Source of the DNA: a bacterium
GTDB taxonomy: Bacteria > Hinthialibacterota > Hinthialibacteria > Hinthialibacterales > Hinthialibacteraceae
Direction: 5' to 3'
Assembly (NCBI GenBank): GCA_016125385.1
Contig: WGLV01000069.1
Coordinates: forward strand, 1 to 64,000
Length of the DNA stretch: 64,000 nt
Numbering within the stretch: position 1 is the stretch's first letter; the number at the start of each line of letters is the position of its first letter. Shown here piece by piece: positions 1-64,000 of the stretch. The notes below the pieces were generated by a model, which was not told the origin of the DNA, searched no databases, and worked only from the letters and a program-made list of their open reading frames with translations. Both the position numbers and the translations under genes were made by a program.

Positions 1-22
1 CATTGAATAGACTCTTGCTCAT
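1..22 (-). CDS. Start of a truncated gene at the left edge
   Basis: On the minus strand an ATG at 22 is preceded by a strong GGAGGG Shine-Dalgarno with about 7 nt spacing and opens a frame (MSKSLFN) that leaves the window. Only seven residues are visible, so the product cannot be named. The ATG/Shine-Dalgarno pair and the AT-rich region to its right are the only evidence. Confidence 0.4.
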
Positions 23-437
23 GACCCACCCTCCGTTGCGTTGGTTAATCTGAACCTGATTCGACCGAATAAGAAACATGAAACGATCATTTCGTCGATC
101 GATACACAAAATACAACGTAAATTATTAGCAAGAAAAAAAACAAACGTCAACAAAAAAATCAAGAAAATTTCATTAGCGATTTATATCGAATGAAATATT
201 CATCGTATAACCATAGCGCTATGGGGTGATTTCATTAAAAAGATCCGCCGCGCGATCGGACGCCGGTTCGTGTTAATTCTTCATGCGGATTGTCAAACCG
301 AGGGGGCGTTCCGTTATAATGAAGAAAGACGCGCATCCACGAAACGGCCCCCGCGTGAGCGCCGAACCCCGCCTCACGGGTTTTCGCGCGCCCGCCTGAA
401 CGATCGAACGATTTTGCCCGAGAGGGGAGAATGAATC
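23..437. other. AT-rich divergent intergenic region
   Basis: There is no convincing gene here. The left two thirds are very AT-rich, as expected for promoters serving the truncated minus-strand gene on the left and the DUF362 gene on the right. A perfect 14-bp palindrome (CCATAGCGCTATGG, 211-224) and a smaller inverted repeat (ATGAA/TTCAT, 191-203) are possible regulator sites. No -35/-10 pair is clear enough to call. Confidence 0.5.
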
Positions 438-1625
438 ATGCGTAAACCGATCCCCACCGCGCCGGCGTTCGCCCTGCCGCGGCGGCGTTTTCTGCAAACG
501 GCGGCTTCAGCCGCGGCGACGGCCGCTCTGCCGGGCTGGACCGCGCCCGCCAGCGTCCCGCGTACGCCCACCGCGATCCGCATCTGCAAGCGATACGATT
601 ACGCCCTGGTGAGAAAGACGCTGGGCGAGATGTTCGACCTGATCGGCGGAGTGCGCCCGCTGGTCAAAAACAAGTTCGTTACGGTCAAGGTCAACCTGGT
701 CAACTCGCCGACCCAGACCTGGGGCGGGCTGCCCATCTGGCTGACCACGGTGGTTCACCCGGTTGTGGCGATGGCGGCCGGTTCGCTGCTGGCTGAGTAC
801 GGCGCAAAACAAATCGTCTTCTGCGACCAGCTGCCCTTCAACGAACCTCATGAAAAAACCTTCGCGCGCTACAACTACATTCTCAGCGACTTCAACCAGG
901 CGATGGACGGCAAGGCGGTATTTGAAAACACCCGCAACAAGGGCCGCCACGGCGCCTACGATCTCGCCAGAGTCCCCTACGGCGGCCTGCTGACCACGGC
1001 GTGGGAGGTCAACCAGTCATACACGAAAACCGACGTGCTGGTTTCGCTGGGCAAGATGAAAAACCACATCTCGGGCGGCGTCACGCTCTCGATGAAAAAC
1101 CTGTTCGGCGTTCCACCCAGCAGCCTGTACGGCGACGACGCCGTCGGCGAACCCAACGAAGAGGCGATCGGCTACCGCGGCCCCACCATGCACGACTGCA
1201 CGCGCAAACCCGTCACCACGGTGGAGACCTTCAACGGCAAGACGATCGAAGGCGAACACGGCTTCAACGTGCCGCGCTTTATCGTCGACCTCAACGCCGC
1301 CATGCCGGTGCATCTCTGCGTCGCGGACGCCATCAGCACCATCTCGACGGCGGAAGGCGCGTGGATGGGCGCGATGGTCGACCTCTGCCGCCCCAACCTG
1401 CTGCTGGCCGGGCTTAACCCGGTCTGCACCGACGCGGTGGGCGCGGCGGTGATGGGCTTCGACCCGGCCACGCCCGACAAGACGCAGCCCTTCATCAACG
1501 GAACCAACTACCTGAACCTGTCGCGCGAACTGGGCCTGGGCGAGAACCGGCTGTCGATGCTCGACATCGTGGGCGAGACGCTGGAGACCGCGCGTTTCTG
1601 TTATCAACCCACCTATCAGCGATAA
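438..1625 (+). CDS. Tat-exported DUF362 domain protein
   Basis: This 395-residue protein starts at an ATG preceded by GGGGAG. Residues 15-20 (RRRFLQ) followed by an alanine-rich hydrophobic stretch form a twin-arginine signal, so export in a folded state, perhaps with a cofactor, is likely. The remainder matches the DUF362 family, including the region around 'MKNHISGGVTLSMKNLFGVP'. No ferredoxin-type CxxCxxC cluster is seen, although single cysteines are scattered along the chain. The biochemical role of DUF362 proteins is poorly defined; redox or glycan-linked roles have been proposed. The gene lies 9 nt upstream of a beta-propeller gene on the same strand, so the two are probably co-transcribed. 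Confidence 0.85.
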   Translation: MRKPIPTAPAFALPRRRFLQTAASAAATAALPGWTAPASVPRTPTAIRICKRYDYALVRKTLGEMFDLIGGVRPLVKNKFVTVKVNLVNSPTQTWGGLPIWLTTVVHPVVAMAAGSLLAEYGAKQIVFCDQLPFNEPHEKTFARYNYILSDFNQAMDGKAVFENTRNKGRHGAYDLARVPYGGLLTTAWEVNQSYTKTDVLVSLGKMKNHISGGVTLSMKNLFGVPPSSLYGDDAVGEPNEEAIGYRGPTMHDCTRKPVTTVETFNGKTIEGEHGFNVPRFIVDLNAAMPVHLCVADAISTISTAEGAWMGAMVDLCRPNLLLAGLNPVCTDAVGAAVMGFDPATPDKTQPFINGTNYLNLSRELGLGENRLSMLDIVGETLETARFCYQPTYQR

Positions 1626-1634
1626 GAGGCCGAC

Positions 1635-2780
1635 ATGCCGGAAAAAACGATTGAACCAACCCGAGTTTGGAGAATGGCGGGCGGTTGCGCCTCGCGCGGG
1701 TCGCTTTCCAGCGCGGCGTTCGCCCAATCGCCCGTGATGTTGAACGCGCTCTCCGCGCAGGCGGCGGCCACTACGGCGCCGGTCTTCGCCGAAGACGGGC
1801 GCGTTTTCATCGCCGACCGGTCGGGCGCGGTACAGGCGTTCGATCCGGATGGAACGCTGATCTGGCGCACCGACCTGCCGGGCCGGATCGAGGCCTCCCC
1901 CGCGCTGTCCACCGACGACGCGCTGCTGTTCACTGGGACGCTGGACGGCCGGGTCGACGCGCTGAACGCGAAGACGGGCAAGATCGCGTGGGAGACCTAC
2001 CTGCCCAGCGAGCGCGACCCCCGCATTTTGTCGGACGTGCTGTTTTCCACCGATCCGCGCTGCGTGGCGGTCAGCAGCTGGGGCGGCAAGTTCAGCGCCC
2101 TGCACCCCGAAAGCGGCGAGATCGTGAGCCAGTGGGACGCGGGCGTGGTGCCCTACGCCGCCATGACGGCGGCGGGCGGCGCGCTCTACGCGATCCGCGC
2201 GGAATGGACCGGCCAGTCGCAGGGTCTGCGCGCCTTCAAAACGCAGCCCGGCGAAGCGGAAACCAGCCTGATCTTTCAACCCGCCGAGGAGGGGTACGAC
2301 CCGCGCAAGTACACCGCGCTAGCCGCGCCGGTCAGCGAAGGCGTGCGAGTGTATTTCATCGTCAACCGGATGAAAACCAGCCGGCTGATCGCCTTTGGCG
2401 TGAAGGACGACGAACAGAAGTGGTCACTCGACCTGCCGTGCAACGTTCACGCCGACCCCGCGCTGGGGCCGGACGGGACGCTGACGCTGGCCTGCATGGA
2501 CGGGCGCGTGAAACAGGTGAACGCGGAGAAAGGCTCGATCGAGTGGGAGTACGACGCAAAGACGGAATACCTGCTGTCGGCGCCGGCGCGCGACGCCAAA
2601 GGGCGCGCGGCGCTGGGCGATCCGGCGGGGTGCGTCCACCTGATCGAGCCGGGCGGCGAGGGCAAGACGATTTTCGAGACGGACCGGGCGTTTCAGGGCC
2701 GCGCCGCCGTCGCGCCCGACGGGCGCTTTTTCGCGCCCTGCACCGACGGGAAGGTGTACGTCTTCGGCTGCGACTGCTGA
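1635..2780 (+). CDS. PQQ-like beta-propeller repeat protein
   Basis: This 381-residue protein is built of repeated blades of the PQQ-like/quinoprotein type. Typical units end in a '...G.I.W....' pattern, for example 'AFDPDGTLIWRTDLPG', 'ALNAKTGKIAWETYLP' and 'VNAEKGSIEWEYDA'. Such propellers usually serve as protein-binding scaffolds. None of the residues needed to bind PQQ can be confirmed here. The ATG at 1635 follows AAGAGG and lies 9 nt after the DUF362 gene. The N-terminus is unusual: it has only a weak hydrophobic stretch (about residues 14-35) rather than a clear signal peptide, so the localisation is uncertain. A strong terminator follows. Confidence 0.8.
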   Translation: MPEKTIEPTRVWRMAGGCASRGSLSSAAFAQSPVMLNALSAQAAATTAPVFAEDGRVFIADRSGAVQAFDPDGTLIWRTDLPGRIEASPALSTDDALLFTGTLDGRVDALNAKTGKIAWETYLPSERDPRILSDVLFSTDPRCVAVSSWGGKFSALHPESGEIVSQWDAGVVPYAAMTAAGGALYAIRAEWTGQSQGLRAFKTQPGEAETSLIFQPAEEGYDPRKYTALAAPVSEGVRVYFIVNRMKTSRLIAFGVKDDEQKWSLDLPCNVHADPALGPDGTLTLACMDGRVKQVNAEKGSIEWEYDAKTEYLLSAPARDAKGRAALGDPAGCVHLIEPGGEGKTIFETDRAFQGRAAVAPDGRFFAPCTDGKVYVFGCDC

Positions 2781-2801
2781 GACATACCTTTCTTGCAGTA
2801 T

Positions 2802-2832
2802 AAAAAAAGCGGCTCCGTAAGCCGCTTTTTTT
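2802..2832 (+). terminator. Intrinsic terminator after the DUF362/propeller pair
   Basis: A GCGGCT/AGCCGC stem with a 5-nt loop is flanked by A7 on the left and T7 on the right. It is symmetrical and could work in both directions, but the nearest gene end is the beta-propeller gene 22 nt upstream. Confidence 0.9.
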
Positions 2833-2906
2833 CATAGTACCAATCGTCGTTTACCCATGCGGGGGATTTTGATAGAGTGGCGTCAACTTTCATTGTGGAG
2901 GACGTC

Positions 2907-4784
2907 ATGAACCGTCTTGCTCTTTTGATTCTCTGGATCGCCATCGTTCCCCTCGCCGCGTTCGCCGTCATCGGCGATCCCGGATCGCGCGGCGTCGACT
3001 GGGAGGCGGTGAAGCGGAAAGCCGCGCAATACGACTGGGCGAAGCGCGCCGTCGAAGACATGAAGCGCGGCGTGGCGCGCACCCAACGCCAGTTCGACCA
3101 TCCTCCACTGGGCGAGACGGGCTGGCTGCATGAATATTTCTGCGGCAAAGACGCCACCCATCTGACCTTTGACCCCGACAAGCCGCACGAACACGTCTGC
3201 CCCAAGTGCAAAACCGTCTACTCGGGTCCGCCCTATGACGACTGCTGGCGCTCGACGGTCCACAGCCTGTTCGCGGGCGCGGCTGAAAACGCGGCGGCGC
3301 TGTACCGCGTCACCGGCGAACGCGAATACCTCGATTTCACCGCGAAGACGCTGCTCTGGTACGCGAACAACCTCGATCGCTTCAGCCCGCACGGCGACCA
3401 CGCCGGCAAGGGGTGGGTGCGCGAGCAGTCGCTCGACGAGGCGACGCAACTGGTGCGCCTGGCCTGCGCGTACTGGGACGTCTGCAAGGACCTGGACGCC
3501 GTTCAGCGAGAAACCATCGCAACGAAGTTTCTGATTCCCGACGCGGAGTTCATCCACAAGCAGACCAGCACGATTCACAACATCCACAGCTGGCACAACG
3601 CGGCGTCGGGGCTGGTGGGGCTGGCGGTGGGCGACGAACAACTGGCGCGTGAAGCCATCGATGGAAAATTCGGCCTGAACGCGCAGATCGAGCGCGGCGT
3701 CAACGACGACGGATTCTGGTTCGAGGGCTCGATCGGCTATCACTTTTACACGGTCTCATCCATGCAGGAGCTTTTCGCCGCCGCCCGCGCGCAAGGCTAT
3801 CCGCTGAAAGACCCGGCGCGCTTCAAAAGCATGTACACCGCGCCGATCGACTTCGCTTTTCCCAACGGCCAGCTGCCCGCGCTGAACGACTGCTGGTACG
3901 ATCAGCATCTCGATCGACACGCGGCCTATTATGAATTCGCGGCGTCGCGGTTCGACGGCGAAAAGATCGCGCGCGCCCTCGCGTCGATGTACAAAGACCA
4001 GCCGCGCGATTCATTCGAGGCGTTGTTATTCGGCCCTGAAACGCTTCCCGCGCCAAAACCGCAACAGGATGACAGCGTGCTGTTCGAGGCGTCGGGCGTG
4101 GCGATTCTGCGCGACGGCGGCGTCAACGCGCTGCTCAAATACGGCCCCTACGGCGGCGGTCACGACCACCTCGACCGGCTCAACATGCTGTTTTTCGCGA
4201 AGAATCAGCTCATCATGCCCGATCTGGGCACCTCGGGGTACGGCATCTCGCTGAACCAGTGGTATCGCTCGTCCGCCGCGCACAACATGATCGTGGTTGA
4301 CGGCCAGCGCCAACACCCCACCGGCGGAAACCTGATCTCATTCGAAGACGGCGAGATCAAAGCCAACGCGGGCAAGGTCTACCCCGGCGTCAGCCTGCGG
4401 CGCGGGCTGCACGTGCGGGACGATGGGTTTGATGACGTCGCGGCGGCCGAAAGCGATGACGAACATCAATACGACCTGATCTATCACGTTCGCGGCGAAC
4501 AGGCGGACGCGGGCGGCGAATGGGAGGATTTCGTTTTTAAGGAAACCAGCAATGGATATCCGTTTTTGAAGAACGCCAGAATTCTACGCAATCAGAACTC
4601 CATCTCATTGAAGTACACACTTCGCGAAGGCGGCGAACTCACGCTCGAATGTCAGACGCCCGGCGGCGCCGACGTCATCGTGGGCGACTGCCCCGATAAC
4701 CCCGCCGACCTGACGATGCGTTTCGTGATTTTCAGAACGCATGGAAAAACCGCCGGCTGGAAGGTCCAGGCGGCGGTTCGGTAG
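2907..4784 (+). CDS. Heparinase II/III-type polysaccharide lyase, secreted
   Basis: The start was placed at the ATG preceded by GGAG (7 nt), which begins a clean signal peptide (MNRLALLILWIAIVPLAAFA) and gives 625 residues. A cysteine pattern near residues 78-105 (FCGKD...HVCPKCKTVY) is typical of this family. An alpha/alpha-toroid region contains HNIHSWHN near 223-235 and a tyrosine-rich segment (YHFYTV) near 277, resembling the Asn/His/Tyr catalytic set of PL15/PL17-like enzymes. A beta-sandwich domain follows with GGGHDHLDRLN near 417. Such enzymes cleave uronate-containing glycans (heparin, alginate and related polymers) by beta-elimination; the exact substrate cannot be read. It is convergent with the DUF1080 gene and opens the polysaccharide-degradation cluster. 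Confidence 0.85.
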   Translation: MNRLALLILWIAIVPLAAFAVIGDPGSRGVDWEAVKRKAAQYDWAKRAVEDMKRGVARTQRQFDHPPLGETGWLHEYFCGKDATHLTFDPDKPHEHVCPKCKTVYSGPPYDDCWRSTVHSLFAGAAENAAALYRVTGEREYLDFTAKTLLWYANNLDRFSPHGDHAGKGWVREQSLDEATQLVRLACAYWDVCKDLDAVQRETIATKFLIPDAEFIHKQTSTIHNIHSWHNAASGLVGLAVGDEQLAREAIDGKFGLNAQIERGVNDDGFWFEGSIGYHFYTVSSMQELFAAARAQGYPLKDPARFKSMYTAPIDFAFPNGQLPALNDCWYDQHLDRHAAYYEFAASRFDGEKIARALASMYKDQPRDSFEALLFGPETLPAPKPQQDDSVLFEASGVAILRDGGVNALLKYGPYGGGHDHLDRLNMLFFAKNQLIMPDLGTSGYGISLNQWYRSSAAHNMIVVDGQRQHPTGGNLISFEDGEIKANAGKVYPGVSLRRGLHVRDDGFDDVAAAESDDEHQYDLIYHVRGEQADAGGEWEDFVFKETSNGYPFLKNARILRNQNSISLKYTLREGGELTLECQTPGGADVIVGDCPDNPADLTMRFVIFRTHGKTAGWKVQAAVR

Positions 4785-4803
4785 ATCGTATTGACAGACT
4801 CAA

Positions 4804-5532
4804 TCAGGGCAGTTCGCGGATGCGGATGTTTTTAAACTCGATGGGCGAGCCTTCCGACTCCAGGCACAGATGACCGGAGCGCGGGTCGGCGTTGTTTCCG
4901 CCCGACACCTCTTCGCCGTTCACCCAGAGGCGGATTTCACCGTTAATGGCGCGGACGTAATAGTGGTTCCACTCGCCGGCGCCCTTGCTGAGATTTTTGC
5001 TGGGGAAGCTGCGCGAGCCATCCGGCGACACCGGCGGAAACGGCGTCAGTTTTGATTTGCCTACCGCGAATACGTCGCCGTTAGTGGTGAACCAGTCGCC
5101 CTTCTTACCGTTTTTCTCTTCGTATTGCCGGGCGAAGTCGTGATCGAGAATCTGCACTTCGATCCCCATCTGGGGCAAGCGGCCGCGCCAGAGGCCGTCC
5201 AGCGCCGACATGGGCGACCAGACGAACACGCCTGAATTTCCACCCGGTTTGAGATGACGCCACTCGATCACCAGTTCAAAGTTGGTATAAACCTTCTGCG
5301 TCCGCATGACGCCGTGCGGGGTTCCCGTACAGGTCAGCAGACCGTCTTTCCACGTCCAGGTTTCGGGGTCGCAATTCACCCGGGCGAAATCGCCAGGCCC
5401 CAGCGTCACCCATCCGGGTCCGCCGCCATCGATGCGGGCGCAGGGCGCCTGATCGGCGGCATACGCCACGGCGGCCAGCGTCATACATGTAAACAGAGCC
5501 AACGACAGGCGAGACATCGTGATTCGCTTCAT
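4804..5532 (-). CDS. Secreted DUF1080 (3-keto-disaccharide hydrolase fold) protein
   Basis: The chosen start is the ATG at 5532, with AGGAG about 8 nt upstream, rather than a codon 15 nt earlier. The 242-residue product has a signal peptide followed by one DUF1080 jelly-roll domain ('FELVIEWRHLKPGGNSGVFV' near the middle and 'GSPIEFKNIRIREL' at the C-terminus). Family members are described as 3-keto-disaccharide hydrolases or glycan-binding laminin-G-like modules. It is downstream of the heparin-lyase-like gene on the same strand (97-bp gap) and is the last gene of the minus-strand part of the cluster. Confidence 0.85.
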   Translation of the reverse strand: MKRITMSRLSLALFTCMTLAAVAYAADQAPCARIDGGGPGWVTLGPGDFARVNCDPETWTWKDGLLTCTGTPHGVMRTQKVYTNFELVIEWRHLKPGGNSGVFVWSPMSALDGLWRGRLPQMGIEVQILDHDFARQYEEKNGKKGDWFTTNGDVFAVGKSKLTPFPPVSPDGSRSFPSKNLSKGAGEWNHYYVRAINGEIRLWVNGEEVSGGNNADPRSGHLCLESEGSPIEFKNIRIRELP

Positions 5533-5629
5533 CCTGTTCTCCTTCAACTCAATTCATTGTTACGATCATGACGTATTGTAATTCAATCCCCCAAAACGCA
5601 CAAAACGATCGATCTCGAACGGATGCGTC

Positions 5630-6484
5630 TCAGTCAACCACCTTCATCTCGTCGAACGAGGCTGTCTGGTCGCCGATTTTGATTTCGTCATAATAAACCA
5701 CGCGCGGGCTCTGGTTGCCTGGTTCATTTTTCCAGGGCCACTTATAGATCCCCCACTTAAAGTAAACGCCTCGTTCATCGTTATACCCGATCGGCCCTTT
5801 ATAATCGATCACGGCCTCATAGCCGCCGCCGTCAACCTGTCGCCACCCCTTGACGAAACCGCCGCCTCCCTGCTCCGTTTCGCGGTAATCCCAACTGACG
5901 TGGAATATCCAATCGGTCCAGACTCCCCGGGCGGCTTCGCCCAGGTCTTCAGAAAACCCCTTCTTGCGATCGCGGTTGCTGTTCACCTCCTGCGGCGCGT
6001 AATGCCCCGACACGTCCCAGCGGCCGTCTTTCATCGCGACGGCCATGGGCGGAGAGCGCCAGTCTTCGCCCTTGTCGAAATCGGGCGAGGCGTGCCATTG
6101 GCCCAGAATTTCGGGGATATCGGGCTTCATCTCAACGGGAACAAAAATGCTCCAGGCGTACCATTCTTCCACGATGGGGCTGGTCTTTTTTACTTTCAAC
6201 TCGGCCCGCCCGGGGCTGCCCGCCACCAGCGGATCGTCGCGGCGCGATTCAAAGCGCACCGATTTGTCTCCTTTGCGGGCCCGCTCATCCACAACGGTGA
6301 CGGAGTGATCGCAGCATCGTTCAACTCCGGCGCCATAATCGCCTTCACTGAGAATCTTGCCGTTTTCAAAATCCACATGAAAAAGCAACGCCGCGTTCAC
6401 CACGGGAGCGGCGAGACAAAGCAACGCGCACAATAGAATCAAGCGGGCGGTCTGGTTATTCATCGAACAGGTTTTTCTCATCAT
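5630..6484 (-). CDS. Heparin lyase I-like polysaccharide lyase, secreted
   Basis: This 284-residue protein starts at an ATG with GGGAGG 6 nt upstream (a second ATG follows at once). A signal peptide ends near 'APVVNA'. The rest resembles the jelly-roll 'Polysacc_lyase' (heparin lyase I-like, PF14099) family: 'GRAELKV', 'EWYAWSIFVP', 'ILGQWHASPD', and a C-terminal 'GVYFKWGIYKWPW...VYYDEIKIGD'. Such proteins cleave glucuronate- or iduronate-containing chains. It lies 22 nt downstream of the alginate-lyase-like gene, so the two are probably co-transcribed. Family assignment is by motif pattern only. Confidence 0.8.
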   Translation of the reverse strand: MMRKTCSMNNQTARLILLCALLCLAAPVVNAALLFHVDFENGKILSEGDYGAGVERCCDHSVTVVDERARKGDKSVRFESRRDDPLVAGSPGRAELKVKKTSPIVEEWYAWSIFVPVEMKPDIPEILGQWHASPDFDKGEDWRSPPMAVAMKDGRWDVSGHYAPQEVNSNRDRKKGFSEDLGEAARGVWTDWIFHVSWDYRETEQGGGGFVKGWRQVDGGGYEAVIDYKGPIGYNDERGVYFKWGIYKWPWKNEPGNQSPRVVYYDEIKIGDQTASFDEMKVVD

Positions 6485-6506
6485 TCAAATCCTCCCATTC
6501 AACCAA

Positions 6507-7667
6507 TCAGCGGGTGAACAGCAATGTGCCGAAACCGGGGTGGTCGGCTTGAAAAGCCGCGCCTTCGGGCCGAATCGATTCGGCGGCGCGGCGTGTATAC
6601 GGCGCGTTCAGGCCCCGGCGAACCGCATAATGATTCAACGCCATCTCATAAATCGGGCGCAAACGTCCCCGGCCCTTCTCTGAAATACGCTCGTGGACGT
6701 ACTTGCCCGTGGTATCCGTATACGAAACAAAGGGGACGTCATAGCCCAGGTTGTATTTCGCGGTGTATTCAAACCCCTTCAACAGGCGATTCTCATTCGC
6801 CCCGTACAGATCCAGCCCCTGGTTCCACCCCATCTCACACGTTTCGGCCAGCAGAGCGAGTCCGAGTTGGGTGTGTTGTTGATCGCGTCCGCTTTCCTGA
6901 CATTGCCCGGCTTCGTTGATGACGTAATGCGTCAAACGTCCATTGCCCTCGCCGTGATTCAAATAATCCACCGCACGATCGAAGATCTCCCGATCGTCGC
7001 AAAACACCCCGGTCGCCATCATCATTTTCAGGCAGGCGCCATCCCAGTTTCCATTGGCGAAGGTGGCGAAGTTGCGAATCACCGGATAAAAAACATCCAT
7101 CAGCATCGCGCGAAACCGCCCGGCGTCCGCGTCCGTCCAGCCTGAATCGGTGTGGAGCATAATTTCAGCGGCGTTCGCCAGTTTAAAGCCATAAAGCCCC
7201 GCCGCCAGTTGTTTGTCATGGCCCTCGATGGTTTTCAGTTCACTCGCCCAGGCGTTCAGTATTTCGATGGCTTTTCGCGCGTGCGCCTGTTCGCCGGTGA
7301 TGGCCCACATCAACGCGTTCTGATAGGCGGCGTTGGCGTCCTGCCACAAATCAGCGTTGTGTGTATTATCGTTCCGGTCGCGGGAGACGCGTTCAAAACC
7401 GCCGCGCGTTTTCCATTCCGCGCTCGATTGAGGATGATCTTTCAGCAGCAGGAACCCGGCGTACCAGGGTTCGGCTTTCGCGGCGGCTTTCACGCGCATG
7501 CGTTCGAGATCGGCTCGCGTATGCAGCAGGCCGGGGTGTGCGAAAGCGGCGCCCACCGGCGCGGGATTCGCGGCGTTTTCCTCATCGCAATACGGCGCCG
7601 CATGACAGGCGGCGAGCATTAACAACGCACTCAACAGAATTCGAGTCTTGCGGATACGATACCCCAT
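6507..7667 (-). CDS. Alginate lyase family protein (PL5/PL38-like), secreted
   Basis: The ATG at 7667 has GGGAG upstream. The 386-residue product begins with a signal peptide and then has an all-helical alginate-lyase-type (PF05426) domain. Recognisable segments are 'HPGLLHTRADLERMR', 'NAALMWAITGE' like helices (here 'YQNALMWAITGE'), 'NGNWDGACLKMMMATGVFCD' and 'NEAGQCQESGRDQQHTQLGL', the last containing conserved Glu, Arg and His residues. The latter part looks most like PL38. The likely role is endo- or exo-cleavage of an acidic glycan in the periplasm or outside the cell. Neighbours on both sides are other glycan-active enzymes on the same strand. Confidence 0.8.
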   Translation of the reverse strand: MGYRIRKTRILLSALLMLAACHAAPYCDEENAANPAPVGAAFAHPGLLHTRADLERMRVKAAAKAEPWYAGFLLLKDHPQSSAEWKTRGGFERVSRDRNDNTHNADLWQDANAAYQNALMWAITGEQAHARKAIEILNAWASELKTIEGHDKQLAAGLYGFKLANAAEIMLHTDSGWTDADAGRFRAMLMDVFYPVIRNFATFANGNWDGACLKMMMATGVFCDDREIFDRAVDYLNHGEGNGRLTHYVINEAGQCQESGRDQQHTQLGLALLAETCEMGWNQGLDLYGANENRLLKGFEYTAKYNLGYDVPFVSYTDTTGKYVHERISEKGRGRLRPIYEMALNHYAVRRGLNAPYTRRAAESIRPEGAAFQADHPGFGTLLFTR

Positions 7668-7719
7668 GTCTTCTCCCGAAGAATCAAGATTCAGGCCGTC
7701 TCAAACAACGAGCTTCCGC

Positions 7720-10641
7720 CTACTCCTCCGACTTCGCCGATGTCAACCGCTGCACGATTCCGGCATCGGCGTATTCCGCGTCCCGCGAATCATAAAACGC
7801 ATCGAACACGATGGGCGCGTCCGGCGCCAGCGCGAGAATCGCGCGCAGGCGATCCATATCATCGCAATCGGCCACGGGTGCGTTGATGCTCCAAAGGCGC
7901 CCGCTTATATCGCGGCGCGCCGAGCCCGCCAGCCACAGGCCGATCCGATCGCGAAGTTTTGTGATGGCTTCATCGTCCGCGTTATGAGCCATGAGCCACG
8001 CCGTCGGCAACGCGAGGCGAAGATTCGACGCACCGGTGCGTTGGATATACTCCTCGGCTTCCTTCAGGCTCCAGGGCGGTTTGCCCTCGGTCATGCGCAG
8101 ATAAACGGCGATTCCGCGTTTCGCCGCGGCGCCGCAAATCCGGCGAAGCGTCTCTTCGAATGAATCCCGGGTCTGTTCAGCGGTATAATTATTTTCGGGG
8201 ACGCGATGCAGCGTCAGCAAAAGATCGTTCGCATGAAGTATCTCCATCTTTTCGATCACGTCATCAATCGCGGCCATGCTTGCGGCGTATTCGTCGTCAT
8301 CGTTTTTCGTCAGCCGCAAGTCCGGGTAGAGATTGATCCCTGAAGACAGGTCCACCATCACGCGCGGACTTTGATTCGCGAGCCAGCCCGCTTCGCTGAC
8401 AAGCGCCCTTCGATCTCTCCGGTTCAGATACCGCCAATCGATCGTGACGCCGTCATAATGGTCGAAAAACGTGGGCCGCGCGAGAATGGCTTCCTGAATC
8501 GAATCGATATCCCGCAAGGGTAAAATGCGCCCGGCCGGCGCGGCCGGCGGCTTGACGTGAGGAATAATCGCCACGTTTTCTTCACGAACGGTGACTTCAA
8601 AGATGCGGACGTCTCCACCCGCGATCGTTCGATCGCCGCTCGATCCCAATTCGCTCCCGTTCACGCTTTCAGGGAGGTAACCCACCGCGTCTTTTTCTGA
8701 TTGATCGAGCGGCGTTTCATGAATCGAAACCATGGGCCCGCAGCGGGAGGTGATACGCATCGGTTTTTCCTCCCAGCCGTTATTGCCGATCCCCAGCACA
8801 TATCGTCCGGAGCCTTTTCTGCACACGATCATCGACAGGTCGCTCCCCGCGTCGAACAGCATCTGCTTTTGAAAGGCCCGAGCCAACACGGCCCGCACGT
8901 GGTTCAGCAATGGATACGGGTTGGGTAATGACCGGTCTTCATGACTGGCGATCGCCTCGCTGGGCGCTTGCGCTTCAGAGACTCCGAACGGGCTGGCGAA
9001 AACGGTCAGGCCGCCGCCGCCCCGGTCGACCCTCAACACGGCGGGCCGGCCGCCACACCGGGCGATCACGCGAGCGTTTTCGGGGAACGTCAGTGGATAC
9101 AGCGAGAACGGATATTTCTCAGTAATATTCCGATCGCCCGCCGTCACGCTGCGTTCGGAGATCGCGGCGGGGGTTCCGTTGACCTCGACGCCCGCGAGGC
9201 CTCCCGGCAACTTCGCCAGACTCCCCGCCGTGATGTACAACTCGCCGCCCGACTGGATGTACTCGCTCAGTTTGTCTTTGAGTTCGAGCCCTCCGCTCAA
9301 CTCACCCGCGATGACAAGCGCCGGATAACGCTTGAGCAACCAGAGCGGCGCGTCGCTGAGCAGACAATCGGCCGCGTCGCCGTATGGCGTGGGCGTTAAA
9401 AAGCCTTTTTCATCATGAAAATACGATGAATCCTGATAGCCGGGGTAGAGCATGTCCAGCACGCCATCCGTCAGATAATCGCCGGGCTGATAGGGCAGGT
9501 TTCCCCAAACGCGGTATATGTCGCCTGAATACAGATGGCGCGGAAACGACCAGCCCGAATAAAAATCAACCATCAGGGCGATCGGCGTCATCATGACGCC
9601 GGGCGGCTCCTGTTCACGCGTCCATTTTCGCGCGGACGCCTGAATGCGCCCGATCGGCGAGAGCGCTCCACCGGCGTCGAACCAGCCGTTTTCGAATCCC
9701 GCGAACACGCAGTTATACAGAATGTGGCTATACATCAACCGCTTCATCAGGCTCAGGCTTGAGCCTTTCGTGGGGCCGTGATCGCCGCCCTCGCCGCCGT
9801 ACGATTTATATCCCCACCGGTTATAGATCGACGCATTGCCGAACCACGGAACTCCATACTGTTTGCCCGCGCCGCGAATAAACGAATAGTAGACCTGCCC
9901 GTTGGGCAGCCCCTGCGCGGTCTCGGCCCCGATCAGCGTGTACACGCCTTCTTTCAGAAAATAGTGACCGAAATTGAGCGAGACCAGCGTTGACATCCGG
10001 TTGCCCAGGTCGTCGCACATGCGCTGGAAATGGCGCTGAAAGTTAAGATACTGGTGAAAACGATCGGATGAACCAGGCGTCATCTGTGACGCGTAACCAC
10101 CGATATACCGCCCATCCTGCTCGCCGACGTCCATCCCCAGCCATCGCTCGCCCAGCCGGGTTTCAAGCAAATCGAACACTCCCGCGGGCGGTTTATATTG
10201 TTGCCAGTAACCGCCGGGGCCCGATCCGGGGACGTACCCCCAGATGTCGAAAAGAAACAGATCGCGCTTGTTGATCTCGTCCGCCAGATCGCCCAGGTTT
10301 TCCGCGAAAAGAACGGGATACGAGGGCCAGATGACGTCGCCCAGCTGATATTGAAGCGTGTATTTGTCCAGTTCATCGGAGTAATCGACGATTCGCCCGT
10401 CACTCACGTTGAATCCTCGCAGGCTGGTGAAGCGGGTTTTGCCGCCGAATACATCCAGCCCGGGCGGCTGAACGTGGCGCCGCGCGTAATCGGGATGTTC
10501 GCGAGGATCGAGCCGCTCTGTATAGATGCGGTGAACGCCTCCGGTTTCATCCGCTCCTGGCGCGGGCGAAAACCCCACGATCAGAATCGCGGCGATTAAC
10601 AGAAAACGAAAGCTGCAGTCGGATATTCGAAAACGATTCAT
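7720..10641 (-). CDS. Large secreted glycosidase-like multidomain protein
   Basis: The start at 10641 (GGGAGAACAGG upstream) gives 973 residues with a signal peptide. Three parts can be seen. The first is an N-terminal TIM-barrel-like region (to about 480) with 'GERWLGMDVGEQDGRYIGGY' and many aromatic residues. The second is a middle Rossmann-like segment ('YPALVIAGELSGGLELKDKL...IQSGGELYITAG') like the glutamine-amidotransferase-type domain of GH42/GH14-class enzymes. The third is a C-terminal xylose-isomerase-like barrel ('RVMVDLSSGINLYPDL', 'KRGIAVYLRMTEGKPPW'). No named GH family could be assigned. The position among polysaccharide lyases suggests glycan processing. It lies 52 nt upstream of the alginate-lyase-like gene on the same strand. 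Confidence 0.65.
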   Translation of the reverse strand: MNRFRISDCSFRFLLIAAILIVGFSPAPGADETGGVHRIYTERLDPREHPDYARRHVQPPGLDVFGGKTRFTSLRGFNVSDGRIVDYSDELDKYTLQYQLGDVIWPSYPVLFAENLGDLADEINKRDLFLFDIWGYVPGSGPGGYWQQYKPPAGVFDLLETRLGERWLGMDVGEQDGRYIGGYASQMTPGSSDRFHQYLNFQRHFQRMCDDLGNRMSTLVSLNFGHYFLKEGVYTLIGAETAQGLPNGQVYYSFIRGAGKQYGVPWFGNASIYNRWGYKSYGGEGGDHGPTKGSSLSLMKRLMYSHILYNCVFAGFENGWFDAGGALSPIGRIQASARKWTREQEPPGVMMTPIALMVDFYSGWSFPRHLYSGDIYRVWGNLPYQPGDYLTDGVLDMLYPGYQDSSYFHDEKGFLTPTPYGDAADCLLSDAPLWLLKRYPALVIAGELSGGLELKDKLSEYIQSGGELYITAGSLAKLPGGLAGVEVNGTPAAISERSVTAGDRNITEKYPFSLYPLTFPENARVIARCGGRPAVLRVDRGGGGLTVFASPFGVSEAQAPSEAIASHEDRSLPNPYPLLNHVRAVLARAFQKQMLFDAGSDLSMIVCRKGSGRYVLGIGNNGWEEKPMRITSRCGPMVSIHETPLDQSEKDAVGYLPESVNGSELGSSGDRTIAGGDVRIFEVTVREENVAIIPHVKPPAAPAGRILPLRDIDSIQEAILARPTFFDHYDGVTIDWRYLNRRDRRALVSEAGWLANQSPRVMVDLSSGINLYPDLRLTKNDDDEYAASMAAIDDVIEKMEILHANDLLLTLHRVPENNYTAEQTRDSFEETLRRICGAAAKRGIAVYLRMTEGKPPWSLKEAEEYIQRTGASNLRLALPTAWLMAHNADDEAITKLRDRIGLWLAGSARRDISGRLWSINAPVADCDDMDRLRAILALAPDAPIVFDAFYDSRDAEYADAGIVQRLTSAKSEE

Positions 10642-10673
10642 CCTGTTCTCCCGGCGCGGCGCCGTTTGCCATA

Positions 10674-10726
10674 AGAAAAAAAGAACGCCAGACCACGCTC
10701 GCTTCACCACGGCGTCTCTGGCGTTC
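10674..10726 (-). terminator. Terminator of the serine-hydrolase gene (minus strand)
   Basis: Read on the minus strand, a perfect 10-bp stem (GAACGCCAGA at 10717-10726 pairing with 10683-10692) is followed by a T-rich run at 10674-10682. It lies between the end of the beta-lactamase-fold gene (10762) and the start of the large glycosidase-like gene (10641), so it separates the two transcripts. Confidence 0.85.
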
Positions 10727-10761
10727 CGCGTTTTACGTATTCACGCAATGCGAGGTTTGTA

Positions 10762-12021
10762 TCAGTCAACGATCGCCTGATAGACCAGATTGGTATAGCG
10801 CTGCCACCATTGATGCGCGTTGGCCGGAACGAATTGCGCCATGAAAAGCGCGGCGACCTCTTTTTCGGGGTCGATGAAGAAATACGTGCTGGCGTAGCCG
10901 CTCCAGCCCCACGTCCCCACCGATGACAGCGAGTCGAGATAGGCGGGGTCTTTGACCACGCTGACGCCCAGCCCGAACCCCTGCGCGCGGTCGTTAAACC
11001 AGGGCGTGTTGTTTTTTTCATCGCGGATCAGATTGGTCGACATCCGCTCGACCGACTGCGGCGACAGGATGCGGACGCCGTCGAGTTCACCGCCGTTGGC
11101 GAGCATCTGCATGAAACGGGCGTAGTCCATCGCGCCCGATACCAGCCCGCTCCCGCCGCCGTGCAGAGTTCCGTACTTGTAATAATCTTCCTCATCCATA
11201 TTCCGCTTCAGTTCGCCGTCAACCTCTGAATACAACCGCGCGACGCGGTCCCAGTCTTTCTCCGCAGCCGAAAATCCGCTGTCGGTCATACCGAGCGGTT
11301 CGAAGATGCGTTCTTTGAGAAAGCCGCCGTACGGTTGGCCTGAAACCACTTCAACCAGACGCGCCAGTACGTCGATCGACGCGCCGTATTCCCACGTCGT
11401 CCCGGGCTGATGCAGCAATGGAAACGAGGCGATGGTTTCAATCGCGTTCTTGATCGTGTTGCGTGGGTCGAAAACGTTGGCTTCGTCGAATTTCTTTGAC
11501 AGCGTGGGGCTCAGGCTCGCCGGGATTCCATACCCGAGGCCGGAGGTGTGCATCGCCAGTTCCTGAATGGTGATGGGCGACTGAGCCGGTTCGGTGATGA
11601 TCTCGCCGTCTTTCTCTTTGATCAATACTTTCATGTCTTTGAATTCAGGCAGATACTTCGACACCGGGTCGGTCAGCAGAATCTTGCCTTCTTCAACCAG
11701 CATCAGCACCGCCGTGCAGGTGATCGGCTTGGTCATGGAAAACATGCGGAACAGGCAGTCTTTTTCCATCGGCGCCCTGGTTTCGAGATCGCGATACCCA
11801 TACGCCTTGAACTGGGTGATCTTTCCGCGCCGCGTAATCAGCGTGATAACGCCCGACAGCTCATGGTTATCGATAAAACTCCGCATGACGCCATCAATGC
11901 GTTCCAGCCGCTCGGACGACATGCCGGCGCGTTCCGGCTTGATTTCCTTCAGCGATTGCGCGAAGCCGGCGGCGGCGAACAGAACGATAAACGTAACGAG
12001 AATGGCGAAGCGTTTGTTCAT
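10762..12021 (-). CDS. Beta-lactamase-fold serine hydrolase (class C/EstB-like), secreted
   Basis: The ATG at 12021 with AAGGA 8 nt upstream is preferred to a TTG 15 nt earlier. The 419-residue protein has a signal peptide and a serine beta-lactamase/penicillin-binding fold. It carries the SxxK motif in 'RMFSMTKPITC', a Tyr motif in 'WEYGASIDVLARLVEVVSG', and a C-terminal 'GWGWSGYASTYFFIDPEK' in place of KTG. These features fit esterase/D-aminopeptidase-type family members rather than a true AmpC. The natural substrate is unknown. It is separated from the lyase genes by its own terminator and has a 393-bp divergent intergenic region upstream. Confidence 0.85.
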   Translation of the reverse strand: MNKRFAILVTFIVLFAAAGFAQSLKEIKPERAGMSSERLERIDGVMRSFIDNHELSGVITLITRRGKITQFKAYGYRDLETRAPMEKDCLFRMFSMTKPITCTAVLMLVEEGKILLTDPVSKYLPEFKDMKVLIKEKDGEIITEPAQSPITIQELAMHTSGLGYGIPASLSPTLSKKFDEANVFDPRNTIKNAIETIASFPLLHQPGTTWEYGASIDVLARLVEVVSGQPYGGFLKERIFEPLGMTDSGFSAAEKDWDRVARLYSEVDGELKRNMDEEDYYKYGTLHGGGSGLVSGAMDYARFMQMLANGGELDGVRILSPQSVERMSTNLIRDEKNNTPWFNDRAQGFGLGVSVVKDPAYLDSLSSVGTWGWSGYASTYFFIDPEKEVAALFMAQFVPANAHQWWQRYTNLVYQAIVD

Positions 12022-12414
12022 GGCGTTGTCCTTCAAAATGACAGAGTGTGTTCATTCAGCAATATCGCCGATTATTTCACCTTCTCCCGGCCGATGTGAA
12101 GTCCAGCCCCAAAAGCAGGATCGATCTAAAAAAAATTCACCCTAGAAAATCAGAATCGCCGTGTTAAGCTTTTGAAATACGCAAAACGAATTGATGGATG
12201 TTGTTTTTCCGGTTAGATAAATCCGCAACATTTTGGATTACCCCGCATTCGGCGCCGCACGATTCACGTTTCGCCGCAGCCTGGCTTTGGTTTTTCCGGT
12301 AATTTCCAGCGATTGAAATCACACAGTCATACATCCATTTCTTGTCACCTCGCACGAACCGGCGGTTGCACGCCGGCGAATCGTCGCGCGAATTTTTCAC
12401 GAAAAGGAGAAGTT
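12022..12414. other. Divergent intergenic region without a gene
   Basis: This stretch separates the divergent serine-hydrolase and TIMP-like-protein genes. The left half is AT-rich. A weak TTGATG - 17 nt - TAGATA pair on the plus strand (12191-12219) is a possible promoter for the rightward gene. No RNA gene or convincing coding frame was seen. Confidence 0.4.
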
Positions 12415-13827
12415 ATGAAGCGATGCAAAACCATGCTTTCGATTGGAACGATCTGCCTGATGGTTGCACTGTTCAGTGCGCCGGCGCATTCCGTCGTGCT
12501 CGATAGCGTACTCAACCGCAACATGGCGAAAGACGCTCAATTGATTTTCGTCGGCAAGGTAACCGACCGCGTTTATCAGAACTCCGAACCGGTCGATAAC
12601 CCCGAAGACGACGGGGAGATGAAGGGGATACCCCACACGTTCGTCACTTTTTCGGTTGAAACCATACTGAAAGGCAAAATCGCGGGCGAACAGCAGGACC
12701 GGTTTACTCTGCGTTTTATCGGCGGAATGGATTCCGTCGGCCAGGAGGAATTTCTCGCGCTGGGCGGTTCACCGTTGCTCGACATCGGAGACCGGGGCGT
12801 GTTTTTTGTCGCGGGTAATCAGGAACAAGCCTGTCCGCTGATCGGCTGGGAACAGGGATTCATCTATATCAACGAAAATAATGAAATCTTTAATGGACTG
12901 GGCAAAGAAATCCGTTTAAGTTACGACCCCATGTTCGCGGCGCGATTTCATCCGGCCGACATTCACGTCCTGCCACTCACCGACCCGCTGATCGGCCAGC
13001 CTCGCGAAATCGATTCATCCATCTATAAACGCCTCTCACCCGCCACCCAGCAGCTATTGTCCGATCCTGAGAACATCAAGGGCATCGATCCAACGCAATT
13101 CAGCTTCGCGGTGAATCAGTTGCCTGCGGTGCTGCCCTATCCCCCCAATGAACAAGTGGATGGGGATTTCCTGCGCCAGTTAATGCCGATGCGATACCGC
13201 CAGGCCGCCAAGACGCCCCTGCACATGCTGCTTTATCGCGACTTGAACCTGTTGTTGACGGTACGCAACGCCTTTTCACTCGGCCAGATGGGGTCCGTTG
13301 ACCTCCGCGAGCAGAGCAAAGCGTTTCTGGCCGCCGATCAAACCGAAATGCCTCTCGATCAACTCGCGCTGGGCAACCGCCGCGTGCTTGAAGACATTTA
13401 CCCCACCCAGCTGACCCGTTCACGCGATATGAGCCTTATCACCTCGTCGTACCATCGCGTCCCGGCGCTGTTGAACCACAAGCCGCCCATGGGCGACATC
13501 GACGTCATTCTTGAAGACGCCGAAGGCGAAGGCGCCCAGGTGGATGAAACCATTTCTCCGGAACGGGAAAATTCAGAACGTCTGGCTTTTCCGGGCTATA
13601 TGGAACAACTGACCGCGCTGATCGCCGCCATTCATACGGATGCGGAACTGAAAAACCTGCCCGCCGTGCAGAGCGCCGATCCAACCAAACCATTTTCCAT
13701 TCCGCTGCTCGGCGCCGGACCGATTCGGATCGACATGCCGGGCGTTCAGACGGAACTCAGCGACGCCGACGCGGCCGAGTTGAAGATGCTCGAAGAAAAC
13801 GGCGGAAACCCCGTCCTGCCCCAGTAA
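12415..13827 (+). CDS. Secreted protein with TIMP/NTR-like N-terminal half
   Basis: The ATG at 12415 is preceded by AAAGGAGAAG. The 470-residue product has a signal peptide ending near 'APAHS'. Residues about 30-160 follow the pattern 'AQLIFVGKVTDR ... TFVTFSVETILKGK ... FTLRFIGG ... DIGDRGVFFV', which resembles TIMP/NTR-like (OB-fold) domains of bacterial secreted proteins. The later part is not recognised. It is followed 67 nt downstream by a matrixin-type metalloprotease on the same strand, a pairing that would suit a partner or inhibitor. No function is established; the fold is an inference from sequence pattern. Confidence 0.6.
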   Translation: MKRCKTMLSIGTICLMVALFSAPAHSVVLDSVLNRNMAKDAQLIFVGKVTDRVYQNSEPVDNPEDDGEMKGIPHTFVTFSVETILKGKIAGEQQDRFTLRFIGGMDSVGQEEFLALGGSPLLDIGDRGVFFVAGNQEQACPLIGWEQGFIYINENNEIFNGLGKEIRLSYDPMFAARFHPADIHVLPLTDPLIGQPREIDSSIYKRLSPATQQLLSDPENIKGIDPTQFSFAVNQLPAVLPYPPNEQVDGDFLRQLMPMRYRQAAKTPLHMLLYRDLNLLLTVRNAFSLGQMGSVDLREQSKAFLAADQTEMPLDQLALGNRRVLEDIYPTQLTRSRDMSLITSSYHRVPALLNHKPPMGDIDVILEDAEGEGAQVDETISPERENSERLAFPGYMEQLTALIAAIHTDAELKNLPAVQSADPTKPFSIPLLGAGPIRIDMPGVQTELSDADAAELKMLEENGGNPVLPQ

Positions 13828-13894
13828 GCCAAACGACGCCTGAACCATTCAATATCTCTATCTGATCGTGGGACGAAAAAGGAGTTTTTCTTGT

Positions 13895-15712
13895 ATGAAT
13901 CGTCTAATCAAGTTTTATCTATGTCTGATTCTGACGGGTTTAATCGGCATCCCGTTTTTTGCGTACTCATACGCCTATCACACCTATAACGGAAACAAAC
14001 GGACATGGAACACCAACAATCCGAGGTTACGCGCATCCAATGTAACCTTCTCATCCGGAGATCCCGCTCGCACTGTTCTGGATGACGCCATCTCCGGTCT
14101 CAATGACAACCCGAGTCACTTCAGCATTAATCTGACGCATGGTGAAAACGGCGTTGGTCTCCATAACCTGCAAAACGAGATATGGGCGTCGGACAGCGGC
14201 GTGCTCGACGGCGCCCCGGCGGCGGCGTTTTCAAAATATCTGTTCTCACGCATCGTCGCGGTCGACGTGGTTATCGACCCTCATCGCACATGGACCATGA
14301 GCACCAACAAAAACACCATGAGCGAGTATGGCGGAAGCGGACGCCCGCTGCGCAACGTGATCTACCACGAAGTGGGCCACCTCTTCGGGCTCGCGCATGA
14401 AAACGATGAATACAACGTGATGGGCGAAGACTGGAGCCACATCATCACCAACGGAGATCAGACGACGTCTTACTTCGGCGAAGACGCCGCGGACGGCGCG
14501 ATCTATTTATACGGCAAAGGCTCCGGTGAAGACGTCAGCGTGACGCATTGGCGCTGGACGGGGCGTAACGGCGAGTACAGTACGCATGGACGCACTCGCG
14601 TGTTTGACACCAGCGGCTCCCGCCTCAGCCGCAACTGGATCAATTCCGAACCCCATTACCGGGTCGGCAACGGCCAGACCATTCAGGTCGAGTTTTCGTA
14701 TGAAAACAACGGGGCGAATAAACAGAACTCGATCCAGGTGGGTTATTATCTTTCAACCAATTCTCTCATCACCACGCACGACACCCGGCTGGGCGGAGCC
14801 AGCATTAACCTGGCTCGCAACAACGTCTGGACGACCAAACACACCATCACGTTGCCCAGCAATCTGCCGCCAAACCACAATTACTGGATCGGCGCCGTGA
14901 TTGATGAAAACGATTCGATCGGCGAATTCGACGAATCGAATAACGCGACGTACATCGGCCTGAGGACGAAAAACTACACCCTCCCGACGCCCACGCCACG
15001 GCCCACGGATACGCCGACCCCGACGCCGCAGCCGAGCCCCACGCCGATCGATATTAATCCGACTCTCGTCCGGCCGACTCCAACGTTTGGCGGAATCCCA
15101 ACGTTCCGCCCGACGGCGTTTCCGACGATCCCCGGCTTCAAAACGCCGCTTCCCAATCCGACGATTCCGAATTTCCCAACCATTTATCCGACGCTGCCGC
15201 CCAACGCGGGGATTCACCTCCCGCCGGATCTGATCGAGTTGACGTTGCCGTCACGATTTGAACACAAGTCGATGGCGCTGGAGAAAGCCTCGACCTTGAT
15301 CAGCATCGACCCCGAAAATCCGTTCGTGCACGCGCCGGAGTTCATCCTGAACGGGCTGAATCCGTTGCCATCGTCGCACTCGCTGACCCTGCCCAACGGC
15401 GCGGTGCTGTCCACGGCGATCCGGTCGGAAGATTCGTCGAACGTGCTGGTGTTGATCACGCCGGATGGAGACATCCGTGAATTCGCCAACCTGAATTTGA
15501 AATCGTTCGAAATCAACGGAACCAACTTCGAGGTCAGCCGGTCGAGCATATTTGGAATGTCGTTCGACGGCGACCGGAAACTCGTCCTGTTCATTCAGGC
15601 CAACGGTTCCATGAACGGTGATGAATCAGGCAGCCAGAATGAACTCATCATCAAGACCGAACTCACCGGCCCGTTTGAAAACGCGGCGGTGGATGATTTT
15701 CCAATGTACTGA
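13895..15712 (+). CDS. Secreted matrixin-type zinc metalloprotease with CARDB domain
   Basis: The ATG at 13895 (AAGGAG about 9 nt upstream) is chosen over an in-frame GTG at 13868. The 605-residue protein has a signal peptide, then a catalytic domain with the metzincin zinc motif HEVGHLFGLAH at residues 158-168 and a Met-turn 'NVMG' at 174-177. A CARDB-like beta-sandwich follows ('NYWIGAVIDENDSIGEFDES'), then a proline/threonine-rich linker (about 361-420, PTPTP repeats) and a C-terminal domain of unknown type. The protein probably acts outside the cell. The upstream TIMP-like gene is on the same strand 67 nt away, and a long terminator follows. Confidence 0.85.
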   Translation: MNRLIKFYLCLILTGLIGIPFFAYSYAYHTYNGNKRTWNTNNPRLRASNVTFSSGDPARTVLDDAISGLNDNPSHFSINLTHGENGVGLHNLQNEIWASDSGVLDGAPAAAFSKYLFSRIVAVDVVIDPHRTWTMSTNKNTMSEYGGSGRPLRNVIYHEVGHLFGLAHENDEYNVMGEDWSHIITNGDQTTSYFGEDAADGAIYLYGKGSGEDVSVTHWRWTGRNGEYSTHGRTRVFDTSGSRLSRNWINSEPHYRVGNGQTIQVEFSYENNGANKQNSIQVGYYLSTNSLITTHDTRLGGASINLARNNVWTTKHTITLPSNLPPNHNYWIGAVIDENDSIGEFDESNNATYIGLRTKNYTLPTPTPRPTDTPTPTPQPSPTPIDINPTLVRPTPTFGGIPTFRPTAFPTIPGFKTPLPNPTIPNFPTIYPTLPPNAGIHLPPDLIELTLPSRFEHKSMALEKASTLISIDPENPFVHAPEFILNGLNPLPSSHSLTLPNGAVLSTAIRSEDSSNVLVLITPDGDIREFANLNLKSFEINGTNFEVSRSSIFGMSFDGDRKLVLFIQANGSMNGDESGSQNELIIKTELTGPFENAAVDDFPMY

Positions 15713-15771
15713 TGAATTGAATTATGAGGTGGCATCGCCCCATCGAATGAAATGTTGACATGAATTATTCG

Positions 15772-15815
15772 CGCCCGGAGACCGTGTTTTACCCACGGCT
15801 CTCCGGGCGTTTTTT
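15772..15815 (+). terminator. Long intrinsic terminator of the metalloprotease gene
   Basis: A 10-bp stem (CGCCCGGAGA/TCTCCGGGCG) extends inward through CCGTG/CACGG with one bulged base and is followed by T6. It lies 59 nt after the stop codon, between two convergent genes. Confidence 0.9.
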
Positions 15816-15839
15816 ATGACTGAGGCCGAGCGCCGTGAA

Positions 15840-16469
15840 TCATTCTGAAGAGAAATCATGACGGGCGATTCGAATATCCCGATCCGGTTTTGAGTGTGAT
15901 AAATAACATAGATGTTCTCCGTCAATTGATATTTCTTGGGTATGCCAGTACACATCATCCAGCCAGACGCCGCGTTCTTCGGCCTTCGCTGTGGTCCACG
16001 GCGCCGACATGCCGCGCCCATCCGCCTTGATCGCGCTTTCAACCGTCGTCCACCATCGAAAAAATTCACGCCGCCGGTCGTCCGCCGCCTGAATCCGTTC
16101 CCAGACCTCGTCCCGCATATAACGCCTGAAATCGTCCATTTCAATCGGACGCATCGCTTCAACATCGATTCCAACCGATCCGTTTGCACATAACGCCAGC
16201 GTCACCCACGCGCCTGAGTGCGACCAGTTGATTTCAGGCCCGCCATTCAGAAACGGCTTGCCCGATTCGGCGTATTGGATTTCGGGGATCGCGCCGGCGC
16301 CCAGCGCCTTCCATAACAGCCAGCGGGAGAGAAAACGAGCCTGGCGATCGCGCTCATGCCGATAGCGCATGATGCGCTCGCGTTCATGCTCGGGCCAACA
16401 CGAGATAAACGCCTCCCACGCTTGCGGCGGTATGGTAGCCCGGTTCTCCGCGATCGAGACGTCAATCAT
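15840..16469 (-). CDS. 4'-phosphopantetheinyl transferase, Sfp type
   Basis: This protein of about 209 residues transfers the phosphopantetheine arm of CoA to a carrier-protein serine. Diagnostic segments are 'NWSHSGAWVTLALC', 'SVGIDVEAMR' (the GxDxE magnesium-binding motif) and 'FFRWWTTVESAIKADGRGM', the W-T/x-x-KE-x-x-K region. The usual Lys-Glu is Val-Glu here, a slight departure. 'RFLSRWLLWKAL' near residue 50 is also typical. The start at 16469 is chosen by alignment with the family, since no strong Shine-Dalgarno is seen. No polyketide or non-ribosomal peptide genes are in the window, so its carrier may be the fatty-acid ACP. Confidence 0.85.
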   Translation of the reverse strand: MIDVSIAENRATIPPQAWEAFISCWPEHERERIMRYRHERDRQARFLSRWLLWKALGAGAIPEIQYAESGKPFLNGGPEINWSHSGAWVTLALCANGSVGIDVEAMRPIEMDDFRRYMRDEVWERIQAADDRRREFFRWWTTVESAIKADGRGMSAPWTTAKAEERGVWLDDVYWHTQEISIDGEHLCYLSHSKPDRDIRIARHDFSSE

Positions 16470-16578
16470 GATGATCCGTTTCAAAATGCGTGATATGAGT
16501 TGCACACCCCTCGCCCGGCATTATATATTCATTGCCACAGGTTCGTTTGCGTCGAGACTGCCGAGGAGCCCTCCCATC

Positions 16579-18798
16579 ATGCTGGTCACCCAATTCTATC
16601 AAAACAAGATCGCCCCGTTCGTCGCGGTTCTGTTCCTGTTTCTGGCTTCAACCGCTCCATTCTCTTTCAGCGCCGATCTCAAAGCCGATTTTATCGACCC
16701 GCCTCTACGCTACGCGCCCCGGCCCCTCTGGTTCTGGAACAACACGGCCGTTAACGCGGAGACCGCCGCCGAACAGATGCGGCTTGCCCGTGACCGGTGC
16801 GGGTATGGCGGGTTTGGCATCTTGCCCTTCGGCGAAGACTTCAAGCCCGAATATCTGAGCGAAGACTATTTTCAGGTATACGGCGCCGCGTTGAAACAAG
16901 CCAGAGCCCTGGGCATGACTATGTGCCTTTACGACGAATATGGCTTTCCCAGCGGCAGCGCCGGCGCGATCAATGGAGACGGCATCCCTCGATTCGCCAA
17001 CCGCTTCCCCAGCGACACGATCAAGCGTCTCGACAAGCATGAATGGAGCGTTCGCGGGCCGGATGTAATTTCATTCGAGATTCCCGATGGGGCGTTGATG
17101 AGCGTGGTCGCCATGGAAACAAACACCAGGCAACGCATCAACCTGACTCCGCCGGAAAAACTTAAAACAATGGAATGGTCCGCGCCCTCGGGCGATTGGA
17201 AGATCATGGCGTTCGTCTGCGTCAAAGACGGCGACCCCAACGTCGATTATCTGAATCCCGTATCAGTCGCCCATTTTATCGAGATGACCCATCAGGCCTA
17301 TTACGACCGCTTCAAAGACTATTTCGGCACGACGATCGACGGAACGTTTTTTGACGAGACAACCCTTTATCGCGCTCAGGGCCGCGTGTGGACTGAGAAT
17401 TTTAATGAAAAATTCCGCGATCGTTACGGCTTCGATCCCGCCCCATTCTACCCCGCACTGTGGTACGACATCGGCCTTGAGACGCAGGCGGCGCGCAATT
17501 ACCTGTTCGGCTTCAGGACCGAGCTCTATGCCAGCGGATTCGCCAAAACAGTCGATGACTGGTGCGCCGCGCATGGTATTACCGTTACCGGACATCAGGA
17601 TCAGGAAGAAGTGATCAACCCGGTCAGCGTTTCCGGCGACCTGATGAAATGCTTCAAGTATCAGGCGATTCCGGGTATCGACAAAATCGGAGGCGACCGC
17701 CCGGCTGAACGCTTTTATAAAATCGTCAGTTCATCCGCGTATAATTGGGATAAATCGCTCGTCATGTCTGAAACCTATGGCGCAATGGGCGACATGGACT
17801 GGGACGAGATTTATTCCGTCGCCATGGAGCAATATACAAAAGGAATCAACATGCTGATTCCCCACGCGGTCTGGTATGACGACAAAAACGTCACCTTCAA
17901 ACCCGAACTCTCCTGGCGTCATCTTCTCTACGCCGGCGAACTGCCCGAGTTCACGCAATATCTGAGCCGGTTGAACGTGTTACTGCAGAACAAGAGCCGC
18001 CATGTCGCTGACGTCGCCATTCTGTACCCGATCGCCACGTTGCAGGCTGGACATTACCTCGATGGTCCGCTGGGATATTACAAGGGCGGCGTTGAAATTC
18101 CCGAAGCCGATTACGTTGAAATTGGCGAAATGTTAGCGACCCGGCTCTGCGTGGATTACACTTTCATCCACCCTGAAATACTGGACGAAAAATGCCGCAT
18201 TGAATCGAATACCCTCATATTGGATAACCCCACCAATTACGAAACCTATAAAGTTCTCATCATTCCCGCGCACAAAACGATCGGCTGGAGCAACCTCGAA
18301 AAAATCAGGGATTTTTATAACAAGGGCGGCCAGGTCATCGCCACTGGAGTCTTGCCGGATGAATCCGCGGAGTTTGGATGCGGCCAGCAGGTACGCGATA
18401 CGATTCAGGCCATGTTTTCAAGCGATTCGGTCATCAGGACGAATCAAAACGGCGGACGCGCCGTATTCATTCAAAATCCAACTCCCGAAGTCTTGAGAAA
18501 CAGGCTGGATCGCATGTTGAACGATTACGACGCCGCTTTTCAACCCGGTCATGAACTCCGGTATATACACAAGGTGTATCAGGATCGTGACATCTATTTT
18601 TTCGCCAACCTGCACAAACAACCTGTCGCGTCGTGGGTGCTGTTACGCGGCGGCGTCACGCCTGAAATCTGGAATCCGCATACGGGCGAAATAACCGCTC
18701 CACAATTCAAAGTCATCTCTGAAAATGGAATTACTCAGACCCGGGTCTGGATCGACCTGCCGCCCATGCGGTCAACGTTTATTGTTTCAAACCACTGA
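16579..18798 (+). CDS. GH106-like glycoside hydrolase, secreted
   Basis: The ATG at 16579 follows GAGGAG by 10 nt and begins a signal peptide (hydrophobic 'FVAVLFLFLASTAPFSFSA'), giving 739 residues. The N-terminal pattern ('PRPLWFWNN', 'GYGGFGILPFGEDF', 'MTMCLYDEYGFPSGSAG') and later 'GTFFDETTLY' resemble the GH106 alpha-L-rhamnosidase-like group. A middle Rossmann-like segment ('YKVLIIPAHKTIGWSNLEKI ... GGQVIATG') is also present. Exact substrate and family membership are uncertain. It is divergent from the phosphopantetheinyl transferase gene, with a 109-bp gap. Confidence 0.65.
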   Translation: MLVTQFYQNKIAPFVAVLFLFLASTAPFSFSADLKADFIDPPLRYAPRPLWFWNNTAVNAETAAEQMRLARDRCGYGGFGILPFGEDFKPEYLSEDYFQVYGAALKQARALGMTMCLYDEYGFPSGSAGAINGDGIPRFANRFPSDTIKRLDKHEWSVRGPDVISFEIPDGALMSVVAMETNTRQRINLTPPEKLKTMEWSAPSGDWKIMAFVCVKDGDPNVDYLNPVSVAHFIEMTHQAYYDRFKDYFGTTIDGTFFDETTLYRAQGRVWTENFNEKFRDRYGFDPAPFYPALWYDIGLETQAARNYLFGFRTELYASGFAKTVDDWCAAHGITVTGHQDQEEVINPVSVSGDLMKCFKYQAIPGIDKIGGDRPAERFYKIVSSSAYNWDKSLVMSETYGAMGDMDWDEIYSVAMEQYTKGINMLIPHAVWYDDKNVTFKPELSWRHLLYAGELPEFTQYLSRLNVLLQNKSRHVADVAILYPIATLQAGHYLDGPLGYYKGGVEIPEADYVEIGEMLATRLCVDYTFIHPEILDEKCRIESNTLILDNPTNYETYKVLIIPAHKTIGWSNLEKIRDFYNKGGQVIATGVLPDESAEFGCGQQVRDTIQAMFSSDSVIRTNQNGGRAVFIQNPTPEVLRNRLDRMLNDYDAAFQPGHELRYIHKVYQDRDIYFFANLHKQPVASWVLLRGGVTPEIWNPHTGEITAPQFKVISENGITQTRVWIDLPPMRSTFIVSNH

Positions 18799-18809
18799 TT
18801 GGAGTTATC

Positions 18810-18887
18810 ATGCGAAGCGTTTCCAGAACAAAAACAAGCGCACATCAGGGACAGGGCTTGAATGCGAGGGGTTCAGATAACGGATAA
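18810..18887 (+). CDS. Possible 25-residue small ORF
   Basis: An ATG with TTGGAG about 7 nt upstream starts a 25-codon frame (MRSVSRTKTSAHQG...) just after the GH106-like gene. It has no recognisable domain and may be a decayed gene start rather than a real peptide. The rest of the 244-bp gap up to the Gfo/Idh/MocA gene holds nothing recognisable. Confidence 0.2.
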   Translation: MRSVSRTKTSAHQGQGLNARGSDNG

Positions 18888-19042
18888 GCAACGGAAATAC
18901 GGCGCATCGTTCAACGGTACATCTGGCGACCGTGCGGAGACAGGATGAGCAATCGGCGAAAGACCGGACAGCCGCGAACCGCGCTTCGATTCTTGCCGCC
19001 AGGATGGATAATAGCGAAAACCAGAATGAATAAAGGACGCAC

Positions 19043-20155
19043 ATGAGCGACGAACCGCAATATGGAATCGGAAAACTCTCGGACGGAGGAACCATCGCCG
19101 CGCCCGAGCTGCCTTACCTGCCACGCGACCCGAAGCGCTACAACCCCGGCATCGGCCTGATCGGCTGCGGCGGCATCTCTGAATATCACCTGCGTGAGTA
19201 CCAGAAGGCGGGGTATCGCGTACTGGCGCTGTGTGACGCGGTGCGCGAGCGCGCTGAAAAACGCCGCACCGAGTTTTTCCCCGGCGCCGAGGTGACCACC
19301 GATTACCGCCGCGTTCTCGAACGTGACGACATCGAGGTGATCGACGCCGCCACCCACCCCCGCGAACGCGCCGCCATCATCGAAGAAGCCATCGCCTGCC
19401 AGAAACACGTGCTCAGCCAGAAGCCCTTCGTGCTCGATCTCGACGACGGCGAGCGCCTCATCCGCGAGGCCGATCAGGCGGGCGTACAACTGGCGGTCAA
19501 CCAGAACGGACGCTGGGCGCCTCACTTCAGTTACATCCGCGAGGCCATTCACCAGGGCCTGTTGGGCGACGTCTCCAGCGTATTCTTTACTCTGGGCTGG
19601 GATCACGGCTGGACGGCGGACACCGATTTCAACAAGATCAAACACCTGCTGCTGTATGATTTCGCCATTCACTGGTTCGATATCATTCACTGTTTTTTAC
19701 CGGGCCGGATCGCGAAATCGGTCTTCGCGTCGATCGAACGGACCGCGACCCAGCGGCCCGACCCGCCCATGCTGGCGCAGGCGACGATCCAGTTCGACGG
19801 CGCCCAGGCCAGCGTCGTGCTGAACGGCGACGTGCGCTTCGGTCAGCAGGACCGCACCTATGTGGCGGGAACGCGCGGAACGGCGATCAGCATCGGCCAA
19901 GACCTGATGCAGCAGGAAGTGATGCTCGAACTGGAATCGGGGCGTTGCGCCCCCGCTTTACAGGGCAGCTGGTTCACCAACGGCTTTCGCGGAACGATGG
20001 GCGAGTTGCTCTGCTCGATTGAAGAGGGGCGCGCGCCGAATAACCACGCCCGTGACAATCTTGTCAGCCTGGCGCTTTGTTTCGCCGCCGTAGCCAGCGC
20101 CGAGAGCGGAAAACCCGTGGTTCCCGGCGAGGTCCGGCGTCTGCCAGGCGGCTGA
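19043..20155 (+). CDS. Gfo/Idh/MocA family oxidoreductase
   Basis: This 370-residue cytoplasmic NAD(P)-dependent oxidoreductase has its Rossmann motif in 'GIGLIGCGGISEYHLREYQ', a little further in than usual because of a 35-residue N-terminal extension. The family EKP motif reads 'SQKPF', and a C-terminal substrate-binding domain contains 'YDFAIHWFDIIHCF'. Substrates in this family are usually sugars, inositols or sugar acids. The gene stands between a glycosidase and metY without clear operon spacing; the link with glycan catabolism is inferred. Confidence 0.85.
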   Translation: MSDEPQYGIGKLSDGGTIAAPELPYLPRDPKRYNPGIGLIGCGGISEYHLREYQKAGYRVLALCDAVRERAEKRRTEFFPGAEVTTDYRRVLERDDIEVIDAATHPRERAAIIEEAIACQKHVLSQKPFVLDLDDGERLIREADQAGVQLAVNQNGRWAPHFSYIREAIHQGLLGDVSSVFFTLGWDHGWTADTDFNKIKHLLLYDFAIHWFDIIHCFLPGRIAKSVFASIERTATQRPDPPMLAQATIQFDGAQASVVLNGDVRFGQQDRTYVAGTRGTAISIGQDLMQQEVMLELESGRCAPALQGSWFTNGFRGTMGELLCSIEEGRAPNNHARDNLVSLALCFAAVASAESGKPVVPGEVRRLPGG

Positions 20156-20202
20156 AACGCCTCCGATTGACGCCTTGGCAAGTGGATTGATCCCGGCTAT
20201 AG

Positions 20203-21690
<1,488 letters not shown>

Positions 21691-21788
21691 CGTTTCAGGC
21701 TTGCGTCCGGACGTTTGGCGCCGCGCCGGCAAAGGAAGTTTTTTCCGCCGCGCGGCCTCAGTCCGGATACAATATTTCACAGGGGTTC

Positions 21789-21832
21789 GGGGATCGGTGA
21801 GGATGGATGTACTCTATCTGTTACCGATCCCC
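21789..21832 (+). promoter_or_regulatory. Leader hairpin upstream of metX
   Basis: A perfect 10-bp inverted repeat (GGGGATCGGT 21789-21798, ACCGATCCCC 21823-21832) encloses 24 nt and ends 34 nt before the metX ATG. There is no T-run after it, so it is not a simple terminator. It could be a regulator site, a leader structure or part of an RNA switch. It does not match the SAM-I or SAM-II consensus that I know. Confidence 0.45.
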
Positions 21833-21866
21833 ATTATCTTGTAACAGCAAAGAATCCAACAAAAAA

Positions 21867-23030
21867 ATGAACTCGGTTAAAACGGAAGAAGATATCGGCT
21901 CGATTGGACTGGTGAAAGAACAGTTCGCCACCATCTGCGAGCCTCCCGATGAGTTGATCCTCGATTCCGGCCGCAAGCTGGGGCCGATCACCATCGCGTA
22001 TGAAACCTACGGCGAACTCAACGAAGCGCGCGACAACGTCATCCTTCTGCTTCATCCGCTCTCGATGGACCATCACGCCGCCGGGCGTTATGCGCCTGAC
22101 GACCGCAAACCCGGCTGGTGGGATAACTTCGTCGGGCCCGGCAAGGCGTTTGACACGTCGCGCTTTTTCGTAATCTGCAGCAACTGCATCGGCGGCTGCC
22201 GGGGTTCGACGGGGCCGTCATCCATCAACCCCGCCACCGGCAAACCGTGGGGCGCGACCTTCCCCGTGATCACCATCCGCGACATGGTCAACGCGCAGAA
22301 ACGCCTGCTCGAAAAGCTGGGCATCGACAAGCTGTTTTGTGTGGCGGGCGGCTCGATGGGCGGCATGCAGGCCCTGCAATGGACCGTCTCGTATCCCGAC
22401 AAGGTCGTCGCGGCCATCGCGCTGGCGACCACGTGGGTGCATTCGGCCCAGAATATCGCCCTGAACGAAGTCGGCCGCCAGGCGATCGTCGCCGACCCGA
22501 ACTGGAACCAGGGCGACTATTACGGCGGCGAGTCGCCCCGGCGCGGCCTCGCTCTGGCGCGCATGGTCGGCCACATCAGCTACCTCAGCGACAAGTCGAT
22601 GCACGAAAAATTCGGCCGCAAGCTGCAGGATCGCGACGAGATCAGTTTTGACCTGCTGACCGATTTTCAGGTGGAAAGTTACCTGCAATACCAGGGGCTT
22701 TCATTCACCCAGCGTTTCGACGCCAACAGTTATCTGTATATCTCCAAGGCGCTCGATTACTTCGACCTCTCGCGCGGCCACAACTCGCTGGCCTCCGCCC
22801 TGCGCGACGTTCAGGCCCGTTTTCTGGTGCTTTCGTTCAGCAGCGACTGGCTCTATCCGCCCTACCAGTCGCGCGAGGTGGTCAGCGCGCAGAAGCGCGG
22901 CGGCAAACAGGTCAGTTACTGCGAGATTCAGTCAGACTACGGCCACGACGCGTTTCTGCTGGAAGGCGAGCAGGAAACGCCGCTCATCCGCGATTTTCTG
23001 CGGCACGTTCGAGAGGAGACGCACGCGTGA
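21867..23030 (+). CDS. metX: Homoserine O-acetyltransferase
   Basis: This 387-residue alpha/beta-hydrolase activates homoserine with acetyl-CoA. The nucleophile serine is in '[12 protein letters not shown]', the catalytic His region is '[11 protein letters not shown]', and the family hallmark '[14 protein letters not shown]' is present. The start at 21867 is an ATG behind a poly-A stretch; no good Shine-Dalgarno is visible, and an upstream in-frame ATG at 21807 would fall inside the leader hairpin. Its stop codon overlaps the start of metW. Acetyl versus succinyl specificity cannot be settled from sequence alone. Confidence 0.9.
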
Positions 23031-23638
23031 TGAACTCATCCGCAGAGACTCCCGTCGAAGCGCGCCGGCGCGACCACGAACTGATCTGTGAACTGGTGGA
23101 TGAAAACGCGAAAGTGCTCGACCTGGGCTGCGGCGACGGTTCGCTGCTTCAACGCCTGAAAGACGAAAAAAAAGCGCAGGGAACCGGCGTCGAAGTTTCG
23201 CAGGATCAGGTTTACAAGTGCATCCGCCGCGGGCTGACCGTGTTTCACGGAGACGTCGACGAAGGACTCGCAGATTTTCCCGACAAGTCGTTCGATTACG
23301 TCCTGCTCACCGATACGCTTCAGGAAGTGCATAACCCGCGCCTGGTGATCGGCGAAATGCTGCGCGTGGGCAAGAAGGCGATCGTCAGTTTTCCCAACTT
23401 CGGCCACTGGTCGGTCAGGGTTCAACTGTTCATCCGGGGACGAACGCCCATCTCGGCGGCGCTGCCCTACGACTGGTGGGAAACGCCGAACATTCACTTT
23501 TTCACGGTGAAGGATTTTTACCGGTTTTGCGGCCAGGTCGGGTTCCGTGTGACGCGCTCGGTGTTTGTGGCTCAGGGGACGCGCATCACAGTCTGGCCCA
23601 ATCTGCTGGCCGAACGCGCGATCTGCGTATTGGAATAG
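23030..23638 (+). CDS. metW: Methionine biosynthesis protein MetW
   Basis: MetW is a small class-I methyltransferase-like protein that works with MetX and is found next to it in many bacteria. 'VLDLGCGDGSLLQRL' is the SAM-binding motif I, and 'DYVLLTDTLQEVHNPRLVI' and 'VSFPNFGHWSVR' are MetW hallmarks. The ATG at 23030 overlaps the metX stop, and a GTG three bases upstream is an alternative. GAGGAG lies about 11 nt before the ATG. Translational coupling with metX is likely. Confidence 0.9.
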   Translation: MNSSAETPVEARRRDHELICELVDENAKVLDLGCGDGSLLQRLKDEKKAQGTGVEVSQDQVYKCIRRGLTVFHGDVDEGLADFPDKSFDYVLLTDTLQEVHNPRLVIGEMLRVGKKAIVSFPNFGHWSVRVQLFIRGRTPISAALPYDWWETPNIHFFTVKDFYRFCGQVGFRVTRSVFVAQGTRITVWPNLLAERAICVLE

Positions 23639-23684
23639 CGTAAACAAGCCGCATGAAAACCACTCGCGTTGGGGCGTCTCTTTC

Positions 23685-23713
23685 TTGAGCGGCGCCGCGC
23701 AACGAGGTATGAT
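23685..23713 (+). promoter_or_regulatory. Sigma-70-type promoter of tRNA-Thr
   Basis: TTGAGC (23685-23690) is followed after exactly 17 nt by TATGAT (23708-23713), and the tRNA begins 22 nt after the -10 box. The boxes match the consensus at 4/6 and 5/6 positions. Confidence 0.65.
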
Positions 23714-23734
23714 TCCGATTCGAAAATCGATCAC

Positions 23735-23807
23735 GCTGGCGTAGCTCAGCTGGTAGAGCAGCTGATTTGTAATCAGCCGGTCGGGGGTTCGAGTCCCTTC
23801 GCCAGCT
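23735..23807 (+). tRNA. tRNA-Thr(TGT)
   Basis: The 73-nt cloverleaf has a 7-bp acceptor stem (GCTGGCG/CGCCAGC), a D-arm beginning GTAGCTCAGC, an anticodon stem GCTGA/TCAGC with loop TTTGTAA giving anticodon TGT, and a T-arm with GGTTCGAGTCC. The CCA tail is not encoded. It reads ACA codons and, by wobble, probably ACG. Confidence 0.97.
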
Positions 23808-23932
23808 TGTTGATTTCGCCTTCCCTGAGTCGCGCAATCATCCAACCGAATCAAATCTCTTCATTCAGTCCGTGCGGAAGAAACCAGCGCGGGGCGATCC
23901 CCCTGTCACTTACTTTCTACTATGCTGACTGA

Positions 23933-24526
23933 TCACGGATTTTCTCGATCCTCATGCCAGTTAAATGGGTTGGCATCAATGTATCGGCGTATTCGATTTA
24001 ATTCAATTTCATCCCGAATGACATGTTCATAATAATTACGCTGCCATACGGGTGCGCCCATTTTCCCACGCAAAATGTTTATCCTCCTGGTGGAAGACGC
24101 CTTGAATAATCGAACAATAGTTGGAATCGAATTGCAGGTCGATCTTCCAAATCTTTCCGTAGATGGCAATCGGTTCGTCGTAGGGGCACATTGCAATGTG
24201 CCCCTACCCTGTAACGCATTCTCTCTCTCAATCGCCAGTGGCTCATTAGATTCATGAATCAGCAATATCCGATGAAGATGATTTGGCATAATGACGAATG
24301 AATCCAGACTGACATTGCTCCGAATTACTGCCGTCTTATTCCATTCTTCCTGTACAATACGGCCAAGCGCATTCAAAAACATTTCACAATGGTTAATTTC
24401 TCCAAGTGTACATTGCCTTTTATACGTACAAACCGTAATAAAATAAACGCCAGGTTGCGCGTAGTCGAATTCTTGGATCCGAATTGAACGCCTCTTATTC
24501 GTTTTGAATTCATTTGGATTCGGCAT
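23933..24526 (-). CDS. REP-associated tyrosine transposase (Y1/IS200-like)
   Basis: This 197-residue protein is of the TnpA-REP (RAYT, Y1-HUH) class. It shows 'GVYFITVCTYKR' at the N-terminus, the HUH pair in 'MPNHLHRILLI' and the C-terminal tyrosine region 'RNYYEHVIRDEIELNRIRRY'. Such enzymes cut single-stranded REP hairpins. The ATG at 24526 is chosen over an upstream alternative start. A perfect 28-bp palindrome sits within the frame (separate entry) and encodes 'GRGTLQCAPT'. Base composition is lower in GC than the neighbours. Confidence 0.85.
   Translation of the reverse strand: MPNPNEFKTNKRRSIRIQEFDYAQPGVYFITVCTYKRQCTLGEINHCEMFLNALGRIVQEEWNKTAVIRSNVSLDSFVIMPNHLHRILLIHESNEPLAIERENALQGRGTLQCAPTTNRLPSTERFGRSTCNSIPTIVRLFKASSTRRINILRGKMGAPVWQRNYYEHVIRDEIELNRIRRYIDANPFNWHEDRENP
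24180..24207. repeat. 28-bp perfect palindrome inside the RAYT gene
   Basis: The half GTAGGGGCACATTG is followed directly by its exact reverse complement. This is the shape of a REP hairpin, and it is kept in frame within the transposase gene, so the coding sequence tolerates it. No second copy was seen in the window. Confidence 0.8.
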
Positions 24527-24559
24527 GACCCGAATTCTCTCAACAGAGCACATTATTAA

Positions 24560-25636
24560 TCACGGCGCTATCTTCACCGTCCTCTTTTCGTGCGCGCTCT
24601 GGTACGCCGCGTCGACGATGACCTGTCCCACGCGGCTCATCTCGACGCTCAGCGGCCCTTTGATAGGCAGGCCTCTCTCCAGCCGGTCGATCACGAACTC
24701 CACCGGGTTGCGCTCGGGCGGCTGCAACACGTCGACAGGCAGGTCGGCGCCGCCGGGATGCTCGGAGTTCTGCAGGCGCACGGTCGGCTCGAAGTCGTAG
24801 CTGCTGACGTTCCCCGCCGTCCCCACGATGACGAAGCCGCACTTGGGCTGCGGCTGGCGCGTCCACGGGTCGCTGAAGGTTCCCCAGCGCGTCTCGAACT
24901 TCGAAAGCCCCGCGTCATACCGCGCGATGGTGATGCTGTGTTCGTCGACCTCCAGCCCGGCGGGTTCGTCGGTCACGGCGGTGACTTCAAGCGGCGCCTT
25001 GCCGCCGTGATACCACGTCGCCAGCGTCGAGCCGTAACCCAGATAATCGAGCAGCGAGCCGCCGCCGTTCGCTTTTTTATAAAACCAGCTGTTGGGCTTC
25101 TCGCGCGCCACGCTTTCGGCGTCGATCTCTTCCTTGTCGGCGGTATGCCACAGCGGGCCGCGGTTGCCGTCGTAAAAGTGGACCTCGATCACCTCGCCGA
25201 CGCGCCCCTCATCGATGAGGCGTTTGGCGGTTCGGTGGGGCGGATACCACGCCAGCGGCCAGTTGATGGCGAGTTGCACGCCGGCGGCGCGAACCGCCGT
25301 GATCATGCGGTCCGCTTCGGCGAGGGTCGCGGCGAAGGGCTTCTCCATCAGAATAGGCGCGCCGAAGGGCGCCACTTTTTCGGTCCACTCGCCGTGTTGA
25401 GCGGTGGCGGGGCAAAGAATCACCAGGTCGGGACGCGCGGTTTCAAGGCATTGGCGGTAATCGGTGAAGCGGCGCTCAGGCGGGATATTGAACTTGCGCG
25501 CGGCGTCGTCCATGCGTTCGGGGCGTTCGTCGCAGATTCCCGCGATTTCGCAATCGGGATGCTCGAACGCCATGCGCAGGTTGTCGCCCATGTGCATGTG
25601 ATCGAAGTTGATTCCCGCGATTTTCCATTTCGCCAT
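24560..25636 (-). CDS. Gfo/Idh/MocA family oxidoreductase
   Basis: This 358-residue NAD(P)-dependent oxidoreductase has an N-terminal nucleotide fold whose beginning (WKIAGINFDHMHMGDNLR) departs from the usual GxGxxG glycine motif. It continues with 'IAGICDERPERM', the EKP motif in 'ILMEKPFAATLAEADRMI' and a C-terminal domain with 'GGGSLLDYLGYGSTLATW'. The poor glycine motif suggests an altered cofactor pocket. Substrate is unknown; a sugar or polyol is typical. It lies between the transposase and the AT-rich orphan-effector gene. Confidence 0.82.
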   Translation of the reverse strand: MAKWKIAGINFDHMHMGDNLRMAFEHPDCEIAGICDERPERMDDAARKFNIPPERRFTDYRQCLETARPDLVILCPATAQHGEWTEKVAPFGAPILMEKPFAATLAEADRMITAVRAAGVQLAINWPLAWYPPHRTAKRLIDEGRVGEVIEVHFYDGNRGPLWHTADKEEIDAESVAREKPNSWFYKKANGGGSLLDYLGYGSTLATWYHGGKAPLEVTAVTDEPAGLEVDEHSITIARYDAGLSKFETRWGTFSDPWTRQPQPKCGFVIVGTAGNVSSYDFEPTVRLQNSEHPGGADLPVDVLQPPERNPVEFVIDRLERGLPIKGPLSVEMSRVGQVIVDAAYQSAHEKRTVKIAP

Positions 25637-25697
25637 GACAATCCCTCCCTGATAGGACCAGTATTATAACTCTAAGATTATCAGATATTCATCAAAC

Positions 25698-25713
25698 ACT
25701 CTATACATAGAGT
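25698..25713. repeat. 7-bp inverted repeat upstream of the effector gene
   Basis: ACTCTAT/ATAGAGT arms separated by 2 nt lie in the AT-rich upstream region of the orphan effector gene, about 37 nt before its putative -35 box. A regulator-binding site is possible; nothing more can be said. Confidence 0.35.
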
Positions 25714-25749
25714 ATTTCAATGTTGTCCGCGTCACTAAGCGACGTTCTA

Positions 25750-25777
25750 TTTACACCACCCAAAGAATCGGTAGAAT
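25750..25777 (+). promoter_or_regulatory. Sigma-70-type promoter of the orphan effector gene
   Basis: TTTACA (25750-25755), a 16-nt spacer and TAGAAT (25772-25777) each match the consensus at five of six positions. The ATG is at 25820, giving a leader of roughly 35 nt. Confidence 0.6.
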
Positions 25778-25819
25778 TCAGAGATAGTTTCCAGTTACAT
25801 ATCAAAAGGATAATCAGTC

Positions 25820-26734
25820 ATGTCAAATTGCCCATTATGCAATGCTTCGTGCAGTATCATCAGCGACCCATTGATAGATGGGAAAAAGTATAGTTGTGAT
25901 AATGATGGAGAGTTTTCGATATCCGGGTCAGCAGAGCCAAAAGTGGATAAACTAACACAAATTCAGAAAAACTATCTACGGCATATTATCTTCAAGAGAA
26001 AATCCAGCAATAACCCCACCTCACTTACCACAACTCAGATCGACTCGATAATTGGTCACATGAATTTCCCCACTCCTATTGAGCAATGCGAAAATCTTAT
26101 TTTGTGGTTAGGCCAGCAATCACAGCGACCAGGCGAAGATATCCCTATGAGTAGTATACAATACCTCCCAGCAGCTGGCTCTCAATGTGATAAAAGCCTT
26201 GGGTATATCATAGAATATTTAACAAACACTAAAAAACTACTGATTAAGCGTAGCGAGGCTTATAGGCTTAGCATGAAAGGTTGGGGAAAATATCAGGAGC
26301 TTCTTAAAAGTCACACTAGCAGCAAGCGCGTCTTTATGGCTTATGAATTCAAAAACACAGATTTAAAATCGCTGATTAACAATCACTTAAGAAAAGCAAT
26401 TTTAGAGACCGGGTTTGAATTATTTGTTTTGGATGATGAACCAAAAGCCGGGCACATCATCAATCGAATGACAGTTGAAATTCGCAATTCCAAGTTCCTA
26501 ATTGCAGATCAATCAGATTCCAATCTCAACGTTTATTGGGAAGCGGGACTTGCCGAAGGGCTTAACAAACCAGTGATATACATATGCGATGAATCAAAAA
26601 AAGACAAACGCCCGTTTGATACAAATCAGTTACAAACCGTGTTTTGGAATAAAGATAATCCAGAACTATTTGTACAAGAAATAAAAATATCAATCAGAGC
26701 AACATTTCCAGATTCAGCAAAAATGGAAGACTAA
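25820..26734 (+). CDS. Orphan protein with Cys-rich N-terminus and deoxyribosyltransferase/TIR-like domain
   Basis: The 304-residue protein is AT-rich compared with its neighbours and has its own promoter. Cysteines 4, 7, 11 and 26 could bind a metal. Residues 168-304 form a small Rossmann-like domain: 'RVFMAYEFKNTDLKSLI', then 'IRNSKFLIADQSDSNLNVYW' and 'EAGLAEGLNKPVIYICDE'. This is the pattern of nucleoside 2-deoxyribosyltransferase/TIR-like domains, with the probable catalytic glutamate at 241. In prokaryotes such domains often occur as effectors of anti-phage systems that consume NAD or nucleotides. No partner gene with a sensor role lies next to it; the following gene is convergent and unrelated. 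Function is inferred. Confidence 0.65.
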   Translation: MSNCPLCNASCSIISDPLIDGKKYSCDNDGEFSISGSAEPKVDKLTQIQKNYLRHIIFKRKSSNNPTSLTTTQIDSIIGHMNFPTPIEQCENLILWLGQQSQRPGEDIPMSSIQYLPAAGSQCDKSLGYIIEYLTNTKKLLIKRSEAYRLSMKGWGKYQELLKSHTSSKRVFMAYEFKNTDLKSLINNHLRKAILETGFELFVLDDEPKAGHIINRMTVEIRNSKFLIADQSDSNLNVYWEAGLAEGLNKPVIYICDESKKDKRPFDTNQLQTVFWNKDNPELFVQEIKISIRATFPDSAKMED

Positions 26735-26747
26735 CCTTCAGACATCT

Positions 26748-27596
26748 TCACCCCAGTTCGGAGCTGGACCAGCGCTGGCCGGGGCGCAACAGGCGGTAAG
26801 GTTGGCCGGTGAGTTGCGCTTCGTTCACGAAAGCGCCGGGCGAGGCGCAATTGAACTCGAACATCTCGTAATGACAGGGAATCGCCAGACTCGCGCCGAT
26901 GGCGTAAGCCAGACGCGCCGCCTCGGGGCCGTCGAGATTTCCCGGCACGCCGCGCGACGGATCGCGGCCGTTGATGGGCAACAGCGCGAGGTCGACCGAA
27001 AAGGGCCGCAGGCGTTCGATCATGCCCTCGTATCGCACCGTGTCGCCGGAGTGATAGACGCTCCAGTGACCAAAGCGCACCACGTACCCCAGATACCGGC
27101 ACCGCCCCTCGTCGTCGGCGTCGAGGCTTTCATGCGCGGCGGGCACGGCGTGAAAACTGAATTCCCCCACCGTTTCGCGTTCGCCGTCATTCAGCGGGAT
27201 GAACCAGTCCGCCTCACAAAGCAGGCGCTCTTTCGCGAACTCGACGTTGGCGGCGGGCATGACGAGTTTCAGATCGGGATTAGCCGCCTTGAGCGGCAGC
27301 AGGGTTTCGGCGTCGAGATGGTCGGTGTGGTTGTGGGTGCTGGTGACCACGTCGATAAAATCGAGACGCTCGGGCGCGATCACCCGCTCGGTCATGCGCA
27401 CGTGGGGCTTTTCGGTTCCATGATACTTTTTCGTGAGCGAGTCGGAGAGGTAGGGATCGAGCAGGCAATGACGCCCGCGCCATTGAATGAGAAAACCGCT
27501 CTGCCCCAGCCGCCACAGATGAAACGCGTCGCGGTCGGCGCGCGCCGCTTCCACGTCGGCCAGAAAGGCGTCGTCTTTCAGCGCCGCTTCGATCAT
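26748..27596 (-). CDS. MBL-fold metallo-hydrolase (UlaG-like)
   Basis: This 282-residue protein has the metallo-beta-lactamase HxHxDH motif at 88-93 (THNHTDHLD), a 'GFLIQWRGRHCLLDPYL' lead-in and 'VYHSGDTVRYEGMI' (the SGDT aspartate). It ends with 'GASLAIPCHYEMFEFN', the last metal histidine. The best general match is the UlaG group (L-ascorbate-6-phosphate lactonase and similar). Its start overlaps the stop of the MetE-like gene by 4 bp (ATGA), placing it last in a three-gene operon with a SIS protein. That context hints at a phosphorylated sugar or lactone as substrate. Confidence 0.85.
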   Translation of the reverse strand: MIEAALKDDAFLADVEAARADRDAFHLWRLGQSGFLIQWRGRHCLLDPYLSDSLTKKYHGTEKPHVRMTERVIAPERLDFIDVVTSTHNHTDHLDAETLLPLKAANPDLKLVMPAANVEFAKERLLCEADWFIPLNDGERETVGEFSFHAVPAAHESLDADDEGRCRYLGYVVRFGHWSVYHSGDTVRYEGMIERLRPFSVDLALLPINGRDPSRGVPGNLDGPEAARLAYAIGASLAIPCHYEMFEFNCASPGAFVNEAQLTGQPYRLLRPGQRWSSSELG

Positions 27597-28627
27597 AGCC
27601 CCATCTTTCTCCGCACGGCGTGAACGCCCTCCACCATGTGGTTCAGCTTGCGCCGCGCCGCCCAGCGCGCCGTCTGGCTCAGGCCGCAGTCGGGGGCGAA
27701 CGAGAGACGATCGGCGGGCGCGAATTGCAGGCAGCGCTCGACACGCTCGATCACGTCATCCACGGTTTCGATGTAATAACTTTTCACGTCGATGATACCC
27801 ACCGCCACGTCGAACTTCTCGGCGATAGGCCCGATCGCCTCCAGCTCGGCGAACTCGCGATTGGCCATTTCGAGGTGCATCTCGTCGACGTTCAGCCCCA
27901 TAAACGCGGGAAACATGGGCGCGTAGCGGCGATAGCCCACCGCATGGCCCTTGAAGTTACCAAAGCACAGATGCGTCGACAGGCGGCATTTCCCCACCGC
28001 CGGCGCCACCGTGCGGTTGAAGATTTCAACGAACCGGGCGGGGTCTTCCCGGTAGGCGTAACAACTCATCGAGGGTTCATCGACGGTGATTTCGGCGCAG
28101 CCCGCCTGCAACAACGCCTCCAATTCGGCGCGCACGATGGGGACCAGCGCCTCGGTGATCGCGTATCGGTCGGGGTATCGCTCGTTCGGCAGCAGACGCC
28201 CGCTGAGCGTATAAGGGCCGGGTACGCTCGCCTTCAACACGGGGCCGGCGGGCGCGAGACGCTTGAGGCGTTCGAATTCCTCCACCGCGCCCAGACCGCG
28301 CGGCGCGCACAGCTCGCCGGTGATCGCGTGTTTGCCGCGCTGATCGTGCGCGGGCGGGCCAAAGCGGCGCGGCGAGGCGCTCTCCAGCTCGATGCCCTCC
28401 AGATAGCCATAAAACGAGAGGTTGAAATCGATGCGCGTCTGCTCGCCGTCGGTGATGACGTCGAGCCCCGCTGAAACCTGATCGTGAATCGCCGCGATGA
28501 CGGCGTCTTCGCGCATCTCGCGGATATCCTCCTCGCCGAACTGACCGAGGTGCGCCGAGGCGAATTCAAGCCAGGCGGGAAACGGATAACTGCCGATGAC
28601 GGTGGTGCGCAAGGGGCGTTCTTTCAT
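27593..28627 (-). CDS. MetE C-terminal-like (cobalamin-independent) methyltransferase
   Basis: The 344-residue protein corresponds to the catalytic half of cobalamin-independent methionine synthase. It begins 'LRTTVIGSYPFPAWLEFA', has 'VDEPSMSCY', the zinc ligands His219/Cys221 in 'THLCFGNF' and the final cysteine 314 in 'FAPDCGLSQTARWAA'. Short forms like this occur in archaea and many bacteria; some methylate homocysteine and some have other acceptors. Both ends overlap the neighbouring genes by 4 bp (ATGA), so it is translated together with a SIS-domain protein and an MBL hydrolase. That context argues for care before calling it methionine synthase, despite the metYXW genes 4.5 kb away. 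Confidence 0.8.
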   Translation of the reverse strand: MKERPLRTTVIGSYPFPAWLEFASAHLGQFGEEDIREMREDAVIAAIHDQVSAGLDVITDGEQTRIDFNLSFYGYLEGIELESASPRRFGPPAHDQRGKHAITGELCAPRGLGAVEEFERLKRLAPAGPVLKASVPGPYTLSGRLLPNERYPDRYAITEALVPIVRAELEALLQAGCAEITVDEPSMSCYAYREDPARFVEIFNRTVAPAVGKCRLSTHLCFGNFKGHAVGYRRYAPMFPAFMGLNVDEMHLEMANREFAELEAIGPIAEKFDVAVGIIDVKSYYIETVDDVIERVERCLQFAPADRLSFAPDCGLSQTARWAARRKLNHMVEGVHAVRRKMGL

Positions 28628-29427
28628 GAGTTCTCCCCGGCGGGCTCGCCGATTCGTTCGTACAGCCTGGCGAGCCGCCGTGCGTGTTCATCGTAAGCGT
28701 CTTCAAACAACTGGGCCGCGCGCGGCGCGCCCACCACGGCCGCGCCGGACAACACGCGGGGTGGATGCCCCGCCTGAGTGAGATGAGCGGCGACCTCGGC
28801 CTTGATGCAGTTGATCAGCATGCAACCGCCCACCGTCGAGCCCGGCGCCACCGGCGTATCGAGCCCCTCGACATGAACCATCGCGTCGCCGGCCGGCGCA
28901 CCGGTGTCGAGCACGATGTCGGCGCAGTCCTGAAGTTTGACCCCGGCGGGATGCTTGCTGGGCGTGACGTCGGCGTGCTTCTGACTCACGATCGCCGCAA
29001 CTTTGATCCCGCGGCGTTGAAAACCCTGCGCCATCTCGATGGGAACCACGTTGCATCCGCTCGACGAAACCACTAGCGCCGAGTCTTCAGTGGAAAAATC
29101 GAAATTGCGCAGGATGCGTTCCGCCAGACCCGACACGTTTTCCAGAAACATCGCCTGCCGCTGGCCGTTAGGCCCCACCACCGGATGATGAAAGGTCAGC
29201 GACAACTCCACGATGGGGTTAAAGCCGGGGAACGAACCGTAACGCGGCCACATCTCTTCAACCAGAATACGGCTGTGGCCCGAACCGAACAGATGAACCA
29301 TGCGCCCGGCGAGGATGCTTTTCGTGAACAGTTCGGCGGTCTGGTGAATCAGTTCGCGCTGCGCTTCAACGCGGTCCGCGATGGCGCGGCAGGCGTCAAT
29401 ATAAGCCGTGATAGGCGATAGAGTCAT
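28624..29427 (-). CDS. SIS-domain phosphosugar protein (UPF0309-like)
   Basis: This 267-residue protein has a sugar-isomerase (SIS) domain with 'GRMVHLFGSGHSRILVEEMW' and 'SALVVSSSGCNVVPIEMAQ', which bind phosphosugars, and a helical N-terminus. The layout matches the UPF0309/AgaS-like group. It overlaps the MetE-like gene by 4 bp and is the first gene of that operon. The SDR gene lies 73 nt upstream on the same strand. The reaction is unknown; aldose-ketose isomerisation or ligand sensing are both possible for this fold. Confidence 0.85.
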   Translation of the reverse strand: MTLSPITAYIDACRAIADRVEAQRELIHQTAELFTKSILAGRMVHLFGSGHSRILVEEMWPRYGSFPGFNPIVELSLTFHHPVVGPNGQRQAMFLENVSGLAERILRNFDFSTEDSALVVSSSGCNVVPIEMAQGFQRRGIKVAAIVSQKHADVTPSKHPAGVKLQDCADIVLDTGAPAGDAMVHVEGLDTPVAPGSTVGGCMLINCIKAEVAAHLTQAGHPPRVLSGAAVVGAPRAAQLFEDAYDEHARRLARLYERIGEPAGENS

Positions 29428-29500
29428 GTCGGCGTTTGTTCCAGGTTGGAATCACAGAGCTGCGGAAATCATTCGATGCGTGGATTCGAGTATTCCGTCT

Positions 29501-30295
29501 TCAGACGCGGCCGCCGTCGCAAACCGACCATCCCCCATCGGCCGCGATGACCTGACCGGTCACGTACGCGGAAGCGTCTGAAAGCAAGTAAACCACAATC
29601 CCGTCCAGGTCGGAAGACCGCCCCAGACGCCCCCCCTGCAGCGGCTGGCGCGAGGCGGAAAACGAGGTGATTTCTTCATCGCCGAAGGCGCGTTGCGACA
29701 TGGGGGTCTCGGTCAGCCCCGGCGCCAGCGCGTTAAAACGGATGTTGTGAGTCGCGTAATACGCCGCCGCCGAGCGCGTCAGGCCAATAACCGCCGCCTT
29801 GGCCGCCGCGTAAGCGTGAGTCGAAAAAAAACGCGGCGAGGGTGAATACGCCAGCGGAGACGTGACGTTCACCACCGAGCCGCCGTTTTGTTGATGCAGA
29901 AAGCGCTTGACCGCCGCGCGGTTTGAATACGCCAGCGAAGAGGCGTTCAGATCGAGCGTATACCGCCACCCTTCGGCGGTCATCTCGTGCAGCGGCCCGT
30001 CGCCCATACGGCGGCCGCTGCCGCCCGCCACGTGATACAGCCCGTGCAGATCGCCGAAACGCTCGACGGCCGCTTCGACCGCCCGTTCGGCGGTTTCGGG
30101 GTCCATGGCGTCGCCCGCCATTACCAGCGCTTCTTCGCCCAGCGCGGCGCGGGCGGCTTCCAGATGTTCGTCATCCCGGCCCACGGCGGCGATGCGCGCT
30201 CCGGCGCGTTGACACGCCCGGGCGCCCGAAAGCCCCAGCCCGCTGGTTCCGCCCATGATGAGAATCGTCTTGTTCCGTAAGGAATTATCGCTCAT
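29501..30295 (-). CDS. SDR family oxidoreductase
   Basis: The 264-residue classical short-chain dehydrogenase has the cofactor motif 'GGTSGLGLSG', the NAG motif replaced by 'HVAGGSGRRMG', the active-site 'YAAAK' and the usual 'FNALAPGLTETPMS' and 'YVTGQVIAADGGWSVCDGG'. It probably oxidises or reduces a sugar, sugar acid or polyol. It lies upstream of the SIS/MetE-like/MBL operon on the same strand (73 bp) and may be transcribed with it. Confidence 0.88.
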   Translation of the reverse strand: MSDNSLRNKTILIMGGTSGLGLSGARACQRAGARIAAVGRDDEHLEAARAALGEEALVMAGDAMDPETAERAVEAAVERFGDLHGLYHVAGGSGRRMGDGPLHEMTAEGWRYTLDLNASSLAYSNRAAVKRFLHQQNGGSVVNVTSPLAYSPSPRFFSTHAYAAAKAAVIGLTRSAAAYYATHNIRFNALAPGLTETPMSQRAFGDEEITSFSASRQPLQGGRLGRSSDLDGIVVYLLSDASAYVTGQVIAADGGWSVCDGGRV

Positions 30296-30437
30296 CGCCG
30301 CTCGTCCACTTCAGTCGGATTCCGGGAAAGGTTCCCGGCGAAGTCTCGTACTATACCCGATGGAGATTGATTCGCCGGAGCCCGGCCTCCATAGTAGTCG
30401 AATTTTCAATCACACGGCGAGAGAAACGGGTACGTCC

Positions 30438-31379
30438 ATGTACGATTTTACGCTGATTCTGCTGGGAACGGGTTTGCTGTATTTCGGCGGAGAACTGCTG
30501 GTCACTCATTCGGCGCGGCTGGCGCGCATCTGGGGGCTGAGTTCGCTCACCATCGGCCTGACGGTGGTCGCTTTCGGCACGTCGAGCCCCGAACTGGCGG
30601 CTTCGATCACCGCCGCGCTGAAAGGGCAGCCAGCCCTCGCGATCGGCAACGTCGTCGGTTCGAATATCGCCAACATCGGGCTGATTCTCGGACTATGCGC
30701 GTTACTGAGGCCGCTGACGGTGGAATGGTCGCTGGTGAAGCGTGAAACGCCCATCCTGATCGCATCCGCTATATTACTGGCGCCGCTTTTATGGGACGGC
30801 GTTCTCACCCGGTTCGAAGGGCTGGTTCTGATCGTTCTGATCGTCGCCTACACCGTTTACATTCTTCGCCTGAGCCGGAAAGAACCCCTGGAGCCGTCTC
30901 TTTCCCGCGAAGCCGCTCCGTCCGGCGGCGGATCGGCCTGGTTCGCGCTGGCCGGCGCGGGGGTGGGCGTCGTCGTGCTGGCGGGCGGCGCGAATCTGCT
31001 GGTTGAAGGCGGGGCGAACATCGCGCGCGCGTTCGGCGTCTCGGAAAAAGTCATCGGCCTGACGCTGGTCGCGGTCGGTACCAGCCTGCCCGAGCTCGCC
31101 AGTTCCATCATCGCGGCGTTGAAGAAAGAAAGCGACATCGTATTGGGAAACATCGTGGGCTCGAACATCTTCAACTCGCTCTGCATCCTCGGCGCGGCGG
31201 CGCTGGCCTCGCCTCTGGAGATGCAGTGGGCGGCGATTCAGTACGATTGTTTCGTGATGCTCGCCTTCAGCCTGGCGTTATGGCCCTGCCTGTACACCGG
31301 CCAGCGGCTTTCCCGTCTGGAGGGCTCATTGTTTCTGATCGCGTACGCGACATACGTGGGCTATCTCTACGCCGGATGA
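30438..31379 (+). CDS. Calcium/sodium antiporter, first copy
   Basis: This 313-residue inner-membrane protein of the CaCA (YrbG-like) family exchanges Ca2+ for Na+ or H+. The two alpha-repeats carry 'VVAFGTSSPELAAS' with 'GNVVGSNIANI' and 'LVAVGTSLPELASS' with 'GNIVGSNIFN', with about ten hydrophobic segments between. The ATG at 30438 was chosen because the frame before it lacks membrane character. A paralogue starts 97 bp downstream, and its first 125-bp tract is almost identical at DNA level (separate entries). Confidence 0.9.
   Translation: MYDFTLILLGTGLLYFGGELLVTHSARLARIWGLSSLTIGLTVVAFGTSSPELAASITAALKGQPALAIGNVVGSNIANIGLILGLCALLRPLTVEWSLVKRETPILIASAILLAPLLWDGVLTRFEGLVLIVLIVAYTVYILRLSRKEPLEPSLSREAAPSGGGSAWFALAGAGVGVVVLAGGANLLVEGGANIARAFGVSEKVIGLTLVAVGTSLPELASSIIAALKKESDIVLGNIVGSNIFNSLCILGAAALASPLEMQWAAIQYDCFVMLAFSLALWPCLYTGQRLSRLEGSLFLIAYATYVGYLYAG
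30477..30601 (+). repeat. 125-bp near-identical tract, copy 1 (antiporter 5' end)
   Basis: This segment matches 31512-31636 with only 3 differing bases out of 125, counted directly (a CC in place of TT and one G in place of C). Outside it the two genes diverge strongly, including at the protein level. This suggests recent gene conversion, or strong purifying selection, after an older tandem duplication. Confidence 0.85.
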
Positions 31380-31475
31380 CGGCGCGCGGCTCGATCCGAT
31401 TGATCTTTCACGGTTTCGCGCCATAGTACCCCGACGGGAGACGACAGAGATCCCAAATCGATTGTAGATGAATTC

Positions 31476-32441
31476 ATGAGTATTGTTCTGATCATTCTCG
31501 GCGGCGTCCTGCTGTATTTCGGCGGAGAACTGCTGGTCACTCATTCGGCGCGGCTGGCGCGCATCTGGGGGCTGAGCCCGCTCACCATCGGCCTGACGGT
31601 GGTGGCTTTCGGCACGTCGAGCCCCGAACTGGCGGCGTCCGTCACCGCCGCGTTCCGCGGCGCTCCGTCGATCGCCATCGGCAACGTCATCGGCTCGAAC
31701 ATCTCCAACATCGCGTTCATCCTGGGCGTTTCGGCGATGATTTACCCCATCGCCGTGCAAAAGCGATTCAACCGGCGCGAGATGCCGTTCATGATCGCGG
31801 CCAGCGCGCTGATCTGGCCGTTGTTTTTCAATGGCTTGCTGGGCCGGATCGAAGGCCTGATCCTCATCGCGCTGCTGGCGGGGTATACCTTCGTCGTGCT
31901 GCGTTTCAGTACGCAGGCGGCCGCCGAGATCATCCCCGAGCTGGATGCGATCCCCGACGAACCCGAGGGACCCGCGTGGAAATCTCTGCTGGGCGCGGCG
32001 CTGGGAATCGGCCTGCTGGTGGGCGGCGCGCAGAGCCTGATTGAGGGCGCGGTCCGGATCGCGACGCAGTTGGGAGTCCCCGATAAGGTGATCGGTCTGA
32101 CGCTGGTCGCGTTCGGCACCAGCCTGCCCGAGTTCGCCAGCTGCGCCGTCGCTTCCATGCGCAAACACAGCGAGATCGTGCTGGGCAACATCGTCGGTTC
32201 TAACATCTTCAATGTGCTCTGTATTCTGGGCTTCACCGCCGTCATCAAACCGCTCGCGATCCCCTGGAGCGAGATCCTGATCGACTTTGGAGTGATGATG
32301 GCGTTCAGCGTCATCCTCTGGCCCATGTTGATCACCGGCAAATCCCTCGGCCGGCTGGAAGGCGCATGCCTGTTCGCCGGATACGTGGCGTACATCGTGT
32401 ATCTGTTCGCGGGCGTGAACTCGCCCGCTCCGGCGATGTAA
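31476..32441 (+). CDS. Calcium/sodium antiporter, second copy
   Basis: The second, 321-residue CaCA-family antiporter has the same two alpha-repeat signatures ('VVAFGTSSPELAAS', 'GNVIGSNISNI', 'LVAFGTSLPEFASC', 'GNIVGSNIFN'). Only the first about 55 residues are nearly the same as in copy 1; the second repeat and the central loop are clearly different. Two copies may differ in ion preference or regulation. A 420-bp region with a repeat array follows. Confidence 0.9.
   Translation: MSIVLIILGGVLLYFGGELLVTHSARLARIWGLSPLTIGLTVVAFGTSSPELAASVTAAFRGAPSIAIGNVIGSNISNIAFILGVSAMIYPIAVQKRFNRREMPFMIAASALIWPLFFNGLLGRIEGLILIALLAGYTFVVLRFSTQAAAEIIPELDAIPDEPEGPAWKSLLGAALGIGLLVGGAQSLIEGAVRIATQLGVPDKVIGLTLVAFGTSLPEFASCAVASMRKHSEIVLGNIVGSNIFNVLCILGFTAVIKPLAIPWSEILIDFGVMMAFSVILWPMLITGKSLGRLEGACLFAGYVAYIVYLFAGVNSPAPAM
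31512..31636 (+). repeat. 125-bp near-identical tract, copy 2 (antiporter 5' end)
   Basis: This is the partner of 30477-30601, with 3 mismatches in 125 bp. Confidence 0.85.
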
Positions 32442-32580
32442 GGGGTATGGAAAAGAAAAAATGGCGGGTTTCAAACCAGCCCCTGCAACTCACCGATTCC
32501 CATGTATCAATCGGTCATGTGCTTCCAGCGTCCCTGATAAATCAAAAATTCGAAACCATTTCTCCATCAGATCGCGCCAG

Positions 32581-32758
32581 CGACCAACGGGAGCGCTTAA
32601 TGCGTATAGCCCAAATACTGGGCCCCGGACACTGTCCGGCGACCAACGGGAGCGCTTAATGCGTAAAGCCCAAAGACTCGGCCCCGGACACTGTCCGGCG
32701 ACCAACGGGAGCGCTATGTTCGCACAACCCCAAAGACGGGCGGCCGACACTGTCGGCC
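32581..32758. repeat. Three tandem 59-bp units with inner palindromes
   Basis: Units begin CGACCAACGGGAGCGCT at 32581, 32640 and 32699, an exact 59-bp period. Each unit ends in a palindrome: CCGGACA-C-TGTCCGG in units 1 and 2, GGCCGACA-C-TGTCGGCC in unit 3. Thus both arms of unit 3 have changed together. The intervening segment forms a second small inverted repeat (GCCCA/TGGGC) in unit 1 and a reduced GCC/GGC form in unit 2. No leader, spacer variety or cas gene is present, so this is not CRISPR. The rest of the 420-bp gap (32442-32580 and 32759-32861) holds no gene; weak frames there are repeat artefacts. Confidence 0.75.
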
Positions 32759-32861
32759 ACTTGAATTTTGAGATCATTTGGCTCACAAATAGGCGTGGCA
32801 ATCACATGCGCGATCCCGCGATGAATCCATATTCCAACCCCATCATGAAGGAGCCAGTTCG

Positions 32862-35735
32862 ATGACACGAATGGGACGCATTTTTACGCTTTGTTTCGCC
32901 GCCTGCGCGCTGCTCGCCGCGGGCATGACCCACGCGGGGGGCGCTCCCCGGCCTGAACACCCCCGCCCCGATCAATACCGCGATCGATGGATCAACCTCA
33001 ACGGCGAATGGAACTTTCAGTTCGACCCCGCCGGCGCGGGGGAATCCGAGGGCTGGTACAAAACCGATTACAACAAGTGGGAGATGAAGATCAACGTGCC
33101 TTTCCCCTGGGAAAGCGCGCTCTCCGGCGTGACGCGCCCCGATTACCAGGGCGCGGGCTGGTATCAACGCACCTTCACCCTGCCCGATGACTGGAGCGGC
33201 AAAACCGTTCTGCTTCACTTCGGCGCGGTCGACTGGTCGTTCAAAGTCTGGCTGAACGGACAGCCGGTTGAACCGCAGCTGGGCGACGCGCCGATGGCCA
33301 CCGGCTACACGCCCGTCACCTTCATCCTCAACCCGGCGCTTACCGAAGGCGAAAACGTTCTGACCGTGCGCGCCTTCGACGACACCGACCCCCACCAGCC
33401 CACCGGCAAGCAGATCGGCTGGTATACCCGCACCAGCGGCATCTGGCAGACGGTGTATCTCGAAGCGCTCGGCGCCGAGAGCGGCGCGTTCATTCAGAAC
33501 GTGGCGCCGTTCACCAAGAACGACGGCTCCGTCACCCTGAAAGTGTTGCTCAACCGCCCGGCGGAAAACCTCTCGGTACGCGTCGTCAAAGACAACCCGG
33601 TCGACGCCGAAGGCCCCTCGCGCACGCTGGATGACGACGTCAAGGCGAAGAACTCCGGCGAAGCGGTGAAAGAGATTTCGTTCAAAATCAAAAAACCCTG
33701 GCTCTGGTCGCCCGAGACGCCCACCCTCTATTTCGCCAAAGTCGAACTGCTTGACGGCGGCAAGGTGGTCGACGGCGTCCACACCTATTTCGGTTTCCGC
33801 GAAGTCGAGCGCAAAAAGTGGAAAGGGCAGGATTACGAATCGATCCACCTCAACGGCAAGCCCTTTTATATCGTGGGCGCGCTCAATCAGGCGTTTCATC
33901 CCGAAGGCGTCTACACCTACCCCAGCGACGAGCGTATCCGTCAGGACGTGGCCGACGCCAAGCGCTTCGGCTTCAACAACCTGCGCCTGCACATCAAGAT
34001 CGATGAGCCGCGCTTTTATTACTGGTGCGACCGGCTGGGCCTGACCCTGTTATACGACATCCCCTCCTTCTGGGAATACAGCGGCGAAGCAAAACAAAAC
34101 TTCACCGCCGTCGCCCAGCAGGCGGTCGAGCGCGATTTCAATCACCCCTCCATCCTGTCATGGGTCATCTTTAACGAGACATGGGGGCTGCGCGGGCTGA
34201 AGCAGGACAAGGAAAAACAGCAGTGGGTCAAACAGATGGTCGATACCTTCCACAAGTGGGACCCGACCCGCCTTGTCGAAGACAACTCGCCCTGCAACTA
34301 CGATCACGTCGTCACCGACGTCGACTCGTGGCATTTTTATATCTATGAACACCCCAACGCCCGCAAACACGTGGAAGAAGTGGTGGAGAAATCGTTCCCC
34401 GGCTCCGACTTCAACTACGCCAACGGCTGGACGAAAGGAACCGAACCGCTCATCAACAGCGAATACGGCGGCGTCAGCGCCGGCATGGGCGACCGCGACG
34501 TCTCATGGTGCTTCCATTACCTGACGAATGAGATCCGGCGTCACGGCGAGATCGGCGGGTACATCTATACCGAACTGCAAGACATCGAGTGGGAACACAA
34601 CGGCTTCATGAACTATGACCGCGGCGGCAAGGTATTCGGATACGAAACCTTCGTCCCCCAGGTGTACGGTCATCCACCGGTCACGTACCGCGACCTCAAC
34701 ACCGAAGATTACCTCGTACTCGACGCCATCGCCGGCGAAACCATCGAACCGGGCGAAGTTCATGAAGTCCCCGCCGCGCTCTGCCTCTACTCGGGCCGCC
34801 CCAGCGGCAAGTACACCCTGCGCTGGCGCGTCTTCAGCCAGAACCGCTTCATGCGGGACTGGTTCTCCGATCACGCCGGTACGCAGTCCATCAACGCGAC
34901 CGCTTATCAGCCTTCCTACGGCGACCCGATCCGCTTCCACGCCGAACCTGACCGCCTCTACCTGCTGTACGCGTTCGTGGAAGATGAAGCGGGCGATCTG
35001 GTGGCGCGCAATTTCTGGGTGTTTAACACGCTGGAGGGCGATTACGCCGGCGTCGAACGCCTTCAGCAAATGGCGCGGAACATGAAAACCGGTAAGACGG
35101 AAGAAGTCGCCGCGCCCGAGTGGTACATCCGCTGGAACCCCGGCGGCCTGGCCGGTCATACCGGCGAAATTGAAACCGCGCCTGAACGCATCGTCCCCAA
35201 AGACAAACTCGACAGCGTTTCGATTCCGGGCAAGGCCGAAGTGAAATACCGCGTCTCATTGCCCGAAGACGTCGACCTCGGCAAGATCAAAAAAGCCAAA
35301 CTGCAATTCGAGCTGGCCGCCTGCGCGGGCGGCGCCCGGCTTGAGCCGCTTGAACAGCAGGGCGCGTTCACCAAGCCCGACTGGCGCAAGCGGTCCGACG
35401 TGACCGTCAATCCACAGACCGATGTGGGTAACGAATATCCATCCACCGTTCAGGTGGTGGTGAACGGCGAAGTCGTCAGCGAGATCGATCTGCCCAACGA
35501 TCCCGCCGATTACAACGGCGTGTTGAGCAATATCTTCGAGAGCGCTCCACCCAGCAGCTACGGCTACCTGCACCGCATTTACGTGCCGGTCGAGCTGCTC
35601 AAGAAGGACGCGCCCAACGAAATCGCCATCCGCACCAAACCCGGCGTCGATCACGGCTTGCGGGTATTCGGAGCCCACAGCGGCCGGCATCCCTTCCCGC
35701 CCACGCTGATCCTGTTTGAATCGGGCGAGGAATAG
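32862..35735 (+). CDS. GH2 family glycoside hydrolase, secreted
   Basis: This 957-residue exported enzyme (signal peptide to about 'GMTHA') starts at an ATG with AAGGAG 8 nt upstream. It has the GH2 sugar-binding jelly roll ('LNGEWNFQFDP ... AGWYQRTFTLP ... VDWSFKVWLNG'), an immunoglobulin-like domain, and a TIM barrel with the acid/base Glu439 in 'WVIFNETWG' and the nucleophile Glu534 in 'LINSEYGG'. It ends in an extra beta-sandwich of about 300 residues of unknown role. The family includes beta-galactosidases, glucuronidases and mannosidases; specificity is not clear. It ends with a strong terminator. Confidence 0.88.
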   Translation: MTRMGRIFTLCFAACALLAAGMTHAGGAPRPEHPRPDQYRDRWINLNGEWNFQFDPAGAGESEGWYKTDYNKWEMKINVPFPWESALSGVTRPDYQGAGWYQRTFTLPDDWSGKTVLLHFGAVDWSFKVWLNGQPVEPQLGDAPMATGYTPVTFILNPALTEGENVLTVRAFDDTDPHQPTGKQIGWYTRTSGIWQTVYLEALGAESGAFIQNVAPFTKNDGSVTLKVLLNRPAENLSVRVVKDNPVDAEGPSRTLDDDVKAKNSGEAVKEISFKIKKPWLWSPETPTLYFAKVELLDGGKVVDGVHTYFGFREVERKKWKGQDYESIHLNGKPFYIVGALNQAFHPEGVYTYPSDERIRQDVADAKRFGFNNLRLHIKIDEPRFYYWCDRLGLTLLYDIPSFWEYSGEAKQNFTAVAQQAVERDFNHPSILSWVIFNETWGLRGLKQDKEKQQWVKQMVDTFHKWDPTRLVEDNSPCNYDHVVTDVDSWHFYIYEHPNARKHVEEVVEKSFPGSDFNYANGWTKGTEPLINSEYGGVSAGMGDRDVSWCFHYLTNEIRRHGEIGGYIYTELQDIEWEHNGFMNYDRGGKVFGYETFVPQVYGHPPVTYRDLNTEDYLVLDAIAGETIEPGEVHEVPAALCLYSGRPSGKYTLRWRVFSQNRFMRDWFSDHAGTQSINATAYQPSYGDPIRFHAEPDRLYLLYAFVEDEAGDLVARNFWVFNTLEGDYAGVERLQQMARNMKTGKTEEVAAPEWYIRWNPGGLAGHTGEIETAPERIVPKDKLDSVSIPGKAEVKYRVSLPEDVDLGKIKKAKLQFELAACAGGARLEPLEQQGAFTKPDWRKRSDVTVNPQTDVGNEYPSTVQVVVNGEVVSEIDLPNDPADYNGVLSNIFESAPPSSYGYLHRIYVPVELLKKDAPNEIAIRTKPGVDHGLRVFGAHSGRHPFPPTLILFESGEE

Positions 35736-36124
35736 AGCCGTTCAGCGATCGCTGCGTAAACGTATCGATAAAAAAGGGGCTTCGGCCCCTTTTTTTTGTA
35801 TCTTTCCCCCCGCGCATTCGTATTTCTTTTAGATGGCGATTCATTTTCAGGATACGCACACCATCTCCCGTCGCATTTTGGAACGGTTTGAACGCCGCGA
35901 ATGACCAGTTGTTAACCCCTGTTACGAACTTAAGGCTTGATGCATCAAGAGTTGTAATTCTGGTTTGCAAATTGCTTCTTTTGGGTAGGTGAAATATATC
36001 GTTGTTTACCCAGTTGATCGCTCGCGCGATGCGATGATCCAAGACGGGTCCTGATCTTTCCCGCTCAGGCGGCGAGACGATCGGATCGCGGCATACTTCG
36101 CGGCGCGGCAAGGAGCAAGAAACC
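35736..36124. other. Intergenic region before hsp20
   Basis: After the terminator at 35770-35797 there is no gene until hsp20. A perfect 14-bp palindrome (CTTGATGCATCAAG, 35936-35949) and a TGGGTA/TACCCA hairpin (35982-36012, 19-nt loop) lie upstream of the Hsp20 gene and could take part in its control. No CIRCE element was seen. Confidence 0.4.
35770..35797 (+). terminator. Intrinsic terminator of the GH2 gene
   Basis: A6-GGGGC-TTCG-GCCCC-T8: a GC stem closed by a TTCG tetraloop with a long T-run, 34 nt after the stop codon. Confidence 0.93.
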
Positions 36125-36565
36125 ATGTACCCCAAAGAGACGTCGCCGGTTCTGGAACCCAGCCCTTCGGTTACGCGGACGCGCCCAGCGGTCAGCGCCG
36201 CCCCCGTATGTGAAGACCGGCCCTACCGCCTGGCGGCCCGGCCCGGAGACGCCCAGCAGGCTTACCCCAAGTTCAGCATTTTTGAAGAATCCACCGCGTA
36301 TTTCGTCGAAGCGCTGGCGGCGGGTCTCGATCCGGCGCATATCTCCATCTCGATCGATGGGCGCAACCTGCGTCTCCGGGGCGTCCGCAAACCGATCCGG
36401 GGCGTCATCGAAGGAGAAAAACTTCATTTCGAGCGCGTGGTGCGTCTGCCGTGGAACGTCGATACGACCGCCTTTCAGGTGGAATACTACGACCCGGTAT
36501 TGCTGATCCGATTCACCAAACCGGAATACCGTTATCTGGAAACCGCGATCTCGATCTTCAACTGA
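36125..36565 (+). CDS. Hsp20/alpha-crystallin-type small heat shock protein
   Basis: The 146-residue protein has a proline-rich N-terminal tail of about 40 residues and an alpha-crystallin domain: 'YFVEALAAGLDPAHISISID', 'LRLRGVRKP', and the closing 'HFERVVRLPWNVDTTAFQVE' with 'PVLLIRFTKPE'. Such chaperones hold unfolding proteins in the cytoplasm until DnaK/DnaJ act; dnaJ is 1.3 kb further on the opposite strand. No CIRCE element was seen upstream, so regulation is unclear. AAGGAG lies about 9 nt upstream of the ATG. Confidence 0.85.
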   Translation: MYPKETSPVLEPSPSVTRTRPAVSAAPVCEDRPYRLAARPGDAQQAYPKFSIFEESTAYFVEALAAGLDPAHISISIDGRNLRLRGVRKPIRGVIEGEKLHFERVVRLPWNVDTTAFQVEYYDPVLLIRFTKPEYRYLETAISIFN

Positions 36566-36597
36566 CCTTGGCGCGGTTCGAAAAACGAACGCAAAAA

Positions 36598-36620
36598 GGG
36601 CGGCCAAGCGGCCGCCCTTT
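36598..36620. terminator. Terminator between hsp20 and the enoyl-reductase-like gene
   Basis: GGGCGGCC-AAGC-GGCCGCCC forms an 8-bp stem with A5 before and T3 after. It lies between two convergent genes and may serve both, though the T-run is short for the plus strand. Confidence 0.75.
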
Positions 36621-36650
36621 CTCATACCCGGATGGTTCAGGTTTTCTGTT

Positions 36651-37451
36651 TCAGCCGACGATGTCTTCGCCGCCGTCGCAGAAAACGGTGCCGCCGCGAA
36701 TCCAGTCCGCTTCCGGCAGCGATAACAGCGATACGACTTTCGCCACGTCTTCCACCGTGGTCATGCGGCCCGATGGATTGCGCCTTTTCGCCTCATAAAT
36801 CAGGGTTTCGTGGCCGGGGATCTTCAACAGAGCGGGGGTCTCGACCACGCCCGCCTGAATCGCGTTGGCGACCACGCCATCCTTGCCCAGTTCAAAGGTG
36901 ATCTGGCGGATGTACGACTCGATGGCCGCCTTGGCCGCCGAGACCGCGCCGTAATTGGGCCACGCGGTGTGTCCGCCCGCGCTGGTCAGGGCGAAGATGC
37001 GCGAACCGGCGCCGATCAGCCCCGCGCGCCGCAGGTCCTGCACCCAGTAGATCAGGCTGTTGGCCATCACGTCGAGCGTCATCTCCACCTGTTTCTGTTC
37101 GATTTCGTTTTCAGGCGCGTCGTCAAAAAAGCGGCGCAGCGTTCCAAAGGCAAGGCTGTGCAGCGTGGTGCGCAACACCGTGCCGCCGATCTTTTCCTTG
37201 ATGGCCGCGACGGCTTCCGCCCGTTTGTCCGCGTCGGCGGCGTTCATGTTGAAATACTCCACCTGAACGCCCTGCGCGCGCATCCATTCCAGCTCGGGCT
37301 CCAGCGCTTTCAATCCGGCGCGGCGATCGAAATGCACGCCGAAAAGATTCATACCCCGCTCGGCCAGCGCCTTCGCCGAGGCAAGTCCCATTCCGCTCGA
37401 TGAGCCCAGAATCAAACTCCACTCGTCTTGAAACCACTTGTTCAAAATCAA
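36651..37451 (-). CDS. Enoyl-ACP-reductase-like SDR
   Basis: This 266-residue SDR has 'LILGSSSGMGLASAKALAERG' for cofactor binding. The active site has Y-x6-K spacing (Tyr167, Lys174 in 'NYGAVSAAK'), the spacing of enoyl-ACP reductases (FabI/FabL) rather than the usual Y-x3-K. 'LHSLAFGTLRRFFDD' also fits FabL. It would complete each round of fatty-acid elongation in the cytoplasm. Other SDR roles cannot be excluded. It stands alone, convergent with hsp20, with a 90-bp gap from the small gene upstream of it. Confidence 0.75.
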   Translation of the reverse strand: MILNKWFQDEWSLILGSSSGMGLASAKALAERGMNLFGVHFDRRAGLKALEPELEWMRAQGVQVEYFNMNAADADKRAEAVAAIKEKIGGTVLRTTLHSLAFGTLRRFFDDAPENEIEQKQVEMTLDVMANSLIYWVQDLRRAGLIGAGSRIFALTSAGGHTAWPNYGAVSAAKAAIESYIRQITFELGKDGVVANAIQAGVVETPALLKIPGHETLIYEAKRRNPSGRMTTVEDVAKVVSLLSLPEADWIRGGTVFCDGGEDIVG

Positions 37452-37541
37452 TTCCTCCTCGGCCGCCGCCGTCTGTTTTTATATGCAAAAATGATTGTGC
37501 GTCGTTACCGGGCGCCGGGCCGGCGTCGACCCCATTGAATA

Positions 37542-37820
37542 TCAAGCCGGTCCACCTTGGCGGACGGCGTCTTTCTTTTCGTCGCGTTCCGCTTCAAGGC
37601 GTCTCACGTCTTCGCGGGCGCGCGCTTCGATCTCTTCCAGCTCGGAGTGCGAAGCCGCCTGTTTGCGTTCGTTCTCCGCCAGAATGCGGCGTTCCGCGAT
37701 TTTCGCCTGATACCGGTTATCGATCTCGGCCAGCTCTTTCTTCTGTTCGTCGCCGAGTTTGGGTCCGGAAGGGTTTTCTTTTTCCAACCGCTCCATCGCC
37801 AGTTCATACGCGCTTTTCAT
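37542..37820 (-). CDS. Small charged coiled-coil protein downstream of dnaJ
   Basis: The start at 37820 (GGGAG upstream) gives 92 residues that are almost wholly charged helix, with long stretches of Glu, Lys and Arg ('RLEKENPSGPKLGDEQKKEL', 'EEIEARAREDVRRLEAERDE'). No family is recognised. It lies 28 nt after dnaJ on the same strand, so it is probably co-transcribed and may help in the chaperone system, but this is inference. Confidence 0.65.
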   Translation of the reverse strand: MKSAYELAMERLEKENPSGPKLGDEQKKELAEIDNRYQAKIAERRILAENERKQAASHSELEEIEARAREDVRRLEAERDEKKDAVRQGGPA

Positions 37821-37848
37821 GGTTCGTTCTCCCGCCTTCACCGGTTTT

Positions 37849-38979
37849 TCAGCCGCTGAAGACTTCTTTGACTTTTTCAAAAAAACTCTTGGTGTGCGGG
37901 TTGGTTTCCTCTCCACTGACCTTGGCGAATTCCTCCAGCAGCTCGCGCTGGCGGGCGCTGAGCTTGGTGGGCGTCTCCACCATCACGCGGACCTGAAGAT
38001 CTCCGTGACCGTACCCCCTGACGTTGGGCATCCCCTTGCCGGACAGGGTGAAGACCTTGCCGGTCTGGGTCCCCGCCGGAACCTTCAGCGGGACGGAACC
38101 CGACAGGCTGGGGACCTTTAACTCGGCGCCCAGCGCGGCTTGAGGAAACGAGATCGGCACCTCGCAGATCAGGTCGTCGTTCTCCCGGTTGAAGATGGGG
38201 TGAGGCGCGACGTGCAGTACGATGTACAGATCGCCCGAAGGCCCACCGTGAAAGCCCGCCTCCCCTTCGCCCGTTACTTTCAACTTGAGGCCCGTCATCG
38301 ACCCGGCGGGAATCCTGACGCGAACCTTGTTGCGCTTCATCACCCGGCCCGAGCCGTGACATTGCACGCAGGGTTTGGTGATGATGCGCCCGGCGCCGCC
38401 GCAGCGATTGCAGGTGCGCGAAATGCTGAAAAAGCCCTGCGTCAGGTGAATCTGACCCGATCCCTGGCACTGGGGGCAGGTTTCGGGCTGATAGCCTTTC
38501 GCGCAACCCGAGCCGTCGCACACGTCGCACGTGTCCTGCCGGGGAACGTCGATCTGTTTTTCGACGCCGGTATACGCCTCGACCAGCGTGATTTCCATGT
38601 CGTAGCGCAGGTCGTCGCCGCGCCGCACCCGCGACCGCGACCGGGAGCGCCGCCCGCCGCCGAAAATTTCTTCAAAAATATCGCTGAACCCGCCGAAGAT
38701 ATCCTGAAAATCATGAAAGGCGTGGCTCTCGTTAAACCCGCCCATCGAACCGCCCACGCCCGCGTGACCGAACTGGTTATAGCGCTGGCGCTTGGCGTCG
38801 TCGCTCAACACCTCGTATGCTTCCGTCGCTTCCTTGAAGCGTTCTTCCGCTTCATGATCGCCCGGATTGCGATCGGGGTGATATTTGAGCGCCTGTTTGC
38901 GGTAGGCTTTTTTGATTTCGTCCTTGGACGCTTCTTTGTTGACGCCCAGAACTTCGTAATAATCGCGTTTATTGGCCAT
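37849..38979 (-). CDS. dnaJ: Chaperone protein DnaJ
   Basis: The 376-residue type-I DnaJ starts at 38979 (an AGGA lies 10 nt upstream; an in-frame ATG at 38988 is an alternative). It has a J-domain with the HPD motif at 34-36, a glycine/phenylalanine-rich linker ('HDFQDIFGGFSDIFEE'), and four CxxCxGxG zinc motifs (CDVCDGSG, CPQCQGSG, CNRCGGAG, CVQCHGSG). The two C-terminal substrate-binding domains follow. It stimulates DnaK ATPase in the cytoplasm. The length and all motifs are complete. dnaK and grpE are not in the window. Confidence 0.95.
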   Translation of the reverse strand: MANKRDYYEVLGVNKEASKDEIKKAYRKQALKYHPDRNPGDHEAEERFKEATEAYEVLSDDAKRQRYNQFGHAGVGGSMGGFNESHAFHDFQDIFGGFSDIFEEIFGGGRRSRSRSRVRRGDDLRYDMEITLVEAYTGVEKQIDVPRQDTCDVCDGSGCAKGYQPETCPQCQGSGQIHLTQGFFSISRTCNRCGGAGRIITKPCVQCHGSGRVMKRNKVRVRIPAGSMTGLKLKVTGEGEAGFHGGPSGDLYIVLHVAPHPIFNRENDDLICEVPISFPQAALGAELKVPSLSGSVPLKVPAGTQTGKVFTLSGKGMPNVRGYGHGDLQVRVMVETPTKLSARQRELLEEFAKVSGEETNPHTKSFFEKVKEVFSG

Positions 38980-39269
38980 CGTGGTCATGTCCTGACACCT
39001 CGTCTCCGCCACGTGGACGAGTACGAAGCTGAAAAGATTCAGCCGCGCGCCGTGTCGAGCGCGCAACGGCCGTCCCGCCGCGGCGAATTGATTTGCGCCG
39101 CCGTCGATTGCTGAAGCCGTCCGTGAAGATTTTACGGCAGACGAGAAGACGCGCCTTCGCGCGTCCCGGCAAACAAGATATAGTATTTCCCTTCCCCAAC
39201 GGTGTGAAGCTCTAGCGGGAAAAGCATCCAAACCCAAGCGTTTTTTGACGTAAAAGACAAGGAATCAAC

Positions 39270-41024
<1,755 letters not shown>

Positions 41025-41046
41025 CCCGGCGACGCAACGGATCATG

Positions 41047-41083
41047 AAAAACGCTGGAGACTCATTCTCCGGCGTTTTTTTTT
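41047..41083 (+). terminator. Intrinsic terminator of aspS
   Basis: ACGCTGGAGA pairs with TCTCCGGCGT (one G-T wobble) around a 5-nt loop, followed by T8. Confidence 0.9.
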
Positions 41084-41317
41084 GAAAAACGGGTATAATA
41101 GCCGGAGAGTTATTCCATTTTTGAATTGTTCTGATTGGGAGACTTCCGCCCGTTCACGGTCCTGGAAACGCAAACATTACCTTTCTCGAATTGAATCCTG
41201 CTCTTATTATTGAAGTGAGATGCCTCGCCGCGAGGCGGCGAAATCTTATTGGATCCTGATCCTGTTTTTATTTAAAAGCACGCTACGAATCAATCATTTC
41301 GCTTCAATTCATCAATT
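41084..41317 (+). promoter_or_regulatory. Long leader of the RNase E/G gene with hairpin and -10 box
   Basis: A good extended -10 box (GGGTATAAT, TATAAT at 41094-41099) lies about 219 nt before the ATG; no convincing -35 box accompanies it. The leader holds a 6-bp hairpin with a CCG loop (GCCTCG/CGAGGC, 41222-41236). Long leaders of RNase E genes are autoregulatory targets in enterobacteria, so the same is possible here. Confidence 0.45.
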
Positions 41318-43543
41318 ATGTCACCAGAAAAAGACACCAAACAAACCACCGCAAACAAAGACGCTTCATCCACCCCGAAGCGGCCCCGCGCCACGCGCGG
41401 CAAAACCAGCAACGCTTCGTCTACCAAAACCGCCGCCAAAACCAGTTCAAACCGGGGCGGCGTAAAACGAACGCGCGGCGGCTCACGCCGCAAAAAAAGC
41501 GCCGCGCCTGAAGACGCCGCCCGCGAAACTTCGTCGGCGATGACGACCCAGCCGGCTGAAAAGCCTCAACCCGCTGACGCCGAATCGCCCAAAAGCGAAA
41601 CCACGGCGAAAAAACGCCCCTCGCGCCGCGTTCAACAGCGCCGCAACGCAAAACTGCGCGCTCAACAGGCGGCGGAACAAACAAAAACCGCTCCGCCGGA
41701 AGAAAAGAAGCCTGAACCCGTGAAAGACTCGGCGCCGGAGAAGAAGCCCGCCGCGGAGGCGAAATCAACTCAATCCGGCGATGGCGAAACCAAGCCGAAA
41801 AAAAGGCCTTCGCGCCGCGTTCAACAACGCCGCAACGCAAAAAAGCGAGCCGAAGCCGAAAAAGCCGCTCAACAACCGGACGCAAAGACCTCCGGCGGAC
41901 CCGAACAAACGGAATCCGTCCCGCCGCCCGATCCCGAGAAAGAAGCCGCCATTGAAGTGAAATCCGCTTCATCCGGCGATGGTGAGACCAAATCCAGACG
42001 CCGCCCCTCCCGCCGGACGCAGCAACGGAGAAACGCGAAAAAACGCGCCGAAGCCGAAACCGCATCCAGCAAACCGGCCAAGCCCGAACCGGAAGAGAAA
42101 TGGCCGCCCGTTCATCGCGAACCGCCCCGCCCCGCGCCCGAGCCGCAACCCACCCGTGGCGGCGCCTCCTCCCCGGAACGGCGCGAATCGCGCGACGATC
42201 ACAAAACCGATCAGACCCGCCGCCGCTCGATCCGGGTCGAACGCGCGCAGAAGGCCGATCCCAAGCGGCCCTTGCGCCGCATGATCTTCTCTGAAGAATC
42301 GTCTTACGCCATCGCCGCCATCGTCGAAGGCAATTCGCTGACCGATTTCTGGATTCAGGAACAGAAAAACGTCGATCACGGCGGCGCGGGCAACATCTAT
42401 CGCGGCGTCGTCTCGAAGGTGATCCCCGCGCTGCAGGCGGCCTTCGTCGATATCGGCCTCGAACGCGAGGGCTTTCTCAGTTTTCAGGAAATGGGCCCCG
42501 AGGTCTACAAACAGCGCCAGCAGGGCAAAAGCGGCAAGATCGACCGCATCGAAGACGCACTGCGCCCCGGCGACAAGGTATTGGTTCAGATCGCCAAAGA
42601 AGCCATCAGCGACAAAGGCCCGGCGCTGACCACCAAAATCTCCATGCCCGGCCGCTTTCTGATCTTCATGCCTTACACCAAAATCGTGCGTATGTCGCGC
42701 ATGCTTGACGACAAAGACCGCAAAGCGCTCTACGACATGGCCGAGAAAGAACTCGGCCCCGACGGCGGGCTGATCTTCCGCACCGCGTCTCAGGGGCAGA
42801 GCCCGCGCGAAATTCAACGCGATCTGCAATACCTGACCCGGCAGTGGAAGAACATCGAAAGCGAGTTCGCGGAAGGGTCGCGCCCGCGCTGCCTCCACAA
42901 GGAAGCCGAGTTGTTTGAGCGCGTGCTGCGCGATCACTTCAGCCAGGACATCGACGAAATTCAGCTCTATCATCCGCGCCTGAAATACCGCATCATCGAA
43001 TCGATGCGGCTGGTCTCGCCGCGGCGCGATCCGGAGGAATTCATCGCCTTTCACAACACCCCCGGCGAAACGATCTGGAAGACCAACCATCTTGAAAAAG
43101 AGATCGAGAGCCTGTTCAGCAACGTCGTCTATCTCGATTGCGGCGGATACATCATCATCGAAGAGATGGAGACCCTTACCGCCATCGACGTCAACACCGG
43201 GCGCAACACCTCCGGCAAGGATCTGGAAAAAACCATCTTCGAGACCAACCAGCAGGCGGGCATCGAGGTGGCGCGTCAACTGCGCCTGCGCCAGATCGGC
43301 GGCATCATCATCATCGACTTCATCGACATGCGGCTCAAAAGCAACCAGAACCGCATTTTCAAAATGATGGAACGCGAACTCTCCAAAGACCGCACGCCGA
43401 CCGACGTCGAACAGTTCACCGATCTGGGCCTGATTCAGATCACGCGCCAGCGCCAGGGCCAGAGCCTCACCAAGCGCCTGACCTACACCTGCGCGCACTG
43501 CAAGGGTTCGGGCCGCCTGCCGCTGATCTCATTGACGAAGTAA
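41318..43543 (+). CDS. RNase E/G family endoribonuclease with N-terminal extension
   Basis: This 741-residue single-strand endoribonuclease has its catalytic half from about 322 to the end. It includes the S1 region ('GAGNIYRGVVSKVIPALQAA'), the magnesium-binding Asp regions 'TAIDVNTGRNTS' and 'IIIIDFIDMRLKS', and a C-terminal zinc-link-like 'CAHCKGSGRLP' (Cys725, Cys728). Residues 1-320 are unstructured and highly charged, with three copies of a basic motif (RPSRRVQQRRNAK near 98, 162 and 228; the third has T for V) separated by acidic/proline stretches. E. coli RNase E carries its disordered part at the other end. No Shine-Dalgarno is evident. It follows aspS with its own leader. Confidence 0.88.
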   Translation: MSPEKDTKQTTANKDASSTPKRPRATRGKTSNASSTKTAAKTSSNRGGVKRTRGGSRRKKSAAPEDAARETSSAMTTQPAEKPQPADAESPKSETTAKKRPSRRVQQRRNAKLRAQQAAEQTKTAPPEEKKPEPVKDSAPEKKPAAEAKSTQSGDGETKPKKRPSRRVQQRRNAKKRAEAEKAAQQPDAKTSGGPEQTESVPPPDPEKEAAIEVKSASSGDGETKSRRRPSRRTQQRRNAKKRAEAETASSKPAKPEPEEKWPPVHREPPRPAPEPQPTRGGASSPERRESRDDHKTDQTRRRSIRVERAQKADPKRPLRRMIFSEESSYAIAAIVEGNSLTDFWIQEQKNVDHGGAGNIYRGVVSKVIPALQAAFVDIGLEREGFLSFQEMGPEVYKQRQQGKSGKIDRIEDALRPGDKVLVQIAKEAISDKGPALTTKISMPGRFLIFMPYTKIVRMSRMLDDKDRKALYDMAEKELGPDGGLIFRTASQGQSPREIQRDLQYLTRQWKNIESEFAEGSRPRCLHKEAELFERVLRDHFSQDIDEIQLYHPRLKYRIIESMRLVSPRRDPEEFIAFHNTPGETIWKTNHLEKEIESLFSNVVYLDCGGYIIIEEMETLTAIDVNTGRNTSGKDLEKTIFETNQQAGIEVARQLRLRQIGGIIIIDFIDMRLKSNQNRIFKMMERELSKDRTPTDVEQFTDLGLIQITRQRQGQSLTKRLTYTCAHCKGSGRLPLISLTK

Positions 43544-43564
43544 GTTAGCGAATCGACGCATCGG

Positions 43565-43597
43565 CGGGAGCGTGGACGTCCACGCTCCCGTTTTTTT
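43565..43597 (+). terminator. Intrinsic terminator of the RNase E/G gene
   Basis: A 13-bp perfect arm CGGGAGCGTGGAC is followed directly by its reverse complement and T7. The central bases must form the loop. It could also stop folK transcription from the other side less efficiently. Confidence 0.9.
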
Positions 43598-43627
43598 ATG
43601 AGTATTGTGACGGGTTTATCGCCTCCG

Positions 43628-44152
43628 TCAGGCTTCTTGGGGATTCCACTCGCGCCCTTCTCTGACCCGCTGGCATTTTTCGCCGCCATCCAGTTTCAGC
43701 AGCAGTTCCCGCACGGTATGCCGGGTGGGCGGCGCGAGCCGGTGAGGGCATAACTCCGCCAGCGGAGCCAGCACGAAACGGCGCTGATACATGCGCGGGT
43801 GAGGAATCTGGAGGCGTTCGCAATCGACGATCACGTCGCCGTAAAAAAGAATATCGAGATCGAGGGTTCGCGAAACCACGGCGCCGCCGCCGGGCCGCAC
43901 CCGCCCCATGGCGTTCTCCACATCACCGATCGAATCCAACAGACTTAGTGGAGAGAGAGCGGTTTCGGCTTCCAGAACGCAGTTGATAAATCGTTTCGCC
44001 CGGTCTACGAGGCCTTCCGGTTCGGTTTCAAATAGAGAAGAAAGGCGCAACGGACGAATATCTCCGCCGCGCGCGAGCCGCGCAATCGCCTGGTCGATGG
44101 TCTGGATGCGGTCGCCCAGATTCGAACCCAGCGCCAGATAAAAGAGCACCAC
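43628..44152 (-). CDS. folK: 2-amino-4-hydroxy-6-hydroxymethyldihydropteridine pyrophosphokinase
   Basis: HPPK transfers pyrophosphate from ATP to the pterin in folate synthesis. The 174-residue frame shows 'FYLALGSNLGDR' at the N-terminus, 'ETEPEG' (usual 'ETxPxG'), and the signature 'SRTLDLDILFYGD' followed by 'IPHPRMYQRRFVLAPLAEL'. It starts at a GTG (44152; a second GTG follows at once). It lies 42 nt after the Rrf2 gene and is the last gene of a three-gene operon. Confidence 0.93.
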   Translation of the reverse strand: MVLFYLALGSNLGDRIQTIDQAIARLARGGDIRPLRLSSLFETEPEGLVDRAKRFINCVLEAETALSPLSLLDSIGDVENAMGRVRPGGGAVVSRTLDLDILFYGDVIVDCERLQIPHPRMYQRRFVLAPLAELCPHRLAPPTRHTVRELLLKLDGGEKCQRVREGREWNPQEA

Positions 44153-44194
44153 CTGATCCGCCGCCTTTCCGCGTCTCGCGCGGGCCCTCCGCGA

Positions 44195-44656
44195 TCAGAT
44201 GTAATACATGATCACGTCTTCAGCCACTCCCGCTTCACGAATCTCGGCCAGATCGGCCAGCGTGACCGATTCGAGCCGCTGGCGCGCGAACGAACGGATT
44301 TCATCCATCACACGCATCAGGCGGGTCACCGGCTCGGCCAGATGGCCGGGCATTTCGTCCGCGTCGATCCGCTCCGTCGAAAGCAACTGTCCCTGCGAGG
44401 CTTGAAGTATGCGCCCAACTGAAATCAATGAAGGGTGTTCGACCAGCTCGTAGCCGCCCTTGGGGCCGGGAATGCTGCACAGCAGACCGGCTTCTTTCAG
44501 GCCGCGCACCACGTGTTCAAGAAACTTGCGTGGTATCTGTTCGCGCTGGGCCAGCGTTTGCAGGCTGAGACGGCGGTCTCCGGCCCGCGCCAGCGCCAGC
44601 ATCACCCGTAATGCATAATCAGTCGTCTTGGAGAAGCGCATTGTTCCTCGCGGCAT
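44195..44656 (-). CDS. Rrf2 family transcriptional regulator
   Basis: The winged-helix protein has 153 residues and starts MPRGTMRFSKTTDYALRVML. The ATG at 44656 overlaps the TGA of the upstream small membrane-protein gene (TGATG) and has AAAGGA 8 nt upstream, which decides the start. The family's 'LLCSIPGPKGGYELV' wing is clear. Only one cysteine is present, so the three-cysteine Fe-S cluster of IscR/NsrR-type members is absent; such members sense other signals. It lies upstream of folK and probably represses its own operon through the palindrome at 44911-44925. Confidence 0.88.
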   Translation of the reverse strand: MPRGTMRFSKTTDYALRVMLALARAGDRRLSLQTLAQREQIPRKFLEHVVRGLKEAGLLCSIPGPKGGYELVEHPSLISVGRILQASQGQLLSTERIDADEMPGHLAEPVTRLMRVMDEIRSFARQRLESVTLADLAEIREAGVAEDVIMYYI

Positions 44657-44841
44657 CAACGAATTCCTTTTCCCGATTCGCCCTGGCGGCGGATGGCGTT
44701 GTTGGTCCACGCCGAACCGCTCTCCGGCGGCGGCGGCATTTTGCGGCGGCGGCCCAACAGCCACCCGCTCAACACGCCTAATACAAACACGAGAGCCAAC
44801 AGCCCGATGATGAAAAACAAGGCGATCAGAAGTCGTAGCAT
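44656..44841 (-). CDS. Small single-pass membrane protein
   Basis: The ATG at 44841 begins MLRLLIALFFIIGLLALVFV, a long hydrophobic segment, followed by a positively charged tail with 'GRRRKMPPPP' (61 residues in all). No family is recognised. The tail is likely cytoplasmic by the positive-inside rule. Its stop codon overlaps the start of the Rrf2 gene, indicating translational coupling. It is the first gene of the operon. Confidence 0.6.
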   Translation of the reverse strand: MLRLLIALFFIIGLLALVFVLGVLSGWLLGRRRKMPPPPESGSAWTNNAIRRQGESGKGIR

Positions 44842-44910
44842 GATCGATTCACGTTTCAGATTGAAATGACGGCGCAAGACGCGCCGCGATGCGGGAACAC
44901 GAGTGCTTTT

Positions 44911-44925
44911 CTACCTGACAGGTAG
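44911..44925. promoter_or_regulatory. Candidate Rrf2 operator (15-bp palindrome)
   Basis: CTACCTG and CAGGTAG arms flank a single A. The site overlaps the downstream edge of a minus-strand -10 box (AGTATA forward, 44924-44929, i.e. TATACT), with TTGCGT as -35 (44947-44952) at 17 nt. This is where a repressor of the operon would bind, about 70 bp upstream of the first start codon. Rrf2-family sites are often palindromes of this kind. Confidence 0.5.
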
Positions 44926-44952
44926 TATACGGCATTTTATAGCGAGACGCAA
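44924..44952 (-). promoter_or_regulatory. Promoter of the membrane protein/Rrf2/folK operon
   Basis: Minus-strand TTGCGT - 17 nt - TATACT. The -10 box matches the consensus at five of six positions, the -35 box at three of six. Confidence 0.5.
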
Positions 44953-45028
44953 ATTCACGAATAGTAGGCTCGGATGGCCACTATTTAGCAGAAAGTTTTT
45001 GCTGTAAATCACGGCGCAGCGAAGGGTT

Positions 45029-45064
45029 CATTATAAAACATGTATATTTTATAATGTTTTTTTT
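45029..45064. repeat. AT-rich hairpin with T-run at island edge
   Basis: CATTATAAAA and TTTTATAATG form a 10-bp stem around 8 nt, followed by T8. It stands at the left edge of an AT-rich stretch and could end an incoming transcript or mark a boundary. No flanking target-site duplication was found. Confidence 0.45.
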
Positions 45065-45123
45065 AATTGACAACCATTCGAGATGGCAATAAATTTAAAA
45101 AAAAAGAAAAAGGAGTCGCGGTC

Positions 45124-45912
45124 ATGGATAGCAAGATTAACAACGTAGTTTTCTTCGCTGCTGGCATATGCGCTTTTTTCGGCGCACTCCTTCTAGCCAA
45201 AACAGTTTGCGCGAGTTGCCGAACCGTACAAGTTGGAGGGAATTACGTATATAGCTTTGATGTTGTCGCATCCCCAAAATGCAGTGAGATGGACATCGAT
45301 AGTTTTGATTTATTGCCTAATGCAATTAGATCGGCTGGCGACATGCTGCACAACAGTCAACCAGAAATATCCAATCCCGATTATGATTGTACCGCACCAG
45401 TTTATTTTCGACTAGATGACTTCATTGTTCCTACCTATCCTGAAATGGTTAGTTACAACCTAACGGATTACGCTGATTCATGGGCAGACATCATGGCATG
45501 GGTTGTATATACATGCGAAAGAACAGACTATGCAAGAATGATAATGATACACGAAGATACCGTGTACGGCGGTGCTTATACTTTAGGATGGCCACCGAAC
45601 AGCAATTGCCAAGGATATTGCAGTGACGGGCTGCCGTGGGGGATATTTTTCGAAGGAACGTTCTTTTGGGGCTGCAATGCTTATAGCAAAGCAATTATCA
45701 TCGCTCACGAACAATGCCACACTCTTCAGATCGGCGATGCATATTACGACTGTCAATACAATGTAATGTCCGTCGACATCTGGAATGGATATCATGGCCT
45801 TCGAAGTTTACAGGCAAGTCGTCTAATTTCAAATGGCGGTTGTCCGACCTGCGCATTAAGAGATGCAGGTTTATTACCTAACATACATTGCGATTATTAC
45901 GATGGAAATTGA
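45124..45912 (+). CDS. Secreted metzincin-like protein, AT-rich
   Basis: The ATG at 45124 (AAGGAG 8 nt upstream) gives 262 residues with a signal peptide (hydrophobic 'VVFFAAGICAFFGALLLA'). A zinc-binding motif HEQCHTLQIGD is at 195-205: His195, Glu196, His199 and Asp205 fit the HExxHxxGxxD form of the snapalysin-type, but the glycine is replaced by Gln. 'QYNVMSVD' follows as a possible Met-turn. Cysteines (about 14) suggest disulfides, so export is likely. Base composition is far lower in GC than the core genes. Whether it is an active protease is unknown. Confidence 0.6.
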   Translation: MDSKINNVVFFAAGICAFFGALLLAKTVCASCRTVQVGGNYVYSFDVVASPKCSEMDIDSFDLLPNAIRSAGDMLHNSQPEISNPDYDCTAPVYFRLDDFIVPTYPEMVSYNLTDYADSWADIMAWVVYTCERTDYARMIMIHEDTVYGGAYTLGWPPNSNCQGYCSDGLPWGIFFEGTFFWGCNAYSKAIIIAHEQCHTLQIGDAYYDCQYNVMSVDIWNGYHGLRSLQASRLISNGGCPTCALRDAGLLPNIHCDYYDGN

Positions 45913-45952
45913 CAAATCAACTCGACTCTCCAACTAACGAAAGGCTAAGACA

Positions 45953-46669
45953 ATGAAAACATCCATTATAATTTCGACAATTCTTGCATTGGTTTTCGCA
46001 ACTTTTACGCTACCTCTAGTATGCAATGCCCAAGCAACTGTGATATCTGACAAAACAGAAAAAATTCGTATCATTAAAGAACTCTGCCAACATCCAATTC
46101 ATCCTTCACATTTCAAGCGAGTCTCTGAAAAATTGGGAATTGATGCAATTGATCTGATTTCAGAAGAAATCCAACAAACACAATCAATTGAAGAAAAAAC
46201 CAACCTCATAATCATGCTGCGCTATTATAATGAAAATGCGCAAAATCACGCGCCGCAAATCCGTGAAATAATTGAGGAAAGCATGGGAAAAGAATTATCT
46301 AATAATCAATTTCGATGTCTTCTAGTCTCCCTTGACACTCTTGCTCAAATTTCGAATGATCGAGAAGACTTATTTAATTTCGCAACCGAAATACTTTACG
46401 AAGATTATTGGAAAACGAGAAAACCACCCACAGTGAATGAGCCTTCTTACAAAGAAGACACATCACTTGTCAAAACTAGAATAAAGAAGAAAGCTTGCAA
46501 TATCCTTGCATGGATTGGCGGCAATGATGCCAGCATGATTCTCAAGGATTTATCGAATCACGAAAAATCTTTGGGAAATAGTCAGTTGGCTTACGTACTT
46601 GCAAAAAGTGCTGAAATAATTGACGAGCATGGGTCATTAAAGGAATATTTGAAGGATATTATCGATTAG
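45953..46669 (+). CDS. Secreted helical protein of unknown function, AT-rich
   Basis: This 238-residue protein has a signal peptide (to about 'PLVCNA') and then helices in HEAT-like pairs ('EKIRIIKELCQH', 'KACNILAWIGGNDASMIL'). No family is recognised. AAAGG lies about 8 nt upstream of the ATG. It follows the metzincin-like gene after 40 nt on the same strand and shares its AT-rich composition, so the two probably arrived and act together. Confidence 0.55.
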   Translation: MKTSIIISTILALVFATFTLPLVCNAQATVISDKTEKIRIIKELCQHPIHPSHFKRVSEKLGIDAIDLISEEIQQTQSIEEKTNLIIMLRYYNENAQNHAPQIREIIEESMGKELSNNQFRCLLVSLDTLAQISNDREDLFNFATEILYEDYWKTRKPPTVNEPSYKEDTSLVKTRIKKKACNILAWIGGNDASMILKDLSNHEKSLGNSQLAYVLAKSAEIIDEHGSLKEYLKDIID

Positions 46670-46708
46670 TACCGCACGGAACCTCATTACGCTAAAGGAG
46701 ATGAAAAC

Positions 46709-47584
46709 ATGAAACTTCTACCATTTCCTTTTTATTTTCTATTTCTACTAGCATTTTGGGCAACTACGGCGTTCGCCGAGGCTGTTCTCATCCAATCGGA
46801 AACCGGTTTGAAATATACGTGGGGCGTGGTGGGGCCTATGCCGCCTCACACTATCGAAGGGCCTGAAATTCCTCTTCACATTTCACCCGCCGGCGCGATT
46901 CAAAACGCGACCGTAGCGATCGATGTCTGGCGCTTCCAGATCGAATCCATTCAAACCGATGACGCCGGTTTTTCGATTCAATTCGAACAGCATGAAAGCA
47001 TCGTCACCATCCATTTGACGCGAACTCAACCGGCGAACGGCGGCGGGAGCCTTAACCTCACGCTGACGCCCACATGGACCGAACCGGCGTTCGATCCGGA
47101 AGCAAAGACGTTCGGACGCTTTGAAATCATCGACGCGGAGGTCGGGATTGAAGATAACGCGGACGCCGCAACGGTTCAGACGGTCGATGGCAGCTGGTAC
47201 GTGAGGGATGACAGCCGCGCCACGCTCGTCACCGCGCGCGTCGTTTCGGACCATACCGGGGAGCCGATTGAAGGCGCGCGGGTTCAGTTGATCGGACTCG
47301 CCGATACGCCGAGCCTGTTCCCCGTCAACCCGGAAAACGCCATCCCCGTCGGCGCCGACGGGGATACTGGCCCGCTGGCGTTCCCGCTGTACGTGGACGT
47401 TCAGGCGCTGGCGAATGGAGGCGCGATTCCCGTTTGGCTGCGGATTGACTATCCGGAAGGCTCTTCATACGAATCGGGCATCGCGCGGATCGACCACCAG
47501 CCCGCTCCCACGGCGCGATCGCTGGATCTGACCGTGCGGGTTCAACCGCGCAGCCGCGCGGCCGGTTGGGTGGAATACCGCTGA
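46709..47584 (+). CDS. Secreted protein of unknown function with composition switch
   Basis: The 291-residue product has a signal peptide ending near 'WATTAFA' and two probable beta-sandwich domains; the C-terminal 'GSWYVRDDSRATLVTARVVS' region with 'DHTGEPIEGARVQLIGLAD' looks like a carboxypeptidase-regulatory-like fold. No family is recognised. The first about 60 nt (the signal peptide) are AT-rich like the preceding genes while the rest is GC-rich like the core genome, as if recombination joined a new signal peptide to an old gene. It is preceded by AAGGAG 9 nt from the ATG. Confidence 0.6.
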   Translation: MKLLPFPFYFLFLLAFWATTAFAEAVLIQSETGLKYTWGVVGPMPPHTIEGPEIPLHISPAGAIQNATVAIDVWRFQIESIQTDDAGFSIQFEQHESIVTIHLTRTQPANGGGSLNLTLTPTWTEPAFDPEAKTFGRFEIIDAEVGIEDNADAATVQTVDGSWYVRDDSRATLVTARVVSDHTGEPIEGARVQLIGLADTPSLFPVNPENAIPVGADGDTGPLAFPLYVDVQALANGGAIPVWLRIDYPEGSSYESGIARIDHQPAPTARSLDLTVRVQPRSRAAGWVEYR

Positions 47585-47651
47585 CCCGCCCGCTTGCCGC
47601 GCGTGACGTTCTCTGGCAGGATGGAAATACCATTCCTCCGGAGGCGCATCC

Positions 47652-49253
47652 ATGTTGAAACGCATCGTTTTTCCACTCGCTTTTTCGTTGATCGGGTTGT
47701 TCGCCATAACCGCGCGAAGCGCGGAAAACACCGATTTATGGAGCCTGGCCCGACAGAATGAAGGCGTGTTCCGCTTTTCCACGCTCTTCACCGCACAGGA
47801 CGTGCGCGACCGGCTTGGCACGGAAGCGGGCATCGGCGAGGCGATCGAGTTCTGCCGCGCGAACGCCATTACCCGTGCGTTCATGGAGGTCTACCGCGAC
47901 GGATACACCGCCGATGAAAAGACCATCACCCACGCCCGCGACCGTTTTCGCGAGGCGGGTTTCACCGTATCGGGCTGCGTGACGCCCACCGGGCTCGGCG
48001 TGGCGTCAACCGGTTATAAGCCGGTTTCCAATTATGAGGCGCCCGAGACGTTGCGCGATTGCGAACGCGTATTCGCCTACGCCGCCTCGCTGTTCGATCT
48101 GATCATGATCGACGACTTTCTTTTCACCGATGATGAGAGCGAGCTCTCCACCCGGGCGCGCGGAAACCGGCCGTGGCCCGAATACCGTCTCGACCTGATG
48201 CTGCGCGTCAGCCGCGACCACATCATCGCGCCCGCCCGCGCGGTCAACCCCAGCGCCGAGATCATCATCAAGTTCCCTCAGTGGTACGACAATTTTCACA
48301 ACCGGGGATACGACGTCGACAAACAAACCGCCCTGTTCGACTGGATCTGGGTGGGTACGGAGACGCGCGACCCCGACAATGAACGCTGGGGCCGAACGGC
48401 GCAATACGAGGCCAATTTCATCATGCGCTGGCTGACCGAACAGGGCGGGAAAAAATGCGGCGGCGGTTGGTTCGACACCTACGGAACCAGCCCGGAAACC
48501 TACGTCGAACAGGCGCGCCAGACCGTGCTGGGCGGCGCGCGCGAAGCCATGCTCTTTCACTACGGCGAAATCGTCAAACGCGCCGATGTGATGGCCGCCC
48601 TGCGCAACGAAATCCCCCAGCTGTTCGATCTCGCTCAAACCGTCGCCGGCGCGCGTCCGGCGGGAGCGCTCGCGCCCAAAATCCCCAACAGCGCCGCGGG
48701 CAAAGATCAATACATTTTCGATTTCATCGGCATGCTGGGCGTCCCGCTGGCTCCGATGCCCTCGCTCGATCCATCGTATCCCGCCGCCGTCTTCGCCGTG
48801 TCGAGCTGGAGCGATGATTTCCCCGCCGCCTTCAAGGCGTATCTCGACGCGAAGAAACCCGTCGCGATTACCTCAAACCTGGCGGCTTTGCTGAAAGAGA
48901 AAGGCGTCGAGGTTCCTGAAAGCGTGATCGTGATCGGCGTCCCAGGCGATCCACGCGGGTTATACAACGCCGATCCGGCCGCGTTGCGCAAAATCGGCGA
49001 TGGGGTGGGCGTGCGCGTTTCGGCGCCAACCCGGGTCAGCATCTACAAATATGACAACGGCGCTCTCGCCATCGAAAATTTCAATAACGAAGCGGTTGAA
49101 GTCGATATTGAACTGACGCAGGGGGCATTGCCGGAAGAAAAATCATTGAAAACGATCGTCTTTCCCAGCAGCGGCTCGGTGGAACTGATCCGAGGTTCGG
49201 ACAAGCAATTCACGCTCAAAATGAAGCCGCGCTCGCTGATTGTGCTGCACTGA
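47652..49253 (+). CDS. Secreted TIM-barrel glycosidase-like protein
   Basis: The 533-residue exported protein (signal peptide to about 'ITARSA') starts with CGGAGG upstream. The first 330 residues look like a barrel of the glycosidase kind ('LFDLIMIDDFLFTDDESEL', 'SAEIIIKFPQWYDNFHNRGY', 'KKCGGGWFDTYGT'), with acidic and aromatic residues at strand ends. The remainder contains a Rossmann-like segment and a beta-sandwich end ('GALAIENFNNEAVEVDIELT'). A GH family could not be named. A terminator lies about 170 nt downstream. Confidence 0.6.
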   Translation: MLKRIVFPLAFSLIGLFAITARSAENTDLWSLARQNEGVFRFSTLFTAQDVRDRLGTEAGIGEAIEFCRANAITRAFMEVYRDGYTADEKTITHARDRFREAGFTVSGCVTPTGLGVASTGYKPVSNYEAPETLRDCERVFAYAASLFDLIMIDDFLFTDDESELSTRARGNRPWPEYRLDLMLRVSRDHIIAPARAVNPSAEIIIKFPQWYDNFHNRGYDVDKQTALFDWIWVGTETRDPDNERWGRTAQYEANFIMRWLTEQGGKKCGGGWFDTYGTSPETYVEQARQTVLGGAREAMLFHYGEIVKRADVMAALRNEIPQLFDLAQTVAGARPAGALAPKIPNSAAGKDQYIFDFIGMLGVPLAPMPSLDPSYPAAVFAVSSWSDDFPAAFKAYLDAKKPVAITSNLAALLKEKGVEVPESVIVIGVPGDPRGLYNADPAALRKIGDGVGVRVSAPTRVSIYKYDNGALAIENFNNEAVEVDIELTQGALPEEKSLKTIVFPSSGSVELIRGSDKQFTLKMKPRSLIVLH

Positions 49254-49423
49254 TTTTTGTAGGTAAACGGACCTTTGCGGCAAGTAAACTTTCGCTCTGA
49301 TTTCCGGACACGTTTCAAAGCGCTGTTTATTACCGAAAAGCAGGCATGGAGCCCCACCGGGCGCTGTTGAATCAGGAAAGAACATCTCTTTCGAATCCAT
49401 TTTCAAAATTTCACATGATGCTC

Positions 49424-49452
49424 AAGAGCGGCGAAAACGCCGCTCTTTTTTT
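49424..49452 (+). terminator. Intrinsic terminator of the glycosidase-like gene
   Basis: AAGAGCGGCG-AAAA-CGCCGCTCTT followed by T5: a 10-bp stem with AAAA loop. Confidence 0.92.
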
Positions 49453-49560
49453 CACCCCATTTTCAATTCTTTACTTAAACAATAATACTTGCCTGATTAT
49501 TAACCACTTATACCTGATTAACGATCAGACTGGCAAGTAAAAAAATTATGCGAATCTATC

Positions 49561-49590
49561 TTGACTCCGGGTTAATAAATAGTTTAAAGT
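49561..49590 (+). promoter_or_regulatory. Candidate sigma-70 promoter
   Basis: TTGACT (49561-49566), an 18-nt spacer and TAAAGT (49585-49590). The -35 box matches the consensus at five of six positions and the -10 box at four. It would give a leader of about 215 nt for the downstream gene. Confidence 0.5.
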
Positions 49591-49814
49591 AATCATTCGA
49601 AACATCGCACCAAACATGATTCTAACTTTGCTATCGTCGCCAGCCTTGGCCTTATTGGGGAGTGTTTACGGGACTCAATTCAATTCGCCTGTCAATTGAA
49701 AATCCCCAAACACGTTCGAATTTGCGATTGTATAGATGTCTATATTCTCTGCTTGTCCGCACGGACAACCGGAGATTGATGATTCCATTTTCATTGGGAA
49801 AAGGAGAATTACAG

Positions 49815-51134
49815 ATGCTGAAACGTGTGAGTTTTCTGGCTTTGATCGCTTGTGTGGCGTTTACCAGCGCCGCGTTCGCGGGCGGTCACTATCAACTGGG
49901 AAGCGCCTGGGTAACGGGAGAATTCGGCAGCTACGTCATCGTGGATGACGCTGGCAACCGTGTTCTCTGCGCCGCCGCGGTCGATGGCGGCGATCCGAAA
50001 CACGCCTGGATCAATCAGGACTTCGGAAACGATTACACCATCCGTTGCGACGTGAACATGCTGACCTGGGCCGATGCGCAAGATCTCAGCCGCGCCGGTA
50101 TCGCGGGCCGCATTCAGCCCGATGGAACCGCCGCCGACGGCGACCACGATCGTGGCGTCACCCTGCTGTTCCACGACAACCTCGGGAACGTGCAGGTTCT
50201 GAACGACCTGCGTGGTTGGGGTCCCAACACGGCGTTCTCTTGGAAAACCCGTACCTGGTACACCTTCGAAATGACCTTCAGCGGCAATTCCGTCTCGGCC
50301 AAGATCACCAACAAGAGCAATCCCACCGACATGGTTGAACTGCCGTCCTGGTCGTTCCCCGATCCCCAGAACCGCCAGAATGGTTTCGTGGGCGTCACCG
50401 CCTCGACCAAAGCGGGTCTGGTCGCGTATTACGACAACTTTGAAGTCGTGAAAGACGGCCAGGTGGTCTTCTCCGACGACTTTGAAGGCACCCCCGCCGC
50501 GCCCTCCGCGGTTGGAACCAGCCCGTTCTGGATCGCCGGTGAAGCCGGTTACTACGTGGTTTCAGGCGGCAAACTGTTCGCCATTGCCTCCAACGCGGCT
50601 GACCCGAAACACCTGTGGTACGCTGGCGAGCTGGTCGGCGGCGGCAGCATCTCGGCCGACGTCACCATGCTGTCATGGGACGACCCGACTCACGACCACA
50701 GCCGCGCCGGTATCGCGATGCACATTAAACCCAATGGTTCCGCTCCTGACGGCGCTCATGACCGCGGCATCAACCTGCTTCTCCACCAGGAACTTAATCA
50801 GGTTCAGTTCCTGAACGATCTGCGCGCCTGGGGCCCGGCTCAAACTCTGGAATGGGCTGTGGGCACGACCTATAAGTTCAGCATGTCATCGAACGGTACG
50901 ACCGTTTCCGGTTCGATCGGCGACTTCACTCTGCCTGACTGGGTGTTCCCCGATCCGCAGAACCGCGCCAATGGATACGCCGGCGTCACCGCCTCGACTC
51001 GCGCGGGCCAGATCGCCTCTTATGACAACGTCGTGATCAAAAACGCGGCGGGCCAGATCGTGTACGAAGACGATTTCGAGACCTTCTACGAACCGACCTC
51101 TTCCGAAGCCTCGAACTGGTCGCTGTTCCGGTAA
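49815..51134 (+). CDS. Secreted tandem LamG-like repeat protein
   Basis: The ATG at 49815 (AAGGAG 10 nt upstream) gives 439 residues. After a signal peptide (MLKRVSFLALIACVAFTSAAFA) two homologous units of about 200 residues follow, both with 'D(V)xMLxW(D/A)D...SRAGIA', 'HDRG(V/I)xLL', '(V)QxLNDLRxWGP', 'FPDPQNR.NGxxGVTASTxAG' and 'VVxxDDFE'. Their beta-rich pattern is that of LamG/DUF1080-like jelly rolls. It ends 'ASNWSLFR', a possible sorting remnant. It probably binds or coats a glycan outside the cell. A terminator with a duplicated sequence follows. Confidence 0.7.
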   Translation: MLKRVSFLALIACVAFTSAAFAGGHYQLGSAWVTGEFGSYVIVDDAGNRVLCAAAVDGGDPKHAWINQDFGNDYTIRCDVNMLTWADAQDLSRAGIAGRIQPDGTAADGDHDRGVTLLFHDNLGNVQVLNDLRGWGPNTAFSWKTRTWYTFEMTFSGNSVSAKITNKSNPTDMVELPSWSFPDPQNRQNGFVGVTASTKAGLVAYYDNFEVVKDGQVVFSDDFEGTPAAPSAVGTSPFWIAGEAGYYVVSGGKLFAIASNAADPKHLWYAGELVGGGSISADVTMLSWDDPTHDHSRAGIAMHIKPNGSAPDGAHDRGINLLLHQELNQVQFLNDLRAWGPAQTLEWAVGTTYKFSMSSNGTTVSGSIGDFTLPDWVFPDPQNRANGYAGVTASTRAGQIASYDNVVIKNAAGQIVYEDDFETFYEPTSSEASNWSLFR

Positions 51135-51174
51135 GAAACTCAGCTGACTTTACTCTTTCATTGACATGAAATCA

Positions 51175-51207
51175 GGGCGGCGGATCAAACGATCCACCGC
51201 CCTTCTT
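51175..51207 (+). terminator. Terminator of the LamG-like gene; copy 1 of a duplicated hairpin
   Basis: GGGCGGCGGATC-AAAC-GATCCACCGCCC (one C/A mismatch in the 12-bp stem) with a T-rich tail. The same hairpin, identical from ATCAGGG to CCCTT, occurs at 51899-51931 after the BrnTA module. Confidence 0.85.
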
Positions 51208-51226
51208 CTGCTAACGACAAAACCTG

Positions 51227-51242
51227 TTTTGTATATACAAAA
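51227..51242. promoter_or_regulatory. Candidate BrnA operator (16-bp palindrome)
   Basis: TTTTGTAT and ATACAAAA form a perfect 16-bp palindrome 17 nt before the brnT start codon. BrnA-type antitoxins repress their own operon by binding palindromes; this is the obvious candidate here. TATAAT at 51256-51261 overlaps the ATG, so if it is the -10 box the transcript is leaderless or nearly so. Confidence 0.5.
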
Positions 51243-51259
51243 ACGTATATGCAGGTATA

Positions 51260-51550
51260 ATGAATCAATACGAATGGGACGAAGATAAAAACCAATCGAA
51301 TCGAAAAAAGCATGGGATCTCATTTGATGACGCCGTGGAATTATTTGAGAACCACCATCTTCGGGTTCCAACGTCCTACACCGCCGAACAGCGTGAACTG
51401 GCGATCGGAATTTTGAACGGCGTCGCGATCACCATCGTATTCACTATGCGGAGAGGCGTCATCCGCGTCATCTCGGCCCGCCGATCGAAAAAGATAGAAC
51501 GAACTGTGCTGCAAGATTGGATTGAACGAAGCGAATCCGATGAAGGATAA
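51260..51550 (+). CDS. brnT: BrnT family toxin (DUF497)
   Basis: The 96-residue protein matches the BrnT ribonuclease-like toxin: 'YEWDEDKNQSNRKKHGISFDDAVELF' and a C-terminal 'GVIRVISARRSKKIERTVLQ'. The typical 'WDxxKxxxNxxKHGxxF' pattern and the 'RxISAR' motif are both present. BrnT blocks translation by RNA cleavage and is neutralised by BrnA, whose gene follows at once. No Shine-Dalgarno better than AGG is seen. Confidence 0.9.
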   Translation: MNQYEWDEDKNQSNRKKHGISFDDAVELFENHHLRVPTSYTAEQRELAIGILNGVAITIVFTMRRGVIRVISARRSKKIERTVLQDWIERSESDEG

Positions 51551-51551
51551 A

Positions 51552-51869
51552 ATGAAAAAAAATAACAATCCTATTGAAGAAATTCGAACCCGCCGAACTT
51601 CGCCCTCGACGGATTGGGAGCGTCTTCGCGCCATGACCGATGAAGAGGCCGAAGCCGCCGCGTCCACTGATCCCGAGTCAAACCCGCCTGTCAGCGAAGC
51701 CGACTGGCGGAACGCAAAACTCGTATCGCGCACGAAAGAAAACAAAGTCGCCATCAGCATCCGGGTCGATTCAGACGTGCTTGAATGGTTCAAAGAAGAA
51801 GGCGGCGGTTATCTGACCCGAATGAATAATGTGCTGCGAACCTATATGGAAGCTCATCGCCAGTCGTGA
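51552..51869 (+). CDS. brnA: BrnA family antitoxin (DUF4415)
   Basis: This protein of about 105 residues has the BrnA/DUF4415 pattern: 'DWERLRAMTDEEAEAAASTD', 'VSEADWRNAKLV' and a C-terminal ribbon-helix-helix 'KVAISIRVDSDVLEWFKEEG'. It binds BrnT and represses the operon. The start is ambiguous: ATG at 51552 (just after the brnT TAA, weak AAGGA 4 nt before) or at 51540, overlapping brnT. The pair is flanked by two copies of the same terminator hairpin. Confidence 0.88.
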   Translation: MKKNNNPIEEIRTRRTSPSTDWERLRAMTDEEAEAAASTDPESNPPVSEADWRNAKLVSRTKENKVAISIRVDSDVLEWFKEEGGGYLTRMNNVLRTYMEAHRQS

Positions 51870-51898
51870 CGTTGGCGCCGGGTGGTTGAAAAATATCA

Positions 51899-51931
51899 GG
51901 GCGGCGGATCAAACGATCCACCGCCCTTTTT
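51899..51931 (+). terminator. Terminator after brnTA; copy 2 of the duplicated hairpin
   Basis: Same hairpin as at 51175-51207, followed by T5. It stands 30 nt after the brnA stop and 29 nt before the end of the convergent beta-propeller gene. Confidence 0.9.
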
Positions 51932-51959
51932 CTTTGAATTCATAAGAACAAAAACCGGG

Positions 51960-53270
51960 TCAGCCCGCGTCTTCGATGCAATACAGGTTGTGTTTCGCCC
52001 GGATGAAAATCTGCTTGCCAACCAGCGCCAGCGATGAATCGACGTCTTCATCCAGCTTGTTCACCGCCAGCGTCTTGATCGAATCGCCCTGTTCGAGCAC
52101 CAGCGTCTCGCCGGATCGCGACGTGATGTAAATTCGTCCTCCACCCGCCACCGGCGATGAATACAGCTCGCCGAGAAGTTCCTGCAACCGGGTGGCTTCG
52201 ATGACATGCGAGCCGTCTGACGCCTTCACGCAGGTCAGAATGGGGCTGTTGCCTTTGGTGAAATAGATCTTGCCGTCCACCAGCAGCCCGGAGGGCACAT
52301 ACGGCGTATCGCGCTCGATCTTCCATGCGATCTTGTCCGTTCCGGTGAGGTCGCCGCGCGCGTCAAGCGGAATGGCGTACAGCGCCGCGCCGCGAAAACC
52401 GCTGAGACAGAAGGCGAGCGTTCCGTCGCTCATGCTGGATGGAATCGGGTTGGCGGTCTGCCCCCCGCATTCCCACAACAGAGAGCCGTCTTTCAGGTCG
52501 TAAGAGCGCGCCCGGTTCTGACCGTTGACGATCACCTGAGTGACGCCGCCGTGTTCGACGATCAAGGGCGTGTCCCAAGTGGTCTTTTCATCGCGGTCGA
52601 CCTTCCAGCGCGGCTCGCCGGTTTTGGCGTCGAGGCAGGTAATAAACGAGGGGCCTTCGTGATCCCAGTTGATGACCAGCGAATCGCCGTGCAGCGCGGG
52701 CGAAGAGCCTTCGCCGAACGCATTGCGCGTCTGCATGTCGCCCAGGTCGCGTTTCCACACCAGATCGCCGTCGAGCGTATAGCAGTAATAGCCCCGCGAA
52801 CCAAACGGAACGTACAGATGCTCTCCGTCCACGATGGGCGAACCCGATGCATACGAGCCATTGGCCTGATGGCCTTCATGCGGAACCTCTTCAACCGCCG
52901 TCTTGCGCCAGATCAAATCGCCGCTGTCACGGTTGAAACAAAACACATCGAATTTGAAATAATGGGTTGGCGCCCCGCCTCCGGCTTGAGCGTCTTCTTT
53001 GACGCGATCGGTTTCGATCGCCGACGTGACGAACACCTTGTCGCCCCACACGACGGGCGATGAAGAGCCTTCGCCGGGAACCTCGGCTTTCCATTTGACG
53101 TTGGTTTGCGCGTCCCACTTCAATGGCGGCTGCGCATTGGGCGCGGCGCCGGTGGCCAGCGGCCCCCGCCACTGCGGCCAGTTGTTCATCCAGGTTTCGT
53201 CCGCCGCGTATGCCGAGGTCTGCAACGCAAACACGGCGAAAGCGAAAATTAACCATTTCAGCCTGATCAT
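51960..53270 (-). CDS. PQQ-like beta-propeller protein, secreted
   Basis: The 436-residue protein has a signal peptide (to 'TSAYA') and the form of quinoprotein-like propellers: 'NNWPQWRGPLATGAAP' at the start, a family hallmark in Planctomycetes-type bacteria, then blades such as 'VFCFNRDSGDLIWRKTAVEE' and 'YYCYTLDGDLVWKRDLGD'. It probably is an exported scaffold or a binding protein. No enzymatic residues are evident. It stands alone on the minus strand, convergent with brnTA. Confidence 0.85.
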   Translation of the reverse strand: MIRLKWLIFAFAVFALQTSAYAADETWMNNWPQWRGPLATGAAPNAQPPLKWDAQTNVKWKAEVPGEGSSSPVVWGDKVFVTSAIETDRVKEDAQAGGGAPTHYFKFDVFCFNRDSGDLIWRKTAVEEVPHEGHQANGSYASGSPIVDGEHLYVPFGSRGYYCYTLDGDLVWKRDLGDMQTRNAFGEGSSPALHGDSLVINWDHEGPSFITCLDAKTGEPRWKVDRDEKTTWDTPLIVEHGGVTQVIVNGQNRARSYDLKDGSLLWECGGQTANPIPSSMSDGTLAFCLSGFRGAALYAIPLDARGDLTGTDKIAWKIERDTPYVPSGLLVDGKIYFTKGNSPILTCVKASDGSHVIEATRLQELLGELYSSPVAGGGRIYITSRSGETLVLEQGDSIKTLAVNKLDEDVDSSLALVGKQIFIRAKHNLYCIEDAG

Positions 53271-53506
53271 AATTCTCTCCGTTCTCTGTTTTGCTTTGAT
53301 TTATTTGCATTTCATGACGAATTGCACGTGACAGGTATTAGAACGATTAGTCTCCCCACGACCGGAACTTGTTCCATCGCGCGGCGTATTGACGCCCCCG
53401 CGCCGGCGCGATTCGCATGTACATCGCGGCCGGGGTTTGATATAGTGCCAATCGCCGCAATGGCGATATCTTGTTATCAATTCCTGCGAAAAGAATGGGT
53501 TCAGTC

Positions 53507-54862
53507 ATGTCAAAACAACCGCTATCCAATTGGAACTCGACTCTCAACCGCCGCCGGTTTCTCACCCGGACCGCGCTGGCTTCCGCCTCACTGACCATCG
53601 TTTCACCTCGCGTATTGGGCCGCGGCGGCGCGGCGCCCAGCGACCGGCTCGACCTCGCCTTCATCGGCGCGGCGGGCCGCGCGGAAGAGAACTTGCGCAA
53701 CATGGCGACGGAAAACATCGTGGCTCTGTGCGACGTCGACGACGCTCACGCCGCCCAGTCGTATGAGCGATACGACAAGGCCGAGCGATACCGCGATTTC
53801 CGGACCATGCTCGACAAACACGGCGACAATCTCGATGGCGTGGTGATCAGTACGCCCGACCACTCTCACGCCTTCATCGCGCTGGATGCGATCGGCCGCG
53901 GCAAAAACGTATACGTCGAAAAACCCCTGGCGCACAGCATCTATGAAGTCAGAACGCTGATGGCGGCGGCGAAGAAACAGAACGTCATCACTCAGCTCGG
54001 CAATCAGGGCCACTCCTACAACGACATCCGCACGGTGTGTGAATGGATAGGGAGCGGCGCCATCGGCGCGGTCAATGAAGTCCAGGTCTGGTACACCCGC
54101 CAATACGGCGACGGCAAACCGCGCCCGGTTGAGACGCCCGAGGTTCCACCCACTCTCGATTGGAACCTCTGGCTCGGCCCGGCGCCCGAACGCCCCTACA
54201 ACCCCGTCTACCTGCCCGGCAAATGGCGTAGCTGGAACGACTTCGGCACCGGCAGCCTCGGCGACTGGGTGTGTCATATACTCGACCCCGCTTTCTGGGC
54301 GCTGAAACTCGACGCGCCTGAAACCATCCGCGCGAAAAACGGCGGCGGGGCCTATTCGCCCGAGCGCTTTCCGCTTGAGTCGGAGATCACTTACATCTTT
54401 CCGCCGCGCGGCGATCGCCCGCCGGTGAAGGTGGTCTGGACCTTCGGCCGCAAACCGGAGATTCCCCAGCTGAAAGGCGTCAAACTCGACGACTGGAACT
54501 CGCAGGCGGGCGCGATTCTGATCGGCGAAAAGGGTTGCATCGTCCACGGCTCGCACGGCGCCGGCAACGCGCGCATCATCCCCGAATCGCTGGCGAAAGC
54601 GGTGGGAAAGCCCGATCCGGTGATCCCGCGCGTGGAGGGCAACCATCAACAGGACTGGATACGCGCCTGCAAAAGCGGAGAGAAGGCGGGGTCCGATTTC
54701 ACCTATGGCGGACCCTTGAGCGAGGTCGCGCTATTGGGCGTGATCGCGACCGCATTCGAGGGCGAGGAACTGAAGTGGAACGCCGAAAACGCCGCGTTTG
54801 ATAACCACGCCGCGGCCACCGCGCGCGTCAAACCCGCCTTCCGCGACGGCTGGGCGGTGTAG
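53507..54862 (+). CDS. Tat-exported Gfo/Idh/MocA oxidoreductase
   Basis: The 451-residue protein has a twin-arginine signal (NRRRFLTRTALASASLTIVS), then a Rossmann fold with 'DLAFIGAAGRAEENL' and 'YVEKPLAHSIYEVRTLM' for the EKP motif, and a C-terminal domain containing 'GTGSLGDWVCHILDPAFWAL'. Exported members like this, with bound NAD(P), are common in glycan-degrading planctomycete-like bacteria and act on sugars in the periplasm. It starts at the ATG at 53507 with a weak Shine-Dalgarno (an in-frame ATG lies at 53495). The HicB gene follows after 18 nt. Confidence 0.85.
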   Translation: MSKQPLSNWNSTLNRRRFLTRTALASASLTIVSPRVLGRGGAAPSDRLDLAFIGAAGRAEENLRNMATENIVALCDVDDAHAAQSYERYDKAERYRDFRTMLDKHGDNLDGVVISTPDHSHAFIALDAIGRGKNVYVEKPLAHSIYEVRTLMAAAKKQNVITQLGNQGHSYNDIRTVCEWIGSGAIGAVNEVQVWYTRQYGDGKPRPVETPEVPPTLDWNLWLGPAPERPYNPVYLPGKWRSWNDFGTGSLGDWVCHILDPAFWALKLDAPETIRAKNGGGAYSPERFPLESEITYIFPPRGDRPPVKVVWTFGRKPEIPQLKGVKLDDWNSQAGAILIGEKGCIVHGSHGAGNARIIPESLAKAVGKPDPVIPRVEGNHQQDWIRACKSGEKAGSDFTYGGPLSEVALLGVIATAFEGEELKWNAENAAFDNHAAATARVKPAFRDGWAV

Positions 54863-54880
54863 ACCTGTGAGGATAAGTTG

Positions 54881-55117
54881 ATGTCGATTAAGTATGAGAT
54901 GATCGTGTATTGGAGCGAAAAAGATCAGGCCTTCCTCGTCGAAGTTCCCGAGTTACCAGGCTGTATGGCCGATGGGGAGACCTACGAACAGGCGGTCGCC
55001 AACGCGCAAAAGGCAATCGAGATGTGGATCGAAACGGCACGCGATCATGGAAAGCCGATTCCAGAACCGCGCTACCGCCCGGCAATCAATCAGGCTGTTC
55101 GATTACACATAAATTAA
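54881..55117 (+). CDS. HicB-like protein (orphan antitoxin)
   Basis: The 78-residue protein has the HicB fold: 'YEMIVYWSEKDQAFLVEVPE', 'LPGCMADGETYEQAVANAQK'. HicB normally pairs with the HicA toxin and may carry a DNA-binding tail; neither is seen here. GAGGA stands 7 nt before the ATG. The next gene starts 1 nt after the stop codon and is AT-rich with a membrane segment, so HicB may be co-translated with that protein instead. Standalone HicB-like genes are common; a regulatory role is possible. Confidence 0.75.
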   Translation: MSIKYEMIVYWSEKDQAFLVEVPELPGCMADGETYEQAVANAQKAIEMWIETARDHGKPIPEPRYRPAINQAVRLHIN

Positions 55118-55118
55118 A

Positions 55119-55802
55119 ATGGCTGATTCACTCATTAATTTTTTCATAAAATACTGGCCTTGGATTTGCGCGGTTTGCGCCGCTGCATCCCCAACACTAA
55201 TTTATCTGTTCAAACTATATGTCGACCACCAAATCGCAAAGAGTATTGAAAATCACAAAGCCGCATTAGAAGAAAAGACTAACATTCTTAAAACGGAATT
55301 ATCAATCTATGCTCATGAACAAAACGTGGGATTAACCAGGATTGACGCCCAACGCTCCGAAGCCATACAACATATCTACAACAAAATAATTGACTGGTAT
55401 GAGACATTTATAGAACTGACAAAACCCAATCAACCTAAACACCTTCCTCCTGAAGAGATCATAAAACAATACAGAAAACTTTCAACACAACTTGTTAAAG
55501 AAGCAGAGATTGTATCTATAATCACACTCCGAATGGCGCTTTTTCTCTCATGCGAACAAAACAGAACAATCGCTGAATATGGAGAATTCATGATGGACTG
55601 CAGCAATAAGTTTTATGATTCCACATTCGGAGAATTCAACAATACAGATACCGATCCGTCCCAGAAATTAAAAACAATAAGTGATATGTTAAAAAATCTC
55701 CAAAGCGACATCAAAAGCAAGGAATTTGAACGCATTAAAATGATCTTATTATCGGAATTCAGGAAGATTATGAAAGCAGAAAAGGAAGAAGGCATACCCT
55801 AA
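55119..55802 (+). CDS. AT-rich membrane-anchored protein of unknown function
   Basis: The 227-residue protein has an N-terminal membrane segment (residues about 6-31, 'WPWICAVCAAASPTLIYLF') and then a coiled-coil/helical body rich in Lys, Glu and Ile ('KAALEEKTNILKTELSIYAH'). No family is recognised. Composition is much lower in GC than that of the neighbours. It starts 1 nt after the HicB-like gene and so is likely to be coupled to it. An acquired membrane effector is possible, but this is speculation. Confidence 0.6.
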   Translation: MADSLINFFIKYWPWICAVCAAASPTLIYLFKLYVDHQIAKSIENHKAALEEKTNILKTELSIYAHEQNVGLTRIDAQRSEAIQHIYNKIIDWYETFIELTKPNQPKHLPPEEIIKQYRKLSTQLVKEAEIVSIITLRMALFLSCEQNRTIAEYGEFMMDCSNKFYDSTFGEFNNTDTDPSQKLKTISDMLKNLQSDIKSKEFERIKMILLSEFRKIMKAEKEEGIP

Positions 55803-55810
55803 TTCACCCA

Positions 55811-58102
55811 TCACGTCAGATACTTCAAAATCTCCAGCGCGCTGGATTTTCCCCGCTCGCCGATCTCCAGCGACGGCCCCGCGCAGGAGGGGCAGCCGCT
55901 CTTGCAGATACACCCCTCGATCAGCTCGCGCGAGGCGGTGAACAGCCGCTCGTCCATATCGAAAATCTTGCGCGCGATGCCGATGCCGCCCGGGTAAACG
56001 TCATAGATGTAAATCGTCGGCAGTCCGGAAAACGGCGCCCGCACCATCGGCGCGGCGTGGATGTCTTTTGGATCGCATAACACGAAAACCGGCGCAACGT
56101 TGCCCAGCGCCGTCGCCAGCGCTCGCAGCCCGCCGCCCAGGTCGACGCCCAGCGATTGCAGGTGGTTCGCCAGCTCGGCGGATATCTCCATCCAGTACGA
56201 TTCGGTCTGCTTGTCGAGCTGTGGCAGGTGAATGTCGCCGTAGCCCACGTTTTCATGCGTCTCGAAGCGAATTTTCTTGTACTTGGGTACGATGGTGCTG
56301 ACCGAAACCTCGCCGAAATAGCGCGTCGCCGAGGCGACGCTCTCTCCCGAGCGCGTCTGGATGCGGTCGCTCATATCTTCGGCGATCACCTTGATGTCGC
56401 TTTCTTCGATGGCGTCGGTGTAATAATCGACCTCCACCTCGCGCGCATAGGCGGTCCGGCCTTCCCAGTCGAGCTGATCGATGACGAACTGGCGGCTCTG
56501 GTGCAGGTAGATCGCCTGCTCGTGAATCAGCATGGGCGCGCTGTGCAGATCGACCTCACCCAACACCTTGTTGTGGTCGGAGGTATTGATGATGACGAAG
56601 TTCTCCGCCGAAGCCGAACGCAGCGAAATCTCCTCGGCCGGGTAGGCCTGGCTCGACCAGTGCCATTTATCGCCGGCGTGGCGCAGAACGCGCTCCTCTT
56701 CCAGATAGCGCAACAGGCCGTCGACTTCATCCTCACCGAACGCCTCGCCGTCGGCGAAGGGCAGTTCAAACGCGCCGCACTTGAGATGGCTGGCGAGAAT
56801 CGCCAGGTTCTGCGGATTGATCAGCCCGCTCTCGGGGCTGGCGCCGAAGAAAAAGCGTGGATGCTGAATGATAAACTGATCGAGCGGCGCCGAGCTCGCC
56901 ACCAATACCACCGCCGAGGTCCCCTGCGAGCGCCCGGCGCGGCCGCCCTGCTGCCAGGTGGAGGCGATACTGCCCGGATACCCCGCCAGCACCGCCGCGT
57001 TGAGGCGGCCGATGTCGATGCCGAGTTCGAGCGCGTTGGTGCTGACCACGCCCAGGTAGCGGCCCGAGCGCGTGCCTTCTTCGATGTCGCGGCGTTCGTT
57101 GGGCAGGTAGCCGCCGCGATAGCCCCGGATGCGGTCGGGGTCTTTTTTGGCGCGCTGCATGGCGCGCTTGAGATAGGTGGTCAGAATCTCGACGCGCAAC
57201 CGGCTGCGGCCAAAGACGATGGTCTGAACGTTGTTCTCCAGAAACGACGCGGCGATGCGGCTGGCCTCGCTGACCACCGACTTGCGGATGCCGAGTTCTT
57301 CGTTGATCACTGGCGGATTATAAAAAATAAAATGCTTTTCACCGCGCGGCGCGCCGTTGTCGTCGACCAGCGAAAAGCGGCGGCCAAACAGGCGTTCGGC
57401 GAGTTCTTTCGGGTTGGCGATGGTCGCCGAACAGCAGATGAAGCGCGGGTTCGATCCGTAAAACGCGCAGATGCGCCGCAGCCGCCGCATCAGGTTGGCG
57501 AGGTGGCTGCCGAACACGCCGCGATAGTGGTGAACCTCGTCGACCACCACGTATTGCAGGTTCTCGAACAGGCGGATCCACAGCGTGTGATGGGGCAGAA
57601 TGCCGGTATGCAGCATATCGGGGTTGGTGACCACCACGTGACCCGAGTTACGGATGGCGCGGCGCGCGCTGGCGGGCGTATCGCCGTCGAAGGTATGAAT
57701 CTTGAGCGGCCGGCCCAGCTCGCCCGCCGTCTCGCGCAGTTCCAGCACCTGATCCTGCGAAAGCGCCTTGGTAGGGAAGAGATACAGCGCGCGCGCTTCG
57801 GGGTTCACCCGCGTCAGGTGATCGAGCACGGGCAGGTTGTAACACAGCGTCTTGCCCGATGCGGTGGGCGTCACCACGATGACGTTGTCGCCGCGCAGCG
57901 CGAGCCGAACCGCTTCGGACTGGTGCGAATACAGATGCTCCACGCCGCGCCGCCGCATCGCCTCGATCAGCTCGGGCGCCATCGCCTCGGGCCACTCGCC
58001 GTAACGCGGCGGCTCGGCGGGCAGGGTATGCCAGAAGGTGATGTTTTTACTGAAGCGCGGGTCGCGCTGAAACTCGCTTAAAATCCGTTCGACGTCCGCC
58101 AT
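55811..58102 (-). CDS. MrfA-like DEAD/DEAH-box helicase with DUF1998 cysteine cluster
   Basis: The 763-residue protein has a full superfamily-2 helicase core: Walker A 'TPTASGKTLCYNLPVLDHL', the DEVH box in 'YVVVDEVHHYRG', 'SATIANPKELAERLF' and motif VI 'QQGGRAGRSQGTSAVVLV'. The C-terminal DUF1998 domain has 'CICKSGCPSC', the four cysteines of the MrfA/YprA family. In Bacillus, MrfA takes part in repair of mitomycin C damage with MrfB; no mrfB-like gene is adjacent. The start has no strong Shine-Dalgarno in sight but agrees with the family. It is divergent from the dehydrogenase gene. Confidence 0.88.
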   Translation of the reverse strand: MADVERILSEFQRDPRFSKNITFWHTLPAEPPRYGEWPEAMAPELIEAMRRRGVEHLYSHQSEAVRLALRGDNVIVVTPTASGKTLCYNLPVLDHLTRVNPEARALYLFPTKALSQDQVLELRETAGELGRPLKIHTFDGDTPASARRAIRNSGHVVVTNPDMLHTGILPHHTLWIRLFENLQYVVVDEVHHYRGVFGSHLANLMRRLRRICAFYGSNPRFICCSATIANPKELAERLFGRRFSLVDDNGAPRGEKHFIFYNPPVINEELGIRKSVVSEASRIAASFLENNVQTIVFGRSRLRVEILTTYLKRAMQRAKKDPDRIRGYRGGYLPNERRDIEEGTRSGRYLGVVSTNALELGIDIGRLNAAVLAGYPGSIASTWQQGGRAGRSQGTSAVVLVASSAPLDQFIIQHPRFFFGASPESGLINPQNLAILASHLKCGAFELPFADGEAFGEDEVDGLLRYLEEERVLRHAGDKWHWSSQAYPAEEISLRSASAENFVIINTSDHNKVLGEVDLHSAPMLIHEQAIYLHQSRQFVIDQLDWEGRTAYAREVEVDYYTDAIEESDIKVIAEDMSDRIQTRSGESVASATRYFGEVSVSTIVPKYKKIRFETHENVGYGDIHLPQLDKQTESYWMEISAELANHLQSLGVDLGGGLRALATALGNVAPVFVLCDPKDIHAAPMVRAPFSGLPTIYIYDVYPGGIGIARKIFDMDERLFTASRELIEGCICKSGCPSCAGPSLEIGERGKSSALEILKYLT

Positions 58103-58415
58103 CTCAACCCTGTTTTTTCAGCCAAAGTACCTTTCGGACCGCTTGTGGCGAAAATCACGTTGATATTGTGATTTTCACTGAGTGTACCAAGGCTCAAAAC
58201 GAATGTATTTTTGACGATCGTTGCAGAAAAAATCCTTATTCACAGCACAAATGTTCACTCATCTTACGAGCGCCACCGCCCCCCGTCAAGCGGATTCCGG
58301 TTGGGTCAGGATGAAGAAGGAAGTTATTGCTCCTTCCAATCCCTCAATCCTCCGACTCAAACGCCGCCCGCGCTACAATGCGAAAAACAACGAATGAACC
58401 AACGGGAGGTCAATC
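58103..58415. other. Divergent intergenic region with inverted repeat
   Basis: This region separates the helicase and dehydrogenase genes. GAAAATCAC/GTGATTTTC arms (9 bp, 58150-58158 and 58168-58176) around a 9-nt loop form a possible operator or hairpin. No RNA gene and no coding frame with domain evidence was seen. Confidence 0.5.
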
Positions 58416-59291
58416 ATGAAAAAAATCGGCTTTGTCGGCATCGGGCTGATGGGCGAACCCATGTCGCGAAACCTGATGAAGGCGGGTTACGAACTCTTCA
58501 TCTATAACCGCACCGCCAGCAAATGCGACGCGCTCAAAGGCGAAGGCGCGACGGTATGCGCCACGCCGAAGGAAGTCGGCGCGAATTGCGAACTGGTCTT
58601 CACCTGCGTGGGCGACGCGCCCGACGTGGAAGAAGTGATCCTCGGCGAAAACGGAGTCGCCCAGGGCATGCGATCCGGCGGAATCATCGTCGACTGCACC
58701 ACCAGTTCGCCCGCCCTCGCCCGCGAGATGCACGCCAAACTGAAAGAAAAAGGCGTCGGCGTTCTCGACGCGCCGGTCAGCGGCGGCCCCGAAGGCGCCA
58801 AACTGGGCACGCTCTCCATCATGGTGGGCGGCGACGAAGACGTGTTCGCCAGGGCGAAGCCGGTGCTTGAAGCGGTCGGCAAAACCATCACCCACATCGG
58901 CCCCGCCGGCGCGGGACAGATCACCAAGTCGGTCAATCAGATCGTGCTGGCCATCAACATGATGGGCATCGCCGAAGGCATCATCCTCGCGCAAAAGAGC
59001 GGGCTCGATCCCGCCAAGGTGCTCGAAGCGGTGGGCGGCGGCGCCGCCGGATCGTGGATCATGCCCAAGCGCGGCCCGCTGATGATCGATGAAAAATTCG
59101 AGACGCCCTTCTTCAAACTGGGCCATCACACCAAAGACATGCGTATCGCCACCGACTGGGCGAAAGAGATCGGCGCCAATCTGGAGCTCGCCCAGCGCCT
59201 GCGCCAGATGATGGAGCCGCTGGTGGCCGAGGGCAAATTCAATTTCGACCACTCCGCCCTGTTTATCGCCGCCAAACGCGCCAACGAGTAA
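58416..59291 (+). CDS. 3-hydroxyisobutyrate dehydrogenase-family reductase
   Basis: This 291-residue NAD(P)-dependent beta-hydroxyacid dehydrogenase starts with the dinucleotide motif 'IGFVGIGLMGEPMSRNLMKA'. It has the substrate signature 'LDAPVSGGPEGAKLGTLSIM' (DAPVSGG) and the catalytic lysine in 'GQITKSVNQI'. This fits tartronate-semialdehyde reductase (GarR/GlxR) and 3-hydroxyisobutyrate dehydrogenases. Tartronate semialdehyde is a product of uronate/glycerate catabolism, so a link with the polysaccharide cluster is reasonable but unproved. GGGAGG precedes the ATG. It ends in a terminator shared with a convergent gene. Confidence 0.88.
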   Translation: MKKIGFVGIGLMGEPMSRNLMKAGYELFIYNRTASKCDALKGEGATVCATPKEVGANCELVFTCVGDAPDVEEVILGENGVAQGMRSGGIIVDCTTSSPALAREMHAKLKEKGVGVLDAPVSGGPEGAKLGTLSIMVGGDEDVFARAKPVLEAVGKTITHIGPAGAGQITKSVNQIVLAINMMGIAEGIILAQKSGLDPAKVLEAVGGGAAGSWIMPKRGPLMIDEKFETPFFKLGHHTKDMRIATDWAKEIGANLELAQRLRQMMEPLVAEGKFNFDHSALFIAAKRANE

Positions 59292-59337
59292 CCACACCCC
59301 GGGCGGATAACCACATTCAGAACTTGCACGCACGATC

Positions 59338-59369
59338 CGGGGCGGCCTCGCGCCGCCCCGTTTATTTTT
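59338..59369 (+). terminator. Terminator between the dehydrogenase and methyltransferase genes
   Basis: CGGGGCGGC-CTCGC-GCCGCCCCG, a 9-bp stem with a 5-nt loop, followed by TTTATTTTT. It lies between convergent genes. Confidence 0.88.
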
Positions 59370-59415
59370 CGTCAACCAGGTAACCGATTGGAATTTGTAT
59401 TAGCGAAGCGGACTC

Positions 59416-60609
59416 TCATTCGCCCACTGACTTGCCCAGCATGCGCATGACGCGGCGGAAGACGCGGAACGAAAAGCGCTTCTCCAACCGGTCGCGCCAG
59501 GCGTATGACTCGGTCAGTTCGCGCAACGCGTCCTGATAGGTCTCTTCCCACGCGCGCAGCCCCTGTTCAAGCCGGCGGATATACTCGGCCTGATCGCGCG
59601 CGGCGAGCGCCATGCCGCTCGGAACCGTCTCGGGCGGCGCGGGCGCTACGGGTTCCGCTTCGGGTTCCACATCAGGCGCTGTTTCAGCGCTGGCGTCAGG
59701 CGAAGCGGGTTGTTCCGCGCCCGGTTCATCCGCGGCTTCCGTTGGGGCGGGCTCCGGCTTGAGCGCGGCCTGCTCTTCTTCCCAGCGCAGCCGCGCTTCC
59801 TCTTCCTCGCGCTGGCGTTGCCGGTGCAGGCCGATCAGTCCTTCGGCGAGACGCGAGACCATGGCGATCTCGGCGGCGCTTTCATCCTCGCGCGGGGTCT
59901 GAATCAGGTCGACCGAGAGCGGCTCCTTCTCATCGAACAGACAGAGCACGATCTTGCGGTAAGCGGGCGTGCGGAAATCGTGACCGAAGAGTTCTTCCTG
60001 ATAAAACGTATCCAGCGTCTGCGCCAGATCGACGCTATCCGGCGCCGTTTCAAGCAGCAGGTCGAGCATCTGCAGCCGCATCCAGCGTTCGACCGAGCCA
60101 ACGTCGAACGCCTTCACCGCGCCGCCCGAAGCGCGCAGGTGATCGATCAGCGCCTCGGCGTCGGGCAGATCGAATTGCGCGTGTTCGTCGAGCCACGGGT
60201 GCGGCTCGCCGCGCAGCGAGACGTGCGCCGCGCGCACTGCGTCCTCCGCCGCCTTGACGTTGGGGTGAGCGTGAGGGAACGACAAAAGGAGCCCGCGCCG
60301 CGCCACCCGCCTCATCTCATCGATCGCGGTCAACCGCGACAGCGGCGGCAGGTGTTCGAACACGTCGAGCGAGACGGCGAACTCGAACGCCCCGTCGCGA
60401 AAGGGCAGCGCCATCGCGCTGCCGCGCAGCTGCATCCCCGGCGCGTCGACGCGCGGATCGCACAACACCCATTCAAACCGGGGCGCGAAGGTCCGCATGC
60501 GGCCGGGGTAGCCGCCCACGTCGAGCACGAGCGCGCCGTCATCGGGCATGGCCCAGTTGAGCAGATGCCGGGTGGTTTCACATCGCTGCCACGCGTCGAA
60601 TTTCAACAA
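59416..60609 (-). CDS. Class I SAM-dependent methyltransferase with C-terminal coiled coil
   Basis: The 397-residue protein has a methyltransferase domain of type 11: 'GALVLDVGGYPGRMRTF' (motif I), 'GAFEFAVSLDVFEHLPPL'. The C-terminal half is a long charged helix (QRQREEEEARLRWEEEQAAL), a Pro/Ala/Glu-rich linker (about 285-335) and a last helix 'SYAWRDRLEKRFSFRVFRRV' of a type often found in surface-glycan synthesis proteins. It starts at TTG 60609 (AAGGAG about 10 nt upstream); a second TTG is next. It follows the BshB1-like gene after 49 nt. Confidence 0.75.
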   Translation of the reverse strand: MLKFDAWQRCETTRHLLNWAMPDDGALVLDVGGYPGRMRTFAPRFEWVLCDPRVDAPGMQLRGSAMALPFRDGAFEFAVSLDVFEHLPPLSRLTAIDEMRRVARRGLLLSFPHAHPNVKAAEDAVRAAHVSLRGEPHPWLDEHAQFDLPDAEALIDHLRASGGAVKAFDVGSVERWMRLQMLDLLLETAPDSVDLAQTLDTFYQEELFGHDFRTPAYRKIVLCLFDEKEPLSVDLIQTPREDESAAEIAMVSRLAEGLIGLHRQRQREEEEARLRWEEEQAALKPEPAPTEAADEPGAEQPASPDASAETAPDVEPEAEPVAPAPPETVPSGMALAARDQAEYIRRLEQGLRAWEETYQDALRELTESYAWRDRLEKRFSFRVFRRVMRMLGKSVGE

Positions 60610-60658
60610 GGCTCCGCTCTCCTTCGGCGAATCGAATGGTCACGTTTACCAGTCACGC

Positions 60659-61372
60659 TCAGCTCAGACAATCGGTGGGCAGATCGAGCGACAACGGCCG
60701 GTCGGCGGCGAAGCCCTCGGCGAACGCGGCGCCGATCTGCATGCCCATCGCTCGATTGAAGGCCTCCACCTGCGTAAGGTAATCGCTGACGCCGATGTGC
60801 TGATAGTCGGGCGGCAGCTTGGGGTTGACGAACTGGCTGCGGTACGCCGCCATCGCCGCCCGCTTGGTTTCGATAAACTCCGACACGTCGACGGCGAACG
60901 CCGCCTCGCGCGCGTCGTGAATGAAATAATAAAACAACCGCGCCGGCGAAAAGGCGGGCGATTCGGTTTTGTATTTCGGAAGCCGCGCCAGAAAAAACGC
61001 GCTCTTGACCAGCTGCGCCGCCCCCTGGTGGTCGGGATGGCGATCGAACGGCGGGCAGACGAACAGATAGCGCGCCTTGTGACGGCGGATGGTCTCCACC
61101 ACCACGCGGCGGTTTTCGTCCGAATCGCGCACCGCGCCGTCGCCCAGGCCGAGGTTCTCACGAACGTGCAGCCCGAGCACCCGCGTGGCTTCTTCCGCTT
61201 CGCGGCGGCGTTGTTCGGCGTCGCCCTTGGTTCCGAGTTCGCCGCGCGTCAGGTCGGCGACTCCCACGCGCTTGCCGCGCGCGATCGCCTTAGCCATCAC
61301 GCCGCCCATCGCCAGTTCGGCGTCGTCGGGATGAGGCGCGAACACCAGCAGATCGAGACTGGTTTCACTCAT
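60659..61372 (-). CDS. bshB1: PIG-L-family deacetylase, BshB1-like
   Basis: The 237-residue protein has the LmbE/PIG-L motifs 'LVFAPHPDDAELAMGGVMAK' (AHPDD) and 'PPFDRHPDHQGAAQLV', and the C-terminal 'FNRAMGMQIGAAFAEGF' typical of BshB1. BshB1 removes the acetyl group of N-acetylglucosaminyl malate in bacillithiol synthesis; related enzymes deacetylate mycothiol precursors or sugars. The start at 61372 agrees with the family, with no strong Shine-Dalgarno. bshA and bshC are not in the window. It lies 117 bp downstream of a CPA2 antiporter gene on the same strand. Confidence 0.8.
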   Translation of the reverse strand: MSETSLDLLVFAPHPDDAELAMGGVMAKAIARGKRVGVADLTRGELGTKGDAEQRRREAEEATRVLGLHVRENLGLGDGAVRDSDENRRVVVETIRRHKARYLFVCPPFDRHPDHQGAAQLVKSAFFLARLPKYKTESPAFSPARLFYYFIHDAREAAFAVDVSEFIETKRAAMAAYRSQFVNPKLPPDYQHIGVSDYLTQVEAFNRAMGMQIGAAFAEGFAADRPLSLDLPTDCLS

Positions 61373-61489
61373 GGATTTCGATTGTCCGGTTTCGTTCCGA
61401 TTTATAACGGAGCCATCCATACGCGTCCCGCGCGGAATGGTCATCCTGACGCCAGTATAAAAGGATTTGAGGCGGTCGTCAGGGCGAGA

Positions 61490-62821
61490 TCACGCCGAAG
61501 ATTTCGCTTCATCCGGCGCCGTGCGGTTATTGGAGGCGGCGCGGGTTTCGCCGGATTGCTGAAAGGCGATTTTCATCAGAATCGGGCCGAAAATCTGGTT
61601 GAGCGCGATACAGGCCACCAGCAGCGTCGCCATCTTGTCGCCCCACCAGAACGCCTCGCGCCGCAACACCATCACCAGCCCCAGGCTGACCCCCGCCTGC
61701 GGCAGAAAACCCATCCAGTAGGTCCACGGCGAGCGGATCGGCGGCTTCGCGATGGCCACGCCCGCCCCGGTGGTCAACGCCAGCAGCGCCATACGGATCA
61801 GCGTCAATAACACCGCCAGCACGCTCATGGTCTGAAGCGCGTTGAGATCGAGCGCGGCGCCCGCCACGCAGAAAAAGATGACGTAGATCACCAGCGACCC
61901 TTTGCCGATAATCGACAGCAGTTTCTCCCCCTGCTCGGTCGTGTTGGTCACCCAGATCCCCGCCACCACGCAGATCAACACCGGATCGAGATGAATGGAA
62001 TGAGAACCGACAGAGATCAGGTACGAAAACGCCAGCAGAAACAGCACCGGATCGCTGTTCACCCGGCTGAGAAAAAACGCGATTCCCCACCCCGTCGCCA
62101 GCCCGGTCAAAATAGAAAACAACAATTCGCCGCCCAGGCTGATGAACGGCTGCATGCTGATCGAAGCGCCTTCCAGCTCAAGCAGGTGATCGACGCTGAG
62201 CGTAATGGTAAAAAGAATAATCACCATCACGTCTTTCAACACGGCCGTGCCCAGCGTGATATCGGTGCAGACGCCCTTTGAGCGGGTTTCAGATATCAGC
62301 GCGATGGTGGTGGCGGGCGACTGCGCCACGGATATCGCGCCGAAGACCAGCCCCGCCGCGATGCGCGTCGTCCAGGGATCGTCGCGCATGAAGGGGAAAA
62401 ACGCGGAAGTCAGCGCGAACGCCGCCGTCCCCAGCACGAATACGCCGATGGTCTGCGACAGCGTGATCGATACGATGCCCTTCCACTGCTTGCGCAGGGT
62501 ATCGAGGCGCAACTCGCCGCCCGCCGAAAGCGCGATCAGCGACAGCGCGATCTGATCGATCAGGGTGAGATTCTTCACCGTCGCCTGCGAGAGCATTCCA
62601 CCCAGGCAGGGCCCTGCCAGCATCCCCGCCAGCAGGTACCCGGTGATGCGCGGCAGGGTGAGGAGCGAGATCAACTCGCCCAGCAGATAGCCGCCCAGAA
62701 TCACCAGCCCCAGCGAAAAAGCGGTCACGCCCTGCACGCCTGACAACTCGCCATACGGGTACGCCCTGACGATACAGGCGCAGGCGATAATGACGAAAAG
62801 CGAACTGATCCGGGTAATCAA
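61490..62821 (-). CDS. CPA2-type cation:proton antiporter
   Basis: The start is a TTG at 62821 whose last two bases belong to the TGA stop of the preceding gene (TTGA overlap), with GGGGG about 7-10 nt upstream. The 443-residue protein has about 12 hydrophobic segments and the Kef/NhaP-like pattern 'ITGYLLAGMLAGPCLGG', 'GAISVAQSPATTIALISE', 'TAVLKDVMVIILFTITLS'. No C-terminal RCK/TrkA domain is present. It exchanges Na+ or K+ for H+ in the inner membrane. It forms a tandem with the similar upstream gene. Confidence 0.82.
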   Translation of the reverse strand: MITRISSLFVIIACACIVRAYPYGELSGVQGVTAFSLGLVILGGYLLGELISLLTLPRITGYLLAGMLAGPCLGGMLSQATVKNLTLIDQIALSLIALSAGGELRLDTLRKQWKGIVSITLSQTIGVFVLGTAAFALTSAFFPFMRDDPWTTRIAAGLVFGAISVAQSPATTIALISETRSKGVCTDITLGTAVLKDVMVIILFTITLSVDHLLELEGASISMQPFISLGGELLFSILTGLATGWGIAFFLSRVNSDPVLFLLAFSYLISVGSHSIHLDPVLICVVAGIWVTNTTEQGEKLLSIIGKGSLVIYVIFFCVAGAALDLNALQTMSVLAVLLTLIRMALLALTTGAGVAIAKPPIRSPWTYWMGFLPQAGVSLGLVMVLRREAFWWGDKMATLLVACIALNQIFGPILMKIAFQQSGETRAASNNRTAPDEAKSSA

Positions 62822-64000
62822 GCCGGCGCCCCCTGAGGCGCGGGGCGGCCATCGCCTCCGGCCCGTTTTTTTTCTTCCGGCGTTTTCGCCCCGCTGGCGC
62901 GCAACACCCGCTCCATGAGAAACGGACCGATCAACTGGTTGATCAACACCGACAGAATAATCGTCCCGAGCAGAAAATTCGCCAGATACCCCGGGCGGAT
63001 CAGGTGATAATCGACCGCCAGCGCGATCGAAAGCCCGCCCGACGGCAACATGGCGAGCCCCAGCCAGGGCGCGGGCTTTTCGCCGTGCGGCCACCCCGCC
63101 CGGCCCAGCCACGTCCCGGCGATCAGGGCGGCGGCGCGCGCGATGACGTAGGCCGCGGCCATCATCAGAACCGCCGGCGTAATCGGCGGCCATAGCGCGC
63201 CCACGAGAATCATGAAGATGACGAAAAACGGCTTTTCGGCCGTCAGCAGCGATTTGGTGATTCGGCCCAGGGCGAAGTTGGGCAGATTGGCAATCATCAG
63301 CCCCATCACCAGGTTGACGAACAACGGAGACAGCTGAAGGTACGACGATAACCCGCCTGAAAAGATCACCGACCCCGCCACGAGCAACAGCATCTCGTTT
63401 CCGCTCAGCCGCTCACTGGTGAGATAATGCAACAGCCAGCCCAGCGACACGCCCAGCAAAACCGACACGAGCAACCATCCGGTTCCGCTCATCACCGGAT
63501 CAACCAGCGTGGTGACGCTGGCGCGCGTATCGATTTCGTTGTGCATGCGAGCCAGCGTCATGGCTTCCGTCGAAGCGTGGAAGAGCGCGTACCATGCGCC
63601 CATGCCCAACACCGCGAGCGGCGCGCGCAGATCGGTCAGCAACTGAAGCAGCTTCGACGCCTTGCCGCGCAGAGGCGAATCGCGCTGGATCAGCGCCATC
63701 GCCGAATAGGTCGAGACCGAACCCGCCCAGCCCAGCAGACACGCCGCGCCGAGGCGCGCCGCCGAATCGTTTTCCAGTTCGGCGATCCCCATCAGGCCCA
63801 GGTCGCCCGACCAGCGGAAACAGAGCGGGAGAAAGAAGTAAACGAACAGCGCCAAAAGCGCGAATGAGGTCAGCGATACCACAAAAGCCAGCGTCCAGAT
63901 TCGTAAGGCGATCTGTTTGAGGATGCGGCGATCGAATTGCACGCCCACCAGCAGGCCGATCCACCCCAGCCCCAGGCTGAGCACCGGCGAGAGATCGTGC
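62818..64000 (-). CDS. Cation:proton antiporter-like membrane protein, truncated at the right edge
   Basis: The frame is open to the window end, and no start codon can be fixed; the visible part is about 394 residues. The hydrophobic pattern ('LSLGLGWIGLLVGVQFDRRI', 'IFSGGLSSYLQLSPLFVNLV', 'MLPSGGLSIALAVDYHLI') resembles the NhaP/Kef-type antiporter fold. The stop overlaps the next gene (TTGA), so the two are translated as a pair and may form a hetero-oligomer. The 5' end lies beyond the window. Confidence 0.75.
   Translation of the reverse strand, partial: HDLSPVLSLGLGWIGLLVGVQFDRRILKQIALRIWTLAFVVSLTSFALLALFVYFFLPLCFRWSGDLGLMGIAELENDSAARLGAACLLGWAGSVSTYSAMALIQRDSPLRGKASKLLQLLTDLRAPLAVLGMGAWYALFHASTEAMTLARMHNEIDTRASVTTLVDPVMSGTGWLLVSVLLGVSLGWLLHYLTSERLSGNEMLLLVAGSVIFSGGLSSYLQLSPLFVNLVMGLMIANLPNFALGRITKSLLTAEKPFFVIFMILVGALWPPITPAVLMMAAAYVIARAAALIAGTWLGRAGWPHGEKPAPWLGLAMLPSGGLSIALAVDYHLIRPGYLANFLLGTIILSVLINQLIGPFLMERVLRASGAKTPEEKKRAGGDGRPAPQGAPA

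Follow-up and report, generated by a model that had tools for sequence, protein, structure and literature searches.

REPs are short, high-copy intergenic palindromes located downstream of genes, in many cases no further than 20 bp from the 3′ end, and REPs and BIMEs form mosaics in which palindromy is maintained despite substitutions (PMC3733652, PMC2817692). The pneumococcal BOX is interspersed and built of modules, the middle one repeatable, and is predicted to form stem-loops (PMC3049150); the element analysed here shares these traits. Terminal inverted repeats and target duplications are BOX features (PMC3049150) that set the two apart. Our element is represented by an array at positions 32581–32758 of a 64,000-nucleotide stretch of DNA (the window). 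This array is probably a single copy of a composite palindromic element that is dispersed, lineage-specific and REP/BIME-like, with a polar placement anchored at stop codons.

The array consists of three tandem units starting at 32581, 32640 and 32699, with the period of exactly 59 bp given in the original prediction. TRF called it at 32580–32715 (period 59, 96% matches, score 251), the top-scoring of only three TRF arrays in the window. All three units lie on the plus strand: unit 1 (59 bp, 32581–32639) and unit 2 (59 bp, 32640–32698) match the family profile described below with E-values of 1.9e-18 and 2e-16, and the diverged unit 3, which ends the array (32699–32758), matches it with 1.8e-14. 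They are preceded on the same strand by an AT-rich leader (32500–32580), and near-identical text stands ahead of units in loci L010, L014 and L049; the text common to these copies is ATCAATCGGTTATGTG.TTCCAGCGT...GATAAATCAAAATTCCGAAACCGTTTCTC.ATCAGATCGC..CAG. Two PF01699 Na/Ca exchanger genes are located upstream and a GH2 gene downstream, in agreement with the proposed position between antiporters and GH2. Just past the exchanger gene, at 32461–32490, the window also holds a degenerate GGGCGGGTTTCAAACCCGCCC palindrome, which elsewhere (e.g., L021) is T-flanked and resembles a two-way terminator. At gathering score, Rfam returned only tRNA in the window and no match across six element-bearing loci, and the array itself gave weak sub-threshold matches only.

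Across the family, a unit is about 59–62 bp long and forms a chain of three small hairpins, A, B and C; units stand alone or follow one another head to tail in tandems, and are preceded by a leader module, of which there are several exchangeable types. Hairpin A, AGCGACCAACGGGAGCGCT, is the conserved core. By DNA fold it occupies 32579–32597 in unit 1, with equivalents at about 32639–32656 in unit 2 and about 32698–32715 in unit 3, all on the plus strand. The text ahead of it is mostly ..TCAG, and the variants GCGC-CAACGA-GCGC and GGCC-CAACGA-GGCC retain the stem. Hairpin B, CCCAAAGACTGGG, shows family pairing of 86–95% at two pairs and about 50% at two others; the DNA fold places it at 32609–32623 (plus strand) in unit 1, as GCCCA-AATAC-TGGGC, and finds it weaker in units 2 and 3. 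Hairpin C has the consensus CNGNC-RCT-GNCNG. On the plus strand of the array, sequence and DNA fold place it at 32625–32639 in unit 1 and 32684–32698 in unit 2, in both cases as CCGGAC-ACT-GTCCGG, and at 32742–32758 in unit 3, where it reads GGCCGAC-ACT-GTCGGCC. Both arms of the unit-3 palindrome have changed together, from CCGGAC/GTCCGG to GGCCGAC/GTCGGCC, as had been noticed at the outset; in family columns, pair 53-63 is flipped from G-C to C-G and the base of the stem is extended. Leaders upstream of units include AT-rich types, CCTCCCCCAAACTTTGGGGGAGG and GGGCGGGTTTCAAACCCGCCC, and in some copies a CTCCCACCGAAGATCGGGGGGAG module stands in place of the portion 3′ of hairpin A. In this mosaic make-up the element resembles BIMEs and BOX elements.

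Searching the 5.53-Mb, 77-contig genome with a 17-base seed (≤2 mismatches) gave 89 matches, and the reversed pattern gave 2. We fetched 60 stretches around seed matches and at contig starts, 1.13 Mb including the window, and searched them with a profile made from 74 copies. At E < 0.01 this profile found 137 units and, in the reversed sequence, none; the 137 form 71 clusters with 1 to 6 members each. Since seed matches number 89 against 2 and profile units 137 against 0, the array and its family are not a product of chance, and the REP-like family supposed to exist beyond the window does so in many other copies. The density of units in the 1.13 Mb is not the genome average, because the stretches were picked around matches; a held-out 0.8 Mb, unused for profile building, contained 11 further units. 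Placement is mainly intergenic, with 1 of the 137 units overlapping a gene call (calls were made on one draft genome by a codon-usage caller written for this analysis). In 68 of the 71 clusters all units lie on a single strand; the only three both-strand clusters are L024:10098–10295, L025:9854–10516 and L047:13468–13792, two of them at contig ends. The C-rich strand carries the units in 46 of the 71 clusters, which hints weakly at a replication-strand bias.

The AspRS of this genome is 74–78% identical to that of MAGs labelled Candidatus Omnitrophota, which may belong to Hinthialibacterota. A DNA search did not find the repeats in 13 relatives sharing the family, order or class of this genome, and a degenerate 26-position pattern had no match in GTDB contigs when the genome itself was excluded. 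A seed search in 40 relatives gave scattered 2-mismatch matches, none of them accompanied by the remainder of the unit. A different dispersed family is present in a sister genus (G001). Its members, about 100 nt long, have covarying outer stems and likewise lie in 3′ regions, though they do not dock on stops. This other element, found at L164:5560–5800, L168:14460–14580, L170:12500–12620 and about 20 other places, has a conserved centre, GCTTCAGTGCGGGCTTTCAGGCCC, and outer stems that vary in sequence and remain paired; no Rfam match was obtained in the loci searched.

Being a high-copy, mainly intergenic palindromic repeat, our family is REP/BIME-like in kind, yet three hallmarks of those systems are missing. 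No invariant unpaired GTAG/CGTC tag is seen in the 74-copy alignment or in the 114-unit consensus, the tandems run head to tail and not in the alternating orientation of BIMEs, and no cognate RAYT was found. The three-hairpin unit of about 59 bp is a further difference. The search for a RAYT bears on the suggestion, made in the original prediction, that a RAYT had mobilised the units; the genome's IS200-like transposases would then move them as single-strand hairpins. The units resemble REPs in being intergenic palindromes close to the 3′ ends of genes (PMC3733652), and the genome has three Y1_Tnp genes, two found by search (C71 and C55) and one in the window. The window gene is RAYT-like (23933–24553, minus strand), has an HLH motif and adjoins a tRNA gene (23735–23807). 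However, no unit matches the loci of the C71 and C55 genes, and the window gene is without flanking units, the nearest being the array itself, 8 kb off. None of the three genes is flanked by two inverted unit copies. The C71 RAYT-like gene (L069, ~76.6 kb) sits in runs of palindromes of its own, GTGGGACCGGCGCCC.CGCCGGTCAT, with which it makes up a separate RAYT–repeat pair in the same genome. With units absent beside all three Y1_Tnp genes, no tag and most clusters on one strand, the suggested mobilisation by RAYT is not supported, and we regard such a REP/REPIN family as distinctly unlikely.

The family also differs from REPs in its placement. On the gene strand the order is stop, hairpin C, hairpin B, hairpin A and leader, the unit being reverse-complemented. 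In the sampled 1.13 Mb, 33 genes have a unit no more than 20 nt from the stop with hairpin C turned towards it, and none has one the other way round; under the same limit, the held-out 0.8 Mb added three genes in the predicted orientation and none in the other, with a hairpin abutting the stop in 3/3, which brings the total to 36 against 0. The commonest gap between stem and stop is zero (exactly 0 in 12 of 28 measured cases), and in several of the cases with a non-zero gap a second, similar palindrome abuts the stop. A flush hairpin was found in 5 of 744 other genes. E. coli K-12 REPs given the same treatment over 300 kb divide 8 against 6; they thus lack the strict polarity seen here, and in place of zero-gap docking in one orientation they have both orientations and spacers mostly of 5–20 nt. 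For BOX, stop-codon docking is not described in the passages considered from PMC3049150. The polarity at stop codons had no place in the original prediction. No called opposite-strand stop adjoins 54 of the 82 terminal units, the window array being among them: its unit-3 hairpin C has no minus-strand gene stop next to it.

The stops beside units are TAG in 16 cases, TGA in 9 and TAA in 8, with TAG accounting for 107 of 756 stops overall. We considered and rejected gene truncation by a stop that the element brings along. Of the 54 terminal units lacking a nearby gene stop, only one has a stop as its flush triplet, and therefore the element does not supply the stop; moreover, the ends of RNase Y and SecA match those of their orthologues. 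The C-terminus of RNase Y is YAR, YAK or YAH in all relatives compared, the same residues as here, and SecA ends within a few residues of its orthologues. Judged by these two protein comparisons, the stops beside units are native. A DNA-level preference for any TRR triplet is likewise disfavoured by the 1/54 count.

The stop-adjacent genes encode SecA, RNase Y, ParB, a MoaA-like radical SAM protein, a pyridine nucleotide-disulphide oxidoreductase, NUDIX and others, and their unrelated functions led us to reject a regulon. It is conceivable that the unit is a functional 3′-UTR RNA element, in which a stem-loop flush with the stop acts on ribosomes as they terminate or protects the end of the mRNA, with selection fixing its orientation and exact position. 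The polarity (33:0 plus 3:0) and the zero-gap docking on native stops of unrelated genes are both consistent with this. E. coli REPs at ≤15 nt from a stop likewise place a stable stem-loop just past it, and they are reported to stall ribosomes (PMC12306157). Against such an element, no obvious regulon emerges among the genes, and the hairpins do not behave as intrinsic terminators, a T-tailed hairpin within 90 nt being present in just 3 of 32 stop-adjacent genes. Wobbles on the gene strand are also not in excess (15 against 20, see below), and on balance we find a functional 3′-UTR RNA element rather unlikely.

attC sites are structured recombination sites that follow a gene's stop codon in a fixed orientation. 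Multi-hairpin sites after stops, also in fixed orientation, recall them, and the units could in principle be attC-like integron recombination sites, which are also located just after cassette stop codons. Yet TIGR02249, the integron integrase model, gave weak matches only, none above its curated cut-off, and no attC-type consensus core boxes were seen by eye. The units also lie beside core genes scattered over the genome and not in cassette arrays. An attC-like nature is extremely improbable.

Because RNAalifold returned no structure on the MAFFT alignment, covariation was measured directly, on units aligned to a sequence-only profile and reduced to 114 non-redundant ones. Structure-free corrected mutual information over all column pairs ranked 55-61 (0.578) and 53-63 (0.520) at the top, the next pair reaching 0.146, and these two are pairs of the hairpin C stem. 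The stem pairs of hairpin C are Watson–Crick in 91% of cases against 72% in shuffles, and their covariation is 0.178 against 0.033 (shuffle maximum 0.056); in a control with slid stem partners, 14–37% were paired. The covariation in hairpin C is real, and the palindrome varies as had been predicted, through paired substitutions and not random change among the aligned copies. Pairs 55-61 and 53-63 are mostly of the types GC, AT and CG, combined in many ways, and therefore the two pairs changed independently. The loop and the remaining three pairs of the five-pair stem hardly vary. Tree-based counts of paired changes (28 and 38 steps) resembled those of random labels, on a 45-nt tree that holds too little signal.

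How such pairing is kept is a separate matter. The original prediction took paired change as the mark of a selected structure; the paired change stands, and the inference of selection is weakened. Wobble-type mismatches are about equal on the element strand (20) and the gene strand (15), so there is no sign that the RNA of one strand is selected. Template switching at quasi-palindromes can produce both compensatory changes in one event, and it can create and maintain stem pairs of this kind without selection (PMC8794818). Given template switching and symmetric wobbles, selection on RNA is not supported as the cause of the paired change. A purely mutational covariation, in which template switching matches the arms without selection, would also accord with the non-Watson–Crick cells, which are few and strand-symmetric. 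However, two of the stem's five pairs vary freely while the polar loop and the remaining three pairs are near-fixed, and the inverted loop (AGT) is found in only 2 of 75 units. This alternation of fixed and free pairs, with the rarity of the inverted loop, argues against template switching as a complete account. The placement of the units is left unexplained as well, and we hold a purely mutational origin to be somewhat unlikely.

We favour a dispersed, stop-anchored REP/BIME-like element, whose copies would have spread through a trans-acting process based on DNA hairpins, together with local tandem duplication. Judging by position, 3′ untranslated regions may tolerate the copies or make use of them, and the stop-side hairpin could there serve as a terminal stem-loop of the message. 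The hairpin C stems would be kept matched at the DNA level, by single-strand hairpin recognition and/or template switching, and not via selection on one RNA strand. A further reading, which we estimate to be unlikely, is that the hairpin element is mobile or spreads itself and is targeted on insertion to the precise end of ORFs, where it docks one way on the stop; if true, this would imply a RAYT-free targeting process linked to translation termination or to the 3′ ends of mRNAs.

REP-like repeats are themselves common, and how their position is determined has long been debated. Units of the family described here are placed far more sharply than the examined E. coli REPs, with one orientation and often 0 nt from the stop of unrelated core genes. 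Such sharp placement makes two hypotheses testable, namely that insertion is targeted to gene ends or that a stop-side hairpin is selected for. The family also provides about 100 natural variants of one small hairpin, with two free covarying pairs between three near-fixed ones, and these variants help to tell selection from replication template switching.
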